Shown here: positions 1 to 64,000 of the stretch, piece by piece
Numbering within the stretch: position 1 is the stretch's first letter
How the letters are laid out: each line of letters begins with the position of its first letter
DNA from: Bauldia litoralis
GTDB lineage: Bacteria; Pseudomonadota; Alphaproteobacteria; Rhizobiales; Kaistiaceae
Length of the DNA stretch: 64,000 bases
Direction: 5' to 3'
NCBI GenBank assembly: GCA_945882315.1
Contig: CAMCWB010000008.1
Span: 1 to 64,000, forward strand
Notes under the pieces: model-generated
What the model was told of the DNA's origin: nothing
The model's input: only the letters and a program-made list of their open reading frames with translations
Database searches by the model: none
Translations under genes and position numbers: made by a program

Positions 1-277
1 GGTGGTCGATCGACAGCCGGGTCGGGTTGTAGGCGCCGGTCGGCGTCTCGAAGCCCGACTTGCCGGTGGAGACCTTCCAGACATAGGTCTGGGCGGTGCC
101 CTGCTTGTCGACGACCTTGAGGGTCATGCGCTGTTCCGAGATCGACACCGTGGCGGTGACCGAGGGGGCGCCGGAGATCATGGCGCGGAAGCTCGAGAAG
201 GGCCCGGCTTCCGACGGGGTGGCGCCTAGGCCGAGCATCAGGAGGGCGGCGGCGGCGATCTTGGTCAGCGTGTTCAT
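1..277 (-). CDS. L,D-transpeptidase (YkuD family), N-terminal part only
   Basis: Partial gene leaving the window at its left edge. It starts at ATG 277 and shows a Sec signal peptide of about 24 residues (MNTLTKIAAAALLMLGLGA, then a PSEA-type cleavage region). From about residue 70 it reads WKVSTGKSGFETPTGAY, the typical opening of the YkuD fold (VSTG...TPTG.Y). The catalytic His and SHGC cysteine would lie beyond the edge, so activity cannot be judged. The family forms 3-3 peptidoglycan cross-links or anchors proteins to peptidoglycan in the periplasm, a role prominent in Hyphomicrobiales. The family call is firm; the exact role is inference. Confidence 0.8.
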   Translation of the reverse strand, partial: MNTLTKIAAAALLMLGLGATPSEAGPFSSFRAMISGAPSVTATVSISEQRMTLKVVDKQGTAQTYVWKVSTGKSGFETPTGAYNPTRLSIDH

Positions 278-479
278 GGCATCGCTCTTTCGGGGTCGGC
301 GCCGGAAGCGCCGTGTGCGTTGTTCGTGGGAGCGTTCTACGTGCCCACGACCCGCCTCGCAGTGATCCCCGTCACAGGTGTTGAGACACACCGCAAAACC
401 GCGGAACGACGCCATCTTGCGCGGCCCGGCGGGTCACGGTCTCTTGCCGCTGACACCATCCGAATCGGAGCCGGACGCC

Positions 480-1451
480 ATGTGGGATTTTTCGGTCGCG
501 CGGTCCTTCGCGATTCTCGCCGCGACCTTCCCCTTCATTCTTCTCAGGCTGGTCGTCTTCTACGGAATCTCGCTCGCCTACATCTTCGCGACCGGCACCG
601 GCGCTGCATTCGGCTACGGACTTGGCAGCGCCTTCGCCGACGATCCCGCCGGGCCGGCCTTCTTCGGCGGAATCTTCGGCATCGGCATCGTCTCGGTGGC
701 GCTCTACTGGCTCCGCGAATACATCCTCTACCTCGTCAAGGCCGGCCATATCGCAGTGATGGTCGAGGCCTATGACGGGCGCAACCTGCCCGCCGGCCAG
801 GGCCAGCTCCGCTACGCCCGCGAGATCGTCACGGCGCGCTTTGCCGAGACCAACATCCTCTTCGCCATCGACCAGCTCGTGAAGGGCGTCGTCGGCGCGA
901 TCACGCGCATGGTCTGGACCGTCGCCGCGATCCTGCCCATCCCCGGCCTGCAGGGCCTCGTGAACTTCCTGAACGCGGTGATCCGCGTGGCGCTCACCTA
1001 TGTCGACGAGATCATCCTCGCCTATGACATCCGCGAGCGCTCCGACAATCCCTGGGCGACGGCGCAGGACGCGCTCGTCCTCTATGCCCAGAACAACCGC
1101 ATCGTCATCAAGAACGCGATCTGGCTGGCGCTCTTCATGTATCTCGTCGCCTTCATCGTATTTCTGCTGATGCTCGCGCCGGCGGCAGCGATCGTCTATC
1201 TGTTTCCGGGGAGCTGGTCGGGCTTCGGCTTCGTGCTTGCCATTATCTTCGCATGGAGTTTCAAAGCCGCCATCATGGAGCCTTTCGCCATCGCATCGCT
1301 CATGCAGGTCTATTTCGGAATGATCGAGGGCCAGGTTCCCGATCCGGTCTGGCGTACGCGCCTCGAAGGGGTCTCGGCCAAGTTCCGCACCCTCGGCGAG
1401 AAAGCGATCGACTGGGTCCGCGGCCGGCCGGCCGCGGCGCGGTCCTTCTGA
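480..1451 (+). CDS. Conserved polytopic membrane protein of unknown function
   Basis: A 323-residue protein. I place the start at ATG 480 (MWDFSVARSF), because the longer open frame from 378 adds a non-conserved, charged N-terminus ahead of the first membrane segment. Hydrophobic segments are visible at about residues 8-35, 55-85, 210-240 and 245-275, so it is an inner-membrane protein with several spans and a basic C-terminal tail. No catalytic motif or known domain is recognised. The following SDR gene starts only five bases after the stop, so the two are probably co-transcribed. Function unknown. Confidence 0.75.
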   Translation: MWDFSVARSFAILAATFPFILLRLVVFYGISLAYIFATGTGAAFGYGLGSAFADDPAGPAFFGGIFGIGIVSVALYWLREYILYLVKAGHIAVMVEAYDGRNLPAGQGQLRYAREIVTARFAETNILFAIDQLVKGVVGAITRMVWTVAAILPIPGLQGLVNFLNAVIRVALTYVDEIILAYDIRERSDNPWATAQDALVLYAQNNRIVIKNAIWLALFMYLVAFIVFLLMLAPAAAIVYLFPGSWSGFGFVLAIIFAWSFKAAIMEPFAIASLMQVYFGMIEGQVPDPVWRTRLEGVSAKFRTLGEKAIDWVRGRPAAARSF

Positions 1452-1456
1452 ACGCC

Positions 1457-2287
1457 GTGACGCCACGCACCATCCTCGTCACCGGGTCTGCCTCCGGCAT
1501 CGGCCGCCACGCCATCACCGGCCTCAAGGAACGCGGCTGGCGGGTCTTTGCCGGCGTGCGCAGCCGCGAGGATATGAAGCCGCTCGCCGATGAAGGCTTC
1601 GAGGCGGTCCATCTCGACTATGATTCGCCGGCGATCATCTCGACGGCGCTCTACCGCATCCTCGACAAGACCGGCGGCAAGCTCGACGCGGTCTTCAACA
1701 ACGGCGCCTACAGCCAGCTCGGCGCCGTCGAGGATTTCGGCACCGAGCATCTCCGCGCCCAGTTCGAGAGCAATTTCTTCGGCTGGCACGAGCTCATCCG
1801 CCGCGTCGTCCCGATCATGCGCCGGCAGGGTTCCGGCCGTATCGTCAACTGCTCCTCGATCCTCGGCTTTCTCACGACCCGCTATCGCGGCGCCTATGCC
1901 GCGTCGAAATTCGCGGTAGAAGGCCTGACAGACGCGCTCCGCCTGGAACTCGCCGACACCAATATCCGCGTCGTCCTGATCCAGCCCGGCCCGATCGCCA
2001 GCGAGCTTTCGGGCAAGGCCGTGCAGCGCTTCAAGGAAACCGTCGACATCGACAATTCGCCGCATCGCGAGGCCTATCGGCAGGCGCTGGCCCGCATCGA
2101 GAAGGGAGAATTCTCGACCCGCTTCAAGCTCGGCCCCGAGGCGGTCTTCGACAAGCTCGTCCTGGCCCTCGACAGCCCGCGCCCGCGGGCCCGCTACCGA
2201 ATCACCCGGATCACCCAGGCGGCGGCCGTCGCCAAGCGCCTCCTGCCGACCAGCGTCATGGACAAGATCCTGCTCCGGCAACGCTGA
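1457..2287 (+). CDS. SDR family NAD(P)-dependent oxidoreductase
   Basis: A 276-residue short-chain dehydrogenase starting at GTG 1457, five bases after the previous stop. The Rossmann motif TGSASGIG is at residues 9-16, NNGA at 81-84 (equivalent of NNAG), the catalytic serine region NCSS at 131-134, and YAASK at 147-151 (Tyr147, Lys151). The fold and cofactor binding are therefore clear. The PGPI segment after the active site is typical of classical SDRs. The basic C-terminal extension resembles SDRs acting on lipid or steroid-like substrates, but the substrate cannot be named. The nearby membrane protein gene suggests a shared transcript. Confidence 0.88.
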   Translation: MTPRTILVTGSASGIGRHAITGLKERGWRVFAGVRSREDMKPLADEGFEAVHLDYDSPAIISTALYRILDKTGGKLDAVFNNGAYSQLGAVEDFGTEHLRAQFESNFFGWHELIRRVVPIMRRQGSGRIVNCSSILGFLTTRYRGAYAASKFAVEGLTDALRLELADTNIRVVLIQPGPIASELSGKAVQRFKETVDIDNSPHREAYRQALARIEKGEFSTRFKLGPEAVFDKLVLALDSPRPRARYRITRITQAAAVAKRLLPTSVMDKILLRQR

Positions 2288-2369
2288 GCCGGCTTTCCGC
2301 GCCGGCATGGTCTGGCCGGCGCAACTGGACTATATGAAGGCCGTCAGCCGAACACCTCCGGTGCAGCCA

Positions 2370-2564
2370 ATGTCGGGTCTCTTCCTTATCCTCGTGCCGC
2401 TCGCCCTTGCCGCCGTCGCCATCGTGCTCGGCCTCGGGCTCTACAACCTGGCGCGGGGCGGCTCGCCCGAACGCTCGCAGGAGCTGATGCGCTGGCGCGT
2501 CATCCTCCAGCTCGTGGCGCTGGTCGTCGTCATGACGGCGCTCTTCTTCGCCTCCTCGGGCTGA
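2370..2564 (+). CDS. HIG1-type twin-transmembrane protein
   Basis: A 64-residue inner-membrane protein starting at ATG 2370 (MSGLFLILVPLALAAVAIVL). It has two hydrophobic segments separated by a short loop carrying SPERSQELMRWRVILQ, which matches the conserved loop of the HIG_1_N (hypoxia-induced gene 1) family. Bacterial members are small membrane proteins linked to respiratory complexes; whether this one is remains inference. An in-frame ATG at 2334 would add 12 residues, but the hydrophobic segment begins naturally at 2370. The gene lies four bases before the cobalamin adenosyltransferase gene and forms part of a co-directional run reaching to etfA. Confidence 0.75.
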   Translation: MSGLFLILVPLALAAVAIVLGLGLYNLARGGSPERSQELMRWRVILQLVALVVVMTALFFASSG

Positions 2565-2568
2565 CCGG

Positions 2569-3141
2569 ATGGTCCTGCTCAACAAGATCTACACGCGCAC
2601 CGGCGACGACGGATCGAGCGGGCTCGGCACCGGCGAGCGCCGCAGCAAGGCCGACCCGCGCTTCGAGGCAATCGGCACGGTCGACGAGCTGAACGCCTAT
2701 ATCGGCATCGGCCGCCTGCACGATCAGATGCTCGGCCCCGATCTCGCCGCGATGCTCGCCCGCATCCAGAACGACCTCTTCGACCTCGGCGCCGACCTCG
2801 CCACGCCCGACAGCGCCAACCCGAAACGCGAGCGGCTGCGGATCACCACCGCGCAGGTCGACCGGCTGGAGCGCGAGATCGACCAGCTCAATGCTAGCCT
2901 TTCGCCGCTCACCTCCTTCGTGCTGCCGGCCGGCACGCCCGCCGCCGCGACGCTGCATGTCTGCCGCACGGTCGCCCGCCGCGCCGAGCGCGCCATGGTG
3001 GCGCTCGCCGCCGGCGAGGCCGTCAATCGCGAGGCGCTGCGCTACGTCAACCGGCTGTCCGACCTGCTCTTCGTGGCGGCCCGGGTCGCCAACCGCAACG
3101 GTGCCGACGACGTCCTCTGGACGCCCGGCGAGAACCGCTGA
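2569..3141 (+). CDS. ATP:cob(I)alamin adenosyltransferase, PduO type
   Basis: A 190-residue protein of the PduO/MMAB class, which transfers the adenosyl group from ATP to cob(I)alamin to make adenosylcobalamin. The N-terminal ATP-binding signature YTRTGDDGSSGLGTGERRSK covers residues 8-27, followed by the typical DELNAYIG helix. The C-terminal half carries the conserved FVLPAGTPAAATLHVCRTVARRAER-type region (described here by its ends, FVLPAG and CRTVARRAE) and the YVNRLSDLLFVAAR helix. Length fits the family. The stop overlaps the rhomboid gene start by one base, so translation is probably coupled. Confidence 0.95.
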   Translation: MVLLNKIYTRTGDDGSSGLGTGERRSKADPRFEAIGTVDELNAYIGIGRLHDQMLGPDLAAMLARIQNDLFDLGADLATPDSANPKRERLRITTAQVDRLEREIDQLNASLSPLTSFVLPAGTPAAATLHVCRTVARRAERAMVALAAGEAVNREALRYVNRLSDLLFVAARVANRNGADDVLWTPGENR

Positions 3142-3929
3142 TGTTCATCCCCTTCTACGATTCCAATCCGCACCGCTACATCAAATACTGCTTCGTGACC
3201 TGGGCGCTGATCGCGGCCAACACCATCGTCTTCCTGCTCACCCTCACCGACCCGGATGCGCTGCAGAGCTCGGCGCTGAGCTTCGGCCTCATCCCGGCGG
3301 TCTTCAACGACACCGTCGATCTTCCCGCCGATTTCCTGGCGGTCCCCGGCTGGGTGACGCTCCTCACCTATTCCTTCCTGCATGGCGACATCTGGCATCT
3401 CTTCGGTAATATGATCTTCCTCTGGGTCTTCGCCGACAATGTCGAGGACGCGCTCGGCCATTGGCGCTTCCTCGCCTTCTACTGCCTCTGCGCCATCGGC
3501 GCCGGTTACGTCCATGTCCTCGCCGGGCCCTTTTCCGAAGCGCCCGTCATCGGCGCCTCGGGCGCGGTGGCCGGCATCGTCGCCGGCTATCTCATCCTCT
3601 ATCCCTATTCGAAGGTCTGGATACTCGCCCTCGGCCGTATCCCGCTCCGCCTCCGCTCATACTGGGTGCTGGGCTTCTGGGCGGGGTACCAGGTCTTCCA
3701 GGTGCTGGTTGCCGAGCCCGGCGAGATCGCCTGGTGGACCCATGTCGGCGGCTTCGTCACCGGCGCGGTCCTCGTCCTGCTGCTGCGCCGCCGCGGCGTC
3801 GTCCTTTTCGGCTACGACCCGGAACCGGCGGAAGCCGCGGCCGGCAATGTTGACGAGGCGGCGACCGGGCCGATAGGGTCCGCCGCGCCTGAAGCTGCGC
3901 CCACACGATCCAAGGGTTCTTGGGAATGA
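3141..3929 (+). CDS. Rhomboid family intramembrane serine protease
   Basis: A 262-residue inner-membrane protease with six or so hydrophobic spans. The nucleophile motif GASGAVAG places Ser140 in a membrane helix, and the partner His201 sits in THVGGFVTG near the last helix. The HLFGN motif (His86-Asn90) supplies the oxyanion-site residues, so all key rhomboid residues are present. The C-terminal 50 residues are a soluble acidic, Ala/Pro-rich tail. Its substrate is unknown. The ATG of etfB overlaps the stop (ATGA), tying the gene to the cobalamin and electron-transfer genes in one transcript, an arrangement often seen in Hyphomicrobiales. Confidence 0.93.
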
Positions 3930-4672
3930 AAATACTGGTGCCCGTCAAACGGGTCGTTGACTACAATGTGAAGGTGCGCGTGAAGTCTGATGGCTCCGGC
4001 ATGGACCTCGCCAACGTCAAGATGTCGATGAATCCCTTCGACGAGATCGCCGTCGAGGAGGCCCTTCGCCAGAAGGAAGCCGGCAAGGCCGAGGAAGTCA
4101 TCGTCGTCTCGATCGGCCCCGCCCAGTGCGTCGAGACCATCCGTACGGCGCTGGCCATGGGCGCCGACCGCGGCATCCTGGTGAAGGCCGACGGTCCCGT
4201 CGAGCCGCTCGCCGTCGCAAAAATTCTCCGCGAGATCGTCAAGGCCGAGAATCCCGGCCTCGTCATCCTCGGCAAGCAGGCGATCGACGACGATTGCAGC
4301 CAGACCGGCCAGATGCTCGCCGCCCTTCTCGGCCGTCCGCAGGGCACCTTCGCCTCGAAGGTCGCCATCGACGGCGACCACGTCGATGTCACCCGCGAGA
4401 TCGATGGCGGCCACGAGACCGTGCGCCTGGCGCTGCCGGCGATCGTCACCACCGATCTCCGCCTCAACGAGCCGCGCTACGCGTCGCTGCCCAACATCAT
4501 GAAAGCCAAAAAGAAGCCGGTCGAAGAAAAGACGCCGGCCGATTACGGCGTCGACATCGCGCCGCGGCTGACCGTCATCAAGACCGCCGAACCGGCCGGC
4601 CGCCGCGCCGGCGTCAAGCTCGGCTCCGCCGCCGAGCTTGTCGGCAAGCTCAAGGAGGCCGGCATCCTATGA
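3926..4672 (+). CDS. etfB: Electron transfer flavoprotein beta subunit
   Basis: A 248-residue EtfB starting at ATG 3926, which overlaps the upstream stop; an in-frame start six bases earlier is less likely because [19 protein letters not shown] is the standard N-terminus. With EtfA it forms the cytoplasmic FAD/AMP-containing dimer that accepts electrons from acyl-CoA and other dehydrogenases and passes them to ETF:quinone oxidoreductase. The [17 protein letters not shown] segment is characteristic, as is the AMP-binding region around LGKQAIDDD (roughly residues 113-122). The stop overlaps the etfA start by four bases. Confidence 0.97.
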
Positions 4673-5598
4673 CCACGCTTCTCGTCGCCGATCACGACAA
4701 CACGTCCCTCAAGGACGCCACCGCCAAGGCGCTGACCGCGGCGCTGGCGCTGGGCGCCGACGTCCATGTTCTCGTCGCCGGCAAGGATTGCCGTCCCGCC
4801 GCCGATGCCGCCGCCAAGCTCGCCGGCGTCGCCAAGGTCCTCGTCGCCGATGCCGCCGCGCTCGAGCACCAGCTCGCCGAGCCGGTCGCCGACCTCGTCG
4901 TCTCGCTCGCCGGCAGCTATGACGCGATCGTCGCGCCGGCGACCCATACCGGCAAGAACTTCATGCCGCGCATCGCCGCCCTTCTCGACGTCATGCAGAT
5001 CTCGGATATCTCGGCGGTGCTTTCGGCCGACACCTTCGAGCGGCCGATCTATGCCGGCAACGCCATGCAGACGGTCAAATCGACGGATGCCAAGAAAGTC
5101 ATCACCGTCCGCATCGCCGCCTTCAAGGCGGCGCCGGCCGGCGGCTCGGCGATGGTCGAGGCCGTCACCGTGCCGGACTCGGCCAGCACATCGAGCTTCG
5201 TCGGCGCCGAGATCGCCCGCTCCGAACGGCCCGAGCTGACCGCCGCCAAGATCGTCGTCTCCGGCGGCCGCGCCTTCCAGTCCTCCGACAATTTCCGCAA
5301 GCACCTCGAGCCGCTCGCCGACAAGCTCGGCGCCGCCATCGGCGCCTCGCGCGCCGCGGTCGACGCCGGCTATGCGCCGAACGACTATCAGGTCGGCCAG
5401 ACCGGCAAGGTCGTGGCCCCCGACCTCTACATCGCCATCGGCATTTCCGGCGCCATCCAGCATCTCGCCGGCATGAAGGATTCGAAGATCATCGTCGCCA
5501 TCAACAAGGACGCCGAGGCCCCGATCTTCCAGATTGCCGATTTCGGCCTCGTCGGCGATCTTTTCCAGATCCTCCCGGAACTGGAAAAGGCGCTGTAA
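4669..5598 (+). CDS. etfA: Electron transfer flavoprotein alpha subunit
   Basis: A 309-residue EtfA beginning at ATG 4669 in an ATGA overlap with etfB. The N-terminal ETF fold is followed by the C-terminal FAD-binding domain, visible as [20 protein letters not shown], the [19 protein letters not shown] segment and the [10 protein letters not shown] helix that contacts FAD. The order etfB-etfA followed by a 3-hydroxyacyl-CoA dehydrogenase is typical of alphaproteobacteria and couples beta-oxidation or butyrate metabolism to the quinone pool. Confidence 0.97.
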
Positions 5599-5628
5599 GC
5601 CAGGCAGGTCTCGGGCTATCGTCACGCG

Positions 5629-6510
5629 ATGAGCATCGCAATCCGCAAAGTTGGAATCATCGGTGCCGGCCAGATGGGCAGCGGCATCGCCCATGTCTGC
5701 GCCGCCGCCGGCTTCGAGGTCATGATCAACGACGTCTCGCCCGACCGTATCCGGTCGGGCATGGCGACGATCAACGGCAACATGGCCCGCCAGGTCGCCT
5801 CCGGCAAACTCGAGGATGCCGACCGCAAGGCGGCGCTCGACCGCATCACGGCGGCGCCCCAGATGGAGGCGCTTGCCGACGCCGATATCGTCATCGAAGC
5901 GGCGACCGAGAACGAGGCTGTCAAGCACCAGATTTTCGCCGCGCTCTGCGCCGTGCTCCGGCCGGAAACGCTGCTCGCCACCAACACCTCCTCGATCTCG
6001 ATCACCCGGCTGGCCGCCGCGACCGACCGGCCCGAACGCTTCATCGGCATTCATTTCATGAATCCGGTGCCGGTCATGGAGCTGGTCGAGGTCATCCGCG
6101 GCATCGCGACGGATGCGGAGACCTTCGAGTCAGCCAGGGTTTTCGTCGAGAAGCTCGGCAAGTCGATCACCGTCGCCGAGGATTTCCCCGCCTTCATCGT
6201 CAACCGCATCCTGCTGCCGATGATCAACGAGGCGATCTACACGCTGCACGAGGGCGTCGGCAGCATCGAGGCGATCGACACGGCGATGCGGCTCGGCGCC
6301 CGCCATCCGATGGGGCCGTTGCAGCTCGCCGATTTCATCGGCCTCGATACCTGCCTGTCGGTGATGCAGGTCCTGTACGAGGGGCTGGCCGACTCGAAAT
6401 ACCGGCCCTGCCCGCTGCTCGTGAAATATGTCGAGGCGGGATGGCTCGGCCGCAAGACAGGCCGCGGCTTCTACGATTACCGCGGCGAAAAGCCCGTTCC
6501 GACGCGCTGA
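5629..6510 (+). CDS. 3-hydroxybutyryl-CoA dehydrogenase
   Basis: A 293-residue NAD(P)-dependent dehydrogenase that interconverts (S)-3-hydroxybutyryl-CoA and acetoacetyl-CoA. The Rossmann motif [10 protein letters not shown] is at about residues 11-20. Family motifs follow: [27 protein letters not shown] (containing the catalytic-histidine region) and [20 protein letters not shown]. The length matches stand-alone HbdA/FadB2-type enzymes, without a fused hydratase. It lies 30 bases behind etfA, consistent with one operon. Its stereochemistry is opposite to that of the PhaB reductase encoded near 35 kb, so the two serve degradation and storage respectively. Confidence 0.94.
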
Positions 6511-6560
6511 CCCCCGACACGGCGGTCCAGATCGTGTGGCCGCCGCAGGCCCCTTCCGGT

Positions 6561-6575
6561 TAACAGAACCTTGAT
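6561..6575. promoter_or_regulatory. Possible degenerate CtrA half-site pair upstream of the diguanylate cyclase
   Basis: TTAA, seven bases, then TTGA; this is one mismatch from the CtrA consensus TTAA-N7-TTAA. It lies about 120 bases before the diguanylate cyclase start in a locally AT-rich stretch that also contains a TTGACA hexamer at about 6590. CtrA controls many c-di-GMP and motility genes in alphaproteobacteria, so the location is plausible, but a one-mismatch match is weak evidence. Confidence 0.3.
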
Positions 6576-6696
6576 TTAATACAAGAAATTGACATTTCGC
6601 CTCTAACGCGGATTCAACGCCCGCCTGTTAACCCTGGTCGTGGGGGTGCTGGACGGATCGTCATGATCGTTGCCGGCACAGGCGTGTGAGCGTGGA

Positions 6697-7902
6697 ATGA
6701 TTATCGACCTGCCGACTTTGATGATCGCTGGCAGCTTCGTCGCTGCCACGAGTGGTGTTTTCCTTATTTTTGCCTGGTCGCAGAATCGCGAATCGCGCGC
6801 CATGCTCTGGTGGGCGGCGGCCAATCTGCTTCTCGCTATGGCCGTGCCGCTGATGGCGACATCCGACGACTCGTTCGGATGGCCGTCGCAGATCGCAGCG
6901 ATCAGCCTGCTCAATCTCAGCCCGGCTCTCGTCTGGGCGGCCGCCCGCAGTTCCAACGGCCGGCATGCCAACCGTACCGTCATCGCCGGCGGCGTGCTGC
7001 TCTGGCTGCTGGCGATGGCCCTTCCCGGCTTCCGCGCCTCCTATCACGGGCAGACATTTCTCAACCTCGCAGTGGTCGCCGCCTATCTCTTCGCCGCCGC
7101 GGTCGAGTTCTGGCGCGGACGGGCCGAACGTCTCGGGTCGCGCTGGCCGCTCATCGTCCTTCTCTCGACGCATGGCGTCGTCTTCGCGATCGGCGCCGCC
7201 CAGGCGGCGCTTGGAAACCTGCCCGCATCTGAAAACGTCCTGACCGCAAGCTGGTTCGGCTTCCTGCTCTTCGAAGCCCTGGTCTTCGTCATCGGCACGG
7301 CGATCTTCATCGTCGCCATCGATCGCGAACGCTCCGGACTCCGCCAGAAGATCCTGGCCAGCGTCGACGAGCTGACCGGCGTCGCCAGCCGTCGCGCCTT
7401 CTTCGATGCCGCCGAAACGCTGCTCGAATCCTGCCAGGCCGAACGGCTGCCTTTCTCGCTGATCGTTTTCGACCTCGACCGCTTCAAGGACATCAACGAC
7501 ACGCATGGCCACATGGCCGGCGACACCGTCCTTGAAGTCTTCGGCGATTGCGTCCGCGACATGATCCGGACCGGCGACGTGGTCGGCCGTCCCGGCGGCG
7601 AGGAATTCGCCGTCGCCATGCCGGCGGCCGGCGCCGCGACCGCCTATGTCGCCGCCGAGCGCATCCGCATCGCCTTCGCCGAGCGCTGCCGCCGTCTCGG
7701 CACGTTGCGCGTCAGCCCGACGGTCAGCGCCGGTGTCACCACCGCCCGCTTCAATGCCAGCCTCGATTCCCTGTTCGCCGATGCCGACCGCGCCCTTTAT
7801 CGCGCCAAGCAACTCGGCCGCGATCGTGTCGAGGTCGACGGCAACCGGCCGGCCGGCGAACCGCTCTTCGCCGATCTCCCGACCACGGCCCGCGTCGCCT
7901 GA
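6697..7902 (+). CDS. Membrane-anchored GGDEF diguanylate cyclase
   Basis: A 401-residue protein starting at ATG 6697 (MIIDLPTLMIAG). About six to seven membrane spans fill residues 5-215, forming a sensor-like module without a recognised ligand domain. A GGDEF domain follows from about residue 228 (LTGVASRRAFFDAAE). The active-site motif is GGEEF at residues 300-304, an accepted functional variant. The inhibitory I-site RTGD (Arg291-Asp294) stands exactly five residues upstream, so product inhibition by c-di-GMP is expected. The product makes c-di-GMP from two GTP. The stop is convergent with the TlpA gene, four bases apart. Confidence 0.93.
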   Translation: MIIDLPTLMIAGSFVAATSGVFLIFAWSQNRESRAMLWWAAANLLLAMAVPLMATSDDSFGWPSQIAAISLLNLSPALVWAAARSSNGRHANRTVIAGGVLLWLLAMALPGFRASYHGQTFLNLAVVAAYLFAAAVEFWRGRAERLGSRWPLIVLLSTHGVVFAIGAAQAALGNLPASENVLTASWFGFLLFEALVFVIGTAIFIVAIDRERSGLRQKILASVDELTGVASRRAFFDAAETLLESCQAERLPFSLIVFDLDRFKDINDTHGHMAGDTVLEVFGDCVRDMIRTGDVVGRPGGEEFAVAMPAAGAATAYVAAERIRIAFAERCRRLGTLRVSPTVSAGVTTARFNASLDSLFADADRALYRAKQLGRDRVEVDGNRPAGEPLFADLPTTARVA

Positions 7903-7906
7903 CGGA

Positions 7907-8560
7907 TCAGCTCGTCCCGGCCGCGGCGCCGATCAGCGCCTTGGCCTCCTCCGAATCCCAAGCCGCCGGCCCCTCGACCGAACCGATCCGGCAGCCGTTC
8001 CTGTCGAGGAGCAGCGTCACCGGCAGGCCGAAGGCGAGCCCGCGTTTCTTGAGGTTGAGGAACAGCGCCGAGCTCGGGTCGGAGTAGAAGGCGAGCTTGC
8101 CGACCCCGATCTCATCCAGGAATTCTTTGGCCCGTTCCGGATTGTTGAGATCGATATTGACGGCCGCGACCGTGAAATCCTCGCCGCCCATCGCCGTTTC
8201 GAGCCGGTCGAGGGCCGGCATCTCCGTCCGGCAGGGCACGCACCAGGTGGCCCACAGGTTGAAAAGCACGGTCTTGCCGGCGAATGCCTTGAGGCTGGTG
8301 TCCGTGCCGTCAGGCGCCTTGAAGGCGAGATCGGCCAGGTATTCCGGCTCGATCGCCGTCCGGAAGGCCGCGACTTCGCCGCGCGCGAAAGGCGCGGCCT
8401 TGGCGGCAAGGGCCGGCGTCTCGGTGCATTCGGCGGCGATTTGCGGTTGATTCTTGCCATAAAGGGCGAGGCTGACATATACCCCGGCCACCGTGCCGGC
8501 GACCGCGGCAACGGCGAGGATCATCGCCGGCCGCCCTCTCCAGGACCACTTCGCCGACAT
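7907..8560 (-). CDS. TlpA/CycY-type thiol:disulfide oxidoreductase
   Basis: A 217-residue, membrane-anchored periplasmic thioredoxin. One N-terminal membrane helix (about residues 12-34) is followed by a linker and a TlpA/ResA-type thioredoxin domain with the active site WCVPC at residues 106-110. The following PALDRLE helix and the cis-proline region near the C-terminus agree with the family. Such proteins keep apocytochrome or cytochrome oxidase thiols reduced. The same pairing, tlpA divergent from argH with lysA beyond, is well known in rhizobia. Only 26 bases separate the two divergent starts, so their promoters must overlap. Confidence 0.93.
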
Positions 8561-8586
8561 TCGCCTCTCCTCCGGAGCCTTCGATC

Positions 8587-9990
8587 ATGAAAAACAGGAT
8601 GTGGGGCGGACGCTTCTCCGAAGGTCCCGATTCGATCATGGCGGAGATCAATGCGTCGATCGACTTCGACCGCAAGCTCTACCGCCAGGACATTCAGGGA
8701 TCCAAGGCCCATGCCCGGATGCTGGCCCAGCAGGGCATCATCGGCGCGGACGATGCCGAAAAGATCGAGGCCGGTCTAGACACGATCCTGCGAGAAATCG
8801 AAGCGGGCCAATTCACCTTTTCGCGCGAGCTCGAGGACATTCACATGAATGTCGAGAGCCGGCTGACCGCCCTGATCGGGCCGGCCGCCGGACGCCTGCA
8901 CACGGCCCGCTCGCGGAACGACCAGGTCGCAACCGACCTCAAGCTCTGGGTGCGCGACGCCCTCGACGGCGTCGACGAGGCGCTTCGCGACCTCCAGGCG
9001 GCGCTGGTCGAGAAGGCCCTCGACCATGCTGGCACGGTCATGCCCGGCTTCACCCATCTGCAGACCGCGCAGCCGGTGACGCTCGGCCATCATCTCCTAG
9101 CCTATGTCGAGATGGCCGGCCGTGACCGCGGCCGCTTCTCTGACGCGCGCGCCCGGCTGAACGAATCGCCGCTCGGCGCCGCGGCGCTGGCCGGCACCTC
9201 CTTCCCGATCGACCGCGAGGCGACCGCCGCCGATCTCGGCTTCGACCGGCCCGCCGCCAATTCGCTCGACGCCGTCTCCGACCGCGACTTCGCCATCGAG
9301 GCGGTCTCGGCGGCGGCGCTGTGCGCCACGCATCTGTCGCGGCTCGCCGAGGAGCTGGTGCTCTGGGCCTCGGCGCAATTCGGCTTCATCAAGCTCTCCG
9401 ACCGCTTCTCGACCGGCTCCTCGATCATGCCGCAGAAGCGCAATCCGGACGCGGCCGAGCTGATGCGCGCCAAGACCGGCCGCATCGCCGGCTCGCTGAC
9501 GGCTTTGCTGATGATCATGAAGGGCCTGCCGCTCGCCTATTCCAAGGACATGCAGGAAGACAAGGAACAGGTCTTCGACGCCTTCGAATCGCTCGGCCTG
9601 TCGATTGCCGCCGCGACCGGCATGATTCGCGACCTGACGCCGAACACCGCCGCCATGCGCAAGGCGGCCGGCGGCGGCTATTCGACCGCCACCGACCTTG
9701 CCGACTGGCTGGTGCGCTCGCTCGCCATGCCCTTCCGCGAGGCCCATCACGTCACCGGCACGATCGTCGCCATGGCCGCTTCCCGCGGCGTCTCGCTGCA
9801 AAGGCTGACGCTGGAAGACCTTCAATCCGTCGAGCCGCGCATCAATGCCGAGGCGCGCTCCTTCCTCGATGTAGACGCCTCGGTGATGAGCCGCACCAGC
9901 CTCGGCGGCACGGCTCCCGGGAATGTCCGAAGGGAAGCCAAACGCTGGTTGAAACGGCTCGAACGGGAAGCTGCCGCCAGGACAACTTGA
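8587..9990 (+). CDS. argH: Argininosuccinate lyase
   Basis: A 467-residue enzyme of the fumarase/aspartase superfamily that splits argininosuccinate to arginine and fumarate, the last step of arginine synthesis. It starts [15 protein letters not shown], the standard ArgH N-terminus. The superfamily signature [12 protein letters not shown], carrying the catalytic serine loop, is at about residues 276-288, and [10 protein letters not shown] and the [11 protein letters not shown] histidine segment are both intact. Length is normal. It is followed by the lptM-like lipoprotein gene and lysA, a conserved alphaproteobacterial order. Confidence 0.98.
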
Positions 9991-10073
9991 CGGATGCAGT
10001 TCCGATCGAAATTGGTATGATAGGAACGAAGTGCCGAACCGCTTCCGGTCGGCCGATTGCTGGGGGTGGCGCC

Positions 10074-10283
10074 GTGGCGCTGAAAGATCGTCGGAACCTG
10101 ACGCGCGCCGCGATCGCCGGCGTGCTGATTGCCGGACTGGCGCTGTCGGCCTGCGGCCGCCGGGGTGCCCTTGAGCCGCCGCCCGGCGCCAAGGCCTCCG
10201 ACGCCTCGGAGAGCAGCGACTCGGTCGAGGCCCGCCAGGCTGCGAAACCGGACCGGCCCTTCATCCTCGACGGTCTCCTCTAA
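10074..10283 (+). CDS. lptM: LptM-like small lipoprotein (YifL family)
   Basis: A 69-residue lipoprotein. From GTG 10074 the protein begins MALKDRRNL, has one hydrophobic stretch and a lipobox ending LALSAC at residue 27, followed directly by GRRGALEPP; this CG..G.LE.PP pattern is typical of LptM/YifL. An in-frame ATG at 10017 would place 19 extra residues before the signal peptide, so GTG with the GGGGG ribosome site just upstream is preferred. LptM assists oxidative maturation of the LptDE LPS translocon in E. coli; the same role here is inferred from family and from the conserved place between argH and lysA. Confidence 0.8.
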   Translation: MALKDRRNLTRAAIAGVLIAGLALSACGRRGALEPPPGAKASDASESSDSVEARQAAKPDRPFILDGLL

Positions 10284-10295
10284 CGGGCGAACCCC

Positions 10296-11570
<1,275 letters not shown>

Positions 11571-11675
11571 CCCTTCGATTCCAGGTCGCATTGTTGCCTT
11601 GACCGGCAACTAGGCACATTCTGTGCTTGAGACGTGACGGGCGGGATACGGGGCAGGAGCGAAGGCTAAGTCCGG

Positions 11676-14207
11676 ATGACTGACACCGAGGGCGCGCGGC
11701 GGCGGCGCCACGACATCCCCCAATCGGTCGAGCGGCAGGTTCGTGCCCGCATCGACCATGCGGTATCGCGTGCCCGCCTCGTGCTCCTCTGGGAGAATCT
11801 CTGGCCGCGCCTGCTGCCGCTGGGGTTCGTCGCCGCTGCCTTCCTGTCGCTCTCCTGGTTCGGCGTCTGGCGGGTCCTGCCCGACTGGCTCCGCTGGGTC
11901 GGGCTGGTTCTCTTCGGCCTCGGGCTGCTCTACGCCCTCTTCCGCATCGTCCGGGTCGAACTCCCCGACCGCGCCACCGCGCTGAACCGCGTCGAGGCGG
12001 CCAGCGGCTCGAACCATCACCCCGCCACCGCCTATGCCGACCGCCTGGTCTCGGCGCCCGACGACCCGGTGGCGCGCACACTGTGGAACGCCCACCGCCA
12101 CCGGCTTCTCGGCGCGCTCGACCGGCTCAAGGCCGGCATCCCCGAGCCGCACCTTGCCCGGCGCGATCCCTTCGCCGTCCGCTTCCTCGCCATCCTCATC
12201 CTGGTCGTCGCCTTCGTCTCGGCCGGCCCCGAGCGGATCGACCGCATCGTCGAAGCCTTCCACGGCGGCGAATCGGTCGCCGCGACGATTGCCCGGATCG
12301 ACGCCTGGGTGACGCCGCCGCCCTACACCGGCCGCGCCCCGATCTTCCTGACCGGCGACGCCGCCCGCCCCGCCGGCAGCGTCCATTCGGTCCCCGAGGG
12401 CAGCGTCGTCACCGTCCGCACCGGCGGCACCCGCGACCTGACCGTCGTCAGCACCGGCCCGGCCGGCGAAGTCCCGGCCGAACGGGTCGAGGAGCCCGCC
12501 ACCGCGGCCCGCCCGAGCCAGGCGACGCCGCCGCTCGAGCATCGCGTCACGCTCGGCAGCGAAGCCGGCGTCACGGTGCGCCGCGATGACCGCGAGATCG
12601 CGACATGGCGCTTCGCCGTCGAGGACGATGCCGCCCCGGAGATCGCGCTTGCCCGGCCGCCGGCGCCGACCGCCAGCGGTTCGCTCGGCGTCGCCTATAC
12701 GATCAAGGACGATTACGGCGTCGTCGGCGCCGAGGCGACCTTCGTCCCGCTCGCCGACGAGGCGACGCAATCGGCCCGGCGGCCGCTCTTCCCGGCGCCG
12801 GTCTTCCCCCTGTCGCTGCCGCAATTGCGGGCAAAATCCGGCCAGGGCGAGACGCTCCGCGATCTCACCTCGCATCCGTGGGCCGGCGCCAAGGTCCTCC
12901 TCACCCTCGTCGCCCGCGACGATGCCGAACAGGAAGGCCGCAGCGAGCCGGTCGAGATCACCCTGCCCTCGCGCAGCTTCACCAATCCGCTGGCCCGCGC
13001 CGTCGTCGAGCAGAGGGCCAAACTGGCGCTCGACGCCAATGCCGCTGGTCCGGTCGCCGACGCGCTCGATGCGCTGACCTTCGCGCCCGAGAACCGGATC
13101 GAGGATCTCGGCAATTATCTGGCGCTCCGCAGCGCCTATCGCCGCCTCCTCGACGCCCGCAACGACGATGGCCTCCGCGACGTCGCCGACTATCTCTGGA
13201 GCATCGCGCTGGGCATCGAGGATGGCGACCTGTCGCTGTCGGCGCAGGCGCTTCGCGACGCCCAGGAAGCGCTTCGCCAGGCGCTGGAGAACGGCGCCTC
13301 CGAGGAGGAGATCGCCAAGCTCACCCAGCAGCTTCGCGACGCCATGCAGAAATTCCTCCAGGCGCTCGCCGAGGAAGCCCGCCGCAATCCGCAGATGAGC
13401 GACCTGCCCGCCGACGCCGACGTCCGGACGCTGCGCTCGCAGGACCTCGAGAAGATGCTCGACCGCATCGAGGACCTCGCCCAGAGCGGCGCCCGCGACG
13501 CCGCCCGCCAGCTCCTCAGCGAATTGCAGAACATGCTCGAGAACCTGCAGGCCGGCCGGCCGATGATGGGCAACCCGCAGTCCAACCAGATGATGCAGGG
13601 CCTCAACCAGCTCGGCGACATGATCCGCCGCCAGCAGCAGTTGATGGACGAGACCCATCGCGCCGAGCGCGGCCTTGATCCCGAGGGCGGCCAGCAGGGC
13701 GAGATGACCGAGGAGCAGCTTCAGCAGGCGCTCCGCGACCTCCAGCAGGGCCAGCAGGAGCTCCAGAAGCAGCTCGACCAGCTGATGAAGCAGCTCGGCG
13801 AGGCCGGCATGGAGCCGAACGGCAAGCTCGGCCAGGCCGGCCAGTCCATGGGCGAGGCGGCCGACTCGCTCGGCCAGGGCAGCCCCGGCAGTGCCCTCGG
13901 CGATCAGGGCCAGGCGCTGGAAGCACTCCGTCAAGGTGCGCAGGGCCTCGCCCAGCAGCTTGCCCAGCAAGGCCAGGGCCGCGGCCCCGGCGGCATGCGC
14001 AGCGGCGAGAATTTCCCCAATGAAGACCCGCTCGGCCGGCCGCAACGCACCACCGGCCCCGATCTCGGCACGCAGGTGAAGGTGCCCGACGAGATCGACA
14101 CCCAGCGGGCCCGCGAGATCCTCGACGCGATCCGCAAGCGGCTGGGCGAATCAACCCGTCCCCAGATCGAGCGCGACTATCTCGAACGGCTGCTGGATCG
14201 TTTCTAG
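11676..14207 (+). CDS. Large membrane protein of the DUF4175/TIGR02302 family
   Basis: An 843-residue protein found across Hyphomicrobiales, of unknown function. Two to three membrane segments occur near residues 42-90 and 165-185, followed by a large periplasmic beta-rich region (about 190-450, with GAP-like spacing and ATW..AVEDDAAPEIAL). The C-terminal third is helical and extremely Gln-rich (for example QQGEMTEEQLQQALRDLQQG, around residues 675-695), predicted coiled coil, and ends in an REILDAIRKRLGE helix. Position next to lysA is common in the order. No catalytic residues are recognised. Its length agrees with the family. Confidence 0.85.
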   Translation: MTDTEGARRRRHDIPQSVERQVRARIDHAVSRARLVLLWENLWPRLLPLGFVAAAFLSLSWFGVWRVLPDWLRWVGLVLFGLGLLYALFRIVRVELPDRATALNRVEAASGSNHHPATAYADRLVSAPDDPVARTLWNAHRHRLLGALDRLKAGIPEPHLARRDPFAVRFLAILILVVAFVSAGPERIDRIVEAFHGGESVAATIARIDAWVTPPPYTGRAPIFLTGDAARPAGSVHSVPEGSVVTVRTGGTRDLTVVSTGPAGEVPAERVEEPATAARPSQATPPLEHRVTLGSEAGVTVRRDDREIATWRFAVEDDAAPEIALARPPAPTASGSLGVAYTIKDDYGVVGAEATFVPLADEATQSARRPLFPAPVFPLSLPQLRAKSGQGETLRDLTSHPWAGAKVLLTLVARDDAEQEGRSEPVEITLPSRSFTNPLARAVVEQRAKLALDANAAGPVADALDALTFAPENRIEDLGNYLALRSAYRRLLDARNDDGLRDVADYLWSIALGIEDGDLSLSAQALRDAQEALRQALENGASEEEIAKLTQQLRDAMQKFLQALAEEARRNPQMSDLPADADVRTLRSQDLEKMLDRIEDLAQSGARDAARQLLSELQNMLENLQAGRPMMGNPQSNQMMQGLNQLGDMIRRQQQLMDETHRAERGLDPEGGQQGEMTEEQLQQALRDLQQGQQELQKQLDQLMKQLGEAGMEPNGKLGQAGQSMGEAADSLGQGSPGSALGDQGQALEALRQGAQGLAQQLAQQGQGRGPGGMRSGENFPNEDPLGRPQRTTGPDLGTQVKVPDEIDTQRAREILDAIRKRLGESTRPQIERDYLERLLDRF

Positions 14208-14261
14208 TATTTGCCGCGAGAGGACGTGCGGTTGGCGTTCGCTAACCCCTCCTCCGCTCAT

Positions 14262-14277
14262 CCCCGCGAAAACGGGG
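14262..14277. repeat. Short palindromic intergenic repeat (CCCCG...CGGGG)
   Basis: CCCCG at 14262-14266 and CGGGG at 14273-14277 enclose cgaaaa, inside the block CATCCCCGCGAAAACGGGG. This block resembles the REP-like hairpins scattered between genes in many alphaproteobacteria. It could end transcription of the DUF4175 gene, whose stop is 55 bases upstream, but there is no T tract. The IS630 element inserted 20 bases further on. Confidence 0.4.
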
Positions 14278-14309
14278 ACCCAGGGGCGACACACTCATAC
14301 CAACGGCCT

Positions 14310-14849
14310 TCACAAGTGACCCTCATGCGCCCAGGTCCGCATTCCGATTGAAGTGATCTGCTGTGGCTGTGCGATGAGTTTTCGCCATGCGTCGCAGGCG
14401 GCGTCGATGATGGCGTCGTAAGTGTCGAAGACGCGGTTGGAGAGGTAGTTGGCGCGCAGATATTGCCAGACCTGCTCGACCGGATTGAGCTCGGGTGAGC
14501 GTGACGGCAACAGGATCGGCGTGACGTTTTTCGGCCAGACGAGCTTGCCAGTGGTGTGCCATCCGGCCCGATCCAGCAGCAGGACGGCGTGCGCGCCTCG
14601 GGCGACGTGCAGGGCGATCTCGTCGATGTGCCGCTGCATGGCGTCGGTGTCGGCGAAGGGCAGCGCCAATGCAGCGCCCACGCCGCGCGCCGGGCAGATG
14701 GCGCCGAACAGGTAGGCGTTCTCGTAGCGCTGGTCGGCGGGCTGGATCGGCCGCGTGCCGCGACGCGCCCACTGCCGGACGAGGCCGTTCTTCTGCCCGA
14801 TCCTCGCCTCGTCCTGGAACCAGATCTCGATTTTCTTCTTGCGCGTCAC
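14310..14849 (-). CDS. IS630 transposase, catalytic C-terminal frame (OrfB)
   Basis: A 179-residue DDE domain. The triad is visible as the Asp of WFQDEARIG (about residue 12), the Asp of LLLDRAGWHTTG (about residue 93) and the Glu of SPELNPVEQVWQYL (about residue 125), all intact. On its own it would start at GTG 14849, overlapping the OrfA stop as GTGA. More probably it is made as the C-terminal half of a fusion, because the frame is open upstream to the A7 run and reads there NFARTLAAHLAGVTRKKK, a normal IS630 linker. Frame and family are certain; the mode of expression is inferred. Confidence 0.9.
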   Translation of the reverse strand: MTRKKKIEIWFQDEARIGQKNGLVRQWARRGTRPIQPADQRYENAYLFGAICPARGVGAALALPFADTDAMQRHIDEIALHVARGAHAVLLLDRAGWHTTGKLVWPKNVTPILLPSRSPELNPVEQVWQYLRANYLSNRVFDTYDAIIDAACDAWRKLIAQPQQITSIGMRTWAHEGHL

Positions 14850-15376
14850 GCCTGCGAGGTGGGCAGCGAGCGTGCGGGCGAAGTTTTTTTGAACGCCTGG
14901 ATGACCTCGCCATCCTGCTTGGGATGACGCGGCCGCGCGCTGATGTGCGAGAAGCCCAGGGCCTTGAGCAGCTTGCCGATGGTGCGCTCGTGATAGGCAA
15001 CCCCGAAGCGCTCCTCGATGACGCGCTGGAGGTCGACGCGCCGCCAGCGCACCACGCCGTCAGCCGTCCGATCCGGGCCGGTTTCAACGAGCTGGGCGAG
15101 TTCCGCCTGCTGCGCAACCGAAAGCCGCCTCGGGTTCCCACGGCGGCGGTTGTCCTTAAGGCCGGCCGGGCCATGTGCGTTGAAGCGATGCACCCAGTCC
15201 CGTAACGTCTGCCGGTCCATCCCGCCGATCTTGGCCGCCTCCGACCGGCTCATTCCGTCCAGAACCGCCGCGATCGACAGCAATCGCCGGCTCTGGTTCG
15301 CATTATTCGATGAAGCAGCAAGGCGGCGAAGCTGCCATGGCGTATGGGTGGGCTCGATCTCAACGGTTCTAGGCAT
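14846..15376 (-). CDS. IS630 transposase, DNA-binding N-terminal frame (OrfA)
   Basis: A 176-residue protein from ATG 15376 (MPRTVEIEPTHTPWQLRRLA); a GTG at 15397 is an alternative. It contains two helix-turn-helix segments: MSRSEAAKIGGMDRQTLRDW and a second, winged-helix region with GVVRWRRVDLQRVIEERFGV. These bind the terminal inverted repeats. Near the C-terminus QAFKKTSPARS is encoded over an A7 run; slipping back one base there enters the OrfB frame. Without slippage the protein ends 20 or so residues later and lacks catalysis, so it may act as a regulator. Confidence 0.9.
   Translation of the reverse strand: MPRTVEIEPTHTPWQLRRLAASSNNANQSRRLLSIAAVLDGMSRSEAAKIGGMDRQTLRDWVHRFNAHGPAGLKDNRRRGNPRRLSVAQQAELAQLVETGPDRTADGVVRWRRVDLQRVIEERFGVAYHERTIGKLLKALGFSHISARPRHPKQDGEVIQAFKKTSPARSLPTSQA
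14884..14890 (-). other. A7 slippery site for -1 frameshifting in the IS630 transposase
   Basis: Seven consecutive A residues on the coding strand (read TTC AAA AAA ACT). Backing up one base gives TTC AAA AAA AAC TTC, i.e. FKKNF, and continues open through the whole catalytic frame. Slippery A runs of this kind drive fused transposase synthesis in several IS630 members. No stimulatory structure was identified by eye downstream. Confidence 0.75.
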
Positions 15377-15488
15377 GGCGCGGGTCCTCCACGCCACCTT
15401 GAATCACGCCAGCCTCAATCTGGGAATCCCGTCGAGTCACATTGGCGGGCCGTTGGTATCAGGCGTACCCGCGCTTCCCGCTATCGCC

Positions 15489-16031
15489 TCAGCCGTCCTC
15501 GACCACGCCGACGAAGGGCAGTTCGCGGAAGGCGTGGGCGACATCCATGCCGTAGCCGACCACGAACAGGTCGGGACAGGTGAAGCCGACATGGTCGGCC
15601 TCGATCGGCACGACGCGCTTGCCGGGCTTGTCGAGCAGCACCGCGACGCCGACGCGGCGGGCGCCGCGCTCCAGCATCTTGCGCTTGGCATAGGCGATGG
15701 TGCGGCCGGATTCGAGGATGTCGTCGATAAGCAGAATGTCGCGGCCGACGACGTCGCTGTCGATGTCGCGGAGCACCGTCACTTCGCCGGCTGAAACCGT
15801 CCCGGTCCGGTAGCTCGACAGCGTGATGAACTCGACCTCGGGCGACAGCCCGGCCTCGTGCAGCGAGCGGATCAGGTCCGCCGCGAAGACGAAGCTGCCT
15901 TTCAGGATCGAGATGACGAGGAGATTGTCATAGCCGACGGCCGCGACGTCGCGCGCGATCTCGATATTTCGTGAGGCGATGGTCTCCGCGTCGTAGAGGA
16001 CGCGAATGGAGCGGCCGCGAACTTTTGGCAT
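15489..16031 (-). CDS. hpt: Hypoxanthine phosphoribosyltransferase
   Basis: A 180-residue purine salvage enzyme that makes IMP or GMP from hypoxanthine or guanine and PRPP. It starts at ATG 16031 (MPKVRGRSIRVLYDAETIA), in a TGATG overlap with the upstream zinc-ribbon gene. The PRPP-binding loop LLIDDILESGRT is at residues 100-111, the LKGSFVFAADL loop at 43-53 and the C-terminal PDLFVVGYGMD base-binding loop is present. Length is normal. The IS630 element begins 32 bases beyond its stop, so the coding region is untouched. Confidence 0.96.
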   Translation of the reverse strand: MPKVRGRSIRVLYDAETIASRNIEIARDVAAVGYDNLLVISILKGSFVFAADLIRSLHEAGLSPEVEFITLSSYRTGTVSAGEVTVLRDIDSDVVGRDILLIDDILESGRTIAYAKRKMLERGARRVGVAVLLDKPGKRVVPIEADHVGFTCPDLFVVGYGMDVAHAFRELPFVGVVEDG

Positions 16032-16765
16032 CAACGCATTCCGACAATGATCTCCCGTCGATCTGCCAGCCGGAAAGCCACTTCGTCAATGCCTGCCGGC
16101 GGTGCCGCAAGCGCGCTCTTGAACTGGATGCTGCCGCCGGCCGCGAGGCGCGTCGTCGTCGGCTCCACCGTCCAGGTGTAGAGTTCGGTGCCCTTGGCCT
16201 TCAGCGAGACCCGCACGGCGGGCACGTCGAGGACCGCCTCGGAACGGTTGGTGATCATGCCGTTGACGGCAACCGCCCGTCCGTCTTTGACCACTTTCAG
16301 CCCCTCGTCGACCATCCGGACCTCGAGCCCGCTGAACTTGCCGGCGCCGGTTTCAACAGCCGCGTCGACATTGGAGCTATGGAAAAGCGTCGCCGTGACC
16401 AATGCCGCCAGCACGATCGCCAGACCGGCGCCGGACCAGGCCGCGAGGCCGTGGCTGAGAGCCGGCTTCAGGCGTAGCCCTGCCTTGGCCTTGGCATCCG
16501 GCCGGGCGGCGCCGGCCCTGCCGAAGGTCTTGGGCGGGGCCGTATCGCCGAAATCCGGCTCGGCATGTTCGACGATCCGCTGGAAACGCGGCTGTCCACG
16601 GCGAAGCTGGGGCGATCGGCGGTCGCTGCCGAACGGGTCCTCGCCCTGCAGCCGCGCCAGCCAGCTTGTGCCGCAGCGCGCACAGCGCATCATGCGGCCG
16701 GAGGAGGCCACGGGTTCGGCCGAATATGCCGCAGGCACCGCACATTGGGGACAGGCGATCGTCAT
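16031..16765 (-). CDS. MJ0042-type zinc-ribbon membrane protein
   Basis: A 244-residue protein. Residues 1-40 form an MJ0042-type zinc ribbon (ACPQC near residue 5 and MRCARCGTSW near residue 27; four cysteines in two CxxC pairs). A low-complexity linker and one membrane helix (about residues 115-137) follow. The C-terminal 100 residues form a soluble beta-rich domain like those of DUF3426-type proteins. Role unknown. It precedes hpt on the same strand with overlapping stop and start, and diverges from ftsE across a 190-bp control region, a conserved setting in the order. Confidence 0.85.
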   Translation of the reverse strand: MTIACPQCAVPAAYSAEPVASSGRMMRCARCGTSWLARLQGEDPFGSDRRSPQLRRGQPRFQRIVEHAEPDFGDTAPPKTFGRAGAARPDAKAKAGLRLKPALSHGLAAWSGAGLAIVLAALVTATLFHSSNVDAAVETGAGKFSGLEVRMVDEGLKVVKDGRAVAVNGMITNRSEAVLDVPAVRVSLKAKGTELYTWTVEPTTTRLAAGGSIQFKSALAAPPAGIDEVAFRLADRREIIVGMR

Positions 16766-16885
16766 ATGGAGACCCCTCTTCGATCGCCTTCACTTTACGG
16801 GGGATTGGTTAACGTCCCGGAAACCATAATTGTCGATGGCTGGTTCCCTTGAAAGCCGGCGGGACTGCTTCGGCTGGCCAGATCG

Positions 16886-16900
16886 TTAACAGGGCCTTAA
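16886..16900 (+). promoter_or_regulatory. Perfect CtrA box (TTAA-N7-TTAA) before ftsE
   Basis: TTAACAGGGCCTTAA matches the full CtrA consensus, two TTAA half-sites seven bases apart. It is 57 bases before the ftsE start, in the position of a promoter element. CtrA is the master cell-cycle regulator of alphaproteobacteria. The perfect match and location argue for cell-cycle control of ftsEX, or of the divergent zinc-ribbon/hpt genes. Confidence 0.65.
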
Positions 16901-16957
16901 TTGTGGCGCGGCGACACTACGCATGACTGAACCGTTTTCCATGGCAGGACAGGCGAA

Positions 16958-17617
16958 TTGATCCGGTTCGAGAATGTCGGCCTGCGCTACGGTGTCGGCC
17001 CCGAAATCCTTCGCGACGTGTCCTTCCACGTCGCCCCGAAATCGTTTCAGTTCCTGACGGGCCCGTCCGGCGCCGGCAAGACGACGCTGATCCGACTCTT
17101 TTCGCTGTCGCTGAAGCCGTCGCGCGGCCTCATCTCGGTCTTCGGCAAGGATTCGGCGACGCTGGAGAAGAACGAGCTGCCGGCGCTGCGCCGCCGCATC
17201 GGCGTCGTCTTCCAGGATTTCCGCCTGCTCGATCACCTGACGACATTCGAGAATGTCGCTTTGCCGCTCCGCGTCCTCGGCAAGGACGAGTCGAGCTACC
17301 GCGCCGACGTCGTCGAGCTGTTGCGCTGGGTCGGCCTCGGCGACCGCATGCACGCCTCGCCGCCGGTCCTGTCGGGCGGCGAGAAGCAGCGCGCCGCCAT
17401 CGCCCGCGCCCTCATCAGTCGCCCCGAGATCCTGCTCGCCGACGAGCCGACCGGCAATGTCGATCCGCCGCTCGCCCGCCGGCTGATGCGGCTCTTCACC
17501 GAACTGAACAAGCTCGGCACCTCGGTGGTCATCGCCACCCACGACATCAACCTGATGAACCAGTTCAACGCCCGGCGCCTCGTCCTCGAGGAAGGGCGGC
17601 TCACCGTCTATGACTGA
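16958..17617 (+). CDS. ftsE: Cell division ATP-binding protein FtsE
   Basis: A 219-residue ABC ATPase starting at TTG 16958 (MIRFENVGLRYG). No in-frame ATG lies nearby and the family N-terminus fits exactly; AGGACAGG upstream can serve as ribosome site. Walker A GPSGAGKTT is at residues 35-43, the ABC signature LSGGEKQR at about 137-144 and Walker B ILLADEPTGN at about 158-167. With FtsX it forms the complex that activates septal peptidoglycan hydrolases through periplasmic partners. It overlaps ftsX by eight bases. A CtrA box lies upstream. Confidence 0.97.
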   Translation: MIRFENVGLRYGVGPEILRDVSFHVAPKSFQFLTGPSGAGKTTLIRLFSLSLKPSRGLISVFGKDSATLEKNELPALRRRIGVVFQDFRLLDHLTTFENVALPLRVLGKDESSYRADVVELLRWVGLGDRMHASPPVLSGGEKQRAAIARALISRPEILLADEPTGNVDPPLARRLMRLFTELNKLGTSVVIATHDINLMNQFNARRLVLEEGRLTVYD

Positions 17618-18575
17618 CGCCGAGCGCGCCCATAAGATCCAGATGGCGGCCTATCGCCGGCAGTCGCGCCTGGCGCCGCGCCGGGCGAGCCAGATCGTCC
17701 CCGAGGGCACGGTCTCCGGAAACGCGCTGACCATCGTCATCGCCATCATGAGCTTCCTCGCCTGCCTGACGCTCGGCGCCGTCACGCTCGTCCGCGACGC
17801 CTCGCGCGACTGGCAGGTCGACATCCTGCGCGAGATCACCATCCAGGTCCGCCCGATCGAAGGCATCGACACCGACGCCGAGGCCGCCAAGGCTGCCGCG
17901 ATCGCCGAAACCTATCGCGGCGTGGCCAGCGCCGAGGTGCTCGACAACGCGGAGAATGCCCGCCTGCTCGAGCCGTGGCTGGGCGCCGGGCTCGACATGG
18001 ACGAATTGCCGATCCCGCGGCTGATTGTCATTCGCCTCTCCAATCCCGCCAGCGTTGATCTTGCCGACCTGTCGAACCGCTTGCGGGCCGAGGTCAAGGG
18101 CGCCGGTCTCGACGACCACCGCCTGTGGACCGAACGCCTGCAGACCATGGCGAATGTCACCGTCGTCATCGGCGCCTCGATCCTGAGCCTGGTCTTCGTC
18201 GCCACCGTCCTCAACGTCGTCTTCGCGACGCGCGGCGCCATGGCCTCGAACCGCGACGTCGTCTCGGTCCTGTATTTCGTTGGTGCCGAGGACGGCTATA
18301 TCGCCCGCGAATTCCAGCGCCATTTCCTGCTGCTCGGCCTGAAGGGCGGCCTCACCGGCGCCGCCGGCGCCTCGATCCTCTTCGCCCTCCTGTCGCTCGT
18401 CATCGCGCCGTCGATGGCGCCCGCCGAGACCGACCAGGTCTCGGCCTTGTTCGGCCGCTTCGCCGTCGGGCCGATCGGCTATTTCGGGGCGCTCGGCATT
18501 GCCTTCCTGATCGCCGTCATGACGGCCGTGACATCGCGCCTCACCGTCTACCGCTATCTCGCCGATACCGACTGA
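17610..18575 (+). CDS. ftsX: Cell division protein FtsX
   Basis: A 321-residue permease-like partner of FtsE. The first membrane helix is at about residues 40-65, followed by a periplasmic domain of some 100 residues (ITIQVRPIEGIDTD onward) and three C-terminal membrane helices, the FtsX/MacB topology. It carries a basic cytoplasmic N-terminus. Translation is probably coupled to ftsE through the eight-base overlap. FtsX relays ATP hydrolysis by FtsE to periplasmic amidase activators at the septum. Confidence 0.95.
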   Translation: MTDAERAHKIQMAAYRRQSRLAPRRASQIVPEGTVSGNALTIVIAIMSFLACLTLGAVTLVRDASRDWQVDILREITIQVRPIEGIDTDAEAAKAAAIAETYRGVASAEVLDNAENARLLEPWLGAGLDMDELPIPRLIVIRLSNPASVDLADLSNRLRAEVKGAGLDDHRLWTERLQTMANVTVVIGASILSLVFVATVLNVVFATRGAMASNRDVVSVLYFVGAEDGYIAREFQRHFLLLGLKGGLTGAAGASILFALLSLVIAPSMAPAETDQVSALFGRFAVGPIGYFGALGIAFLIAVMTAVTSRLTVYRYLADTD

Positions 18576-18619
18576 TACTTTCGACGATCGCCCGTTCCCC
18601 GCCATTTTTTGCTAGCATC

Positions 18620-19327
18620 ATGCCGACCATGAACGAACTTGCCCGAGACCGGAAGGAAGACCTGAGAGCGGAAGGCGGCGCCGTGACGAGCCGGCGCGGA
18701 CGCCGTCCGTCGCGATTCTGGCGCGCGGCTTTCCCGCTCGTGCTGGTGCTGCCGGTAGTGGTTCTCGTCGCCGGCTTCGTCGCCTTCGCCGAGAAGATCG
18801 TCCGCGCCCGGCCGCCGGCCGATGCCCATGCCGACGCGATCGTCGTGCTCACCGGTGGTGCCCAGCGCATCGATGGGGCGCTTGAGCTCATCGCCGAGAA
18901 GCGCGCCCGGCGCCTCCTCATCTCCGGGGTCAATCCCAGCGTCACCGCGCGCGACCTGGCGCGGGTCGTCAGCCGCAACCTGCGCGACGATCTCGCCTGC
19001 TGCGTCGACCTCGGCAAGGAAGCGCTGGACACGATCGGCAACGCCGCCGAGACGCGCAACTGGGCCGAAGAGCGCGGCTTCGGCTCGCTGATCGTCGTCA
19101 CCAGCGACTATCACATGCCGCGCTCGATGATCGAACTGGCGGGTGCGATGCCCGATATCGCGCTGATCCCTTATCCGGTGCCGAGCCCGCATCTCTCTTT
19201 CGCCGGCTGGTGGCACGATCCCGGCGCCTTCGGCCTGCTCGCCCGCGAATATGGCAAATACCTCGTCGCCAATGCGCGGCAGTTCCTGCCCACCGATGTG
19301 ATCGCCGCCAACGCGGCCGCCAACTGA
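18620..19327 (+). CDS. YdcF/DUF218 family protein
   Basis: A 235-residue protein from ATG 18620 (MPTMNELARDRKEDLRAE); ATG 18629 is a close alternative. One membrane helix at about residues 34-58 anchors a DUF218 domain, recognised by ADAIVVLTGGAQRIDGALEL, the NTAETRNW-like segment (here GNAAETRNWAEERG) and VTSDYHMPRSMIEL. Relatives include SanA and ElyC, linked to envelope integrity and undecaprenyl-phosphate use. It lies 44 bases behind ftsX and 14 before the acyltransferase, so the four genes from ftsE on may be one transcript. Confidence 0.88.
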   Translation: MPTMNELARDRKEDLRAEGGAVTSRRGRRPSRFWRAAFPLVLVLPVVVLVAGFVAFAEKIVRARPPADAHADAIVVLTGGAQRIDGALELIAEKRARRLLISGVNPSVTARDLARVVSRNLRDDLACCVDLGKEALDTIGNAAETRNWAEERGFGSLIVVTSDYHMPRSMIELAGAMPDIALIPYPVPSPHLSFAGWWHDPGAFGLLAREYGKYLVANARQFLPTDVIAANAAAN

Positions 19328-19341
19328 CGGCGGGCGGTCAC

Positions 19342-20121
19342 GTGATCTATTTCCGGTCGATTCTCTTCAATGTCGTCTACTACGTCGTCTCGACGGCGAT
19401 GGTGATATTTTCCCTGCCCGTTTTCGCCTTCGGCAACGAGCGGGCCGGCGCCTGGGTCATCCGGACATGGGCGCGCACCGGCATCGTCCTGCTGCGCGTC
19501 CTCGCCGGCACCAGGCTCGAGGTCCGCGGTCTCGAAAACCTGCCGCCGGGCGGCGCCATCATCGCCTCGAAGCATCAGTCGATGTTCGAGACCTTCGCCC
19601 TCTTCCCGCGCCTGCCGCGCCCGACCTATGTGATGAAGCGCGAGCTTGCCCGCATCCCGCTGTGGGGCTGGTATGCGACCCGCGCCGGCTCGATCACGGT
19701 CGAGCGCGACCAGGGCACCGCGGCGCTGCGCCGCCTCGCCGCCGATGTCAGCAAGGCCATCGCCGTCGGCCGCCAGGTCATCATCTTCCCCGAAGGCACG
19801 CGGAGCACGCCCGGCGCCGTGCCCGACTACAAGGGCGGCATCGCCCATCTCTACAAGATTTCCGGCGCCCCGGTCGTACCCGCCGCACTGAATTCCGGCC
19901 TGTTCTGGCCGCGCCGCCGGATGCTCCGCTTCCCCGGCACGATCGTCATCGAATTCCTGCCGCCGATCCCGCCCGGCCTCACCAGCCGCGCTTTCATGGC
20001 GAGGCTCACGACCGAGATCGAGGCGGCCTCGAACCGGCTTCTGGCCGAAACCGCCGCCGCGAAATCGCCGCCGCCGATGCCGCCGGAAGCGGGCAGGAGC
20101 GTCGCCAATCCGGCGGTTTGA
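19342..20121 (+). CDS. 1-acyl-sn-glycerol-3-phosphate acyltransferase (PlsC family)
   Basis: A 259-residue membrane acyltransferase starting at GTG 19342 (VIYFRSILFNVVYY), 14 bases after ydcF. The family motif I is HQSMFE (His78 to Glu83), with Glu in place of the usual Asp of HX4D; this variant is frequent in alphaproteobacterial members and should be active. Motif III FPEGTR is at 149-154, and the basic VMKREL region of motif II precedes it. It acylates lysophosphatidic acid to phosphatidic acid in phospholipid synthesis. The C-terminus is Ala/Pro-rich and unstructured. Confidence 0.93.
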   Translation: MIYFRSILFNVVYYVVSTAMVIFSLPVFAFGNERAGAWVIRTWARTGIVLLRVLAGTRLEVRGLENLPPGGAIIASKHQSMFETFALFPRLPRPTYVMKRELARIPLWGWYATRAGSITVERDQGTAALRRLAADVSKAIAVGRQVIIFPEGTRSTPGAVPDYKGGIAHLYKISGAPVVPAALNSGLFWPRRRMLRFPGTIVIEFLPPIPPGLTSRAFMARLTTEIEAASNRLLAETAAAKSPPPMPPEAGRSVANPAV

Positions 20122-20142
20122 AGCGGTTTTTCAAAATTCCGC

Positions 20143-20172
20143 TTGCCTCGGCCCGATTCGATGTTCTATGTT
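20143..20172 (+). promoter_or_regulatory. Promoter with -10 embedded in a LexA box
   Basis: TTGCCT at 20143-20148 and TATGTT at 20167-20172 are separated by 18 bases. The expected transcription start falls at or one or two bases around A20180, which is the ATG of the small gene that follows. The -10 overlaps the LexA operator, a common way for LexA to block RNA polymerase. Confidence 0.5.
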
Positions 20173-20177
20173 TGTTC
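20163..20177 (+). promoter_or_regulatory. LexA (SOS) operator GTTC-N7-GTTC
   Basis: GTTCTATGTTTGTTC is an exact match to the alphaproteobacterial LexA consensus, a direct repeat of GTTC spaced by seven bases. The T-rich spacer also matches typical SOS promoters of the group. It lies two bases upstream of the next start codon, pointing to a DNA-damage-inducible gene. Confidence 0.75.
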
Positions 20178-20179
20178 TC

Positions 20180-20560
20180 ATGGTCGCCGAGCTTCTCCCC
20201 ATCCTCTCCGATGCCACTCCAGGCCTAGCCCGCCGGGCGAATCTCGGCGACCGATTCCGATATTGGCGCGGCCAGTCGGGCGAGCGCTACCTCTTCAGCG
20301 CCGTCCCATTCGACACGCTCGCCGACTATCGTTCGGCCGTGGCGATCCTCGCCGAGCCAACCCCCGACGGCCGCTTCCTCGCCTGGACGGCGGCGCTGAT
20401 CGATGCGTCCGGTACGCTCAACGCGGATAATTCCTGGCCGGAGGGCGAGGCCTACGGTTCGATCGCCTTCGTCCATTTCCTCGCCGAGACCGAGCAGCGC
20501 GCGCTTCTCGGCGATCTCTTCGCGCCGGCCGAGCCCGCCGAATTCAGCCTCGCGGCTTAA
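20180..20560 (+). CDS. Uncharacterised small protein, predicted SOS-regulated
   Basis: A 126-residue soluble protein (MVAELLPILSDATPGLARRA). It has no signal peptide or membrane segment and no motif I can name. It is moderately acidic, with a central FRYWRGQSGERYLFSAVPF segment suggesting a mixed alpha/beta fold. The in-frame ATG at 20168 lies inside the LexA box and -10 hexamer, so ATG 20180 is preferred. There is no Shine-Dalgarno sequence upstream, and the predicted transcript would start at about the ATG, suggesting leaderless translation. A dispersed repeat begins directly after its stop codon. Function unknown; DNA-damage induction is inferred from the operator. Confidence 0.75.
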   Translation: MVAELLPILSDATPGLARRANLGDRFRYWRGQSGERYLFSAVPFDTLADYRSAVAILAEPTPDGRFLAWTAALIDASGTLNADNSWPEGEAYGSIAFVHFLAETEQRALLGDLFAPAEPAEFSLAA

Positions 20561-20609
20561 AGCAATGTCAGGAAAAGTGGAGGCCGGTTTTCTGTCCGAC
20601 ATTGCGCAA
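20561..20609. repeat. Dispersed repeat, copy A (core GGAAAAGTGG...CCGGTTTTC)
   Basis: A block of about 49 bases beginning AGCAATGTCAGGAAAAGTGG and ending GTCCGACATTGCGCAAG. The outer parts are complementary (GCAATGTC with GACATTGC) and the inner part too (GGAAAAGTGG near CCGGTTTTC), so it can fold as a long hairpin. Three further copies occur in the window at 21181, 21247 and 25449. It starts at the first base after the stop of the LexA-box gene. Confidence 0.85.
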
Positions 20610-20617
20610 GATAGAAG

Positions 20618-20648
20618 GCTAAGGGCATGAGCACTTCATGCCCTTAGC
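20618..20648. terminator. Perfect 13-bp inverted repeat between convergent genes
   Basis: GCTAAGGGCATGA (20618-20630) and TCATGCCCTTAGC (20636-20648) enclose a five-base loop. The right arm contains the stop codon of the ChaC-like gene on the minus strand. It stands between two convergent genes and probably ends transcription in both directions, though neither side has a strong T tract. Confidence 0.55.
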
Positions 20649-21223
20649 TCTCCGGCGAGCCATGCGAGCACCGGATCCTCGATGCCGAGCGATGCGAGAT
20701 GCGTCGCCGTGTTGATCACGTAATCGCTGTTGATGCCGGAGCGCCCGACGCCGTCGCGGACGTGGCGGAGCAGTTCTTCGCGCGACAGCACGCCGGCATA
20801 TTGTTCGTGCCGCCGGTCGACGAGATAGGCGAGCGCCGTCATTGTCATGGACGTGGGCCCTTCCAGCCGGACCGGCCGCCACGCCTCGTGATAGACCTCG
20901 GTGACCAACTCGCGCTCGCGGAGATAGCCGACCACCGATTCGCGTTTGGCCCCTTCGACCCGGAAGGCGATGCCCCGGCACGAGCCGCCGCGATCGAGCC
21001 CGAGGACGAGCCCCGGCCGCTCGCGCGTCCCGCGATGCACCCAGGAATAGACGCAGAGCGCCCGGTGCGCACCAAGCAGCCGCGCCGGCGCCGCCTCGAC
21101 ATGATCGAAACCCGGCCGCCACATCAGCGAGCCATAGCCAAAGACCCAGAAATCGGAGATATCCGTCGCGGCTTTTACCGGAGCAAAGTCAGGAGAAGCG
21201 GGAACCGTCTTTCCGTCCGGCAT
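20636..21223 (-). CDS. Gamma-glutamylcyclotransferase, ChaC family
   Basis: A ChaC-like protein of up to 195 residues that would cleave glutathione to 5-oxoproline and Cys-Gly. The signature VFGYGSLMWRPGF starts at about residue 27, and YLRERELVTEVY matches the conserved glutamate region. ChaC proteins usually begin just before this signature, but no ATG, GTG or TTG is available there. The nearest start is ATG 21223, which lies inside dispersed repeat copy B; the first 15 or so residues (MPDGKTVPASPDFAP) are repeat-derived. An upstream ATG at 21289 lies in copy C. The start is therefore uncertain and the repeat appears to have supplied it. Confidence 0.82.
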   Translation of the reverse strand: MPDGKTVPASPDFAPVKAATDISDFWVFGYGSLMWRPGFDHVEAAPARLLGAHRALCVYSWVHRGTRERPGLVLGLDRGGSCRGIAFRVEGAKRESVVGYLRERELVTEVYHEAWRPVRLEGPTSMTMTALAYLVDRRHEQYAGVLSREELLRHVRDGVGRSGINSDYVINTATHLASLGIEDPVLAWLAGELRA

Positions 21224-21230
21224 GGCGCAA
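21181..21230. repeat. Dispersed repeat, copy B, overlapping the ChaC start
   Basis: Diverged copy of the same family: GAGCAAAGTCAGGAGAAGCG at the left, then GGAACCGTCTTTCCGTCCGG and CATGGCGCAAA. Its CAT supplies the probable ATG start of the ChaC-like gene on the minus strand. The copy is more diverged than A and C, consistent with an older insertion that became part of a coding region. Confidence 0.75.
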
Positions 21231-21246
21231 AAACCTAAGGACATTG

Positions 21247-21297
21247 GAGCAATGTCAGGAAAAGTGGAAACCGGTTTTCCGTCCGACATTGCGCAAA
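21247..21297. repeat. Dispersed repeat, copy C
   Basis: Near-perfect copy: GAGCAATGTCAGGAAAAGTG, GAAACCGGTTTTCCGTCC, GACATTGCGCAAA. The long palindrome is better preserved than in copy B, 17 bases away. On the minus strand it also contains an in-frame ATG (21289) that could extend the ChaC-like frame further. Confidence 0.85.
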
Positions 21298-21310
21298 TTC
21301 AAGGAACCTG

Positions 21311-21349
21311 GAGCATGATCCGATTCCACTGAAACGGATCATGATCTAG
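21311..21349. repeat. Palindromic repeat GAGCATGATCCG...CGGATCATGATC
   Basis: GAGCATGATCCG and CGGATCATGATCT are inverted around a short centre (attccactgaaa). Motifs of this type recur between genes in Hyphomicrobiales and are often found next to the AAGTGG/CCGGTTTTC family, as here, 13 bases away. It lies in the divergent region between the ChaC-like gene and the DUF2125 gene. Confidence 0.6.
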
Positions 21350-21405
21350 GGCCGGAGCGCGTTTCGCGGCTGGCATCGTGATCGCTCAGCGCCTATCAGG
21401 TCCCC

Positions 21406-22476
21406 ATGACAGACGCAACCGACCAAGCCGCCCCGCCGCCCGCCGATCGCTCGCCCCGCCGTCGCCGCAGCTTGGGCTCTTTCCTGTTCTGGCTCCTGGT
21501 CACGCTGGCGCTCCTCTGGCTGGCATATTGGTGGGGCGCCCGCGAGATCGCGGCAGCCGCCCTCGACCGCGTCACGGCCGCCGCCAACGCGCGCGGCTAC
21601 ACGGTCGAATGCACCGATGCGGTGAGCGGCGGCTTTCCGCTCAGCCTCGATCTGGCCTGCAGCCGCGCCGCCCTCGCCGGTGAGACCGACCCCCTGACGG
21701 CAACTCTTGACGGCGTCGCCGCCAGCGCCCCGCTCTATTTCCCGGGTCGTCTCACCTGGGACTCGGCCGGACCGCTCGCCCTCGACATTCCCGTCAGCCG
21801 CCTCGCTTTGTCCGCCACCTGGACGGCGAGCACTTCGCATATCGATGCCGGTTTCGGCGGCCTCGCCGCGGTCGCCACCCGCATCGAAGGCCTCAACCTG
21901 CGTCTCCGCCCCGAAGCGCGGCCGATCCCGCTCGCCGGAGCAACCGCCGAGCTTGCCGATATCGCCTTCGTGCCGGCGTCCGGTGACGACTATCGCCTGA
22001 CGGCCGTTGCCAAGGCACTGTCGCCCGAATCGGAAGGAGGCCAGCACCTGCCGGCGATCGATCTCGACGCCGATATCGCGGCCGTCGATTTCGGCGGCGC
22101 CCTCGGCACCGATCCCGGCGCCGTTTTCCGCGCCTGGATCGCGAAGGGCGGCGCGATCCGGATCGACCGACGGCAACACGCCGCCGGGGCCGGATCGACG
22201 AGCACCGCCGGCACGCTCGTCATGGCACCGGGCGGCGCGCTGACGGGGACGCTCAAGGTCAATATCGCCGGAATCGAGGCGCTCCCCGATCTCGTCGAAT
22301 CCTACAAGCCCGGCTCGCGCGACGAGGTCGCCCAGGTCGCGGCGGCGATCATGGCTTTCACCCGCCCCGTCGAGACCCCGGCCGGCCCGACCCGCGAATT
22401 GCAGCTCGGCATCCGCAACAATGTCGTCTCGCTCGGCATCATCCCGATCGGCGTCATTCCGAGCTTTGGCTTCTAG
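21406..22476 (+). CDS. DUF2125 domain-containing membrane-anchored protein
   Basis: A 356-residue protein (MTDATDQAAPPPADRSPRRR). A basic cytoplasmic N-terminus and one membrane helix (about residues 24-46) carry a large periplasmic beta-rich domain. GARGYTVECTDAVSGGFPLS-like sequence (here ARGYTVECTDAVSGGFPLS) is the recognisable DUF2125 opening, where GFP(L/Y) is conserved. It resembles AsmA/DUF945-like periplasmic proteins, but no function is established. The stop overlaps the tyrC stop by two bases in CTAG, so the two genes converge with no spacer. It is usually adjacent to tyrC in this order. Confidence 0.87.
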   Translation: MTDATDQAAPPPADRSPRRRRSLGSFLFWLLVTLALLWLAYWWGAREIAAAALDRVTAAANARGYTVECTDAVSGGFPLSLDLACSRAALAGETDPLTATLDGVAASAPLYFPGRLTWDSAGPLALDIPVSRLALSATWTASTSHIDAGFGGLAAVATRIEGLNLRLRPEARPIPLAGATAELADIAFVPASGDDYRLTAVAKALSPESEGGQHLPAIDLDADIAAVDFGGALGTDPGAVFRAWIAKGGAIRIDRRQHAAGAGSTSTAGTLVMAPGGALTGTLKVNIAGIEALPDLVESYKPGSRDEVAQVAAAIMAFTRPVETPAGPTRELQLGIRNNVVSLGIIPIGVIPSFGF

Positions 22477-23402
22477 CTCTTGTCCGTCTCGTGCGGCCGG
22501 CCGAAATCGGGCACGGCGGTTTCCTGGCCGGCCTCGATGATGCCGCGCCTTATCGCCCGCGTCTTGGTGAAGAGCTCGAACAGCTTGTCGCCCTCGCCAT
22601 AACGGATGAAGCGCTGCAGCGCGGTCAGGTCCTCGGAGAAGCGGCCGAGCATCTCCAGCACCGCCTCGCGGTTATGCATGAAGATGTCGCGCCACATGGT
22701 CGGGTCGGAGGAAGCGATGCGGGTGAAGTCGCGGAAGCCGCCGGCCGAGAATTTCATCACCTCGGATTCGGTCACCTCTTCGAGATGCGCCGCGGTGCCG
22801 ACGATGTTGTAGGCGATGAGATGCGGCACATGGCTGGTGATGGCGAGCACCAGATCGTGATGCGCCGGATCCATGACGTCGACATTGGCGCCGAGCCCGC
22901 GCCAGAATTTTGCGAGCGTCTCGACCGCGGCGGGATCGGTGCCGGAAGGCGGCGTCAGGATCGTCCAGCGCTTCTGGAAGAGGTCGACCAGCGCCGCGTC
23001 GGGGCCGGAGAATTCCGTGCCGGCAACCGGATGGGCCGGAACGAAATGAACATTCTTCGGCAGATGCGGCGCCATCTGCGCCACCACCGACTTCTTCACC
23101 GAGCCGACATCCGAGACGATCGCGCCGGGCTTCAGCGACGCGGCGATCTCCTCGGCGACCGCGCCCGACGCGCCGACCGGGATCGACAGGATGACGCAAT
23201 CGGCATCCTTCACCGCTTCCTTCGCATCCGCATGCCAGGAACCGCCGAGGCCGAGCTCCTTCGCCCGCGCCAGCGTCTTGGCCGTGCGGCTCGACACCGC
23301 GATGGTGCCGGCGAGATTGTGCTTGCGCGCCGCGAGCGCGATCGAACCACCGATCAGCCCGATGCCGATCAAAGCGAGCTTCTGGAAGATTGGTTCCGCC
23401 AT
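22473..23402 (-). CDS. tyrC: Prephenate/arogenate dehydrogenase
   Basis: A 309-residue NAD(P)-dependent dehydrogenase of tyrosine synthesis. The nucleotide-binding motif GIGLIGGS is at residues 13-20. HPVAGTEFSG carries the conserved catalytic histidine, and TSHVPHLIAYNIVGTA is the second conserved helix. There is no fused chorismate mutase and no ACT domain, as in the cyclohexadienyl dehydrogenases of alphaproteobacteria. It is the third gene of the chorismate mutase-hisC-tyrC operon, four bases behind hisC. Confidence 0.93.
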   Translation of the reverse strand: MAEPIFQKLALIGIGLIGGSIALAARKHNLAGTIAVSSRTAKTLARAKELGLGGSWHADAKEAVKDADCVILSIPVGASGAVAEEIAASLKPGAIVSDVGSVKKSVVAQMAPHLPKNVHFVPAHPVAGTEFSGPDAALVDLFQKRWTILTPPSGTDPAAVETLAKFWRGLGANVDVMDPAHHDLVLAITSHVPHLIAYNIVGTAAHLEEVTESEVMKFSAGGFRDFTRIASSDPTMWRDIFMHNREAVLEMLGRFSEDLTALQRFIRYGEGDKLFELFTKTRAIRRGIIEAGQETAVPDFGRPHETDKS

Positions 23403-23406
23403 CGTC

Positions 23407-24528
23407 TCAGGCCGCCTTCGCCTTGCCGAGGAATGCGGCGAGCCCGTTGATCGTCGCGCGGTTCGCCTCCTCGCTGCCGATCGTCATGCGGAGCGCATTC
23501 GGGAAACCGTAATCGGTGACGCGCCGCAGGATGACGCCCTGCGACAGCAGGAACGCGTCGGCATCGGCCGCCGTCCGGCCCGGCGCATCGGGAAAATGCA
23601 CCAGCACGAAATTGGCGACGCTCGGCGTCACCTCGAGGCCGAGCCCTTGCAGCGCCGCCGTCACTTTCGGCAGCCAGACTTCATTGTGGCGCACCGACAT
23701 GTCGAAATGGGCGCGGTCGCGGACCGCGGCGATGCCGGCCGCCATCGCCGCCGACGAAACGCTGAACGGCTCGCGGATGCGGTTCAGCACGTCGGCCACC
23801 GCCGCCGGCCCGTAGGACCAGCCGATGCGCAGCCCCGCCAGCCCGTAGATCTTCGAGAAGGTCCGCGTCATGACGACATTCTCATGCGCGGCGGCGAGTT
23901 CGATGCCGCTCTCATAGTCGTTGCGCCGGACATATTCCGCATAGGCGCCGTCGAGCACCAGGATGACCCGCTTCGGCAGGCCTTCATGCAGCCGCCGGAC
24001 CTCGTCGAAGGGCAAATAGGTGCCGGTCGGATTGTTCGGGTTGGCGATGAAGACGATCCGGGTCTTCTCGTTCACTAGCGCGAGGATGTTGTCGACATTC
24101 GCCGTCCGGTCCTTGATGCGCGCCTTGACCGGCGTCGCGCCGCAGGCCCGGATGGCGATCGGATAGATGAGGAAGTCGTGCTCGCAATAGATCGCTTCCT
24201 CGCCGGGCCCGACATAGGCGCGCGCCAGGAGCGTCAGGATCTCGTCGGAGCCAGCGCCGCAGACGATGCGCTCGGCATCGAGGCCATGCACCTCGGCGAT
24301 CGCCGCGCGCAATTCACGCACCGAGCCGTCGGGATAGATTTCGAGCTTGGCGGCGGCGGCGCGGAAGGCTTCGGTCGCGGCCGCCCCGGGACCATGCGGG
24401 GTCTCGTTCGACGACAGCTTGTAGAGCCTGGCGCCGCCGGTCGCCTTGGATTTGCCGGGCACATAGGCGGCAATATCGAGGATGCCGGGCCGCGGAATCG
24501 GCCGGTCTGGGGGTGCAGTCATCGTCAT
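23407..24528 (-). CDS. hisC: Histidinol-phosphate/aromatic aminotransferase
   Basis: A 373-residue PLP aminotransferase of fold type I. The PLP lysine lies in [17 protein letters not shown] at about residue 226; [12 protein letters not shown] and [10 protein letters not shown] supply the conserved Asn and Asp/Tyr. C-terminally, [13 protein letters not shown] has the phosphate-binding arginine typical of HisC. It converts imidazole-acetol phosphate to histidinol phosphate; placed between chorismate mutase and tyrC it may also serve phenylalanine and tyrosine synthesis. Its start overlaps the upstream stop by four bases. Confidence 0.95.
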
Positions 24529-25382
24529 GTCCTTGCCTGAGCCGGCTTCTGATAGAGCAAGGACGCTTCCCCGTCGACCGCAATGCCGGCAGCCGTGCCG
24601 CCGGCCTCGGTGATCGCCTCGATGCGCCCGCCGGCCTCCATGCCGAAGCGGGCGACGTCATAGGCGGCCGGCACCGCGAGCAATACTTCGGTCCGGCCGT
24701 TCTCTTCGGTGCTGACCAAGATTTCCGCGCCTTTCGGCGCCGAAAGCGGCCCCTTGGCGGTCACGGCGAGGATGCGGATCTCGGGTGGCGTCGGGTCCGA
24801 CAGCTTCGGCGAAATGACAAAGGCCGGCAGATCCGCCGGCCTTTCCTTTGCCCCGAGATGGGGCAGCAGCGCCATGATCTGCGGCGCGTTCGGCCGCCCG
24901 AGGCCACGCCACCAGGCGCCCTTGGCGGCGCGCGCCACGATGCCGAGATCGCCGGTCTCGCGGACCCGCGCCACGACGGCCGCCGCATCGGGCAGCGCCG
25001 TCAGCTTCACCGAGAAGCCGAAATAAAAGCGTGCCAGGTCGCGCATCCGCTCGGGCTCGACGGAGGTGTCGATGGCGACATCGAAGCTCGCCTGCATGCG
25101 CGTGAAGGTCGAGATGATCTCGCGCCAGAGATGCTCCACGGTCATCAGCGGCAGCACGCCTTCGTGCCGGGCGACCAGGCGGCGCATCATGTCGGCCTCG
25201 CGGCCCGGCCGGAAGGCGGCGCCGGGGCGGCTCGTTCCCTTGACGTGGATGAGGGTGTCGATGACCGAGCCGCGCTCGATCAGGAGGCGGTGCACCTCCG
25301 CATCGATCGCATCGATCCTGCCGCGCAGTTCGGCAAGCCTCCGCGCGTCGCCTTCGCCCTGGCCGGATAGGACACTCGACAT
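24525..25382 (-). CDS. Chorismate mutase (AroQ type) with C-terminal extension
   Basis: A 285-residue protein. Residues 14-95 form an AroQ helical domain: [20 protein letters not shown], then the [20 protein letters not shown] segment with the active-site arginines and the [14 protein letters not shown] third helix. It converts chorismate to prephenate. Residues from about 100 onward resemble a degenerate periplasmic-binding or prephenate-dehydratase-like region but lack recognisable TRF or ACT motifs. It heads the aromatic operon chorismate mutase-hisC-tyrC and overlaps hisC by four bases. Confidence 0.9.
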
Positions 25383-25448
25383 GAACCTGTTGCCCCGCCT
25401 CGATGAGCCCGGCCGCCGGAAAGGCGCCGGGCGGGGGCCAATTCATAA

Positions 25449-25496
25449 AGCAATGTCGGGAAAAGTGGGAACCGGTTTTCCGTCCGGCAGAGCCGC
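25449..25496. repeat. Dispersed repeat, copy D
   Basis: AGCAATGTCGGGAAAAGTGG then GAACCGGTTTTCCGTCCGGC, followed by a diverged end (AGAGCCGC instead of ATTGCGC). It lies in the short gap between the chorismate mutase start and the end of the NYN gene. It is the fourth copy in the window and the only one outside the 20.5-21.3 kb cluster. Confidence 0.8.
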
Positions 25497-25528
25497 ACCC
25501 CAGACGGCGTTCCCGCCGCATCGCCGGC

Positions 25529-27337
25529 CTACTGTTCGCGGTTGCGATTGTAAGAGGCGATGATGCGCTGGATCTCGTCGCCGATGTCGTCGCCTTCGGG
25601 AAGTTCTTCTTCCTGCGGCTGATCCGGTGCGGGCGGCGGCTCTTCGGCAACCGGCGCCTGTGCCGCGGCCTGGGCGGGCGCCGCGACGGCGGCAGCCCCG
25701 GTGCTCGCCGGCTTCGCCCGGGCGCCGCTATCCTCGACGAGAACATCGACCGCCTGCGCGATCGCCGCGAGGATGGAACTCTCGACCGCGTCCTTCTCGG
25801 CTTCGGCCGCCGCGGACAGGGCGGCGGCGGGCGCCGGCCTTGCCGGGGCTTGAGTCAGTGCCGGGCGGATCTGGATCGGCGCCGGCCTGACGGGCGGCGG
25901 CGAAGACGGGCGCATTGTTGATGCAGCGGGTGGCGGCGTGACCAGCGGCTTCTGCGGCGGCGTTGGCGGTCGCGCCGGTATCAGCGGCGGTTTCGTCGTG
26001 GTCACCGGGCGCGTCGTGGCGCCGGTCTTCGGCGACAGGACCGTGCGCACCATCGGCTTCGGTTCTTCGGGTGGCTTTGGCGGGGCAGGCGGCGGCGCCG
26101 GCGGCTCTGCCTGCCGGAGCGGTGGTGCGGGGGCCGGCTTCGGCGGCTCCTCGACAGGCTTCGGCGGAGGCGCCGCGATCACCGCCGGCTCGGGCCGGGC
26201 CGGCGCCATGGCCTGCTGCCGACGGCGGCTGGCGCGATTGGAGCGATCGTCGACCACTGGGGCCGGTGGCTTCTGCGGTGCGGGCTTCGGCGCCTCGGCG
26301 GCCGGGGCCGGCGCGGGAGCCGGTTCGCTGCGCGCCGCGGCCGGCTGGATTTCGGTTTCGACCGGCGTGCCAGCCGGCGCCGGCTGGACGCGCCCGACGA
26401 TCCAGGAGGCGAGGACCTGCTTTTCCTTGTCGTCGAGATTGAGCTGCGCATTCTCGCCGAGATAGAGAACCTGCTCGCGGAAAACTTCCGCCAGCCGTTC
26501 CGGCGTATCGCCGGTCGAGAAGACGTGGCCCTTCAGCGCCAGTCCCTTGACCACGAAGACGACCTGGCGGCGCGTCACGTTGCGGCCAGCAGCGGTCATG
26601 CGAGCCGCGACATTCTCGGCGGTCGCCTGGTGGTGGTAGCCCTTCTCGGCGATCTCCTCGACCAATTGGCGGAAGAGATCGGCATAGGTGCGCGGCGCAA
26701 AGAGCGGAACGCTCGTCGCGGCGCTGACCTTGCGGGCGAGCGATTCGATTTCGGACCGTTCGGCTGGCGGCGGTGCCGCTGGCACGGCCGCCTCGGCATC
26801 CTTCGGACGCTCGTCGGACAGGAGGACGGCGAGAAGGTCTTCCTCGTCGATCATCGCGTCGGCGATCGCCATGTAGCTGTCGGCCGTCACGGGATTGGCG
26901 TAGATCGCCGTCGAGCGGTTATGGGCCCGCAGCCGGATCAGGATCGGCGAGAGGTCGGTGTCGGCGGAGAGAAGGACAAACTCCTCGTAGCCGGCCGGAT
27001 GGTCGAGCGCGTCGATGGTGTCGAGCACCATGTGGATAACGGCGGCGTTGCGGTCGCGGCCTTCCGCCGGCGGGCAATCGACGACCTGGAATCCGTTCGC
27101 CAGGAAGGTAGAGCGCTCGCTGCCGAGCAGCGTCGGATCGGCATAGCAGCGGCGCATGAGGATACGGCGACGGGCAGGCGATTCGTCGTCGCCGAAAAGC
27201 GCGCCCGATTCGATCGCGGCAATCCAGGCCGGAACGCGCATGCCAAGCCGGTCGGCAGCAGTCCGGTCGCTCTCCTCGAGCGCGCGGCGGATGCTGTCAT
27301 AGTCGAGGAACAGCACACTTTTGATCGTTTCCGCCAT
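25529..27337 (-). CDS. NYN-domain protein with LOTUS-like domain and long disordered tail
   Basis: A 602-residue protein. Residues 5-165 form a NYN (PIN-like, Limkain/LabA) nuclease domain: SVLFLDYDSIR carries Asp12 and Asp14, and LLSADTDLSPILIRLR carries further acidic residues, the expected metal site. Residues about 200-310 (ATSVPLFAPRTYADLFRQLV onward) look like an OST-HTH/LOTUS-type winged helix. From about 315 to 560 the sequence is almost all Pro/Ala with Lys and Glu, predicted disordered, and ends with an acidic tail (EEELPEGDDIGDEIQRIIAS). An RNA-related nuclease role is inferred from the domains; the target is unknown. Confidence 0.85.
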   Translation of the reverse strand: MAETIKSVLFLDYDSIRRALEESDRTAADRLGMRVPAWIAAIESGALFGDDESPARRRILMRRCYADPTLLGSERSTFLANGFQVVDCPPAEGRDRNAAVIHMVLDTIDALDHPAGYEEFVLLSADTDLSPILIRLRAHNRSTAIYANPVTADSYMAIADAMIDEEDLLAVLLSDERPKDAEAAVPAAPPPAERSEIESLARKVSAATSVPLFAPRTYADLFRQLVEEIAEKGYHHQATAENVAARMTAAGRNVTRRQVVFVVKGLALKGHVFSTGDTPERLAEVFREQVLYLGENAQLNLDDKEKQVLASWIVGRVQPAPAGTPVETEIQPAAARSEPAPAPAPAAEAPKPAPQKPPAPVVDDRSNRASRRRQQAMAPARPEPAVIAAPPPKPVEEPPKPAPAPPLRQAEPPAPPPAPPKPPEEPKPMVRTVLSPKTGATTRPVTTTKPPLIPARPPTPPQKPLVTPPPAASTMRPSSPPPVRPAPIQIRPALTQAPARPAPAAALSAAAEAEKDAVESSILAAIAQAVDVLVEDSGARAKPASTGAAAVAAPAQAAAQAPVAEEPPPAPDQPQEEELPEGDDIGDEIQRIIASYNRNREQ

Positions 27338-27501
27338 CGTCCTCTTCTCTCGGCAGGGCCGCGACGCCCGCCTCTGGAACGGATTGGTGTTTGTTTCTAG
27401 CCTGCTACGGACCGGCTGTCTCGTATCATGAGATCGGATTCAGGCATCTTTTCGCCGTCCGCCGCCTCGGCTATCCACAGGCACGACTTTCAGGACGGAT
27501 C

Positions 27502-28374
27502 ATGACAGGCACAAGACGAAGCGCAACGCTGATCGGGTTCAGCGCGGTATTGATGTGGTCGCTGCTGGCGCTGCTGACCGCCGCCTCCGGGCAGGTTCCG
27601 CCGTTCCAACTGATCGCCATGGCCTTCGCCATCGGTGGGCTGGCCGGCCTTGCCTGGATCGCCTGGGGCCGGCGCTGGAGCGACCTCCGCCAGCCCTGGC
27701 CGGCCTGGCTGCTCGGTGTCGGTGGATTGTTCGGCTATCACTTTTTCTACTTTTCGGCGCTGCGCAGCGCCCCGGCCGTTGAAGCGGGCCTCATCGCCTA
27801 TCTCTGGCCTCTGCTGATCGTCCTTCTCTCCGCCTTTCTGCCGGGCGAGCGGGTGCGCTGGTTTCATATCGCGGGTGCGGCGCTCGGTCTCGTCGGCACC
27901 GGTTTGATCGTGACGCGCGGCGGTGGCTTCTCGATCGATCCGCAATATCTGCCCGGCTATGCGGCGGCCTTCGTCTGTGCCGTGACCTGGGCGGTTTATT
28001 CCGTCGTATCGCGAAGCTTCGCCGACGTGCCGACCGGCGCAGTCGCCGGTTTCTGCATCGTCACGGCGATCCTCAGCGGGCTCGCCCATCTCGGGCTCGA
28101 GAAGACCGTGTGGCCGGCCGATGCCGGCGAGTGGGGCGCGGTGATCGGGCTTGGCCTGCTGCCGGTCGGCGCGGCCTTCTATGTCTGGGACTATGGCGTC
28201 AAGCGCGGCGACATCCAGATGCTCGGCGCCAGCGCCTATGCCGCGCCGATCCTGTCGACGGCGGTCCTCATCCTGTCGGGCTTCGCCGAGGCGTCGGTGG
28301 TGATCGGCGTTGCGGCACTTCTGATCGCCGGCGGCGCGGCGCTCGCCTCCAAAGATCTTTTTAGCCGGGGCTGA
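27502..28374 (+). CDS. DMT/EamA family exporter (YddG-like)
   Basis: A 290-residue inner-membrane transporter from ATG 27502 (MTGTRRSATLIGFSAVLMWS). Ten hydrophobic spans in two EamA repeats are visible, with GYHFFYFSALRSAPAVEAGL in the first repeat and YVWDYGVKRGDIQMLGASAY in the second. The WDYGVKRGD-type segment and overall pattern match the aromatic amino acid exporter YddG subgroup; substrate is inferred. It diverges from the NYN gene and converges on the cupin gene, overlapping it by 14 bases at the 3-prime ends. Confidence 0.88.
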   Translation: MTGTRRSATLIGFSAVLMWSLLALLTAASGQVPPFQLIAMAFAIGGLAGLAWIAWGRRWSDLRQPWPAWLLGVGGLFGYHFFYFSALRSAPAVEAGLIAYLWPLLIVLLSAFLPGERVRWFHIAGAALGLVGTGLIVTRGGGFSIDPQYLPGYAAAFVCAVTWAVYSVVSRSFADVPTGAVAGFCIVTAILSGLAHLGLEKTVWPADAGEWGAVIGLGLLPVGAAFYVWDYGVKRGDIQMLGASAYAAPILSTAVLILSGFAEASVVIGVAALLIAGGAALASKDLFSRG

Positions 28375-28804
28375 AATCCGGCGGGGCCATCTCGAAGCCG
28401 GCGAAATCGAAGCCCGGCGCCACCGTGCAGCCGACCAGCGTCCAGGCGCCGAGGCTTTCGGCCGATTGCCAGCAGAGTTTCGGGACGACGATCTGCGGCT
28501 CCTCACGAAGCTGCAAGTCCTTGCCGAGCCGGCGGTGGGCGTTGCGGCCGCCCTCCTGCCAGAGCGACAGGCAAAGCGGCACGCCGGCATAGTGATGCCA
28601 GATCTCGACCGCGTCGATGCGATGCCAGTGGGATCGTTCGCCGGCGGTCAGCAGATAAAGGATTGCGGTCGAATGGGCGCGGCCGCCGGCCGGTTCGGGA
28701 TCGCGGAAAGTCTCGCGGTAATGCCCACCTTCTGGATGCGGCGCGAGGTCGAGGAGCGTGACTATCTCGTCGGGCGACAGGGCCGACGAGATCGCATCGG
28801 TCAC
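28361..28804 (-). CDS. Cupin domain-containing protein (DUF985)
   Basis: A 147-residue single-domain cupin. PHPEGGHYRETFRD near residues 22-35 and STAILYLLTAGERSHWHRID-like sequence (AILYLLTAGERSHWHRID) carry the conserved histidines, followed by EIWHHYAGVPL, the pattern of the DUF985/Cupin_5 family. Enzymatic function is not established. Its start overlaps the gloB stop by four bases (ATGA), so it is co-transcribed with gloB. Confidence 0.9.
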   Translation of the reverse strand: MTDAISSALSPDEIVTLLDLAPHPEGGHYRETFRDPEPAGGRAHSTAILYLLTAGERSHWHRIDAVEIWHHYAGVPLCLSLWQEGGRNAHRRLGKDLQLREEPQIVVPKLCWQSAESLGAWTLVGCTVAPGFDFAGFEMAPPDFSPG

Positions 28805-29571
28805 CGGAAATTGTCCTTGCGGCGGCGAAGCTCGCCGAAGATTTCGGCCGGCGTCGCCTTCTCAAGGCCGAGCGCGGCGCGAATCTCCGGCTCGTTGACG
28901 CGCAGGAACGGATTGGTCGCCTTCTCCAGCGCCATGGTCGTCGGCAGGGTCGGCTTGCCGTCCTGCCTCAAACGTTTGACGTCTGCGTCGCGCTTGACCA
29001 GGGCGGCGTTGCCGGGCTCGACGCTCAACGCGAATTTGGCGTTGGCGACGGTGTATTCATGGCCGCAATAGATTGCGGTTTCGTCGGGCAGCGCGAGGAG
29101 CTTCTCGAGCGACGACCACATCATCTCCATCGTGCCTTCGAGGACGCGGCCGCAACCCATCGAAAAGATCGTGTCGGCGACAAAGGCGACCTTGGCCGAC
29201 GGGATCCAGAAGGTGATGTGGCCGAGCGTATGGCCGGGGGTTTCGATCACCTCGATCTCGGTGCCGCCGAGGGTGATCGTATCGCCCTCGCTGACGGCGC
29301 GGTCGATGCCGGGGATCTTCTCCGATTCGCCGGCCGGGCCGGTGATCGTGCAGCCGAAGGACGCCTTCAAGGGCAGGTTGGCCTCGACATGGTCGATATG
29401 GTGATGGGTGGTGAAGATATGGTCGAGCCGCCAGCCCCGCTCGGCGAGCCGGGCGCGGATAGGCGCCTCTTCCGGCGCGTCGATCGCCGCGGTCAATCCG
29501 GAGCCGGTATCGTGGATCAGGACGCCGAAATTATCGCTCCGGCAGTCGAATTGGTCGATGACGAGGCCCAT
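28801..29571 (-). CDS. gloB: Hydroxyacylglutathione hydrolase (glyoxalase II)
   Basis: A 256-residue metallo-beta-lactamase-fold hydrolase that cleaves S-lactoylglutathione to lactate and glutathione. ATG 29571 gives the standard start MGLVIDQFDCRSDN; a frame six residues longer is less likely. The metal motif THHHIDH is at residues 55-61, GHTLGHITF supplies the next histidine, ADTIFSMGCGR the bridging aspartate and YCGHEYTVANAKFA the last histidine and glutathione-binding residues. The C-terminal GloB domain (NPFLR) is intact. It is followed by the cupin gene. Confidence 0.96.
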   Translation of the reverse strand: MGLVIDQFDCRSDNFGVLIHDTGSGLTAAIDAPEEAPIRARLAERGWRLDHIFTTHHHIDHVEANLPLKASFGCTITGPAGESEKIPGIDRAVSEGDTITLGGTEIEVIETPGHTLGHITFWIPSAKVAFVADTIFSMGCGRVLEGTMEMMWSSLEKLLALPDETAIYCGHEYTVANAKFALSVEPGNAALVKRDADVKRLRQDGKPTLPTTMALEKATNPFLRVNEPEIRAALGLEKATPAEIFGELRRRKDNFR

Positions 29572-29702
29572 AGCGCACCTCTCTCCCACTTATAATTTGT
29601 CTTTATGGATGACTGGAATAACGCGACAATACTAATTGGAACTCACCCCGGATAACAGCCTTGGCAATAGTCGCGGGGCGCTTCTGCGAGATAATGTAGA
29701 GC

Positions 29703-30476
29703 ATGTATCTCGATGTCGTAGACCTAAGGGCATTTTACGCGGAACGTCTGGGTACCGTAGCGTGCAGGCTGATCGCCGAGCGGTTGCGCCGCCGCTGGCC
29801 GTCCGTCGCCGGCGACCGTGTCCTCGGCATCGGTTTCGCGACGCCCTACCTCGTCGATTTCGCGGCCGAGGCGGAACGGGTGCTGGCCTTCATGCCGGCC
29901 GCCCAGGGGGTGGTGAACTGGCCTCCCGACGGGCCGAATGCGGCAACGCTGGTGGCCGATGATTCGCTGCCGCTGCCGGTTTCGTCCATCGACCGCGTGA
30001 TCGCCATCCACAGCCTCGAGATGTCGGCCAATCCCGCCGACCATCTCCGCGAGATCTGGCGCGTGCTGGCGCCCGGCGGGCGGGTCATCTTCGTCGTGCC
30101 GAACCGGCGGGGCATCTGGGCGCGGGTCGAGACGACGCCCTTCGGCTTCGGCCGGCCCTATGGGCGCGGCCAGCTTACCGCGCTTCTGCGTGAGGTGATG
30201 TTCTCGCCGCTCGGCTGGACCGAGGCGCTGGCCGTGCCGCCCATCCGGCGGCGGCCGTTCCTCAGAAGCGGCGGCGCCTGGGAGAAGGTCGGCTCGATCC
30301 TCTGGCCGGGCTTTGCCGGCGTCATCATCGTCGAGGCGACGAAGCAGCTCTATCAGGGCATTCCGGCGCGGCGGCAGGTGCGGCGGCTCCAGCCCGCGCT
30401 GCAGCCGGCCCTCATCCCGCCCGGCGCCAGCGCCTCCGTTCCCGATCGTCACGAAACCGTCGCGCCGAACTCATAA
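29703..30476 (+). CDS. Class I SAM-dependent methyltransferase
   Basis: A 257-residue protein with a Methyltransf_11-type fold. The SAM-binding motif I is atypical, VLGIGFATPYLVDF, where a GxGxG would be expected; motifs around DSLPLPVSSIDRVIAIHSLE and LREIWRVLAPGGRVIFVVPNRRG are standard. The substrate is unknown. It diverges from gloB, with which it is regularly associated in Hyphomicrobiales, and precedes btaA on the same strand by 37 bases, so it might be co-expressed with betaine-lipid synthesis. Confidence 0.85.
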   Translation: MYLDVVDLRAFYAERLGTVACRLIAERLRRRWPSVAGDRVLGIGFATPYLVDFAAEAERVLAFMPAAQGVVNWPPDGPNAATLVADDSLPLPVSSIDRVIAIHSLEMSANPADHLREIWRVLAPGGRVIFVVPNRRGIWARVETTPFGFGRPYGRGQLTALLREVMFSPLGWTEALAVPPIRRRPFLRSGGAWEKVGSILWPGFAGVIIVEATKQLYQGIPARRQVRRLQPALQPALIPPGASASVPDRHETVAPNS

Positions 30477-30513
30477 TCCTCCGTCCCGAACCCAAAGGGC
30501 TCGGAGGCGATTC

Positions 30514-31746
30514 TTGTCCGTACCAGCGATCGACAAAAGCTCGAGCCGGCTGAAAGACGCCGTCCACAGGGCGGAAGCGAATACCCGCCAGGGCGTCCTC
30601 GAGCGGATGTTCACCTTCGCCTTCCGGCATCTCGTCTACGCCCAGATATGGGAAGACCCGGAGGTCGATCTCCAGGCGCTGAAGCTGACGCCGGAAAGCC
30701 GGGTCATCACGATCGCCTCGGGTGGCTGCAATGTCCTCTCCTACCTGACCGCCAATCCGCGCGAGATCATCGCGGTCGACCTCAACAGTGCCCATGTCGC
30801 GCTGACCAAGCTGAAGCTCGCCGGGGCGCGCCACCTGCCGACCTACGACGTCTTCCTGCGCTTCTTCGGCCATGCCGACGAGAAGTCGAATGTCGCCGCC
30901 TATGAGCGTTTCCTCGCCGGCCATATCGACGCGGCGACGCGGCGCTACTGGGAAGGCCGCGACCATTTCGGCCGCAAGCGCATCTCGCTGTTCGCACGCA
31001 GCATCTACAAGCACGGCCTCCTCGGCTATTTCGTCGGCTTCGGCCATCTTATCGCCAGGCTCTACGGCATCGACCCGAAAAAGATGACCGGCATGCAGTC
31101 GCTGGAGGAGCAGCGCGTCTTCTTCGATACCGTCATGGCGCCGCTCTTCGACAAGCGGTTGGTGCGCTGGGCGACCTCGCAGAAGGTCTCGCTCTACGGC
31201 CTCGGCATTCCGCCGGCGCAGTATGATGCGCTGGCAACCGCCGGCAACGACATGGCCTCGGTGCTGCGCGAACGGCTCGGCAAGCTCGCCTGCGACTTCC
31301 CGATGTCGGAGAATTATTTCGCGTGGCAGGCTTTCAGCCGCTCCTATTCGCGCGAGGAGAACGCGCCGCTGCCGCTCTACCTGAAGCGCGACCGTTTCGA
31401 GGCGGTGCGCGACCGTGCCGAACGGGTGAAGGTGCTGCAGGCGTCCTTTACCGAATATCTCGGCTCCGAGCCGGAAGGCAGCATCGATGCCTTCGTGCTG
31501 CTCGATGCGCAGGACTGGATGACCGATACGCAGCTTAACGAATTATGGTCGGCGATCCTGCGTGCGGCGCGGCCGGGCGCGCGGATCATCTTCCGGACGG
31601 CGGCCGAGCCGAGCCTGCTGCCGGGCCGGGTGGTCGACGAGACGCTGGCGCGCTTCACCTATGAGGCAGAGGAAAGCGGGCGGCTCGGGGCTGCCGACCG
31701 TTCTTCGATCTATGGCGGATTCCATCTCTATGTCTTCAACGGCTAG
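30514..31746 (+). CDS. btaA: BtaA-type 3-amino-3-carboxypropyl transferase (DUF3419)
   Basis: A 410-residue protein starting at TTG 30514 (MSVPAIDKSSSRLKDAVHRA); GGAGG stands seven bases upstream and no ATG or GTG is better placed. It transfers the 3-amino-3-carboxypropyl group of SAM to diacylglycerol, giving diacylglyceryl-homoserine, the first step to the betaine lipid DGTS. YAQIWEDPEVDLQALKL, TIASGGCNVLSYL and EIIAVDLNSAHVALTKLKL are the conserved BtaA/DUF3419 motifs and are intact. Length is normal. btaB overlaps its end. Betaine lipids replace phospholipids under phosphate starvation in rhizobia. Confidence 0.93.
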   Translation: MSVPAIDKSSSRLKDAVHRAEANTRQGVLERMFTFAFRHLVYAQIWEDPEVDLQALKLTPESRVITIASGGCNVLSYLTANPREIIAVDLNSAHVALTKLKLAGARHLPTYDVFLRFFGHADEKSNVAAYERFLAGHIDAATRRYWEGRDHFGRKRISLFARSIYKHGLLGYFVGFGHLIARLYGIDPKKMTGMQSLEEQRVFFDTVMAPLFDKRLVRWATSQKVSLYGLGIPPAQYDALATAGNDMASVLRERLGKLACDFPMSENYFAWQAFSRSYSREENAPLPLYLKRDRFEAVRDRAERVKVLQASFTEYLGSEPEGSIDAFVLLDAQDWMTDTQLNELWSAILRAARPGARIIFRTAAEPSLLPGRVVDETLARFTYEAEESGRLGAADRSSIYGGFHLYVFNG

Positions 31747-32407
31747 CTCCGGAAGCACTCCGTCCGCGGGGCTGATGGACCGGATCTACCGGCATCAGCG
31801 GCATATCTACGACGTCACGCGCAAATATTACCTGCTTGGCCGCGACGAGCTGGTCGCTTCGCTCGATGCGCCGGCTGGCAGCAGCGTGCTGGAGATCGGT
31901 TGCGGCACCGGCCGCAACCTGATCCTGGCGGCGCAGCGCTACAAACGCGCGGCGTTCTTCGGCCTCGATATCTCCGCCGAGATGCTGGCGACCGGGGCGG
32001 CCAATGTCGGCCGCGCCGGCTTCGACGGCCGGATCAAGCTGGCGCGGGCCGACGCGACGGCTTTCGATGCAGGCGAACTGTTCGGGCGCGCGAAATTCGA
32101 CCGCGTTTTCATTTCCTATTCGCTGTCGATGATCCCGGAGTGGCGGGCAGCGCTCTCCCAAGCGCTCGACCATGTCGCGCCGGGCGGCAGGCTCGCGATC
32201 GTCGATTTCGGCCAGCAGGAAAATCTGCCGGGCTGGTTCAGGAGCCTGCTGCTTGCCTGGCTCCGGCAATTCCACGTCACGCCGCGCGCCGAGCTGTCGC
32301 GAGCGATCGCATCGGAAGCAATGCAGCGCGGCTTCACCTGGCGCGTCCGGCCGCTCTATCGCGGCTATGCGTGGATCGGCACGATCGAGGCGCCGGTTGC
32401 AAATTAG
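31730..32407 (+). CDS. btaB: BtaB-type betaine-lipid N-methyltransferase
   Basis: A 225-residue methyltransferase from ATG 31730 (MSSTASSGSTPSAGLMDRIY); ATG 31712 is an alternative. DRIYRHQRHIYDVTRKYYLL and the SAM motif LEIGCGTGRN (residues 54-63) match BtaB, which methylates diacylglyceryl-homoserine three times to DGTS. FGLDISAEML, FDRVFISYSLSMIPEW and HVAPGGRLAIVDFG are further expected motifs. The gene overlaps btaA by 17 bases. No Pho box was recognised by eye upstream of btaA or the preceding methyltransferase. Confidence 0.93.
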   Translation: MSSTASSGSTPSAGLMDRIYRHQRHIYDVTRKYYLLGRDELVASLDAPAGSSVLEIGCGTGRNLILAAQRYKRAAFFGLDISAEMLATGAANVGRAGFDGRIKLARADATAFDAGELFGRAKFDRVFISYSLSMIPEWRAALSQALDHVAPGGRLAIVDFGQQENLPGWFRSLLLAWLRQFHVTPRAELSRAIASEAMQRGFTWRVRPLYRGYAWIGTIEAPVAN

Positions 32408-32423
32408 CTCATGAGTGCATATG

Positions 32424-32444
32424 GTATCTATCATTGATAGATAC
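32424..32444. promoter_or_regulatory. 21-bp palindromic operator before vapB
   Basis: GTATCTATC-att-GATAGATAC is a perfect inverted repeat with nine-base arms. It ends 13 bases before the vapB start in an AT-rich patch unlike its surroundings. AbrB-type VapB antitoxins, alone or with VapC, repress their own promoter at such palindromes. Confidence 0.75.
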
Positions 32445-32456
32445 TCTTGAGGTCTC

Positions 32457-32699
32457 ATGAGCGACACGGCAAAGATCTTTAAGCACGGACGAAGCCAAGC
32501 CGTACGTTTACCGAAGGAATATCGGTTTGCGGGCGATAGCGTGCGCGTGCGCCGGGTTGGCGCCGGCGTGCTGCTGGAGCCGATAGAGACTAACGTTCAG
32601 GCGTGGCTTAAGTCCCTTGATGCTTATGACGAGCTATTTATGGAAGAGGGGCGGAGCCAGCCGGACATGCCGCCGCCTGCGGTCGATTTCGACAAGTGA
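32457..32699 (+). CDS. vapB: VapB/VagC-type antitoxin (AbrB/MazE fold)
   Basis: An 80-residue antitoxin. The N-terminal swapped-hairpin DNA-binding domain is evident in [20 protein letters not shown], the standard VagC/VapB opening. The C-terminal half ([20 protein letters not shown]) is an acidic, flexible toxin-binding segment. Its stop overlaps the vapC start (GTGA), so synthesis is coupled. Codon use is less GC-biased than in flanking genes, in line with acquisition by transfer. Confidence 0.93.
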
Positions 32700-33103
32700 T
32701 CGTTCTCGACACGAATGCGGTCATTGCGATCCTGAATGGAAAGCCGCCATCCGTTCGCCGCCGACTCGTCGAGGCCCTCGACGTTGGCGAAAAGGTTTCG
32801 ATTTCGGTGGTGACCTTGTTCGAACTGAGATACGGCGCGGCGCGGAGCGCAAGGCCGGAAGAGAACTCAAAGCGGATCGACGATTTTCTCTCCGGTCCGA
32901 TCGAGGTTTATGCCTTCGATGCAGATGATGCCGCCGAGGCCGGACGGTTACGCGCGACGCTTGAAGCAAAGGGAAGGCCTATTGGGCCATTCGACCTTCT
33001 TATTGCAGCACATGCCCTTCGACTCGGTGCGTCGGTGGTTACTGCAAATCGACGCGAGTTCGAGCGGGTCGATGCACTAACGGTAATCGACTGGACCGTC
33101 TGA
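32696..33103 (+). CDS. vapC: VapC-type PIN-domain ribonuclease toxin
   Basis: A 135-residue PIN domain starting at GTG 32696 ([15 protein letters not shown]). Metal-binding acidic residues are in place: Asp5 of LDTN, Glu43 of [10 protein letters not shown] and the Asp of [13 protein letters not shown] (about residue 101), with NRREFERV at the end. Family members cleave tRNA or rRNA to stop growth. The stop codon abuts the metW stop codon on the other strand with no base between them, so the cassette is tightly packed against the methionine genes. Confidence 0.94.
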
Positions 33104-33736
33104 CTACCGCCGCAGAAGGAAGATCGCCTGCTGGCCGAACAGGTTCCAGAACCACCAGGGGGCGCTGAAGTTGCGCGAGCCGTCGGGCTTGAGCGCCGTC
33201 GCCTTCTCGATCGTCGCGTCGAGCTCGTCGCAGAGCAGGACGAAATCGCGGATCGTGCAGAAGTGGATGTTCGGCGTGTCGTACCAGGAATAGGTCAGGT
33301 TCCGGGTCACCGGCATGCGGCCGAAGGCGAAGAGATAGGCGCGGATGCGCCAGTAGCCGAAATTCGGGATCGAGATGATCACGTGCCGGCCGATGCGCAG
33401 GAGCTGCTCGAGAACGTCGCGCGGCCGGTGCGTCGCCTGCAGCGTCTGCGAGAGGATGACATAGTCGAAGGCGCCGTCGGGATAGTCGACGAGGTCGGTG
33501 TCGGCGTCGCCCTGGATGACGGAGAGGCCGCGCGCCACGCATTCATTGACGCCGCGCTGGCTGATCTCGATGCCGCGGCCGTCGACATTCTGCGTCGATT
33601 CGAGGAGCGTCAGGAGCTGGCCATCGCCGCAGCCGACATCGAGGACGCGCGAACCCGGCTTGACGAGCTCGGCGATGGCGAGATGGTCCGTGCGCGCCTG
33701 GGCGGTTGCGGAGAGGCCGTTCGTGGCGATGTTCAT
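33104..33736 (-). CDS. metW: Methionine biosynthesis protein MetW
   Basis: A 210-residue methyltransferase-fold protein. The SAM motif [12 protein letters not shown] is at residues 31-42, followed by [20 protein letters not shown] and [20 protein letters not shown], which are specific for MetW. It acts with MetX in homoserine acylation; MetW is needed for full MetX activity in several alphaproteobacteria. Its start overlaps the metX stop by four bases. Length is normal. Confidence 0.96.
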
Positions 33737-34935
33737 CGCAGCCCCCGCGCGGTTGCCGCCGACGACAGGAAGCCGCTGATCGTCGCATACATCTCCGGCT
33801 CGTCGAGGAGGAAGGCGTCGTGGCCGCGATCGGTGACGATCTCGACGAAGGAGACGCTGGCCGCGGCGGCATTGAGGGCGCGCACCACAGTCTTCGATTC
33901 GACCGTCGGGAACAGCCAGTCGGAGGTGAAGGAGACGACGCAGAAGCGCGTCTTCGTGCCGACGAAGGCGTTGGCGAGCCGGCCGCCATGCTCGGCGGCG
34001 ATGTCGAAATAGTCCATCGCCCGGGTCATGTAGAGATAGGAGTTCGCGTCGAAGCGGTCGACGAAGGTCGAGCCCTGGTGGCGGAGATAGGATTCGATCT
34101 GGAAATCCGCGTCGAAGCCGAAGGTCGGCTTGTCGCGATCCTGCAGGTTGCGGCCGAACTTCCGGTGCAGCGCGCTGTCCGACAGATAGGTGATATGCGC
34201 GGCCATGCGCGCCACGGCGAGGCCCTTGCGCGGGCTGGTGCCGGCGTCGAGATAGCGGCCGAAGCGCCAGTCGGGATCGGCCATGACGGCTTGCCGGCCG
34301 ACCTCGTGAAAGGCGATGTTCTGCGAGGAATGGCGCGGGCCGGTGGCGATCGGCAGGGCGCTGAAGACGCGCTCCGGATAGGTGGTCGCCCAGGCAAGCA
34401 CCTGCATGCCGCCGAGCGAGCCGCCGACCACAGAGAAGAGCGTGTCGATGCCGAGCCGGTCGACCAGCATCGCCTGGGCGCGGACCATGTCGCGGACGGT
34501 GATGACCGGCAAATCGAGGCCATAGACGCGGTCGGTCGCCGGATTAGTCGAGGCCGGGCCGGTGGTGCCCATGCAGCCGCCGACGACATTCGAGCAGATG
34601 ACGAAATAGCGGTCGGTGTTGATCGGCAGGCCGGGGCCGACCATCTCGGACCACCAGCCGGGCTTGCCGGTGACCGGGTTGTTGTTGGCGACATGCTGGT
34701 CGCCGGTCAGCGCGTGGCAGATGAGGATGGCGTTCGACTTGTCGGCATTCAGCGTGCCGTAGGTCTGGTAGGCGATCTGGAGGAAATCGATGCGGTGGCC
34801 CGAATCGAGGAGAAGCGGCTGGTCGGGCGCGAAGCGCGCCACCGGGCTCGACGGATTGTCGGCCTGGTTCAAGGCATGGCGCGCCCGGTCCGTCACCGGA
34901 CCCATCACCGATACCGGGTCTTGGGTCGCTGCCAT
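33733..34935 (-). CDS. metX: Homoserine O-acyltransferase MetX
   Basis: A 400-residue alpha/beta hydrolase from ATG 34935 ([20 protein letters not shown]). The nucleophile Ser173 is in [16 protein letters not shown] and [11 protein letters not shown] supply the Asp and His of the triad. [10 protein letters not shown] and [10 protein letters not shown] are the usual substrate motifs. It activates homoserine with an acyl-CoA for methionine synthesis; whether acetyl- or succinyl-CoA is used cannot be read safely here. metW overlaps its end, and a good promoter with a palindrome lies just upstream. Confidence 0.95.
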
Positions 34936-34952
34936 GGCCGTCCGCCGGGGTG

Positions 34953-34977
34953 AGCCGGTCCTTTGCAAAGGTCGGCT
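34953..34977 (-). promoter_or_regulatory. 25-bp imperfect palindrome at the metX transcription start
   Basis: On the plus strand AGCCG-gt-CCTTTGCAAAGG-t-CGGCT: a perfect 12-bp core CCTTTGCAAAGG flanked by complementary AGCCG/CGGCT. It directly follows the -10 hexamer and covers the probable start of transcription, ending 17 bases before the metX ATG. It could be a repressor operator or, in RNA, a leader hairpin. No regulator is identified. Confidence 0.55.
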
Positions 34978-35006
34978 TAGCTAGGTACGGGGCCCGTAAC
35001 TGTCAA
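34978..35006 (-). promoter_or_regulatory. Sigma-70 promoter of metX-metW
   Basis: On the minus strand TTGACA (plus 35001-35006) and TAGCTA (plus 34978-34983) are separated by 17 bases, near-consensus. The expected transcript begins at about 34971, leaving a leader of only some 36 nucleotides before the metX ATG. Confidence 0.65.
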
Positions 35007-35043
35007 TGTTTTCTTTGATTTTGGCTCTGCGGGAACGCCGTCC

Positions 35044-35787
35044 TCACCCGTTGGCGATATACTGCCCGCCATTGATGGTCATCACCGAGCCGGTGATGTA
35101 GCTCGCCTCCTCGGAGGCGAGATAGGCGACCATCGAGGCGATCTCGTATCCCTGGCCGAGCCGGCCGATCGGGATCTGGGCGATGATGCTCTCGAGCACC
35201 TTCGGCGGCACGGCCTGCACCATCTCGGTGTCGATATAGCCGGGGCAGATGCAGTTCACCGTGATGTTCTTCCTGGCGTTTTCCTGGGCCAGCGCCTTGG
35301 TGAAGCCGATCGCGCCGGCCTTCGACGCCGAGTAATTGGTCTGGCCGACCATGGTCTGGCCGACCTGGCCCTTCTGCCCGTTGATTGAGGAGATGGTGAC
35401 GATGCGGCCGAAATTCCGCTCGCGCATGCCCTCGATGACGTGCCGGCTCATGTTGAAGATCGAGGCGAGGTTGACGTAGATGACCTCGTTCCATTGCTCC
35501 GGCGTCATGCGGTGCAGCACGGCGTCGCGCGTGATGCCGGCATTGTTGACGAGCGTATCGATCGGCCCGAGCTTCGCCTCGACCTCGGCGACGGCGCGCT
35601 TGCAGTCGTCGAAATTGCCGACATTGCCCTTGACGATCATCACGCCGAGCTCCTCGGCCGTCGCCTGTGCGGCGGCGTCGTTGCCGGCATAGCCGGCCGC
35701 GACCGCGAAGCCGGCCTCCTTCAGCCGCTTGACGATCGCATGGCCGATACCGCGCGTCCCGCCGGTGACGATGGCGACTCTTCCCAT
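35044..35787 (-). CDS. phaB: Acetoacetyl-CoA reductase
   Basis: A 247-residue SDR from ATG 35787 (MGRVAIVTGGTRGIGHAIVK). The Rossmann motif TGGTRGIG is at residues 8-15, NNAG at 81-84 and YSASK at 152-156 (Tyr152, Lys156). INGQKGQVGQTMVGQTNYSA is diagnostic of PhaB. It reduces acetoacetyl-CoA with NADPH to (R)-3-hydroxybutyryl-CoA for polyhydroxybutyrate. It follows phaA on the same strand by 47 bases. A polymerase gene (phaC) is not in this window. Confidence 0.96.
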   Translation of the reverse strand: MGRVAIVTGGTRGIGHAIVKRLKEAGFAVAAGYAGNDAAAQATAEELGVMIVKGNVGNFDDCKRAVAEVEAKLGPIDTLVNNAGITRDAVLHRMTPEQWNEVIYVNLASIFNMSRHVIEGMRERNFGRIVTISSINGQKGQVGQTMVGQTNYSASKAGAIGFTKALAQENARKNITVNCICPGYIDTEMVQAVPPKVLESIIAQIPIGRLGQGYEIASMVAYLASEEASYITGSVMTINGGQYIANG

Positions 35788-35834
35788 GGCGTTCTTCCCC
35801 GATTTGAATGCTGTGCGACGAGGCGTTACAGCAA

Positions 35835-37013
35835 TTACCGTTCCACGCACATGGCAACGCCCATGCCGCCGCCGATGCAAAGCGTCGCAAGACCCTTCTT
35901 CGCGTCGCGCCGCCGCATCTCGTGGAGAAGCGTGATGAGGACGCGCGCGCCCGACGCGCCGATCGGATGGCCGATGGCGATCGCGCCGCCATTGACGTTG
36001 ACGATCTCCGGGTTCCAGCCCATCCCCTTGTTGACCGCGCAGGCCTGCGCCGCGAAGGCCTCGTTGGCCTCGACGAGGTCGAGATCGTCGATCGTCCAGC
36101 CGGCTTTCTGGAGGGCCTTCTTCGAGGCCGGGATCGGCCCCGTGCCCATGACGGCCGGATCGACGCCGGCGGTCGCCCAGGAGACGATCCGGGCGAGCGG
36201 CGTCACGCCGCGCCTGGCGGCATCGGCGGCGGTCATCAGCACCACGGCGGCGGCGCCGTCATTGATGCCCGACGCATTGCCTGCCGTCACGGTACCGTCC
36301 TTCATGAAAGCCGGCTTCAGCTTGGCGAGCGAGTCGAGCGTCGCGCCGGCGCGGATATATTCGTCCTGGTCGACGGTGATATCGCCCTTGCGCGTCTTCA
36401 GCGTGACAGGAACGATCTCGTCCTTGAAGCGGCCGGCCTTCTGCGCCGCCTCGGCCTTGTTCTGCGAGGCGACGGCGAAACTGTCCTGCACCTCGCGGGT
36501 GATCTGGAATTCGCGCGCGACATTCTCGGCCGTATTGCCCATGTGATAGCCGTTGAAGGCGTCCCACAGGCCGTCGCGGATCATCGAATCGATCATCGCA
36601 TAGTCGCCCATCTTCACGCCCTGGCGGAGATGCGCGACATGCGGGGCCATCGACATCGACTCCTGCCCGCCGGCGACGATGACCTTGGCATCGCCGGTCA
36701 GGATCTGCTGCATGCCGACCGCGACGCTCCTGAGCCCCGAGCCGCAGAGCTGGTTGAGCGCCCAGGCGGTCGTCTCCTTGGGCAGCCCGGCATTGACCGA
36801 GGCCTGCCGGGCCGGGTTCTGTCCCTGCCCCGCCGTCAGGACCTGGCCGAAAATGACCTCGTCGACTTCGTCCGCCGAAACCTTTGCCCGCCCCAGCGCC
36901 TCGATGATCGCCGCCTTGCCGAGATCATGGGCCGGGATCGTGGCGAAAGCGCCATTGAAGGAGCCGACCGGCGTCCGGGCGGCGCCGGCGATGACGATGT
37001 CGTGGGCAGGCAT
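35835..37013 (-). CDS. phaA: Acetyl-CoA C-acetyltransferase (beta-ketothiolase)
   Basis: A 392-residue thiolase that condenses two acetyl-CoA to acetoacetyl-CoA. The acyl-accepting Cys90 is in [28 protein letters not shown] carries the catalytic His and CIGGGMG near the C-terminus the second cysteine (about residue 379). MAPHVAHLR and ANEAFAAQA are further family motifs. It is upstream of phaB in one operon and divergent from phaR, the standard rhizobial arrangement. Confidence 0.97.
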
Positions 37014-37179
37014 GGATAACTCCTCTGGGACTTTCAGGCAGCAGGCCGCGCTCGGGAATTGCGCGGTTCTTGCGCTTCGCGACTACAGACCGGAGCAATT
37101 TTGCTGTCAATGTTTACGATGCGCCGCGAAATCATTTTGGGCAGCGCACAAAATATTGGCGGCTCTAGGAAAAAACGCC

Positions 37180-37192
37180 TATCCTTAGGATA
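37180..37192. promoter_or_regulatory. Palindrome TATCC-tta-GGATA in the phaA/phaR control region
   Basis: A 13-bp perfect palindrome, enclosed by a second pair CCTAT (37178-37182) and ATAGG (37196-37200), in the AT-rich centre of the 274-bp divergent region between phaA and phaR. It is about 95 bases before the phaR start. A role as an operator is possible; it does not match a PhaR site that I can cite. Confidence 0.3.
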
Positions 37193-37287
37193 TTTATAGG
37201 GAAAAATTGCCAGCGTCGGACGGGAGGCTTCAGGGCACCGGCGTTGGCGATGAGGCCGGGACAGCGAGTAGGAGTTTTGGGGGAGAG

Positions 37288-37878
37288 ATGGCCAAGGACA
37301 AAGAAACGACGACGATCAAGAAATATGCAAACCGGCGTCTCTACAACACCGGGACGTCGACCTATGTGACGCTGGAAGACCTCGCCCAGATGGTCAAGAA
37401 CGGCGAGGATTTCGTCGTGTTCGACGCCAAGACCGGCGAGGAGATCACGCGCTCCGTCCTGACCCAGATCATCTTCGAGCAGGAGAACAAGGGCCAGAAC
37501 CTGCTGCCGATCACCTTCCTTCGCCAACTCATCCGCTTCTACGGCGACTCGATCCAGAACATCATCCCGACCTATCTCGATTTCTCGATCGATTCCTTCG
37601 TCCGCGACCAGGACAAGCTGCGCGGCCAGATGAAGAACGCCTTCGGCGCCAACCCGATCGACGCGATCGGCGAGCAGGTCCGCCGCAACACCGAGATGTT
37701 CGAGCAGGCGATGCGCATGTTCCTGCCTTTCGGTCCTGGCCGTCCCGACAACACCGCAGCGCGCCCGCCGGGCAGCGAGGCGCCCGCCGCTGCTCCTGCC
37801 GAAGGTGATTTCGACGCGATGCGCCGCCAGCTCGACGAGATGCAGAAGCGCCTCGACAAGCTGTCGCGGAAGGAATGA
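37288..37878 (+). CDS. phaR: Polyhydroxyalkanoate synthesis regulator PhaR
   Basis: A 196-residue regulator from ATG 37288, preceded by a GGGGGAGAG ribosome site. The N-terminal DNA-binding domain (TIKKYANRRLYNTGTSTYVT, from residue 8) and the following accumulation-associated region (EEITRSVLTQIIFEQENKGQ; LPITFLRQLIRFYGDSIQ) are unmistakable. The C-terminus is a short coiled coil (MRRQLDEMQKRLDKLSRKE). PhaR represses phasin and its own genes and binds PHB granules, releasing DNA when polymer accumulates. It diverges from phaA-phaB. Confidence 0.96.
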   Translation: MAKDKETTTIKKYANRRLYNTGTSTYVTLEDLAQMVKNGEDFVVFDAKTGEEITRSVLTQIIFEQENKGQNLLPITFLRQLIRFYGDSIQNIIPTYLDFSIDSFVRDQDKLRGQMKNAFGANPIDAIGEQVRRNTEMFEQAMRMFLPFGPGRPDNTAARPPGSEAPAAAPAEGDFDAMRRQLDEMQKRLDKLSRKE

Positions 37879-37882
37879 TCTT

Positions 37883-37974
37883 GTAGGGTGGGCGAAGGCG
37901 CGTAGCGCCGTGCCCACGCTGTAGCGCAACGGATAGCAACCGGTGGGCACGGCCATCGGCCTTTGCCCACCTAC
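37883..37974. repeat. 92-bp palindromic intergenic element
   Basis: Ends GTAGGGTGGGCGAAGG (37883-37898) and CCTTTGCCCACCTAC (37960-37974) are inverted repeats with one base inserted. Inside lie GGCGC-gta-GCGCC and GTGCCCAC/GTGGGCAC (37910-37917 and 37943-37950), so nested hairpins can form. It starts four bases after the phaR stop and ends 22 bases before the convergent GGDEF/EAL gene stop. It has no coding capacity and looks like a non-autonomous repeat that may also terminate transcription. Confidence 0.65.
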
Positions 37975-37996
37975 CGACTGAAGAGTAATGGCAGCG

Positions 37997-39787
37997 TCAG
38001 CTCCGGTTCGACACCGTTGACGGCGCGGCTTCGGCCGGCCATTGCATGACCGCCGTGCCGGCAAGCGTGCCCTGGATATAGGTGACGCCGTAGCCGGCCA
38101 ATATTTCCGCCGTCGCTTCGTCGCCGACCCATTCCGCCACCGTCTCGGCGCCGAGATTGCTGGCGAGATCGACGAGGGCGCGCACGAACACCTGGTTCTC
38201 GCGGTTGTTGGGAAGATCCTCGGCGAAAGCGCCGTCGATCTTGATCGTATCGATCTCGAGCGTCTGGAGATTGCGGAAGGACGTGTGGCCGGCGCCGAAA
38301 TCGTCGATCGCGACGCGGCAGCCGAGATCGTGCACGAAGCCGATGAAATGCTCGGTCTCGGCGATATTCTCGATTACCGAGGATTCGGTGATTTCGATCG
38401 TCAGCCTCTCGCCGACGCTGCGGTTGGCGGTCAGCGTCGCGGCGAGGCGGGCCAGCCAGTCGCTGTCGCCGGTCGTCGCGACCGAGACGTTGATGGAAAG
38501 CTTCGCTTCCGGCGTGGAGACCAGCACGCCCAGCGCCAGTTCCAGTGACCGGTAGTCGAGGAGCCGGATGAGGCCCAGCCGTTCGGAAAGCGGCACGAAC
38601 TCCCGCGCCGGCACGATGGTTCCGTCGAGCCGCACCAGGCGGGCAAGCGCTTCGTGATAGGCCGGCCGCCTCGTCTTGACGTCGATGATCGGCTCGAAGG
38701 CAAGCTTGATGCGGCGATCGTTCAGCGCCGTCACCAGTTCCGCCGAGCGCGCCGCGTTTTCGCGGCGGGCGGCCATGCGTTCCGGCGAGCTGGCATAGGC
38801 GACGAAGCGGCCGATGCCGCGCTCGCGCGCCAGCTCCAGCGCCTCCTGCACATGCGCCGTCGCATCGCTGACGAGGTTGCCATGGCGCGGCAGCGCGACG
38901 CCGCCGATCGAAACCGTCGCCGCGACCGCGCCGCTGTCGGTCTCGATGACGCCTTCCCTGACCGTCGTCAGGAAGCGCTCAGCCGCGACCAGCATATGGC
39001 TCTCGTCGCAATTCATCAGCACGAGGCCGAGCTTGTTGCCGGAATAGCGGCCGATCGCATCGCCGTCGCGGAGCGCCCCCTTGATGCGCCGCGCCACGCC
39101 GGCAAAAACCTGGTCGGCGATGGCATAGCCATAAGCGGTGTTGATCGCCCGGAAATTATCGACCGCGGCGATCAGGAACGCGGCCGGCGCGCGCAGCCGG
39201 CGCGCATTGGTGATCACGTCGCCGAGGGTCAGGAGGAGCTGCGAGCGGTTGAAATAGCCGGTCAGTTCGTCATAGCGCGACAGGTAGGCGAGCCGCTGCT
39301 CGCGCTCGTAGCGCTCGTTGATGACGCGGATGACGCCATGGGCGCGCACCGGCCGGCCGGACGCGCCGCCATACCAGCGCCCGATATCCTCGATCCAGAG
39401 GACGCCTTCGGGCCGCTTGTGCGGCAGGAAGGCATACTGGACCTGATAGGGAACACCCGAGCCCTCGTCCTGGGCGACGCTGTTGAGCACCGCCTCGTGG
39501 CGGCTCGACAGGTTCGACGGGTCGAGATAGGCGCCGAAGCTCCGTCCGGTGGAGACCTCTTCCAGCGCACCGACCTTCAGGATGTCGAGAACGTTGGCGC
39601 CCCAGCGGATCGTGTCGTCGCCGACGCTCCAGTCGTAGAGCACCTCGCCGACCGCCGTCAGGATGTCGTCCGCGCCGGTGACGTGGAGCGGATCGCCGCT
39701 GCCCGCCGTCTTGAGGGCGGTCGGTTCCCGGTTCCGTTCGGCAGGTTTCACGCGACTGGCCTGCTTTTCTCGAAAAAGGGACGGCAC
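37997..39787 (-). CDS. GGDEF/EAL protein, probable c-di-GMP phosphodiesterase
   Basis: A 596-residue cytoplasmic protein. Residues about 50-155 form a PAS-like domain, 165-330 a GGDEF domain whose active site is degenerate (SGNKL where GGDEF is expected), and 345-585 an EAL domain. EAL landmarks are retained: YHEALARL, INVSVAT, IEITES, AIDDFGAGHTSF, IKIDGAF, VAEWV and YIQGTLAG. It therefore probably hydrolyses c-di-GMP, with the GGDEF part as a regulatory module. No membrane segment is visible. The convergent neighbour is phaR. Confidence 0.9.
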   Translation of the reverse strand: MPSLFREKQASRVKPAERNREPTALKTAGSGDPLHVTGADDILTAVGEVLYDWSVGDDTIRWGANVLDILKVGALEEVSTGRSFGAYLDPSNLSSRHEAVLNSVAQDEGSGVPYQVQYAFLPHKRPEGVLWIEDIGRWYGGASGRPVRAHGVIRVINERYEREQRLAYLSRYDELTGYFNRSQLLLTLGDVITNARRLRAPAAFLIAAVDNFRAINTAYGYAIADQVFAGVARRIKGALRDGDAIGRYSGNKLGLVLMNCDESHMLVAAERFLTTVREGVIETDSGAVAATVSIGGVALPRHGNLVSDATAHVQEALELARERGIGRFVAYASSPERMAARRENAARSAELVTALNDRRIKLAFEPIIDVKTRRPAYHEALARLVRLDGTIVPAREFVPLSERLGLIRLLDYRSLELALGVLVSTPEAKLSINVSVATTGDSDWLARLAATLTANRSVGERLTIEITESSVIENIAETEHFIGFVHDLGCRVAIDDFGAGHTSFRNLQTLEIDTIKIDGAFAEDLPNNRENQVFVRALVDLASNLGAETVAEWVGDEATAEILAGYGVTYIQGTLAGTAVMQWPAEAAPSTVSNRS

Positions 39788-39898
39788 GAAGTGGCCGGAC
39801 CTTGGCCGGGCAGGCGTTAAGGAAGCGCCAAATGCCGCCGCGATGCACCCCGGCGGGCCCTCTGTCGTGAAAAGGCAGTTAATGGAATCTGTAAGTCT

Positions 39899-40312
39899 TT
39901 AAACCGCGTCGACGTTATGGCCGAGGGAGATGTCGCGTGTCGCCGTCTTGATGGTGATCGAGAAGCCGGCGATGACGTCGAAAAGCGCGATGGCCGTCAG
40001 GATCAGGAAGACCGACTGGGCCGCGACGCCGGCGACGATGAACTCGACCACATAGACGATCAGGACGATCGTCGAGAGGACATGGTTCGAGATGGTGTTC
40101 TGGCTGGCGCGAGCCGCCTTCGACACCTCGACGAAGAGCATGGCGATGGCGAACAGGATGAGGACGTCGCCGAGCTTCAGCGACCAGACCGCCCCCGAGA
40201 TCATGGTGACGCTGAAAAGCTGCGTCGCCCAGGGGTCGGCGCCGGACATCGTATAACCGACGAGATTGTAGAGGATGAGCGGCAGGATGGTGAGCGGGAT
40301 CGCTTGCAGCAT
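39899..40312 (-). CDS. Conserved small membrane protein
   Basis: A 137-residue protein (MLQAIPLTILPLILYNLVGY) with four predicted membrane helices at about residues 3-22, 33-62, 78-100 and 104-122. It contains no catalytic motif that I recognise. Similar proteins occur widely in Hyphomicrobiales without assigned function. It is on the same strand as rpmF and mtgA but separated from rpmF by a strong terminator, so it has its own promoter. Confidence 0.78.
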   Translation of the reverse strand: MLQAIPLTILPLILYNLVGYTMSGADPWATQLFSVTMISGAVWSLKLGDVLILFAIAMLFVEVSKAARASQNTISNHVLSTIVLIVYVVEFIVAGVAAQSVFLILTAIALFDVIAGFSITIKTATRDISLGHNVDAV

Positions 40313-40390
40313 GATGCGGTCTCTCGGCGCTTCGGTCGGTCGGAGGCTGACCCGTCAGCCGCCGAATATGCGCCAGATCCGTGCCGAACC

Positions 40391-40410
40391 GAAGCCCAAT
40401 ATGGGCTTTT
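40391..40410 (+). terminator. Hairpin GAAGCCC-aatat-GGGCTTTT
   Basis: Short stem AAGCCC/GGGCTT followed by TT on the plus strand, in the gap between rpmF and the small membrane protein gene. It is weaker than the neighbouring rpmF terminator and no plus-strand gene ends here, so its function is doubtful. Confidence 0.3.
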
Positions 40411-40433
40411 CCGCCGCCAGCCCGCAAAATGAA

Positions 40434-40455
40434 AAGGCCGGCAAGAGCCGGCCTT
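40434..40455 (-). terminator. Rho-independent terminator of rpmF
   Basis: On the minus strand AAGGCCGGC-tctt-GCCGGCCTT, a nine-base perfect stem with a four-base loop, followed by TTCATTTTG. It lies 22 bases after the rpmF stop codon. Confidence 0.8.
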
Positions 40456-40477
40456 CATCGAGCCCGGGACGCCGGTC

Positions 40478-40663
40478 TCAGCCTTCGGTCTTCGGCTCCA
40501 GCACCTGCCGGCCGCGATACATGCCGGACTTCAGGTCGATGTGGTGCGGACGCCGGAGTTCGCCGGAATCCTTGTCTTCGACATAGGTCGGTGCCTTCAG
40601 CGCATCGGCGGAGCGGCGGAAGCCACGCTTCATGCGCGAGGTCTTACGTTTCGGGACAGCCAT
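40478..40663 (-). CDS. rpmF: 50S ribosomal protein L32
   Basis: A 61-residue protein, [20 protein letters not shown], with the standard bL32 N-terminus and [19 protein letters not shown] in the middle. It is the cysteine-free, zinc-independent form seen in alphaproteobacteria. A clear hairpin terminator follows. mtgA lies 48 bases upstream on the same strand. Confidence 0.98.
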
Positions 40664-40711
40664 GATAGTTCCTCGGAAATCTTTGCAATTGTGGGCGCCT
40701 TATAGCGACCA

Positions 40712-41434
40712 TCACGGGGCGAGGCAATCGGTATAGCCGCCGGCCTTGCGCGCCCGTTCCAGGATGGTGGTCGCCCGGGCCATCATGCGGGGGCCGGGCT
40801 GGCCCGGATTCCGGGCCTCGGGATTGGGCAGGGCCGCCACCAGGAGGGCGGCCTGGAGATCGCCCAGTTCCGCCGCGGGCCGGCCGAAATAGTGGCGCGC
40901 CGCGGCTTCCGCGCCGAAAATGCCGGGTCCGAGCTCGGCGATGTTCAGGTAGATTTCCATCAGCCGGCGCTTGCCGAGCACCAGGTCGGCATAGAGCGCC
41001 AGCGGGATCTCGAAGGCCTTGCGGACATAGGACCGCGAATTCCACAGGAAAAGGTTCTTGACCGTCTGCATGGCGATCGTGGAGGCGCCCCGCTGCGGAC
41101 CATCCCCATTGTCCATGACCTTGTCGAGTTCCGCCCAATCGACGCCGCCATGGCTGCAATAGCGGCCATCCTCGGCCATGATGGCGCCCGCGACGAGCGA
41201 CGGAGCCATCATCTCGAGCGGCACCCATTGGCGCTCGATCGGCCCGCTCACGACGCGCTCATAGATCATCAGCGTCGAGACCGGCGGCACGACGATATAG
41301 AGGATCGTCAGCACCAGCGGGATCGCCGCAACGACCAGCGCCGCGCGCCACAGGCGGCCGCCGATCCCGCGCCGCGCCCGTTCCGGCTCCGGCGGCGCCA
41401 TGCGCTCCCGCGGCTTTTGCTTCGGCTTGGCCAT
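40712..41434 (-). CDS. mtgA: Monofunctional peptidoglycan transglycosylase
   Basis: A 240-residue inner-membrane GT51 enzyme that polymerises lipid II into glycan chains. One membrane helix is at about residues 31-54. The catalytic motif AEDGRYCSHGGVDW places Glu88 in the usual position; RGASTIAMQTVKNLFLW and KRRLMEIYLNIAELGPGIFG are the other GT51 motifs. No transpeptidase domain is fused, as expected. It precedes rpmF and diverges from the polyprenyl synthetase gene. Confidence 0.96.
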   Translation of the reverse strand: MAKPKQKPRERMAPPEPERARRGIGGRLWRAALVVAAIPLVLTILYIVVPPVSTLMIYERVVSGPIERQWVPLEMMAPSLVAGAIMAEDGRYCSHGGVDWAELDKVMDNGDGPQRGASTIAMQTVKNLFLWNSRSYVRKAFEIPLALYADLVLGKRRLMEIYLNIAELGPGIFGAEAAARHYFGRPAAELGDLQAALLVAALPNPEARNPGQPGPRMMARATTILERARKAGGYTDCLAP

Positions 41435-41509
41435 CGCTCCGGCTTAAAGGCGGTACGCCGCCGGCGCAATCGCACCGGCTTGACGGCATGACGCTTTCGC
41501 CGCAAGCGG

Positions 41510-42415
41510 ATGCGCATGAACCAGGATTTCTCCGCCCGCCTGCAGGCGATCGCCACCGACACCGAAAAAACCCTCGACCGGCTGCTCTCCGAAAGGCCGG
41601 GCCCGGGCGAGACGGCAAGGCCGGAGCGCCTGATCGCCGCCATGCGCTATGGCGCGCTCGGCGCCGGCAAGCGAATACGTCCTTTTCTGCTCGTCGAATG
41701 CGCCGGCCTCTTCGGCGCTTCGGGTCAACCGGTGCTGGAAGCCGCCGCCGCGCTCGAATGCGTCCATTGCTACAGCCTCGTCCATGACGACCTGCCGGCG
41801 ATGGACGATGACGATCTCAGGCGCGGCCGTCCGACGGTCCACAGGCAGTTCGACGAGGCGACGGCGATCCTGGCCGGCGATGCGCTGCTCACCCTCGCCT
41901 TCGATATCCTCGCCGGAATCGACGCCGACGCCGCGACGCGCATCGAACTCGTCGCCGGCCTGGCGCGCGCCGCCGGCATCGGTGGCATGGCCGGCGGCCA
42001 GATGCTCGACATCGACGCCGAAGGGAAGCGCCTTGACGAAGACGCGACCTTGCGCCTGCAGGCGATGAAGACCGGCGCGCTGCTCCGCTATGGCTGCGAG
42101 GCCGGCGCCATCATCAGCGGGGCCAGCCCGGACGAGCGGACCCGCATGGTCGATTTCGGCCAGCGCATCGGCAAGGCCTTCCAGCTTGCCGACGATCTGA
42201 TCGACGCCACCGGCGACGCCGCCACGGCCGGCAAGGCGACCGCCAAGGACGCTGCGCAGGGCAAGGCGACGCTGGTCGCACTGCACAGCGTCGAACGCGC
42301 CCGCGCCATCCTCGCCGACACCGTCGCCGGCGCCATCGCGACCCTGGCGCCCTTCGGCACCCGCGCCACCGCCCTTGCCGACGCCGCCCGTTTCATCGCA
42401 TCGCGAAGCAGCTAG
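41510..42415 (+). CDS. ispA: Polyprenyl (farnesyl) diphosphate synthase
   Basis: A 301-residue trans-prenyltransferase. The first Asp-rich motif DDLPAMDDDDLRRGRP starts at residue 93 with two extra residues between the Asp pairs, the pattern of bacterial (type II) farnesyl diphosphate synthases; the second motif is DDLIDATGD. GGKRIRPFL-type sequence is present as GAGKRIRPFL. It joins isopentenyl and allylic diphosphates to supply undecaprenyl, quinone and other isoprenoids. The start may be ATG 41510 or 41516. Confidence 0.94.
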   Translation: MRMNQDFSARLQAIATDTEKTLDRLLSERPGPGETARPERLIAAMRYGALGAGKRIRPFLLVECAGLFGASGQPVLEAAAALECVHCYSLVHDDLPAMDDDDLRRGRPTVHRQFDEATAILAGDALLTLAFDILAGIDADAATRIELVAGLARAAGIGGMAGGQMLDIDAEGKRLDEDATLRLQAMKTGALLRYGCEAGAIISGASPDERTRMVDFGQRIGKAFQLADDLIDATGDAATAGKATAKDAAQGKATLVALHSVERARAILADTVAGAIATLAPFGTRATALADAARFIASRSS

Positions 42416-42492
42416 CGCGGCGGGAGCCGCCGGTTGACCGGAGCCTGTCGCCGACCTATTCGACGGTAGCGTTGTTTTCACCCGAGGCGTCC

Positions 42493-42603
42493 ATGTTCGA
42501 GCCGCTCAAGAAGGTTTTCGTCTCGGCCCTGATCGTCGCCGCCATCGTCGGCCTGATGGTCGCCGTCATGGTACTCGGCGAGATCGCCTCGCGCTTCTTC
42601 TGA
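42493..42603 (+). CDS. Predicted 36-residue single-span membrane peptide
   Basis: An open frame from ATG 42493, MFEPLKKVFVSALIVAAIVG onward, ending GEIASRFF with TGA 42601-42603. It has a short amphipathic basic start and one hydrophobic helix of about 24 residues. CCGAGGCG seven bases upstream could bind the ribosome. It lies 77 bases behind ispA and converges on the glycerate kinase gene eight bases away. Small membrane peptides of this sort are common, but no homology is claimed and expression is unproven. Confidence 0.5.
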   Translation: MFEPLKKVFVSALIVAAIVGLMVAVMVLGEIASRFF

Positions 42604-42611
42604 CCGGCGCG

Positions 42612-43865
42612 TCAGAGGATGAGAATCGCGCGGAAATCGTTGACGTTGGTGAGCGTCGGCCCGGTGACGACGAGGTCGTCCAGCGCGTCGAACAGGCTGT
42701 AGCTGTCATTGGCCGCCAGCAGCGCCGCCGCATCGATGCCCTTCGCGGCGGCCCGCGCCAGCGTATCGGGCGTCACGATCGCTCCGGCATTGGCCTCGCT
42801 GCCGTCGATCCCGTCGGTGTCGCCGGCAAGCGCGAAGATGCCTTCGGCGCCGTCCAGTTCAAGCGCCAGCCCGGCGAGAAATTCCGTGTTGCGCCCGCCG
42901 CGTCCCCTGCCCCGGAGCGTAACCGTCGTCTCGCCGCCGGAGAGAACCACGAGCGGCGACCCGTTCCGGTGTCGCGCCACCGCGTCGGCCGCCATCGCGC
43001 TGCCGACCTCGCGAGCTTCGCCTTCGATCGCATCGCCGAGGATGATCGGCTCGACGCCCGCCTGGCGGGCCGCCGCCGCCGCCGCTTCCAGGCTCGCCTT
43101 CGGCGCCGCGATGACGGTCGTGGTCGCCTGCCGGAGGCGGTGGTCGCCGGGCTTCGGCGTCTCGTCGCTGGATTTTGCCAGACGACGCGTCACGGAAGCC
43201 GGGGCAACGATGCCGTAGCGCAGGAGGATCGCCCGGGCTTGTGAGAAGGTCGTCGGATCGGCGACCGTTGGCGCCGAAGCGATCACCGCCGGATCGTCGC
43301 CGGGAACGTCCGAGATCAGCAGCGAAACGACTTTTGCCGGATGCGCGGCCGCGGCAAGCCGGCCGCCCTTGATCGCCGAGAGATGTTTGCGGACCGTGTT
43401 CATCTCGGTGATCGTTGCGCCGGAGGAAAGCAGGGCCCGGTTGACCGCCTGCTTGTCTTCGAGCGACAGGTCGTCGGCCGGCAGCGTCATCAGCGCCGAA
43501 CCGCCGCCGGATATCAGGCAGAGCACCAGATCGTCGGCGCCGGCGCTCTCCGCCATCGCCAGGATTCGCCGCGCCGCTGCTTCACCGCGTGCGTCGGGCA
43601 CCGGATGCGACGCTTCGACGATCTCGATCTGCCGGCAGGCCACGGCATGACCGTCGCGCGTCACGACCAGGCCTTCGATCGGTCCGTCCCAGTTGTCCTC
43701 GACTGCCTTTGCCATTGCCGCCGATGCCTTGCCAGCGCCGATGACGATAAGGCGCCCGCCGGGCGCGGCCGGCAGGAAACCGGGCACGATCTTGCCGGGC
43801 AGGGCCGCCGCGATCGCCGCCTCGAAGAGCGACCCCAGGAACGCCTTTTCCTCTCCGGGCCTCAC
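42612..43865 (-). CDS. Glycerate 2-kinase (MOFRL family)
   Basis: A 417-residue kinase. The N-terminal DUF4147 domain shows LIVIGAGKASAAMAKAVEDN, the phosphate-binding SGGGSALM segment and EMNTVRKHLSAIKGGRLA. The C-terminal MOFRL domain has VLSGGETTVTLRGRGRGGRN and LAGDTDGIDGSEANAGAIV. The family phosphorylates D-glycerate to 2-phosphoglycerate in serine-cycle, tartrate or hydroxypyruvate use (GckA/TtuD). The gene stands alone on the minus strand. Confidence 0.95.
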   Translation of the reverse strand: MRPGEEKAFLGSLFEAAIAAALPGKIVPGFLPAAPGGRLIVIGAGKASAAMAKAVEDNWDGPIEGLVVTRDGHAVACRQIEIVEASHPVPDARGEAAARRILAMAESAGADDLVLCLISGGGSALMTLPADDLSLEDKQAVNRALLSSGATITEMNTVRKHLSAIKGGRLAAAAHPAKVVSLLISDVPGDDPAVIASAPTVADPTTFSQARAILLRYGIVAPASVTRRLAKSSDETPKPGDHRLRQATTTVIAAPKASLEAAAAAARQAGVEPIILGDAIEGEAREVGSAMAADAVARHRNGSPLVVLSGGETTVTLRGRGRGGRNTEFLAGLALELDGAEGIFALAGDTDGIDGSEANAGAIVTPDTLARAAAKGIDAAALLAANDSYSLFDALDDLVVTGPTLTNVNDFRAILIL

Positions 43866-44026
43866 ATCCGTTCTCCTTTATTAAGCATTACGCCGGCTTT
43901 CCCGCGGCTCCGCCGCCCGGTGGACCGCACATTAACAATATCCAGAGAGTTGCATTGTATCGCGGTCTGAAAGCCTGCAACGAAATAGTGGGCCACTGAC
44001 AATTATGACAGGACTGGCGGCACTCC

Positions 44027-45295
44027 ATGTCGGCAACACAAACCGCTCCGGCGCTTCTCGATCCTATGCTGCGTGACACCGTGAGCGCAGCGTCCCGGCC
44101 GGGACGTCGCGTCATCGCCCAGCCGGTCCGCGTCTCCCTATCCATCGCCGACGATCTCGCCGGGCTCGCCGACGAATGGCAGGCTTTCGAGCAGGAGGCC
44201 GACTGCACCGTTTTCCAGGCTTTCGCCTGGCAGTCCGCCTGGATGAAATATGTCGCGCCCCACCAGATGGTGACGCCGGCGATCGTGATTGGCCGCGATC
44301 CGGCCGGCGCGCTGCTTTTCATCCTGCCGCTGGCCGTCGAGAAGCAGGCCCTCTGCCGCAGCCTCATCTGGCTCTCCACCGACCTTTCCGACTACAACGC
44401 GCCGCTACTCGCGAAGGATTTTGCCGATCGCGTCGGCAGCGAAAATTTCCCCTCCATCTGGCGCGATATTCTGGCCATCCTGCGGCGCGATGCGCGCTTC
44501 AGCCCGGACGCCGTCATTCTCGAGAAGATGCCGGAGGCCGTGGGCGCCCAGCCCAATCCCTTTATGGCGCTTTCGGTGATCGAGTGCCCAAACGGCGCGC
44601 ATCTGACGCGTCTCTTCGGCACCTGAGAGGAATTCTACCAGGCGAAGCGTTCGTCCGAGACGCGCCGCCACGACCGCTCGAAGCGCAAGCGGCTGGGCAA
44701 GATGGGCGAGGTCCGCATGGCGATGCCGGCGACCGGCACCGAGGTCCAGGAGACGCTCACCACGCTGATGGCGCAGAAGACGCGTGCCTTCGCCCGGATG
44801 GGCGTCCGCAACCTTTTCGGCCGGCCGGGCTATGCCGATTTCTTCCGCGGCATCGCTGCCGACCCGGCCAATCGCGACCTCGTCCATATCAGCCGGCTCG
44901 ATGTCGGCGAGACCGCCGCGGCCGCCAATTTGGGCCTCGTCCACGCCCGCCGCTACTACCACATCCTGGCCAGCTACGATGACGGCCCGACTTCCAAATA
45001 CGGCCCCGGCGCCGCCCATCTTCACGACCTCATGGCCTATGCGATCGGCCGCGGCTGCAACGTCTACGACTTCACGATCGGCGACGAGGAATACAAGCGC
45101 AACTGGTCGGACGGCTATGTCGAGTTGAAGGACCACCGCGCCATTCTCACCCCGATCGGCGCCGCCGCGACGCTGCCGGCCGCCTTCGTCTCGGCCGTCA
45201 AGCGTGTCGTCAAGCATTCGCCGCGCGTCTGGAGCTGGACGGTGCGGGCGCGGGCCTTTCTGGGGCGTTTCCGGCACGAAAACCCGGCTGGCTGA
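44027..45295 (+). pseudogene. CelD-type GNAT acetyltransferase interrupted by one TGA
   Basis: One reading frame of 423 codons from ATG 44027 is broken only by TGA at 44624-44626. Both sides belong to the same protein: the N-terminal part has WQAFEQEADCTVFQAFAWQS and LPLAVEKQALCRSLIWLSTD, the typical BcsL/CelD opening; directly after the TGA comes EEFYQAKRSSETRRHDRSKR, the expected core helix. In the family a Trp commonly stands at this point (xWEExxxxKRS), so TGG to TGA is the simplest change. The C-terminal half (VKDFTIGDEEYKRNWSDG-like, here DFTIGDEEYKRNWSDGYVEL) is intact. It is either a recent pseudogene, a read-through case or a sequence error. Members are linked to cellulose or exopolysaccharide synthesis. 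Confidence 0.85.
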
Positions 45296-45718
45296 TACAA
45301 ATTCCCAGCCTCTGACAGTGCTCATCGCGATGTCGTCAAGTAACCCACGCGTGAATAGGGTTAAGCTTAATATGAATGACTTTATCAGTGAAATTTACCC
45401 CAAATTTCATTTTGTTTTGTAGGTAACGGCGGCAAGCGTTACTGTCTCGGCGTTTACAACGCGGCCACCGACATCATCTCCCGTCAAAACGGACCCCGGC
45501 TCAATGAGCGCTCTTGCCGGCCTCATCGATCAACCTGAGGACACAATCCTCCTTCCACGCCACCGTCACACGTGGTCGGAGCGGTTGCCGGTCGGAGCTT
45601 TGCGGGGATGGATGAAGGCCGAGCATATTCCGAGGGACGCTGAATTCGAGAAGCCAACAAAAATATAAGGGCTGCCGCGTGACGGGCGCGGCCGCTTGTG
45701 GGGACAAGGGGTAGGGAT
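45296..45718. other. 423-bp intergenic region, AT-rich in part
   Basis: No gene is supported here. The stretch 45350-45425 is strikingly AT-rich for this genome (for example GGTTAAGCTTAATATGAATG) and probably contains promoter elements for the polysaccharide deacetylase gene. It also holds a hairpin at 45391-45409. Short open frames crossing the region have no family features and poor starts. Confidence 0.5.
45391..45409 (+). terminator. AT-rich hairpin GAAATTT-acccc-AAATTTC with T-rich tail
   Basis: A perfect seven-base stem with a five-base loop, followed by ATTTTGTTTTG. It is 96 bases after the end of the interrupted acetyltransferase and may terminate it. The low GC stem makes it weak. 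Confidence 0.4.
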
Positions 45719-46825
45719 ATGGCGCTGCGGGAAGCTGTCGACCGGGATACGGGCTGGGAGCACGAGATGGCGAGGGTGAACAAGTCGCTCATTCGCGCCT
45801 GTCTCGAGGCGCTCTATTTCAGCGGCGCACACCATATCGCGCGGCCTTTCCTGGCCGGCGTCGGCGCCGTCCTCACCCTCCATCGCGTCCGCCCGGAATC
45901 GGGCGATCCCTTCCAGCCGAACCACCTTCTCGAGATCACGCCCGGCTACCTCGACGCCATCCTGCACCGCATCCGCAGCGCCGGCGTCGAGATCGTCACG
46001 CTCGACGAGGCCAGCCGCCGGCTGGCGGGCGGCGATTTTTCCGGCCGCTTCATCGCGCTGACCTTCGACGACGGCTATCGCGACAACCGCGAATACGCGC
46101 TGCCGATCCTGCGCAAATACGACGCCCCCTTCACCATCTACGTTCCGTCGAGCTTCGCCGAGGGCGTCGGAGAGTTGTGGTGGGTAGTGCTTGAACGCGC
46201 CGTCGCCAAGAGCTCCCGCATCGAGATCGACACCGGCGGCCAGCGCCGCGTCTTCAAATGCGACGACCTCGCCGGGAAGGAAGACGCCGCGCGCCGGATC
46301 TACTGGTGGCTACGCAGCCTGCCGCAGGATGACGACATCCGCCGGGTCATCCGCCAGATCGCCGCCGACGCCGGCATCGACATCGCCGCCATCTGCCGCG
46401 AGCTGTGCATGGACTGGGATGAGCTCCGCGAGATCGGCAAGGACGCGCTCGTCACCTTCGGCGCCCACACCGCGACGCATCCGATCCTGTCGAAAGTCTC
46501 GCCGGAGCGCGTCGAGGCGGAAATGCGCGACGGCGCCGCCGCGATCGAGAAGGAGCTTTCCGTCCGCCCGCTCCACTTCTCCTATCCGGTCGGCGACGCG
46601 CCTTCGGCCGGACCGCGCGAATTCGCCATCGCCGAAAAGCTTGGCTTCCGCTCGGCCGTCACGACCAGGCCGGGCGTCCTCTTCGCCGACCATGCCGACC
46701 ACATGACGGCGCTGCCGCGCATGTCGATGAACGGCACGTTCCAGCGGCTCCGCTATTTCGATGTACTTCTGTCCGGCGCGCCGACCGCGCTGCTCAACCG
46801 TTTCCGCCGCGTCGACGCCGCCTGA
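45719..46825 (+). CDS. Polysaccharide deacetylase (NodB homology domain)
   Basis: A 368-residue protein from ATG 45719, with AAGGGGTAGGG upstream as ribosome site; GTG 45698 and ATG 45767 are alternatives. The NodB-domain motif TFDDGYRDN is at about residues 115-123 (catalytic and metal Asp) and the histidine motif GAHTATHPIL at about 248-257, separated by a helical insertion. No signal peptide is evident, so it is cytoplasmic or membrane-associated. It would remove acetyl groups from a polysaccharide or lipid-linked sugar and follows the broken CelD-type acetyltransferase, both pointing to glycan modification. Confidence 0.9.
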   Translation: MALREAVDRDTGWEHEMARVNKSLIRACLEALYFSGAHHIARPFLAGVGAVLTLHRVRPESGDPFQPNHLLEITPGYLDAILHRIRSAGVEIVTLDEASRRLAGGDFSGRFIALTFDDGYRDNREYALPILRKYDAPFTIYVPSSFAEGVGELWWVVLERAVAKSSRIEIDTGGQRRVFKCDDLAGKEDAARRIYWWLRSLPQDDDIRRVIRQIAADAGIDIAAICRELCMDWDELREIGKDALVTFGAHTATHPILSKVSPERVEAEMRDGAAAIEKELSVRPLHFSYPVGDAPSAGPREFAIAEKLGFRSAVTTRPGVLFADHADHMTALPRMSMNGTFQRLRYFDVLLSGAPTALLNRFRRVDAA

Positions 46826-46851
46826 CCGGTATCATCCCGGCCGGGCGGCGG

Positions 46852-47994
46852 TCAGCGCCTGATGGTCGCCGAGACGCCAAAAATGTGATTGTCGTAGTCG
46901 TGCCCGGGGTCGTTCGAGTCGTTGTATTCGTACTCGTAGTCGAACCGCAGCCCGGTCTGGACGCCGAAGACGTCCTTGAGCAGGACCGATACGCCGGGCG
47001 TCACGGTCCAATCCTGGCGATTGTCGCCATTGGCGGCCTCGTCGACCAGGAAATACCGGTTCTTGACGTCGACGCTGACGCCCGCCGTCACCAGGTCGCT
47101 GAGCACGCGGTCGTAGGAGACCTTGACGCCGCCGACGACATATTTGCCCGGCGAGAAATCATTGATGTTGTCGTTGAAGGTGCCGTCGATCTCGCTCCAC
47201 CGGATCATCGGCGCGATCGAGAAGGCGTCATTCTCTCCGAAGACGTCCGTCCACGCCTTCTTGCCGGCCGCGTCGAGATAGAAGCCCTGGTCGGCGGTCA
47301 TGTCCGCATCATACTGGCGATAGCCGGCCCGGAAGCGCGCCCATTGATAGACGCCTTCGAGATAGCCCTCGAACAGCGCGCTAACATTGACGTCGGCATA
47401 GTAGAACTGGTCGTCGGCCATCGCCACGCCGCCGCCGATCGCCGGATGCAGGCTGATCGTCGAGGCGCCGAGATCGAAGATCGGTCCGATCGTCGCCGCC
47501 GCGTTGGCGTAGTTCAGGTCGTCTTCGAAAGCGTGAAGTTCGCCGTAAAGGGAGCCGACGGTCCGCCAGCGAATCCCGTTGAAATTGCGCTCGTCCTTTA
47601 CCCGCGCCCGTCCGTAATAGAGGAAATCGCCCTCTTCGCCGTCCGCCTCATGCTCGACATTCGATTCGCCCTTGAAGCCGAAATCGAGAAAGGTCTGCGT
47701 CGACGGCGGCTGGATGATGCGGCGGACGCGGATCAGGCCGCGCTTGGCGGCGACATTGTCGGGATGGTTGAGGAGGACGCGTTCATAGGCGGCGAGCGCC
47801 AGGCGGTATTTGCCCTGCCCCTCGGCGATCAGCGCATAATCGAGATTGAGCTCGATGCTGGTCGGATCTTCGAGGATGAGCGCATTCGCATCGAAGAGCT
47901 CGTCGGCCAATGCGGGCGAACTGCCCAATGCGAGCGACCCCGATACCAGGGGCAATGCCACCGCCATGCAGAAGATGCGTCGCGACTTTGCCAT
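46852..47994 (-). CDS. Secreted TPR protein with outer-membrane beta-barrel
   Basis: A 380-residue protein from ATG 47994 (MAKSRRIFCMAVALPLVSGS) with a signal peptide cut near ALADE (residue 32). Residues 35-90 form one or two TPR helical pairs (LDYALIAEGQGKYRLALAAYERVLLNHPDN). From about residue 95 to the end, alternating, aromatic-rich strands (FLDFGFKGESNVE, FLYYGRARVKD, WARFRAGYRQYD, GLRFDYEYEYND) indicate a C-terminal barrel. The architecture recalls surface lipoprotein assembly modifiers (DUF560), but barrel size and specificity are unverified. It diverges from the FecR-domain gene, with 256 bases between, suggesting a functional pair. Confidence 0.78.
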   Translation of the reverse strand: MAKSRRIFCMAVALPLVSGSLALGSSPALADELFDANALILEDPTSIELNLDYALIAEGQGKYRLALAAYERVLLNHPDNVAAKRGLIRVRRIIQPPSTQTFLDFGFKGESNVEHEADGEEGDFLYYGRARVKDERNFNGIRWRTVGSLYGELHAFEDDLNYANAAATIGPIFDLGASTISLHPAIGGGVAMADDQFYYADVNVSALFEGYLEGVYQWARFRAGYRQYDADMTADQGFYLDAAGKKAWTDVFGENDAFSIAPMIRWSEIDGTFNDNINDFSPGKYVVGGVKVSYDRVLSDLVTAGVSVDVKNRYFLVDEAANGDNRQDWTVTPGVSVLLKDVFGVQTGLRFDYEYEYNDSNDPGHDYDNHIFGVSATIRR

Positions 47995-48250
47995 AGGCGC
48001 CCCAACGCTTCCGCCGGGAAGCGCTTCGTCTGGGAAGGTACGGGGATGGAACCGGGCGTGCAATTGCATTCATGCCACAGTTCCGAATTACTTGGCGTCG
48101 ACACCCGCGACTGGCTGAAAACCGGGCATTCTGACCGCTTTGCAGGCTGTTTCGAACATGCCTTGATCGCCGCGACACTGGCAGAGCGCGTCTTCGCGTC
48201 GTAGGATCGAATCAGGGACGGGCCTCGAACGACGTTCGGAGAGCGGTGAC

Positions 48251-49015
48251 ATGCTGAGAATTCTCGAAAAGTCTTCCATGCTCTCCGCGGCGCTGTTTGC
48301 CGGCGCCATCCTCGCCGCCCCGCTCATGGCCGGCCCCGCTTCAGCCCAGTCGAAAGTCGGCGTCGCCTCGGCGGTGAAGAACGACGTGCAGGGCATTGCC
48401 GGCGGCTCCGGCCGGGCGCTCTCGCCGGGCTCGAGCGTCTTCGAGCAGGAGACCGTCCGCACCGGCGCCGAGTCGATCGCGCAATTGCTCTTCCTCGACC
48501 AGACCTCGCTGTCCGTCGGTCCGCGCTCGGAGGTCGTCCTCGACCATTTCGTCTACGACCCGGCGCGCGGCACCGGCGACGTGATCCTTTCGGCGACGCG
48601 CGGCGCCTTCCGTTTCGTGTCGGGCTCGCAGAATCCGCTCAGCTACAAGATCAACACCCCGGTCGCGACCATCGGCGTCCGCGGCACGATCGTCGATTGC
48701 GTGCTCAACACCCTCACCTGCGTCGTCCAGGAAGGCGCCGCGGTCCTCACGGTCGGCGGCAAGGAATACCGCGTCGAGGCGGGCCAGGCCCTGTCGATCG
48801 GCAAGGACGGCAAGGTCACCGGCCCCTACCAGCATGACGGCGTCTTCGACGCGGTGAAATTCGCCACCCCCTACCCGCTCTTCGGCTCCGGCCTGCCCAC
48901 CGAGACCTGGCAGGTCGAGATCCCCGATGGCTCGACCCAGCGCATCGAGGATTTCTTCGAGCACGAGCCGATCGATCAGTGCAGCCCATCCGACAACTAT
49001 TGCTCGCCGAGGTGA
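48251..49015 (+). CDS. Secreted FecR-domain protein
   Basis: A 254-residue protein (MLRILEKSSMLSAALFAGAI) with a signal peptide cut near ASAQS (residue 33). A FecR domain spans about residues 45-170: VFEQETVRTGAESIAQLLFL, LSVGPRSEVVLDHFVYD and NTPVATIGVRGTIVDC. It lacks the membrane helix and N-terminal anti-sigma region of true FecR, and no sigma-factor gene is adjacent, so it is a periplasmic or exported FecR-fold protein, not a classical iron-signalling regulator. Two cysteine pairs (VDCVLNTLTC and the C-terminal QCSPSDNYC) may form disulfides. It diverges from the TPR-barrel gene. Confidence 0.87.
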   Translation: MLRILEKSSMLSAALFAGAILAAPLMAGPASAQSKVGVASAVKNDVQGIAGGSGRALSPGSSVFEQETVRTGAESIAQLLFLDQTSLSVGPRSEVVLDHFVYDPARGTGDVILSATRGAFRFVSGSQNPLSYKINTPVATIGVRGTIVDCVLNTLTCVVQEGAAVLTVGGKEYRVEAGQALSIGKDGKVTGPYQHDGVFDAVKFATPYPLFGSGLPTETWQVEIPDGSTQRIEDFFEHEPIDQCSPSDNYCSPR

Positions 49016-49068
49016 TCCTCGGCGTTCAGCGCACGGCATAAGGCCGGGCTGCAGCAGTCTTAGCTGAC

Positions 49069-50637
49069 ATGCCATCTGCACGCCGTTGGCCGACCGCTTT
49101 CATCATCCTCTGCGGAATTCTCGCGGCCCTTGCGCTGCGGCTTGCCGCCGGCGTCTGGCAGCCGCTGTCTGTTGACGAGTGGTTCACGCTCAACTCGCTC
49201 GCCGGTGACGTCCCGGCCCTGATCCGGGAGCGACTCGCCGCCAGTCACTCGCCCCTCTATTTCCTGCTTCTCAAAGCCGCCGGGCTGACCGCCCAGTCAT
49301 CGGATGCTGCCCTGCGCATCCCCTCCGCGATCATCGATTCCCTCGGCATCGGGCTGCTTACCTGGATAGCGGCAAAGACATCCGGCCGTTTCGCCGTCTT
49401 TGCCTTCCTGGTCATGGCCTGCCTCTCGCCGGCCCTCCTCACCCACGGCCACACGGCGCGGCCTTATGCGCTTCTCTATTTCTGCCTCGCATTGGCGCTG
49501 GCCGGCGCGGTGACCGCGATCCGCGTGCCGCGCGTCACCGTCTCCGCTTTCGGCGTCGGCGCGCGCCACGGCCCCGCGCAAAGGACGACGCGGATCGCCA
49601 TCGCCGCGATGGCCGTCGGTCTCGTCGGCGCCGGCTACACGCAGAATCTCGGCGTCATCGCCGCCGCCCTGATGCCGGCAGCGATAATCTTTCTCCCGGC
49701 CTGCCGCCGAAATCGGCGCTTCCTCCGCCTGTGGCTCGTGGTCCACGCCCTCGTCTGGCTGGCTCTCCTTCCCAATCTCATTGCGCTCGCCCCGACCGTG
49801 CAGGCGCTCACCGGCCATTACTGGGTGGAGATGGCCAGTTCTTCCAGCCTGAAAAGCCTGCGCTTTGTCGTCACCAACACCTACGGCTTCTTCTTCAGCG
49901 GCGACCGCAACCGCTTCCTGCCGGCGGGCTTCGAGATCGGTGTCGGCATTGCGGTCGCCTGCCTCGCTTGCGTCTCGCTCGTCGTGCATCGCCACCGCGC
50001 CACGGCCAGGCTGATCGCCTTCGCCGCTTTCGCGCTGCCGCTCGCCGTGCTCGCCATGAGCGCGGTCCAGAGCCTCCTGATCCCGCGCTATTTCATAGTC
50101 GCCCTGCCGGCTTTTTTCCTGCTCGCCGCGGACGGCGCCGCGATCCTCGCGAAGCTGCTTGCCGGACGTATGATCGCCCTGGTCATCCTCGCCGGCGTCG
50201 CGCTGCAGGGGCTCGACGCCACCGTCGACCAGCGCGTCCTCGACTGGCGGATGGCCGTCCGATTCCTCGACATGAACAGCTACGGCGTCGTCCGCGGTGT
50301 CGCCAACACCCCGCTGGAGAAGGGCATGGTCGAGCGTCATGCCGCTCCCGGCCTCGCCGTCGACCTGACGCTGGAAACCGATCCGCGCCTTGCCGGCGAA
50401 CGGCTCGCGGCGCTGCTGCGGACGGAGCCCTTCGTCTGGCTTTTCGAGGGCTGGCGGCCCGATCAGCCTGGCCCGGATATTTCCGCCTATGTCGCCTGCT
50501 CCTGGCTCTTCGGCCAGAGCAAGATCTTTATCCTTGCCCGGGATCGCGCCAATCTTCCGGCCGCGATCCGCGCCTGCGGCCCCCAGAACGGCTACCTCCA
50601 GGACGAACTCCGACGCGTCCTCTATCCGGCGCCGTAA
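49069..50637 (+). CDS. Polytopic membrane glycosyltransferase (GT39/ArnT-like fold)
   Basis: A 522-residue inner-membrane protein with about ten hydrophobic segments. The first periplasmic loop carries VDEWFTLN (Asp-Glu at about residues 37-38), the acidic motif of GT-C enzymes, followed by SHSPLYFLLLKAAG, as in mannosyl- and aminoarabinosyl-transferases of the ArnT/PMT/DUF2723 type. It would use a polyprenyl-phosphate sugar as donor on the periplasmic side; donor and acceptor are unknown. It follows the FecR-domain gene by 53 bases and precedes the secreted ClpP-like gene. Confidence 0.83.
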   Translation: MPSARRWPTAFIILCGILAALALRLAAGVWQPLSVDEWFTLNSLAGDVPALIRERLAASHSPLYFLLLKAAGLTAQSSDAALRIPSAIIDSLGIGLLTWIAAKTSGRFAVFAFLVMACLSPALLTHGHTARPYALLYFCLALALAGAVTAIRVPRVTVSAFGVGARHGPAQRTTRIAIAAMAVGLVGAGYTQNLGVIAAALMPAAIIFLPACRRNRRFLRLWLVVHALVWLALLPNLIALAPTVQALTGHYWVEMASSSSLKSLRFVVTNTYGFFFSGDRNRFLPAGFEIGVGIAVACLACVSLVVHRHRATARLIAFAAFALPLAVLAMSAVQSLLIPRYFIVALPAFFLLAADGAAILAKLLAGRMIALVILAGVALQGLDATVDQRVLDWRMAVRFLDMNSYGVVRGVANTPLEKGMVERHAAPGLAVDLTLETDPRLAGERLAALLRTEPFVWLFEGWRPDQPGPDISAYVACSWLFGQSKIFILARDRANLPAAIRACGPQNGYLQDELRRVLYPAP

Positions 50638-50687
50638 GGCCGAATGTCACGGGGCCCGCCCTTCCCTTAACCGGGCGTCCGCATAGA

Positions 50688-51719
50688 ATGGCGCAAAACC
50701 CGACGGAGGCCGCCTTGCCCAAATTCTCGCATCTGATCGCCCTTGCCGCCGCCTTCCTGTCCTTCCTGCCGGCTGCCGCCTCCGCCATGCAATGGACGAC
50801 CAGCGGCAGCGGCCTCGGCATCGTCATCATCGCCGATGGCGACATCGAGCAGGGCGACGACCAGAAGCTTCGCGACCTCGTCGCCGAAATGAACCAGACC
50901 ATCAAGGGCCTCGTCCAGCGCGCCGAGGAGTTCAAGCTGAGCCCGGCGATCGAGTTCAATTCGCCCGGCGGCAACCTCTTCGCCGGCCTGCAGCTCGGCC
51001 TCGCCATCCAGGAGCTTGGCCTCCGCACGCGCGTCCCTGACGGCAACATCTGCCTGTCGGCCTGCACCTACGCTTTCCTCGGCGGCGTCGACCGCCGCGT
51101 CCTCGGCCATTTCGGCGTCCACGCCGTCTCGACCAGCGACGACAAGATCGGCGCGCAGATGCTCGACGATATCCAGGAGATCAGCGCCATCCTCATCGCC
51201 TATACCCGCGACATGGTCGGCGTCAGCAACATGGCCGAAGCCGGCCTGCAGGTCCGCGCCGCCGAGATGTACGAGCTGACCGATCCCGAGCTTCGCGACT
51301 GGAAGGTGATCACCCATGTCTCGCGGCCGGGCCAGCGCTTCGAGAGCGCCTCGGGGCCGCTGTCGCGCTGCGACGACGACGCCTGGCGCCAGGAGATCAT
51401 CCCGCATGACGTGATCTGCGCCGACCTCACCGTCGGCCGCAACTACATCGACATCGTCGACGCGATCGACGCCCTGAAGAGCCGCGTCGACGGCACCGCG
51501 CTCGAAGAGGAGGAAGGCCGTTTCGACGCCTACTGGCAGTCCTGCGAGACCGCCTGGATGTCGCAACTGAAAGCGCCGCAGCAGATCCGCCCGGCGGTCG
51601 AAGGCTGCATGCGCGAAGCCTTCACGGCCCGCGCCAACGAACTCGCCTCGCTCCGCAAATTCCACGAGATCGGCGAACTAGAGCCCGCTCTCAGCGGTTG
51701 GAAGGCGCCGTCTAATTAG
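50688..51719 (+). CDS. Secreted ClpP/SppA-fold protein
   Basis: A 343-residue protein from ATG 50688 with a signal peptide (residues 12-34, ending ASAM). It has the clan SK landmarks: EFNSPGGNLFAGLQLG (SPGGN at 92-96, oxyanion glycines), ICLSACTYAFLGG with a candidate nucleophile Ser124, and FGVHAVS with His145. Catalytic competence is plausible but not certain, since the Ser context is LSAC rather than the usual ASSM or SGG. Helical C-terminal half with cysteines (ESC, EGCMRE) possibly disulfide-bonded. No membrane helix beyond the signal. Role unknown; quality control in the periplasm is a guess. Confidence 0.82.
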   Translation: MAQNPTEAALPKFSHLIALAAAFLSFLPAAASAMQWTTSGSGLGIVIIADGDIEQGDDQKLRDLVAEMNQTIKGLVQRAEEFKLSPAIEFNSPGGNLFAGLQLGLAIQELGLRTRVPDGNICLSACTYAFLGGVDRRVLGHFGVHAVSTSDDKIGAQMLDDIQEISAILIAYTRDMVGVSNMAEAGLQVRAAEMYELTDPELRDWKVITHVSRPGQRFESASGPLSRCDDDAWRQEIIPHDVICADLTVGRNYIDIVDAIDALKSRVDGTALEEEEGRFDAYWQSCETAWMSQLKAPQQIRPAVEGCMREAFTARANELASLRKFHEIGELEPALSGWKAPSN

Positions 51720-51750
51720 GGCGCGTTGCGTCCTGGGGCGAACGCCTCGG

Positions 51751-51807
51751 CTCAATCCTCGTCCTTCGAGGCCCGGCTTTGCCGGGCACCTCAGGATGAG
51801 GATTGAG
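51751..51807. repeat. 57-bp palindromic repeat CTCAATCCTC...GAGGATTGAG
   Basis: Perfect ten-base outer arms (51751-51760 and 51798-51807) enclose a second hairpin GCCCGGC-ttt-GCCGGGC (51771-51787). The unit includes CCTCAGGATGAGG, a sequence recurring in intergenic repeats of Hyphomicrobiales. It may act as a bidirectional terminator for the ClpP-like gene. Confidence 0.65.
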
Positions 51808-51857
51808 AGATAGATTTTTCCACGTTCGCCCGCCCCAATGCACGACCCCAGTTCCGC

Positions 51858-51945
51858 CTCCTCCTGAGGTGCGAGGGCCACGGGAGAGCATGAACGGCCG
51901 AAGGCCGGACAGGGACGGAAAGAAAAACCCGAGCCTCGAAGGACG
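51858..51945. repeat. Inverted, partly diverged partner of the 51751 repeat
   Basis: TCCTCCTGAGGTGCGAGG at the left and CGAGCCTCGAAGGACG at the right mirror the CCTCAGGATGAGG and GTCCTTCGAGGCCCGG parts of the first repeat. Between them lies ACGGCCGAAGGCCGG, a further hairpin. The two blocks therefore form one composite inverted element. Confidence 0.55.
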
Positions 51946-52000
51946 GGGCGGCCCGGACGCAACCGCAAGCAGGATAGTTGGATTGCTGCGGGGGTGGTTA

Positions 52001-52028
52001 GCCGGCCGCGACTTCCGCCGCGGCCGGC
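52001..52028 (-). terminator. GC-rich hairpin downstream of the oxidoreductase gene
   Basis: GCCGGCCGCG (52001-52010) and CGCGGCCGGC (52019-52028) form a perfect ten-base stem with an eight-base loop. On the minus strand it follows the oxidoreductase stop by ten bases. It lacks a T tract, so termination may be partial. Confidence 0.5.
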
Positions 52029-52038
52029 CAAGCTTCGC

Positions 52039-53172
52039 TTACTCGATCAGCCCGGCCATCAGTTCGTCGGGATCGATCGGCAGTTCGATTTCCTTCTTCC
52101 GCTTGGCGGAGAGATCCATCGCCATGGTCAGCATCAGGTTGCGATGGCCGTCTTCGGCGGTCGCATGCGGCGTCTTCTTGCCGAGATAGATGCGGCTGAA
52201 CCAGTTCATGGTCTCCTCGCGCATCGGGCCCCAGAGCTCGTCGCCATAGATGTCGCCCGGCGGGAAGCTCGTCAGGAAGTCGACATGGCGGTTGGATTCG
52301 GGATTGAAGCCGTCCGGCTTGTAGCCGGCGCCCTGGCCGAACTCGGAGGCCAGGATGACGTCGCGATGCGTGTCCTCGATGTCGATGGCGCCCTTGGTGC
52401 CGACGATGCCGATCTCGAGGCCGTAGACGGCGCCCGGCCAGACCTTCGGCAGCGCCCAGCAGATGTTCATGCTGTAGATGCCGCCATTGTCGAGCTGGAA
52501 GACGCCCATGGTGGCGTCCTTGGTGCCGTGCTCGCCCATGATCTTGTCCGACGAGCGGGCATAGACCGAGACCGGCTTGGCCTGCCCGGTCAGGAGCCAC
52601 ATCGACATGTCCATGCTGTGCGTGCCGGAGACCACCATCGGCGTCAGGAAGCGGCGGTCCTGGGTGAGGCGGACTTCGCCGAGCGGCGTCATCTGGTTAA
52701 GGAAGGCGCGCACGGTCGCGCAGGTGACCTCGCCGATCTGGCCGGATTCGATGCGCGCCTTGACCACCAGGAAGCGGCGGCGGAAGCGCTGCGTATAGCC
52801 GACCACGGCGTCGACCTTGGCCTTGCGGATGGCTTCCAGCACCTGGAAGGATTCGCGCGCGTCGGTGGCGAGCGGCTTCTCGATGAAGATCGGCACACCG
52901 CGCTCGACGGCGGCGAGCGTCGGCTCGACATGCGCCCAGGTCGAGGTCGCGACGATGACCGCATCGACCTCGGGACGGGCGATGAGCTCGCGGAAGTCGT
53001 TGGTGTAGAAATCGGCGCCGATGTCTTCCTTGAGCTGCTTGCCGAGACGCTCATTGACGTCGGACAGGCCGACCCAGCCGATGCCGGGATAATCCTTGGC
53101 AAGCTTCGCGCGAATCCGGCCCACGACGCCGCATCCGACGACGGCAAGTCCGAGTTGCTTTGGTGTGGTCAT
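52039..53172 (-). CDS. Gfo/Idh/MocA family oxidoreductase
   Basis: A 377-residue NAD(P)-dependent dehydrogenase from ATG 53172 (MTTPKQLGLAVVGCGVVGRI). The Rossmann motif VVGCGVVGR is at residues 11-19 and EKPLA, with the conserved Lys-Pro, at 98-102. VSGTHSMDMSMWLLTG contains the likely catalytic histidine. It would oxidise a sugar or inositol derivative; the substrate is unknown. It lies 132 bases downstream of the ribokinase gene on the same strand and is probably part of that catabolic operon. Confidence 0.92.
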   Translation of the reverse strand: MTTPKQLGLAVVGCGVVGRIRAKLAKDYPGIGWVGLSDVNERLGKQLKEDIGADFYTNDFRELIARPEVDAVIVATSTWAHVEPTLAAVERGVPIFIEKPLATDARESFQVLEAIRKAKVDAVVGYTQRFRRRFLVVKARIESGQIGEVTCATVRAFLNQMTPLGEVRLTQDRRFLTPMVVSGTHSMDMSMWLLTGQAKPVSVYARSSDKIMGEHGTKDATMGVFQLDNGGIYSMNICWALPKVWPGAVYGLEIGIVGTKGAIDIEDTHRDVILASEFGQGAGYKPDGFNPESNRHVDFLTSFPPGDIYGDELWGPMREETMNWFSRIYLGKKTPHATAEDGHRNLMLTMAMDLSAKRKKEIELPIDPDELMAGLIE

Positions 53173-53304
53173 ACTCTTTTCCAAACTTCCTCTGCTGTCT
53201 CTTGTCGAGATCGCCCAATGACCGCGGCCTTGCCGGCCGTCTTCGCCTATGGTTGCCCACTCCGATAGCAGTTCCCGCGTCGACGGCAATCGCCAAAATG
53301 CGTT

Positions 53305-54282
53305 TCAGGCCCGGCGCCCGCCTGTTGGGCGCCGGTCGCCGGCCGCGGCAAGCGCCGCGTCGATCTCCGCCCGCATCGGAAAGCTTGGCTGGGCCCCCTC
53401 CCTGGTCGTCGAAAGCGAGCCCGCCGCGGCGGCATAGGCCATCGCTTCGCCGAGGGTGACGCCCGCGTCGAGCCGCGCGGCAAGCACGCCGGCAAAGGTG
53501 TCGCCCGCCCCGGTGGTGTCGACCGGCGTCACCGCAAGCGCCGGCACGCGCCGGACCGCCCCCGCTTCGGCGGCGATGACGCCCTCGGTGCCGAGCGTCG
53601 CCCCGCCTTCCGCCGCGATGGCGCCCTCCGCGCCGAGCGTCACGATGACCGTGCTACCGAAGATTTTGGCCAGGCCGACGGCGTTTTCCGCGGCGCTGCC
53701 GGCCGTGAGCCCGACATGGCCGGCGAGCCCGGCGGCTTCATGCTCGTTCATGATGAGGATCGAAGCCGGCGCGGCGGCCTCCACCGACAGCGGCCGGAAG
53801 GGAGCCACCGACAGGATCACCCGGCTCCCCGCGGCCCGTGCCCGCAGCGCGAGCTTGCTTCCCTCGGCATAAGGGACTTCGAGCTGCAGGAGGAGCGTGT
53901 CGCCCTTGCCGAAGGTCACGGCACCCGCATCCGCAGCGACCACGCTGCGGTTCGCGCCGGCCGCGACGACGATCGTGTTCTCTCCCGTCGCGTCGACGAC
54001 GATCAGCGCGAGGCCGGTCGGAGTCTCTCGACGCGCCACGCCGGCAAGGTCGACGCCGCCCGGCCCGAGTTCGGAGAGCGCCACGGCGGCGAATGCGTCC
54101 GTTCCCACCGCGCCGATCAGCCGGACGCTGGCTCCCGCCCGGGCGGCGGCAAGCGCCTGGTTGGCCCCCTTGCCGCCCGGAATCAGTCGGTAGTCGGAGC
54201 CGGCGATCGTCTCGCCCGGACGCGGGTGGGCGTCCACCCGCGTCACGAGGTCGACATTGATCGAGCCGAAGACGGTGATCAT
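53305..54282 (-). CDS. rbsK: Ribokinase-family sugar kinase
   Basis: A 325-residue PfkB-family kinase. Signature 1 is IPGGKGANQALAAARAG (about residues 34-50), and signature 2 DTTGAGDTFAG (255-265) carries the catalytic Asp261. FGSINVDLVTRVDAHPRPGE is the usual ribokinase N-terminus. An unusual internal duplication, TLGAEGAIAAEGGA then TLGTEGVIAAEAGA, occupies residues 215-242, right before the catalytic domain motif; normally one such unit is present. Ribose specificity is inferred. It starts seven bases after the tautomerase gene. Confidence 0.92.
   Translation of the reverse strand: MITVFGSINVDLVTRVDAHPRPGETIAGSDYRLIPGGKGANQALAAARAGASVRLIGAVGTDAFAAVALSELGPGGVDLAGVARRETPTGLALIVVDATGENTIVVAAGANRSVVAADAGAVTFGKGDTLLLQLEVPYAEGSKLALRARAAGSRVILSVAPFRPLSVEAAAPASILIMNEHEAAGLAGHVGLTAGSAAENAVGLAKIFGSTVIVTLGAEGAIAAEGGATLGTEGVIAAEAGAVRRVPALAVTPVDTTGAGDTFAGVLAARLDAGVTLGEAMAYAAAAGSLSTTREGAQPSFPMRAEIDAALAAAGDRRPTGGRRA
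53557..53640 (-). repeat. Two 42-bp tandem units inside the ribokinase gene
   Basis: Units 53599-53640 and 53557-53598 encode TLGAEGAIAAEGGA and TLGTEGVIAAEAGA, ten of fourteen residues or more identical. The duplication keeps the frame. Confidence 0.8.
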
Positions 54283-54289
54283 GCCGGGA

Positions 54290-54475
54290 TCAGCGCTCGG
54301 AGAAGGGAACTCCCGCCTTGCTCTTGCTGTCCTTCGGCGCCTCGACGATCTGGACGACGACGGCGTCGGGCGCTGCCTCGAAATTCTTCACCACCGCGTC
54401 GGTGATGTCCTTCATCAGGGCTTTCTTCTGGGCCGCCGAGCGTCCGGCAATCGCATAGACATATACTTCAGGCAT
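54290..54475 (-). CDS. 4-oxalocrotonate tautomerase family protein
   Basis: A 61-residue protein, MPEVYVYAIAGRSAAQKKAL. Pro2 becomes the catalytic N-terminal proline after Met removal. GRSAAQKKALMKDITDAVVK and VVVQIVEAPKDS match the small tautomerase fold, which works as a hexamer. The substrate is unknown. It is the first gene of the predicted tautomerase-ribokinase-oxidoreductase operon. Two direct repeats of an operator-like sequence lie upstream. Confidence 0.88.
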   Translation of the reverse strand: MPEVYVYAIAGRSAAQKKALMKDITDAVVKNFEAAPDAVVVQIVEAPKDSKSKAGVPFSER

Positions 54476-54815
54476 GTTCCCTCCGATTTGGTCAGTTGGC
54501 GGCGCCGACTGTGCCCCAAGCTCCCCGTCGCGGCAATTCGTCGAAACGCTTTGACCGAAACGCTTTGGAAAGCTTGGTGCAAATGGCGCAACGCACCATT
54601 TATGCGGCGTTTAGGAGACTGGTGCCTAAATAGGGCCCGCTTTAATGCTCAAGGTAATGAACTACTTCGCGGCAGAGACGTTGTCGTTGTTCCGGTGTAA
54701 AAGCGATGCCGCGGTGCGATATGATTCTGGAATAACCGGTCGACTGGGGAAGCGCGCGGGAGGGACCATAAAAGGGACCCTCTATGTTCTGTAAACACTT
54801 GAAACAAAAGAAGAA
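54476..54815. other. 340-bp divergent control region between the sugar operon and opgG
   Basis: No gene is supported. Besides the operator-like repeats at 54542-54567 it contains TGGTGC...GCACCA (inverted, near 54574-54597) and an AGGGACC direct repeat near 54763-54778 before opgG. Parts are AT-richer than the surroundings, as expected of promoters. Confidence 0.5.
54542..54567 (-). promoter_or_regulatory. Tandem CGAAACGCTTTG sites (LacI-type operator candidates)
   Basis: CGAAACGCTTTG occurs at 54542-54553 and again at 54556-54567, 14 bases apart. The core AAACG-c-TTT is near-symmetrical with a central CG, as in operators of LacI-family repressors. They lie about 70 bases upstream of the tautomerase start. 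No LacI-family gene lies in the window, so the regulator would be encoded elsewhere. Confidence 0.5.
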
Positions 54816-56387
54816 ATGATTTCCGTTCCGTCTCGTCCGACACGGCGCGCAGTGCTTCGCAATGCCGGAGCCCTGCTGGCCACCACAGCGCTTCCCGTGG
54901 ATGTCTTCGCCGAAAAGGGCGTGATCCCGGTCGCGCAGGCGCAGGAAGCCCCCTTCGACGCGTCGACCGTCGTGTCGATAGCTCGGGAACTGGCGAAAAA
55001 GGAATTTGTTCCTCCGCCGACCGAGCTGCCGTCGGCTTTAGCCGAGCTCACTTACGACCAGTACCGCGATATCCGGTCGGATCGCGCCAAGGCGATCTGG
55101 GCCAGAGAGGGGCTGCCCTTTCAGCTCCAGCTCTTCCATCGCGGCTTCTATTACGAGAACAAGATCGACGTTGCGATCATCGAAAATGATGAGGCGCATC
55201 ATCTCGCTTATTCGCCGGACATGTTCGATTTCGGCAATCTCGTGCCGCGCCCTCTGCCGACCGGCGACATCGGCTTTGCCGGCATCCGGCTGCTCGGCCG
55301 CATCAACCAGCCGGACAAATTCGACGAGATCGTCGTTTTCCAGGGCGCCAGCTATTTCCGGTCGCTCGGCCGCAACCAGACCTATGGCCTGTCGGCGCGC
55401 GGCCTCGCGCTTAACACGGCCTCACCGGAAGGCGAGGAATTCCCGCTTTTCCGCAGCTTCTGGGTCGAGGCGCCGCTCGCCGACAGCCAGACCGTCGTGG
55501 TCCACGCGCTTCTCGACAGCCCGAGCGTCACCGGCGCCTATCGTTTTTCGATCCGGCCCGGCGCCTCGACGGTCATGGACGTCGAAGCGGTCATCTTCCC
55601 GCGCGTCGAGCTTGCCCGCGTCGGCCTCGCGCCGGGCACCAGCATGTTCTTCTTCGATGCGAACGGCCGCGACGGCGTCGACGACTACCGCCCCGAGGTT
55701 CATGATTCCGACGGGCTCCTGATGCTCAACGGCCGCGGCGAACGCCTCTGGCGGCCGCTCGCCAATCCCGCCGTGCTTCAGACCAGCGCCTTCGTCGATG
55801 CCGCCCCGCGCGGCTTCGGCCTCATCCAGCGCAACCGCGATTTCGCCGCCTATCAGGATGTCGAGGCGGCTTACGAGCGGCGCACCACCCTTTGGGTGGA
55901 GCCGGTCGGCGACTGGGGCCAGGGCAGCGTGACGCTGATCGAGATCCCGAGCGAATCGGAGATCCACGACAATGTCGTCGCCTATTGGGCGCCCCGCGAG
56001 CCGCTCCGGGCCGGTGCCGAATTCTCGCTGGCCTATCGGCTGTTCTGGGGCCAGGAGCCGCCGCTGCCGGCCGGCGGCGTCCATGTCTCCGCCACCCGCA
56101 GCGGCCGGGCCACCCTCGGCGGCCCGTCACCGGTTCGCCTTTTTGTCGTCGATTATCTCGCGACAGATGCGCAGTCGATGGCGGCCGCGGCGGATCCGAA
56201 GGCCCTGGTCACGGCCAGTGCCGGCAAGCTCGATCACGTCGTTATGCTCCGCAATCCGGCAACCGGTGGGTGGCGTTTGACGTTCCAGTTGGACCCTGAA
56301 GATGCCGAATTGATCGAGCTGCGCGCCGCTCTGGAATTTCCGGACCGCCGCGCCGCCGAAATTTGGATGTATCGATGGACAAGCTGA
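54816..56387 (+). CDS. opgG: Periplasmic glucan biosynthesis protein OpgG (MdoG)
   Basis: A 523-residue periplasmic protein with a twin-arginine signal (PTRRAVLRN at residues 8-16, then a hydrophobic stretch and AQAQE-type cleavage near residue 44). [18 protein letters not shown] opens the MdoG domain; [32 protein letters not shown] and the [20 protein letters not shown] strand are diagnostic, with the galactose-mutarotase-like fold filling the rest. It is needed for synthesis or branching of osmoregulated periplasmic glucans. opgH overlaps its end by 13 bases. Confidence 0.95.
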
Positions 56388-58549
56388 CGGATCTGACACA
56401 GGAAGGTGGCGGCGCGCCCGTGCTCGACGAGCCGGCGCCGGGCATGCCGGCGGAATCGCCGGTGCCGATGCCCGAGCAGTCCGCCGATTCCTTCGATGTC
56501 GCGACCCGTCGCTCGTTTGTCGATCCCGTCCGCTCCACCTCGCGCCTCTGGCCGCGGCTTTTCGTTCTCGGCGGCGCTTTCCTTCTCCTCGCCGCAGCCG
56601 GCTACGAGATGTATGGCGTTCTCGAAGTCGGCGGTCTGACCATCGTCGAGATCGTCGTCCTCGTCTTCTTCTCGATCAACTTCGCCTGGATTGCCCTCGC
56701 CTTCCTCGGCGCCATCGGCGGCTTTGCCGTTCTTTTCCGGCGCCGTTCGCGCGGCGAGGCTTTCTCGACCGCGCCGATCCAGGGCCGGACGGCGATGCTG
56801 ATGCCGACCTACAACGAGAATCCCGAGCGCGTCTTCGCCGCCGTCGAGGCGATGGCGCGCGATACGGAGAAAGCCGTCCCGGAAGCGGCGATCGACTGGT
56901 TCATCCTCTCCGACACCACCGACCCGAAGATCGTTCTGGCCGAGGAAGCCGCGCTCGTCGCCATTCGGACCCGCCTCGGCAAGACGCCGCTCGTCTATTA
57001 CCGGCACCGCCGCCTGAACATAGCCCGCAAGGCCGGCAACATCGCCGATTTCTGCCGGCGCTGGGGCGGCGCCTATGACTACATGATCGTCCTCGACGCC
57101 GACTCCCTGATGGAGCCGCCGACGATCCTCGAGATGATCCGCCGCATGGAGGCCGATCCGGATGCCGGCCTCATCCAGACGGTGCCGATGCTCGTCAACG
57201 GCCGCACGCCGCTCGCCCGCCTCCAGCAATTCGCCGGCCGCGTCTATGGTCCGGTGATCGCCGCCGGCCTCGGCTGGCTCGCCGGCGCCGAGGGCAATTA
57301 CTGGGGCCACAACGCCGTCATCCGCCGCCGCGCCTTCGCCGAGGCCGCGGGCCTGCCCCATCTCGACGGCCCGCCGCCCTTCGGCGGTCATATCCTCAGC
57401 CATGATTTCGTCGAGGCGGCCCTCATCCGGCGCGCCGGCTGGACGGTGCGCATCGCCGACGATCTCCACGGCTCCTATGAAGAGGGCCCGCCCTCGCTGA
57501 TCGACCTCGCCGTCCGCGACCGCCGCTGGTGCCAGGGCAATCTCCAGCACAGCCGGCTGCTCGCGACGCCCGGCTTCCACTGGATGAGCCGGCTGCATCT
57601 CCTGAACGGCATCATGTCCTATCTCGCCTCGCCGCTCTGGCTGCTCCTGCTCCTTGCCGGCCTGGCGCTCTCACTCCAGGCGCAGTTCGTCCGGCCGGAA
57701 TATTTCGGCGACGGCTTCCAGCTCTTCCCGACCTGGCCGGCGATCGACCCGGAACGGTCGCTGCGCCTCCTCGGCGTGACGCTTCTCGTCCTTTTCGGAC
57801 CGAAGCTGATGGGCCTCATCCTTCTCCTCACCGACGCTAAAGCCCGCCGGGCGTCCGGCGGCGGCCTCGCCGTGCTCGGAAGCTTCGTCGTCGAGCTCTT
57901 AGTCACCGCCCTCGTCGCCCCGGTGATGATGCTGATCCAGACCGGCATGGTCATGTCCATCCTGCGCGGCAAGGATTCCGGCTGGTCGGCGCAGCGCCGC
58001 GACGTCGACCGCAACAGTTGGCTCGAGCTCTTCAACCGCCATCGCCTGCATGTCGCGGCGGGCCTTATCCTGGCGATCGCCGCCGAGGCGATCTCGCCGG
58101 TCATGCTCGCCTGGCTCATGCCCGCGATCGCCGGACTGGTGCTCGCCATTCCCGTCTCCGGCTTCACGGCTTCGGCGAAGATCGGCGAGCGCCTGCGCGC
58201 CGCCGGTATCCTCACCATTCCCGAGGAGACGACAACGCCGGCGATCGAGACCACCGCCGCCGCGCAGCGCCCCGCCTATCGCGAGATCGTCGCCGCCGGC
58301 ACCGACGTCATCCGGCTGCTCCGCGACGAACGCCGCCGCCGCACCCATCTTGCCCTGGTCGACCGCCATCACGAGCGCAAGCGCGGCCATATCGACCCGA
58401 TCATGGCAACCGCCGCCGCCAAGATCGCCGAGGCCCGCTCGGTCGAGGAAGCGCTCTCCTTCCTCGATCACCGCGAGCAGGTCACGGCGCTTGCAACGCC
58501 CGAACTCTGCGAGCGCCTCGCCGCGCTGCCCGCCGCCACCCCCGCCTGA
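56375..58549 (+). CDS. opgH: Periplasmic glucan glucosyltransferase OpgH (MdoH)
   Basis: A 724-residue inner-membrane GT2 enzyme from ATG 56375 ([20 protein letters not shown]); a TTG 12 bases upstream is possible. Two N-terminal membrane helices (about residues 65-125) precede the catalytic domain: [23 protein letters not shown] (DxD), and [16 protein letters not shown] (the Q/RxxRW motif, here with RRW). Several helices follow from about residue 420. It links UDP-glucose into beta-1,2 glucans and moves them across the membrane. It is shorter than the E. coli enzyme (847 residues), mainly at the N-terminus. Confidence 0.95.
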
Positions 58550-58567
58550 CCCAACGCTATTTCGCAG

Positions 58568-58596
58568 TTGCACAATGCCATTGTGCCTTGCACAAT
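58568..58596. promoter_or_regulatory. Operator-like palindrome with third half-site before pyc
   Basis: TTGCACAAT (58568-58576), then ATTGTGC (58580-58586) in inverse orientation, then TTGCACAAT again (58588-58596). The first pair forms the perfect palindrome GCACAAT-gcc-ATTGTGC. It lies 48 bases before the pyc start and 19 after the opgH stop. The arrangement suggests binding of a dimeric regulator with an extra site; the regulator is not known. Confidence 0.6.
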
Positions 58597-58643
58597 TAGG
58601 CGTGTAACCCGCTGCCTGCGTGGCGACGAGCCGAGGGGACGCC

Positions 58644-61600
58644 GTGCCGATCCGTAATATCCTTGTCGCCAACCGGTCTGAAATCGCCATCCGCGTCTTC
58701 CGCGCGGCCAATGAGCTGGGGCTGAAAACCGTCGCCGTCTTCGCCGAGGAAGACAAGCTCGCCCTCCACCGCTTCAAGGCCGACGAGGCCTACCAGATCG
58801 GCAAGGGCCTCGGGCCGCTCGCTGCCTATCTCTCCATCCCCGAAATCATCCGCGTCGCCCGCGAGGCCAAGGTCGACGCCATCCACCCGGGCTACGGCTT
58901 CCTCTCCGAGAGCCCCGAATTCGCCGCCGCCTGCGCCCAGAACGGCATCATCTTCATCGGCCCCTCGCCCGAGACCATGACGATGCTCGGCGACAAGGTC
59001 GCCGCCCGCAATCTCGCCACCTCGGTCAAGGTCCCGGTCATGCCGGCAACCGATCCGCTCCCCGACGACATGGCGCAAGTCAAGAAGCTCGCCGAGGGCG
59101 TCGGCTATCCGGTCATGCTCAAGGCCTCATGGGGCGGCGGCGGCCGCGGCATGCGCGTCATCCCCGATGCCGCGACGCTGGAGCGCGAACTGCCCCAGGC
59201 GAAGCGCGAGGCCAAGGCCGCCTTCGGCAAGGACGACGTCTATCTCGAGAAGCTCGTCCAGCGCGCCCGCCATGTCGAGGTCCAGATCCTCGCCGACCGC
59301 CACGGCTCGATCGTCCACCTCTTCGAGCGCGACTGCACCGTCCAGCGCCGCCACCAGAAGGTCGTCGAGCGCGCCCCGGCTCCCTATCTCGACGCCGGAC
59401 AGCGCCAGGAGCTTGCCTCCTACGCCATCGCCATTGCGCATGCCGCGCAATATTTCGGCGCCGGCACGGTCGAGTTCCTCCAGGACGCCGACACCGGCCA
59501 GTTCTATTTCATCGAGGTCAACCCGCGCATCCAGGTCGAGCACACCGTCACCGAGGTCGTCACCGGTATCGACATCGTCAAGGCGCAGATCCACATCGCC
59601 GAGGGCGCCGCGATCGGCGAACCGGAGTCCGGCGTGCCGCGCCAGGGCGACATCCGCCTCAACGGCCACGCCCTCCAGTGCCGCATCACCACGGAAGACC
59701 CCGAGCAGAATTTCATCCCCGACTACGGCCGCATCACCGCCTATCGCGGCGCCATGGGCTTCGGCATCCGTCTCGACGGCGGCACCGCCTATTCCGGCGC
59801 GATCATCACCCGCTTCTACGATCCGATGCTGGAGAAGGTCACCGCCTGGGCGCCGACGCCGCAGGAAGCGATCCGCCGCATGGACCGCGCCATCCGCGAA
59901 TTCCGCATCCGCGGCGTCGCCACCAACCTAACTTTCCTCGAAAACGTCATCGGCCATCCGAAATTCCAGGATGCCAGCTACACGACGCGCTTCATCGACG
60001 AGACCCCCGCCCTCTTCGCGTTTGTGAAGCGGCGCGACCGCGCCACCAAGCTCCTCACCTATGTCGCCGACGTCACGGTCAACGGCCATCCCGATGCGCG
60101 CGGCCGCACCAGGCCGCTGAAGGACGGCCTCACCATCCCCACCCCGGTCTTCGAGGCGGAGGCGGCGCCCGGCACCAAGCAGCGCCTCGACCGCGACGGC
60201 CCGGAAGCCTTCGCCCGCTGGATGCGCGGCGAGAAGCGCGTGCTCATCACCGACACCACCATGCGCGATGCGCATCAGTCGCTGCTTGCCACCCGCATGC
60301 GCAGCCACGACCTCGTCGCCGTCGCCGGCGCCTATTCGCGCGCTTTGCCCGGCCTCCTGTCGCTCGAATGCTGGGGCGGCGCCACCTTCGACGTCGCCAT
60401 GCGCTTTCTCTTCGAGGATCCGTGGGAACGCCTCGCCGATATCCGCGAGCGCGCCCCCAACATCCTCCTGCAGATGCTGCTGCGCGGTTCCAACGCGGTC
60501 GGCTACGCCAACTATCCCGACAATGTCGTCAAATATTTCGTCCGCCAGGCCGCCGACGCCGGCATGGACCTCTTCCGCGTCTTCGATTGCCTCAACTGGG
60601 TCGAGAACATGCGCGTCTCGATGGACGCGGTCGGCGAAGCCGGCAAGCTCTGCGAGGCGGCGATCTGCTACACCGGCGACATCCTCGATCCCGACCGCGC
60701 CAAATACAGCCTCAAATATTATGTCGACCTGGTCCGCGAGGTCGAGAAGGCCGGCGCCCATATCATCGGCATCAAGGACATGGCCGGCCTGATGAAGCCG
60801 GCCGCCGCGAAGAAGCTCTTCTCGACGCTCCGCAACGAGACCGTCCTGCCGATCCACTTCCACACGCATGACACGTCCGGCATCGCCGCCGCCTCGGTGC
60901 TGGCCGCCGTCGACGCCGGCTGCGACGCGGTCGACGCCGCGATGGACTCGCTCTCCGGCCTGACCTCGCAACCCAATCTCGGCTCGATCGTCGAAGCCTT
61001 GCGCGGCACCGACCGCGACACCGGCCTCGACCCGTCAGCGATCAGAAAAATCTCGTTCTATTTCGAAGCCGTGCGCGCCAAATATCTCGCCTTTGAATCC
61101 GATATCCGCGCGGGCGCATCCGAGGTCTATCTCCACGAGATGCCCGGCGGCCAGTTCACCAATCTCAAGGAGCAGGCCCGCTCGCTCGGCCTCGAAGCGC
61201 GCTGGCACGAGGTCGCGAAGACCTATGCCGACGTCAACATGATGTTCGGCGACATCGTCAAGGTGACGCCGTCGTCGAAGGTCGTCGGCGACCTGGCGCT
61301 GCTAATGGTCGCCTCCGGCCTGACGCCGGAAGATGTGATGAACCCGGCCAAGGAGATCGCCTTCCCCGAATCCGTCGTGCAGATGATGCATGGCGATCTC
61401 GGCCAGCCGCCCGGCGGCTGGCCGCCCGAGATCCAGAAGCAGATCCTGAAAGGCGCCGCCCCGATCACCGTCCGGCCCGGCTCGCTGCTGCCGCCGGCCG
61501 ATCTCGAGGCCGAACGGAAATCCGCCGCCGAGAAAGCCGAGACCGCGATCGACGACAAAGCGCTCGCCTCCTATCTGATGTATCCGAAGGTCTTCGTCGA

Positions 61601-62084
61601 TTTCGCCAAGGCGGCCGAACTCTACGGTCCTGTCGGCGTCCTGCCGACGCCGGTCTTCTTCTACGGCCTGCCGGTCGGCGAGGAGATTTCCGTCGAGATC
61701 GAGAAGGGCAAGACGCTGGTCGTCCGCACCCAGGCGATCGGCGACCCCGACGAGGACGGCCAGGTCCGCGTCTTCTTCGAGCTGAACGGCCAGCCGCGCA
61801 TGGTCAAGGTCCCGGACCGGACAGCCACCGGCTCGATCGTGGCGCGCCGCAAGGCCGAGGACGGCAACCCCGCCCATGTCGCCGCCCCGATGCCGGGCGT
61901 CGTCTCGACGCTCGCCGTCGTGGCCGGCAAGGCCGTCAAGGCCGGCGACATCCTCCTCTCGATCGAGGCGATGAAAATGGAAACCGCCATCCACGCCGAG
62001 CGCGACGGTACGATTGCCGAAGTCCTCATCCACGCCGGCAGCCAGATCGATGCGAAGGATCTGCTGATTGTCTACGGGAGCTGA
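58644..62084 (+). CDS. pyc: Pyruvate carboxylase
   Basis: A 1,146-residue biotin enzyme that converts pyruvate to oxaloacetate. The start is GTG 58644 (MPIRNILVANRSEIAIRVFR), with GAGGGGAC seven bases upstream; GTG 58620 would add eight residues. The biotin carboxylase domain (to about 460) has KASWGGGGRGMRV and FIEVNPRIQVEHTVTE. The carboxyltransferase domain begins near residue 535 with DTTMRDAHQSLLATRMRS. The biotinyl domain at the end has EAMKMET with biotin on Lys1111. It refills the TCA cycle and feeds gluconeogenesis. A symmetric operator-like site lies upstream. Confidence 0.98.
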   Translation: MPIRNILVANRSEIAIRVFRAANELGLKTVAVFAEEDKLALHRFKADEAYQIGKGLGPLAAYLSIPEIIRVAREAKVDAIHPGYGFLSESPEFAAACAQNGIIFIGPSPETMTMLGDKVAARNLATSVKVPVMPATDPLPDDMAQVKKLAEGVGYPVMLKASWGGGGRGMRVIPDAATLERELPQAKREAKAAFGKDDVYLEKLVQRARHVEVQILADRHGSIVHLFERDCTVQRRHQKVVERAPAPYLDAGQRQELASYAIAIAHAAQYFGAGTVEFLQDADTGQFYFIEVNPRIQVEHTVTEVVTGIDIVKAQIHIAEGAAIGEPESGVPRQGDIRLNGHALQCRITTEDPEQNFIPDYGRITAYRGAMGFGIRLDGGTAYSGAIITRFYDPMLEKVTAWAPTPQEAIRRMDRAIREFRIRGVATNLTFLENVIGHPKFQDASYTTRFIDETPALFAFVKRRDRATKLLTYVADVTVNGHPDARGRTRPLKDGLTIPTPVFEAEAAPGTKQRLDRDGPEAFARWMRGEKRVLITDTTMRDAHQSLLATRMRSHDLVAVAGAYSRALPGLLSLECWGGATFDVAMRFLFEDPWERLADIRERAPNILLQMLLRGSNAVGYANYPDNVVKYFVRQAADAGMDLFRVFDCLNWVENMRVSMDAVGEAGKLCEAAICYTGDILDPDRAKYSLKYYVDLVREVEKAGAHIIGIKDMAGLMKPAAAKKLFSTLRNETVLPIHFHTHDTSGIAAASVLAAVDAGCDAVDAAMDSLSGLTSQPNLGSIVEALRGTDRDTGLDPSAIRKISFYFEAVRAKYLAFESDIRAGASEVYLHEMPGGQFTNLKEQARSLGLEARWHEVAKTYADVNMMFGDIVKVTPSSKVVGDLALLMVASGLTPEDVMNPAKEIAFPESVVQMMHGDLGQPPGGWPPEIQKQILKGAAPITVRPGSLLPPADLEAERKSAAEKAETAIDDKALASYLMYPKVFVDFAKAAELYGPVGVLPTPVFFYGLPVGEEISVEIEKGKTLVVRTQAIGDPDEDGQVRVFFELNGQPRMVKVPDRTATGSIVARRKAEDGNPAHVAAPMPGVVSTLAVVAGKAVKAGDILLSIEAMKMETAIHAERDGTIAEVLIHAGSQIDAKDLLIVYGS

Positions 62085-62110
62085 CGGCCCAACCGCGGAC
62101 TCGGCTTGCT

Positions 62111-62308
62111 ACCCTCTCCCATGGGGAGAGGGCCGACGTTCTTAGCGAACGCAGTGAGCTCTAGAACGGCGGGGTGAGGGGTTGGAACGCTGATTGTGCG
62201 CTCCACAGAGAAGCGTTCGAGCGATACGGAGCGGCCTTAACCCCTCACCCTTCTCGCCTAGGTCGCTTCGCTCCTAAGGCTCGAAGCCCTCTCCCCATGG
62301 GAGAGGGT
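62111..62308. repeat. 198-bp MITE-like element with perfect 22-bp terminal inverted repeats
   Basis: The left end 62111-62132 (begins ACCCTCTCCCATGG) is the exact reverse complement of the right end 62287-62308 over 22 bases, and each end is itself nearly palindromic (CCCTCTCC...GGAGAGGG). Further inside GGGGTGAGGGGTT (62171-62183) pairs with AACCCCTCACCC (62239-62250). There is no coding capacity. It lies between pyc and the convergent extensin-family gene. Confidence 0.85.
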
Positions 62309-62327
62309 GAGCGCCGTGCGCAGATCG

Positions 62328-62825
62328 CTACTTGCAATACAGCCCCTTGCTCGGGCCGCCCTTGCGCCGCTGCGCCAGGTCGAGATGGAAATGGTCGCTG
62401 TGATAGGCGTCAGAGCCCGGTCCGAGCACCGTCGTGAAGGGGTCGCAGGCCGCGCCGCGCATTTGCTTGAGGAAGCGCGCCTCGTCGCCCTTATGGGCGC
62501 CGCCCACGGTGATCCAGCCGTGACCTGAAACGTTGAAGGCCGCGATGTCGATCGCATTGCCCTTGCCATGCTCGCTGAGCTTGGCGCCGGCGACATTGTT
62601 CCGCGGCCGGCATGTGTAGGACGCCGCGATGCGCAGCCCGGTGACCTCGCCGCCCAGAATCTTGCGGGCTTCCGGCTGCACCTCGTCCTGGATCCAGTTG
62701 GCGAAGGTTTCCGCGAGATTGCACTCGATGATCGCCTTGGTCGTGAAGTCGATCGCACCGTTGCCGAGCGAGACGACGGCGACCGGCTGCTCGATGCCGC
62801 AGGCGCCTTCGTCGACCTTCGCCAT
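62328..62825 (-). CDS. Extensin-family protein, C-terminal half (after in-frame TAG)
   Basis: 165 codons from ATG 62825 encode the Extensin-like_C domain: GACGIEQPVAVVSLG, ECNLAETFANWIQDEV, AASYTCRPRNN, LSEHGKGNAIDIAAF and the C-terminal SDHFHLDLAQRR. HGKGNAIDI and HFHLD form a metal-peptidase-like His/Asp site, as in related D,D-peptidases. The frame is continuous upstream with the signal-peptide half, separated only by TAG 62829-62831 and one codon. On its own it would lack a signal peptide and the first family cysteine, so it would stay in the cytoplasm. Reinitiation at ATG 62825 is possible. Confidence 0.8.
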   Translation of the reverse strand: MAKVDEGACGIEQPVAVVSLGNGAIDFTTKAIIECNLAETFANWIQDEVQPEARKILGGEVTGLRIAASYTCRPRNNVAGAKLSEHGKGNAIDIAAFNVSGHGWITVGGAHKGDEARFLKQMRGAACDPFTTVLGPGSDAYHSDHFHLDLAQRRKGGPSKGLYCK

Positions 62826-62828
62826 CGG

Positions 62829-63359
62829 CTACGCCTCGACACCGAGGCTGGCGAGCACCGCGCCGCAGGTGCCGCGGGCCGCCGGCGACGGCGCGATCAG
62901 CGAACGGGCCGGCGGCGTCAGCGCGCCGATGGCCGCGTAAGCCGGCTTCGCCGGAGGAACAGGGGCGGGATCGGCCGCATAGGAGAAGGTGATTTCAGGC
63001 CGCGGCCGCGGGATCGGGGCCGCCTCGGCATCAGCAATTTCAGCGGCCGGTGCCTCCGGCTTTGCCGGCATGGCGGCGACAGGCTTCTCAGGCGGCAATG
63101 GTGCCTTCTTGGCCGCTACGGCCGGTGCCTTTTCGGTGGCCGCCTCGACCGGGGCCTTCTCCTTGGCGACGGCGGCCGGCGGCACGACCTTCGGCTCCCT
63201 GGCCTGCCCCGATTGTTTCAGGCTGTTGAATTGCTGCTTCAGCTCCATGACCGGCTCGTGGAACAGCTTCTTGAGCTCGCTCCACGGCGTCTCGGCCGCG
63301 ATGGCTGTCGCCGGGATCAACAGGGCAAAAGCGGCAATAGCGGCCATGCGAGCCTTCAC
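62829..63359 (-). CDS. Extensin-family protein, N-terminal half (ends at in-frame TAG)
   Basis: 176 residues from GTG 63359 (VKARMAAIAAFALLIPATAI), with GAGGGG six bases upstream. A signal peptide is cut near AIAAE (residue 22). A helical segment (TPWSELKKLFHEPVMELKQQ) and a Pro/Ala/Lys-rich linker follow. At the C-terminus RGTCGAVLASLGVEA is the beginning of the extensin domain, whose next residues (after one TAG) are encoded in the same frame. So this is not a complete protein but the front of an interrupted gene; the stop probably replaced a GAG or similar codon in GVEA-x-P. Confidence 0.75.
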   Translation of the reverse strand: MKARMAAIAAFALLIPATAIAAETPWSELKKLFHEPVMELKQQFNSLKQSGQAREPKVVPPAAVAKEKAPVEAATEKAPAVAAKKAPLPPEKPVAAMPAKPEAPAAEIADAEAAPIPRPRPEITFSYAADPAPVPPAKPAYAAIGALTPPARSLIAPSPAARGTCGAVLASLGVEA

Positions 63360-63545
63360 GGTGATCCCCTCATATCCCGCCGAAACCGTGACAGGCAAAG
63401 GATGAGATACCCCCCTCAGCCCGCTCCGACAACACATTCCGGCACCCGGTGGTGATTACGTCCCACAGGAGTCTGGTTCCGTCGCAACCGCCCTTGTCCA
63501 CAGGCATGTCCCAGGACGGCGGCGCGGCATTGGATAGGCAGCCGG

Positions 63546-63707
63546 CTAGTTGATGATCCGGATGAAGCAGGGCGCGTTCGGGCTGCCGTCGCACCCGAGC
63601 GCCAGGCCGAACTGCGCCTCAGCCCCGCCGATGCCCTGCTGTGCCACCAGGGCGACAAGGGCGACGGCGATCACGGTCAGCACGATTTTCGTGTAGCGGT
63701 CGATCAT
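63546..63707 (-). CDS. Small membrane-anchored protein, 53 residues
   Basis: From ATG 63707, MIDRYTKIVLTVIAVALVAL, then a short periplasmic tail with FGLALGCDGSPNAPCFIRII. CGGAGATTGAG stands just upstream as ribosome site. One membrane helix (residues 6-24) and two cysteines in the tail, which could form a disulfide. Comparable small proteins occur in Hyphomicrobiales without assigned function. The reading frame can be extended upstream to 63890, but those residues are Arg/Ala-rich and non-membrane, so the short form is preferred. Confidence 0.7.
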   Translation of the reverse strand: MIDRYTKIVLTVIAVALVALVAQQGIGGAEAQFGLALGCDGSPNAPCFIRIIN

Positions 63708-63939
63708 CTCAATCTCCGAATCGGCCCGCGCGCCCCGCCGGAATCTAGCATGCCGGCCTAAACCGCGCCGAGCGTCGGCGGCTGCCGCAAAATCACGGCG
63801 GCGGGGAGCGCTTGCGCCCGGCATCGACGCCTCCTTCTGCCGGGCCTGCCGGAAATTGCTTTCCCGATCGCGTCTTGCCCTTCGCCGCACCGCGCCCCAT
63901 CATCCTCTTCGCCGTGCCCAGCCGGAGGAAAGCGAGATC

Positions 63940-64000
63940 ATGACCCTTCCGGATTTCTCCAAATTCGCGCCGATGTCGACCGCGCCGCGCGACGGCACGC
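63940..64000 (+). CDS. Start of an unidentified gene, cut by the window edge
   Basis: ATG 63940 follows GGAGG by nine bases and opens MTLPDFSKFAPMSTAPRDGT. Only 20 codons are visible. The MSTAPRDGT motif is typical of small hypothetical proteins in alphaproteobacteria, but no function can be given. Confidence 0.55.
   Translation, partial: MTLPDFSKFAPMSTAPRDGT

Follow-up and report, generated by a model that had tools for sequence, protein, structure and literature searches.

A small gene behind a LexA-type operator: a candidate for a new component of the DNA-damage response in bacteria

A short gene that follows an exact direct repeat of GTTC-N7-GTTC raises two questions: does it belong to the bacterial response to DNA damage, and what could its product do there? 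GTTC-N7-GTTC is the LexA motif described for alphaproteobacteria in PMC3323433. In the window (the whole 64-kb stretch of DNA analysed here), the repeat stands before a 126-amino-acid gene. Judged by its sequence and that of its relatives, this small undescribed gene may be a new component of the way in which bacteria respond to DNA damage, with a function that we infer below. As a candidate SOS gene it has matches in 187 of the 397 genomes sampled from a large order, and if our reading is right it would add a pseudo-nuclease to the alphaproteobacterial SOS response, with concrete tests of the role of such a protein there.

A LexA-type repeat over a predicted promoter

The predicted LexA operator (GTTCTATGTTTGTTC), an exact direct repeat, spans positions 20163–20177 on the + strand. 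It is followed at 20180–20560 (+) by the gene, whose product ends in ...EFSLAA and very probably has a degenerate GIY-YIG fold (see below). Much of this arrangement had been described in a sequence-only reading of the same DNA, and its main elements were recovered: the 15-bp repeat is exact, the frame from 20180 to 20560 does encode 126 residues, and a −10-like hexamer, TATGTT (20167–20172, +), lies within the operator, separated by an 18-bp spacer from a −35-like TTGCCT (20143–20148, +). Both hexamers are weak, with 4 of 6 consensus matches each, and a sigma-70 consensus scan of positions 20100–21350 returned no promoter calls. From the placement of TTGCCT and TATGTT with this spacer, transcription is predicted to begin at about 20179–20181, in agreement with the earlier claim of a start near the ATG at 20180. 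No AGGAG-like sequence was found before this ATG when the sequence was read by eye, as had been claimed for the Shine-Dalgarno sequence, and a leaderless start is predicted.

Another in-frame ATG, within the operator (20168–20170, +), would give a protein of 130 amino acids. We judge it less likely because 34 of 79 relatives have an ATG 2 nt after the repeat, a count in which ATGs lying within the repeat were left out of consideration.

GTTC-N7-GTTC occurs once in the window, against 1.47 matches expected by chance, and 57 times across the genome, against 57 for a reversed control pattern. These counts favour the alternative that the gene lies outside LexA control and owes its operator to chance. 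As the bare count is at chance level, the significance of the motif comes from its conservation upstream of homologues.

The repeat is kept at the same place in most relatives

We took 117 homologous loci, of which 110 form the main set. These comprise the best 30 of 52 matches in a 151-genome search and 80 loci hand-picked for spread, so that the sample is not random; seven loci (L062–L068), five of them outside the order, were excluded from the 110. In 75 of the 117 loci, all of them from the main set, an exact copy of the repeat is found no more than 250 bp upstream of the conserved core. Control patterns with the GTTC words at spacings of 4, 5, 6, 8, 9 and 10 were found in 0, 0, 1, 3, 2 and 0 of the 117 loci, respectively, and nine permuted words in 0–2 of them. 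The repeat is also carried in both halves of a tree of the family. On the strength of the spacing and permuted-word controls we rejected a chance match, which we consider extremely improbable.

Within 360 bp upstream, the exact forward operator was found in 79 of the 110 loci and an operator in either orientation in 83, leaving 31 loci that lack the forward form and 27 that lack both. The sequence-only reading had proposed a search for the co-occurrence of family and operator across genomes, and had held that orthologues without the site would speak against a DNA-damage-induced gene. Co-occurrence is what most loci display. Orthologues without the site do exist: with 27 loci having no exact operator, forward or reversed, LexA control does not extend to the whole family.

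Starts were assigned by rule to the first ATG in frame downstream of the repeat. This codon follows at 2 nt in 34 and at 1 nt in 3 of the 79 operator-bearing loci (37 of 79 in total, the window included). It lies 8–98 nt after the repeat in another 40 and was not found in 2. A leaderless start, as had been suggested for the window, is thus supported for 37 of these loci. About half of the operator-bearing members share a layout in which the −10 element lies within the operator and the ATG falls where transcription is expected to begin. When the 79 promoters were aligned, the conserved flank included TTG at 19–17 bp before the repeat (T 0.70, T 0.68, G 0.57), the same place as in the −35-like hexamer of the window. 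A T stands directly before the repeat at a frequency of 0.84 and a T-rich stretch comes after it; within the operator, positions 5–6 are T (0.71) and A (0.70), and T prevails at positions 9–11 (0.80–0.91).

The reverse complement of the repeat (GAAC-N7-GAAC) was found in 10 of the 117 upstream regions. In L116, L137, L141 and L158 it stands within 250 bp upstream in place of the forward repeat, and in L063, which is outside the 110 and falls in the same tree group as L116, L137 and L158, the operator is reversed as well. Five of the 10 loci also carry the forward repeat, one (L141) is isolated, and four (L063, L116, L137 and L158) are an entire tree group. We had considered the reversed repeat as mere background and dropped this idea since these four loci make up one complete group, in which the operators are likely to be reversed, as judged from sequence.

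The tree is a quick one (114 rows, 104 columns, with 51 of 110 inner branches open). The forward operator is clustered on it and requires at least 11 changes. Members without the operator include a starred group of seven whose neighbour is plsC and another of nine, with support 91, whose neighbour is nrdJ. Repeated loss or repeated gain may account for this patchiness; both fit.

LexA-type operators before SOS-type genes of the same genome

Operators in the same genome were collected as matches with an AT-rich core, in either orientation. Such operators precede lexA (PF01726, 3.7e-18), where the operator is reversed; ssb (PF00436), at 171 bp before its start; an S24 peptidase gene of UmuD type (PF00717); and a gene for a Toprim protein (PF01751), with a LexA-type operator at G000:C9 near 3520 (L014). 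They also precede four genes identified by fragment matches below the cut-off: an ImuA-like gene (NF033429, 2.6e-12), one for RmuC (2.7e-5), one for a DNA-repair radical SAM protein (TIGR03916, 1.3e-71) and one for a PolIII alpha subunit (PRK05673, 9e-20). Another operator-bearing gene we take by recognition to be uvrA-like; its Pfam matches are weak ATPase ones. Further matches with an AT-rich core precede genes that we judged not to be SOS-like.

The genes that PMC3323433 names in connection with GTTC-N7-GTTC include imuA, splB and dnaE. The window gene resembles this alphaproteobacterial LexA regulon in having an exact operator over its −10 region, and like operators precede lexA, ssb and the imuA-like gene of its genome; it differs in that the available regulon text of that paper names no gene like it. 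Conservation of the operator across the family, together with these operators at SOS-type genes, bears out the earlier suggestion of a LexA-regulated, uncharacterized gene, and the sequence evidence makes it, in our judgement, almost certain that the gene is under LexA control.

A separate observation concerns contig C26 of the same genome (G000), where near position 41830 a 234-amino-acid gene (L181) starts 32 bp after GTTCCTATTATGTTC. Its first 150 residues have no Pfam match, and its sequence makes it possibly another uncharacterized SOS gene.

Relation of the protein to the GIY-YIG fold

Scans of the window protein and 30 relatives against Pfam, NCBIfam and PHROGs found nothing credible, so that the database search proposed in the sequence-only reading names no family for the protein. 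A PDB sequence profile search gave only four matches, all at E 0.86 or worse. The Pfam GIY-YIG profile matched none of 30 members at E ≤ 1, and neither PF01541 nor any other curated profile matched the window protein.

A relation emerged through intermediates. The outgroup member L066/L165 matches the Pfam GIY-YIG profile weakly and below cut-off (0.0074), as does L167 (0.021), and L168, a relative on a Bradyrhizobium plasmid, is annotated as belonging to the GIY-YIG nuclease family. L167 as a query also matches long frames; from seven such frames and from the window genome's own GIY-YIG match we took by motif a set of domains presumed, by recognition, to be of UvrC type (set A4). The four intermediates L165, L068, L167 and L168 (set A5) were reached by chains from the family profile A1, L165 and L068 directly and L167 and L168 via L165, and because all four were reached from A1 this line of evidence is not blind. 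In hhalign, the family matched the intermediates with a probability of 99.0% (2.1e-18) for profile A3 and 97.8% (1.1e-12) for A1. Profile comparison of the intermediates with the UvrC set gave 94.5% (8e-8), and a direct comparison of the family with that set (A3 against A4) found nothing (0.3%). Because of this last result, the case for a GIY-YIG fold rests on the intermediates and on a structural model.

Two models were made. The first, of the window protein with 30 sequences, reached a pLDDT of 74.9, and a structure search with it found no fold and no GIY-YIG row. For the second we chose as query L112, a less degenerate-looking member, with 82 family sequences and the intermediates excluded (pLDDT 86.5, pTM 0.80). 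In VIA-align, its best row was 2lwf (Z 7.3, 3.1 Å over 87), titled as the N-terminal domain of a plant Grx, a GIY-YIG domain. Rows 2–8 and 10 were GIY-YIG entries by title (Z 4.3–5.7), with six UvrC GIY-YIG entries at Z 5.0–5.7 and two R.Eco29kI entries at Z 4.6 and 4.3. Two PD-T4-3 entries, likewise GIY-YIG, scored Z 4.3, and the row after the eleven best scored 3.8. Z scores of 5–7 are below the tool's own line of 8, and values under 8 can reflect a common arrangement. Foldseek at E ≤ 0.001 gave no match for either model.

It is on the agreement of the profile chain with the L112 model that the assignment rests, and from these we regard a degenerate GIY-YIG fold as very likely for the family. 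The statement in the sequence-only reading that the protein has no recognizable domain is thereby replaced. The family shares with the GIY-YIG superfamily (the UvrC N-terminal domain, R.Eco29kI) the strand-strand-helix-strand-helix core of the L112 model and the profile chain, and differs from it in having no Pfam match, at most two of the six catalytic residues and an extra N-terminal hairpin, W-x-G-x-S-G-x-x-Y. The plasmid relative L168 (WP_231146028.1, Bradyrhizobium barranii) is 31% identical to L108 over 90 amino acids and has the hairpin and an HIH motif in common with it; unlike the family, it retains all six catalytic residues and is carried by a conjugative plasmid, with transposase and intron genes around it. 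The match to this relative, listed as L168:5049-5363, begins upstream of the annotated start, which is therefore probably too late.

Loss of the catalytic residues and retention of others

At the six catalytic positions defined on L167 (Tyr, Tyr, Arg, His, Glu and Asn), the window protein has A, W, L, a gap, L and F. Of the 110 loci, 26 retain the GIY Tyr, 24 the Glu and 16 the Arg; the YIG Tyr and the His each survive in 1 and the Asn in 0. The YIG Tyr position is W in 61 and A in 27. Per member, none of the six is kept in 54, one in 44, two in 12 and more than two in 0, and three of the four A5 intermediates keep all six. As the catalytic set is lost, we did not file the protein as a nuclease.

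Other positions are constant. In the A3 alignment (82 aligned sequences), the W, G, S, G and Y of the hairpin are each at least 90% conserved, and a His and an Asp are the same in every sequence, a constancy that none of the former catalytic positions reaches.

The C-terminal tail

The window protein ends in SLAA. An Ala-Ala end is found in 31 of 89 non-redundant members, that of the window included, compared with 7 of 308 neighbouring frames of at least 150 amino acids (Fisher p 2.5e-16, relatedness ignored), which were picked by length and may include wrong frames, and with 2 of 263 neighbouring proteins recognized through homology (p 1.1e-18, relatedness ignored). Shuffling the last 15 residues gave a mean of 4.0 Ala-Ala ends and a maximum of 13. 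Ala-Ala tails of the ssrA-like kind are ClpXP signals, and we put the chance that the product is short-lived, as its sequence suggests, at about even.

We also considered whether the operator and the Ala-Ala end have co-evolved and rejected the idea: the end is present in 29 of 67 members with the forward operator and in 2 of 22 others (Fisher p 0.004), but this reduces to 3 independent pairs on the tree.

A motif of the sliding-clamp type, Q[LIVMYF][SDEN]L[FLWM], occurs in the tail of 7 of the 89 members, on the N-terminal side in two and on the C-terminal side in five. Shuffled tails contained it at a mean of 0.07 and never reached 7 in 2000 rounds, for a motif class that was fixed after the members had been inspected. 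Among the 110 loci, all eight clamp-motif cases carry the forward operator. A clamp motif was discarded for the window protein itself, from whose sequence it is absent.

Gene neighbourhood and ribonucleotide reductase

Neighbours were called by homology to proteins of the window, L062 and L165. Upstream of the gene lies a plsC-like gene for a 1-acylglycerol-3-phosphate acyltransferase (19342–20121, +; TIGR00530, 7.2e-19, below cut-off), which is the upstream neighbour in 57 of the 110 loci. Downstream lie a ChaC-like gamma-glutamylcyclotransferase gene (20636–21289, −; PF04752, 8.2e-37), found downstream in 80 of 110, and a DUF2125 gene (21406–22476, +; PF09898, 1.1e-39), found downstream in 41 of 110, where stretches often end before it.

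A ribonucleotide reductase (RNR) gene is directly upstream in 29 of the 110 loci and is absent from the window locus. In the four cases tested (L155, L101, L139 and L105), the best match was class II NrdJ, that of L101 being a fragment below cut-off, and all 29 upstream RNRs end in a Cys-rich stretch. The gene order plsC-nrd-X, with X the gene under study, was seen in 7 of 7 extended loci (chosen by locus type), which suggests that the window is the same locus without nrdJ. Twelve genomes, again chosen by locus type, were compared for NrdJ copies. The seven of nrdJ type have, besides the locus NrdJ, another elsewhere (frame of 1236–1328 amino acids). The five of plsC type keep the gene without an adjoining NrdJ and have one NrdJ elsewhere (1249–1330 amino acids), to which one of the five adds a weaker match. 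The window genome has a single NrdJ, elsewhere (frame of 1287 amino acids).

Adjacency to RNR genes recurs outside the order. L062 follows a long NrdJ type (PRK07562, fragment) and L064 a relative of that type, and L165 (G348:C28), a GIY-YIG-type gene with all six catalytic residues, adjoins nrdA. The other gene flanking L165 we take by recognition to be nrdB, which would place L165 between nrdA and nrdB. The outgroup members L065, L068 and L167 have no recognized RNR neighbour. PMC2988022 describes free-standing homing endonucleases of T4-like phages, including an HNH enzyme, mobE, situated between nrdA and nrdB. Repeated adjacency to different RNR genes could reflect either function or descent from a homing-type element.

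Distribution and earlier descriptions

With the window protein as query, matches came from 52 genomes in a set of 151 made up of relatives and the window genome; the count of 187 of 397 genomes of the order was obtained with the family member L036. In both searches each row listed showed a single match per genome. Of the 27 listed genomes from the window's own family, 7 match the window protein and 20 do not, among the latter all listed genomes of genera g3, g5, g8 and g9, where the gene is either absent or too diverged. A class-wide alignment search over 385 genomes, with no more than 10 candidates scored in each, matched at least 8, and five of the matched genomes lie outside the order. A first search of genome contigs found no relative, and a second, with profile A2, found 15 loci. 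One plasmid relative was found and no phage relative, the phages being searched with the L165 protein only.

In the literature searched, no paper describing the family was recognized from titles and the starts of abstracts, a weak negative because subscription papers fall mostly outside this scope. The available parts of two Caulobacter SOS papers (PMC13384398, PMC12700426) contain no mention of terms for the family, and those of PMC6813329 and PMC4287350 do not mention it.

A proposed role and its alternatives

We find it reasonably probable that the gene encodes a LexA-controlled and probably short-lived pseudo-nuclease that serves repair or replication. The starting points are observed directly in the sequence: the operator, its place in the promoter, its conservation, the fold relation, the lost residues and the enrichment of the tail. 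LexA binding, induction, leaderless translation, proteolysis and an accessory role are the steps that the reading adds. During normal growth, LexA would sit on GTTC-N7-GTTC over the −10 region and block RNA polymerase. Upon DNA damage, LexA would be lost, a transcript would begin at or beside the ATG, and the leaderless mRNA would be translated into a small protein of GIY-YIG fold that, in lacking the Tyr/Tyr/Arg/His/Glu/Asn set, would be no nuclease of the GIY-YIG type. The hairpin W-x-G-x-S-G-x-x-Y, the His (in HVHLL) and the Asp (in DL) may have been retained as a binding surface. Without catalysing anything itself, the product would assist at sites of replication or repair by binding to a partner or to a DNA structure, and in some lineages it might be tethered to the sliding clamp. 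We hold the accessory role tentatively, at somewhat less than an even chance. Probable turnover by ClpXP through the Ala-Ala tail (SLAA in the window protein) would allow the response to be shut off.

The fold of ImuB differs from that of this GIY-YIG-type family. ImuB is comparable in its manner of working only: according to PMC11791113, it is related to a DNA enzyme but catalytically inactive, and is predicted to work via the sliding clamp in damage-induced mutagenesis. Our family differs in carrying a clamp-type motif in only 7 of 89 members, the window protein not among them.

The neighbourhood invites a different reading, in which the protein is an SOS-induced RNR modulator that binds RNR and tunes the dNTP supply during repair. 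The upstream RNR genes (29 of 110, with class II NrdJ best in the four tested), the plsC-nrd-X order in all seven extended loci, the longer NrdJ type before L062 and L064 outside the order, and the position of L165 beside nrdA (with nrdB by recognition) are all in its favour. Against it, plsC and not RNR is directly upstream in 57 of 110 loci including the window, the one NrdJ of the window genome is elsewhere, five of the 12 chosen genomes keep the gene without a locus NrdJ, and in the other seven the locus NrdJ is a second copy; adjacency does not equal function. We therefore consider a modulator of RNR unlikely, and likewise find it doubtful that the RNR link reflects a present function. 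A more elaborate proposal, that a widespread SOS pseudo-nuclease made from leaderless mRNA and quickly destroyed couples the dNTP supply of RNR to the clamp at damaged forks, having arisen from an RNR-associated GIY-YIG endonuclease by loss of cleavage, strikes us as quite unlikely. As to origin, a free-standing GIY-YIG endonuclease could have been inserted beside RNR genes, lost cleavage and been recruited to the SOS response as a domesticated homing endonuclease, an account that is compatible with any function. Three of the four intermediates have all six catalytic residues, one of them between nrdA and what we take to be nrdB. Yet each genome in the rows listed has one match, mostly at one conserved place, with no sign of recent mobility; one plasmid relative and zero phage relatives (phages searched with L165 only) were found, and the RNR-adjacent family members cannot home because they are without catalysis. 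Such an origin seems to us possible, if on the unlikely side.

Two further readings concern the activity of the protein. A cell-division inhibitor like SulA or SidA, which would delay septation until repair is done, would be expected to be small and rapidly degraded, and the size of the protein, its LexA operator and its likely short life suit this role; SOS cell-division inhibitors vary from group to group. The relation to GIY-YIG proteins suggests DNA transactions instead, some members have clamp-type motifs, and the Pfam and NCBIfam scans returned no such inhibitor family, which leaves this role rather improbable. The His and Asp that are invariant in 82 aligned sequences would fit an active enzyme in which the GIY-YIG scaffold bears a new active site. 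These two residues may be structural, however, because they are also present in the catalytic-type relatives; we regard a new active site as very unlikely. A LexA-controlled pseudo-nuclease in repair or replication remains our best reading.

Repeats around the gene

A palindromic repeat, CAATGTC-GGAAAAGTGG...CCGACATTG, occurs at 20563–20604, 21250–21291 and 25451–25492 of the window. The genome holds 34 copies of this repeat at up to 3 mismatches, against 0 for a reversed control. The first of the three copies starts 2 nt past the stop codon of the 126-amino-acid gene, and the copy at 21250 has a folding energy of −15.8 kcal/mol (z −2.19). Because the longest frame of the ChaC-like gene (20636–21289) begins within this second copy, its real start is probably further in.
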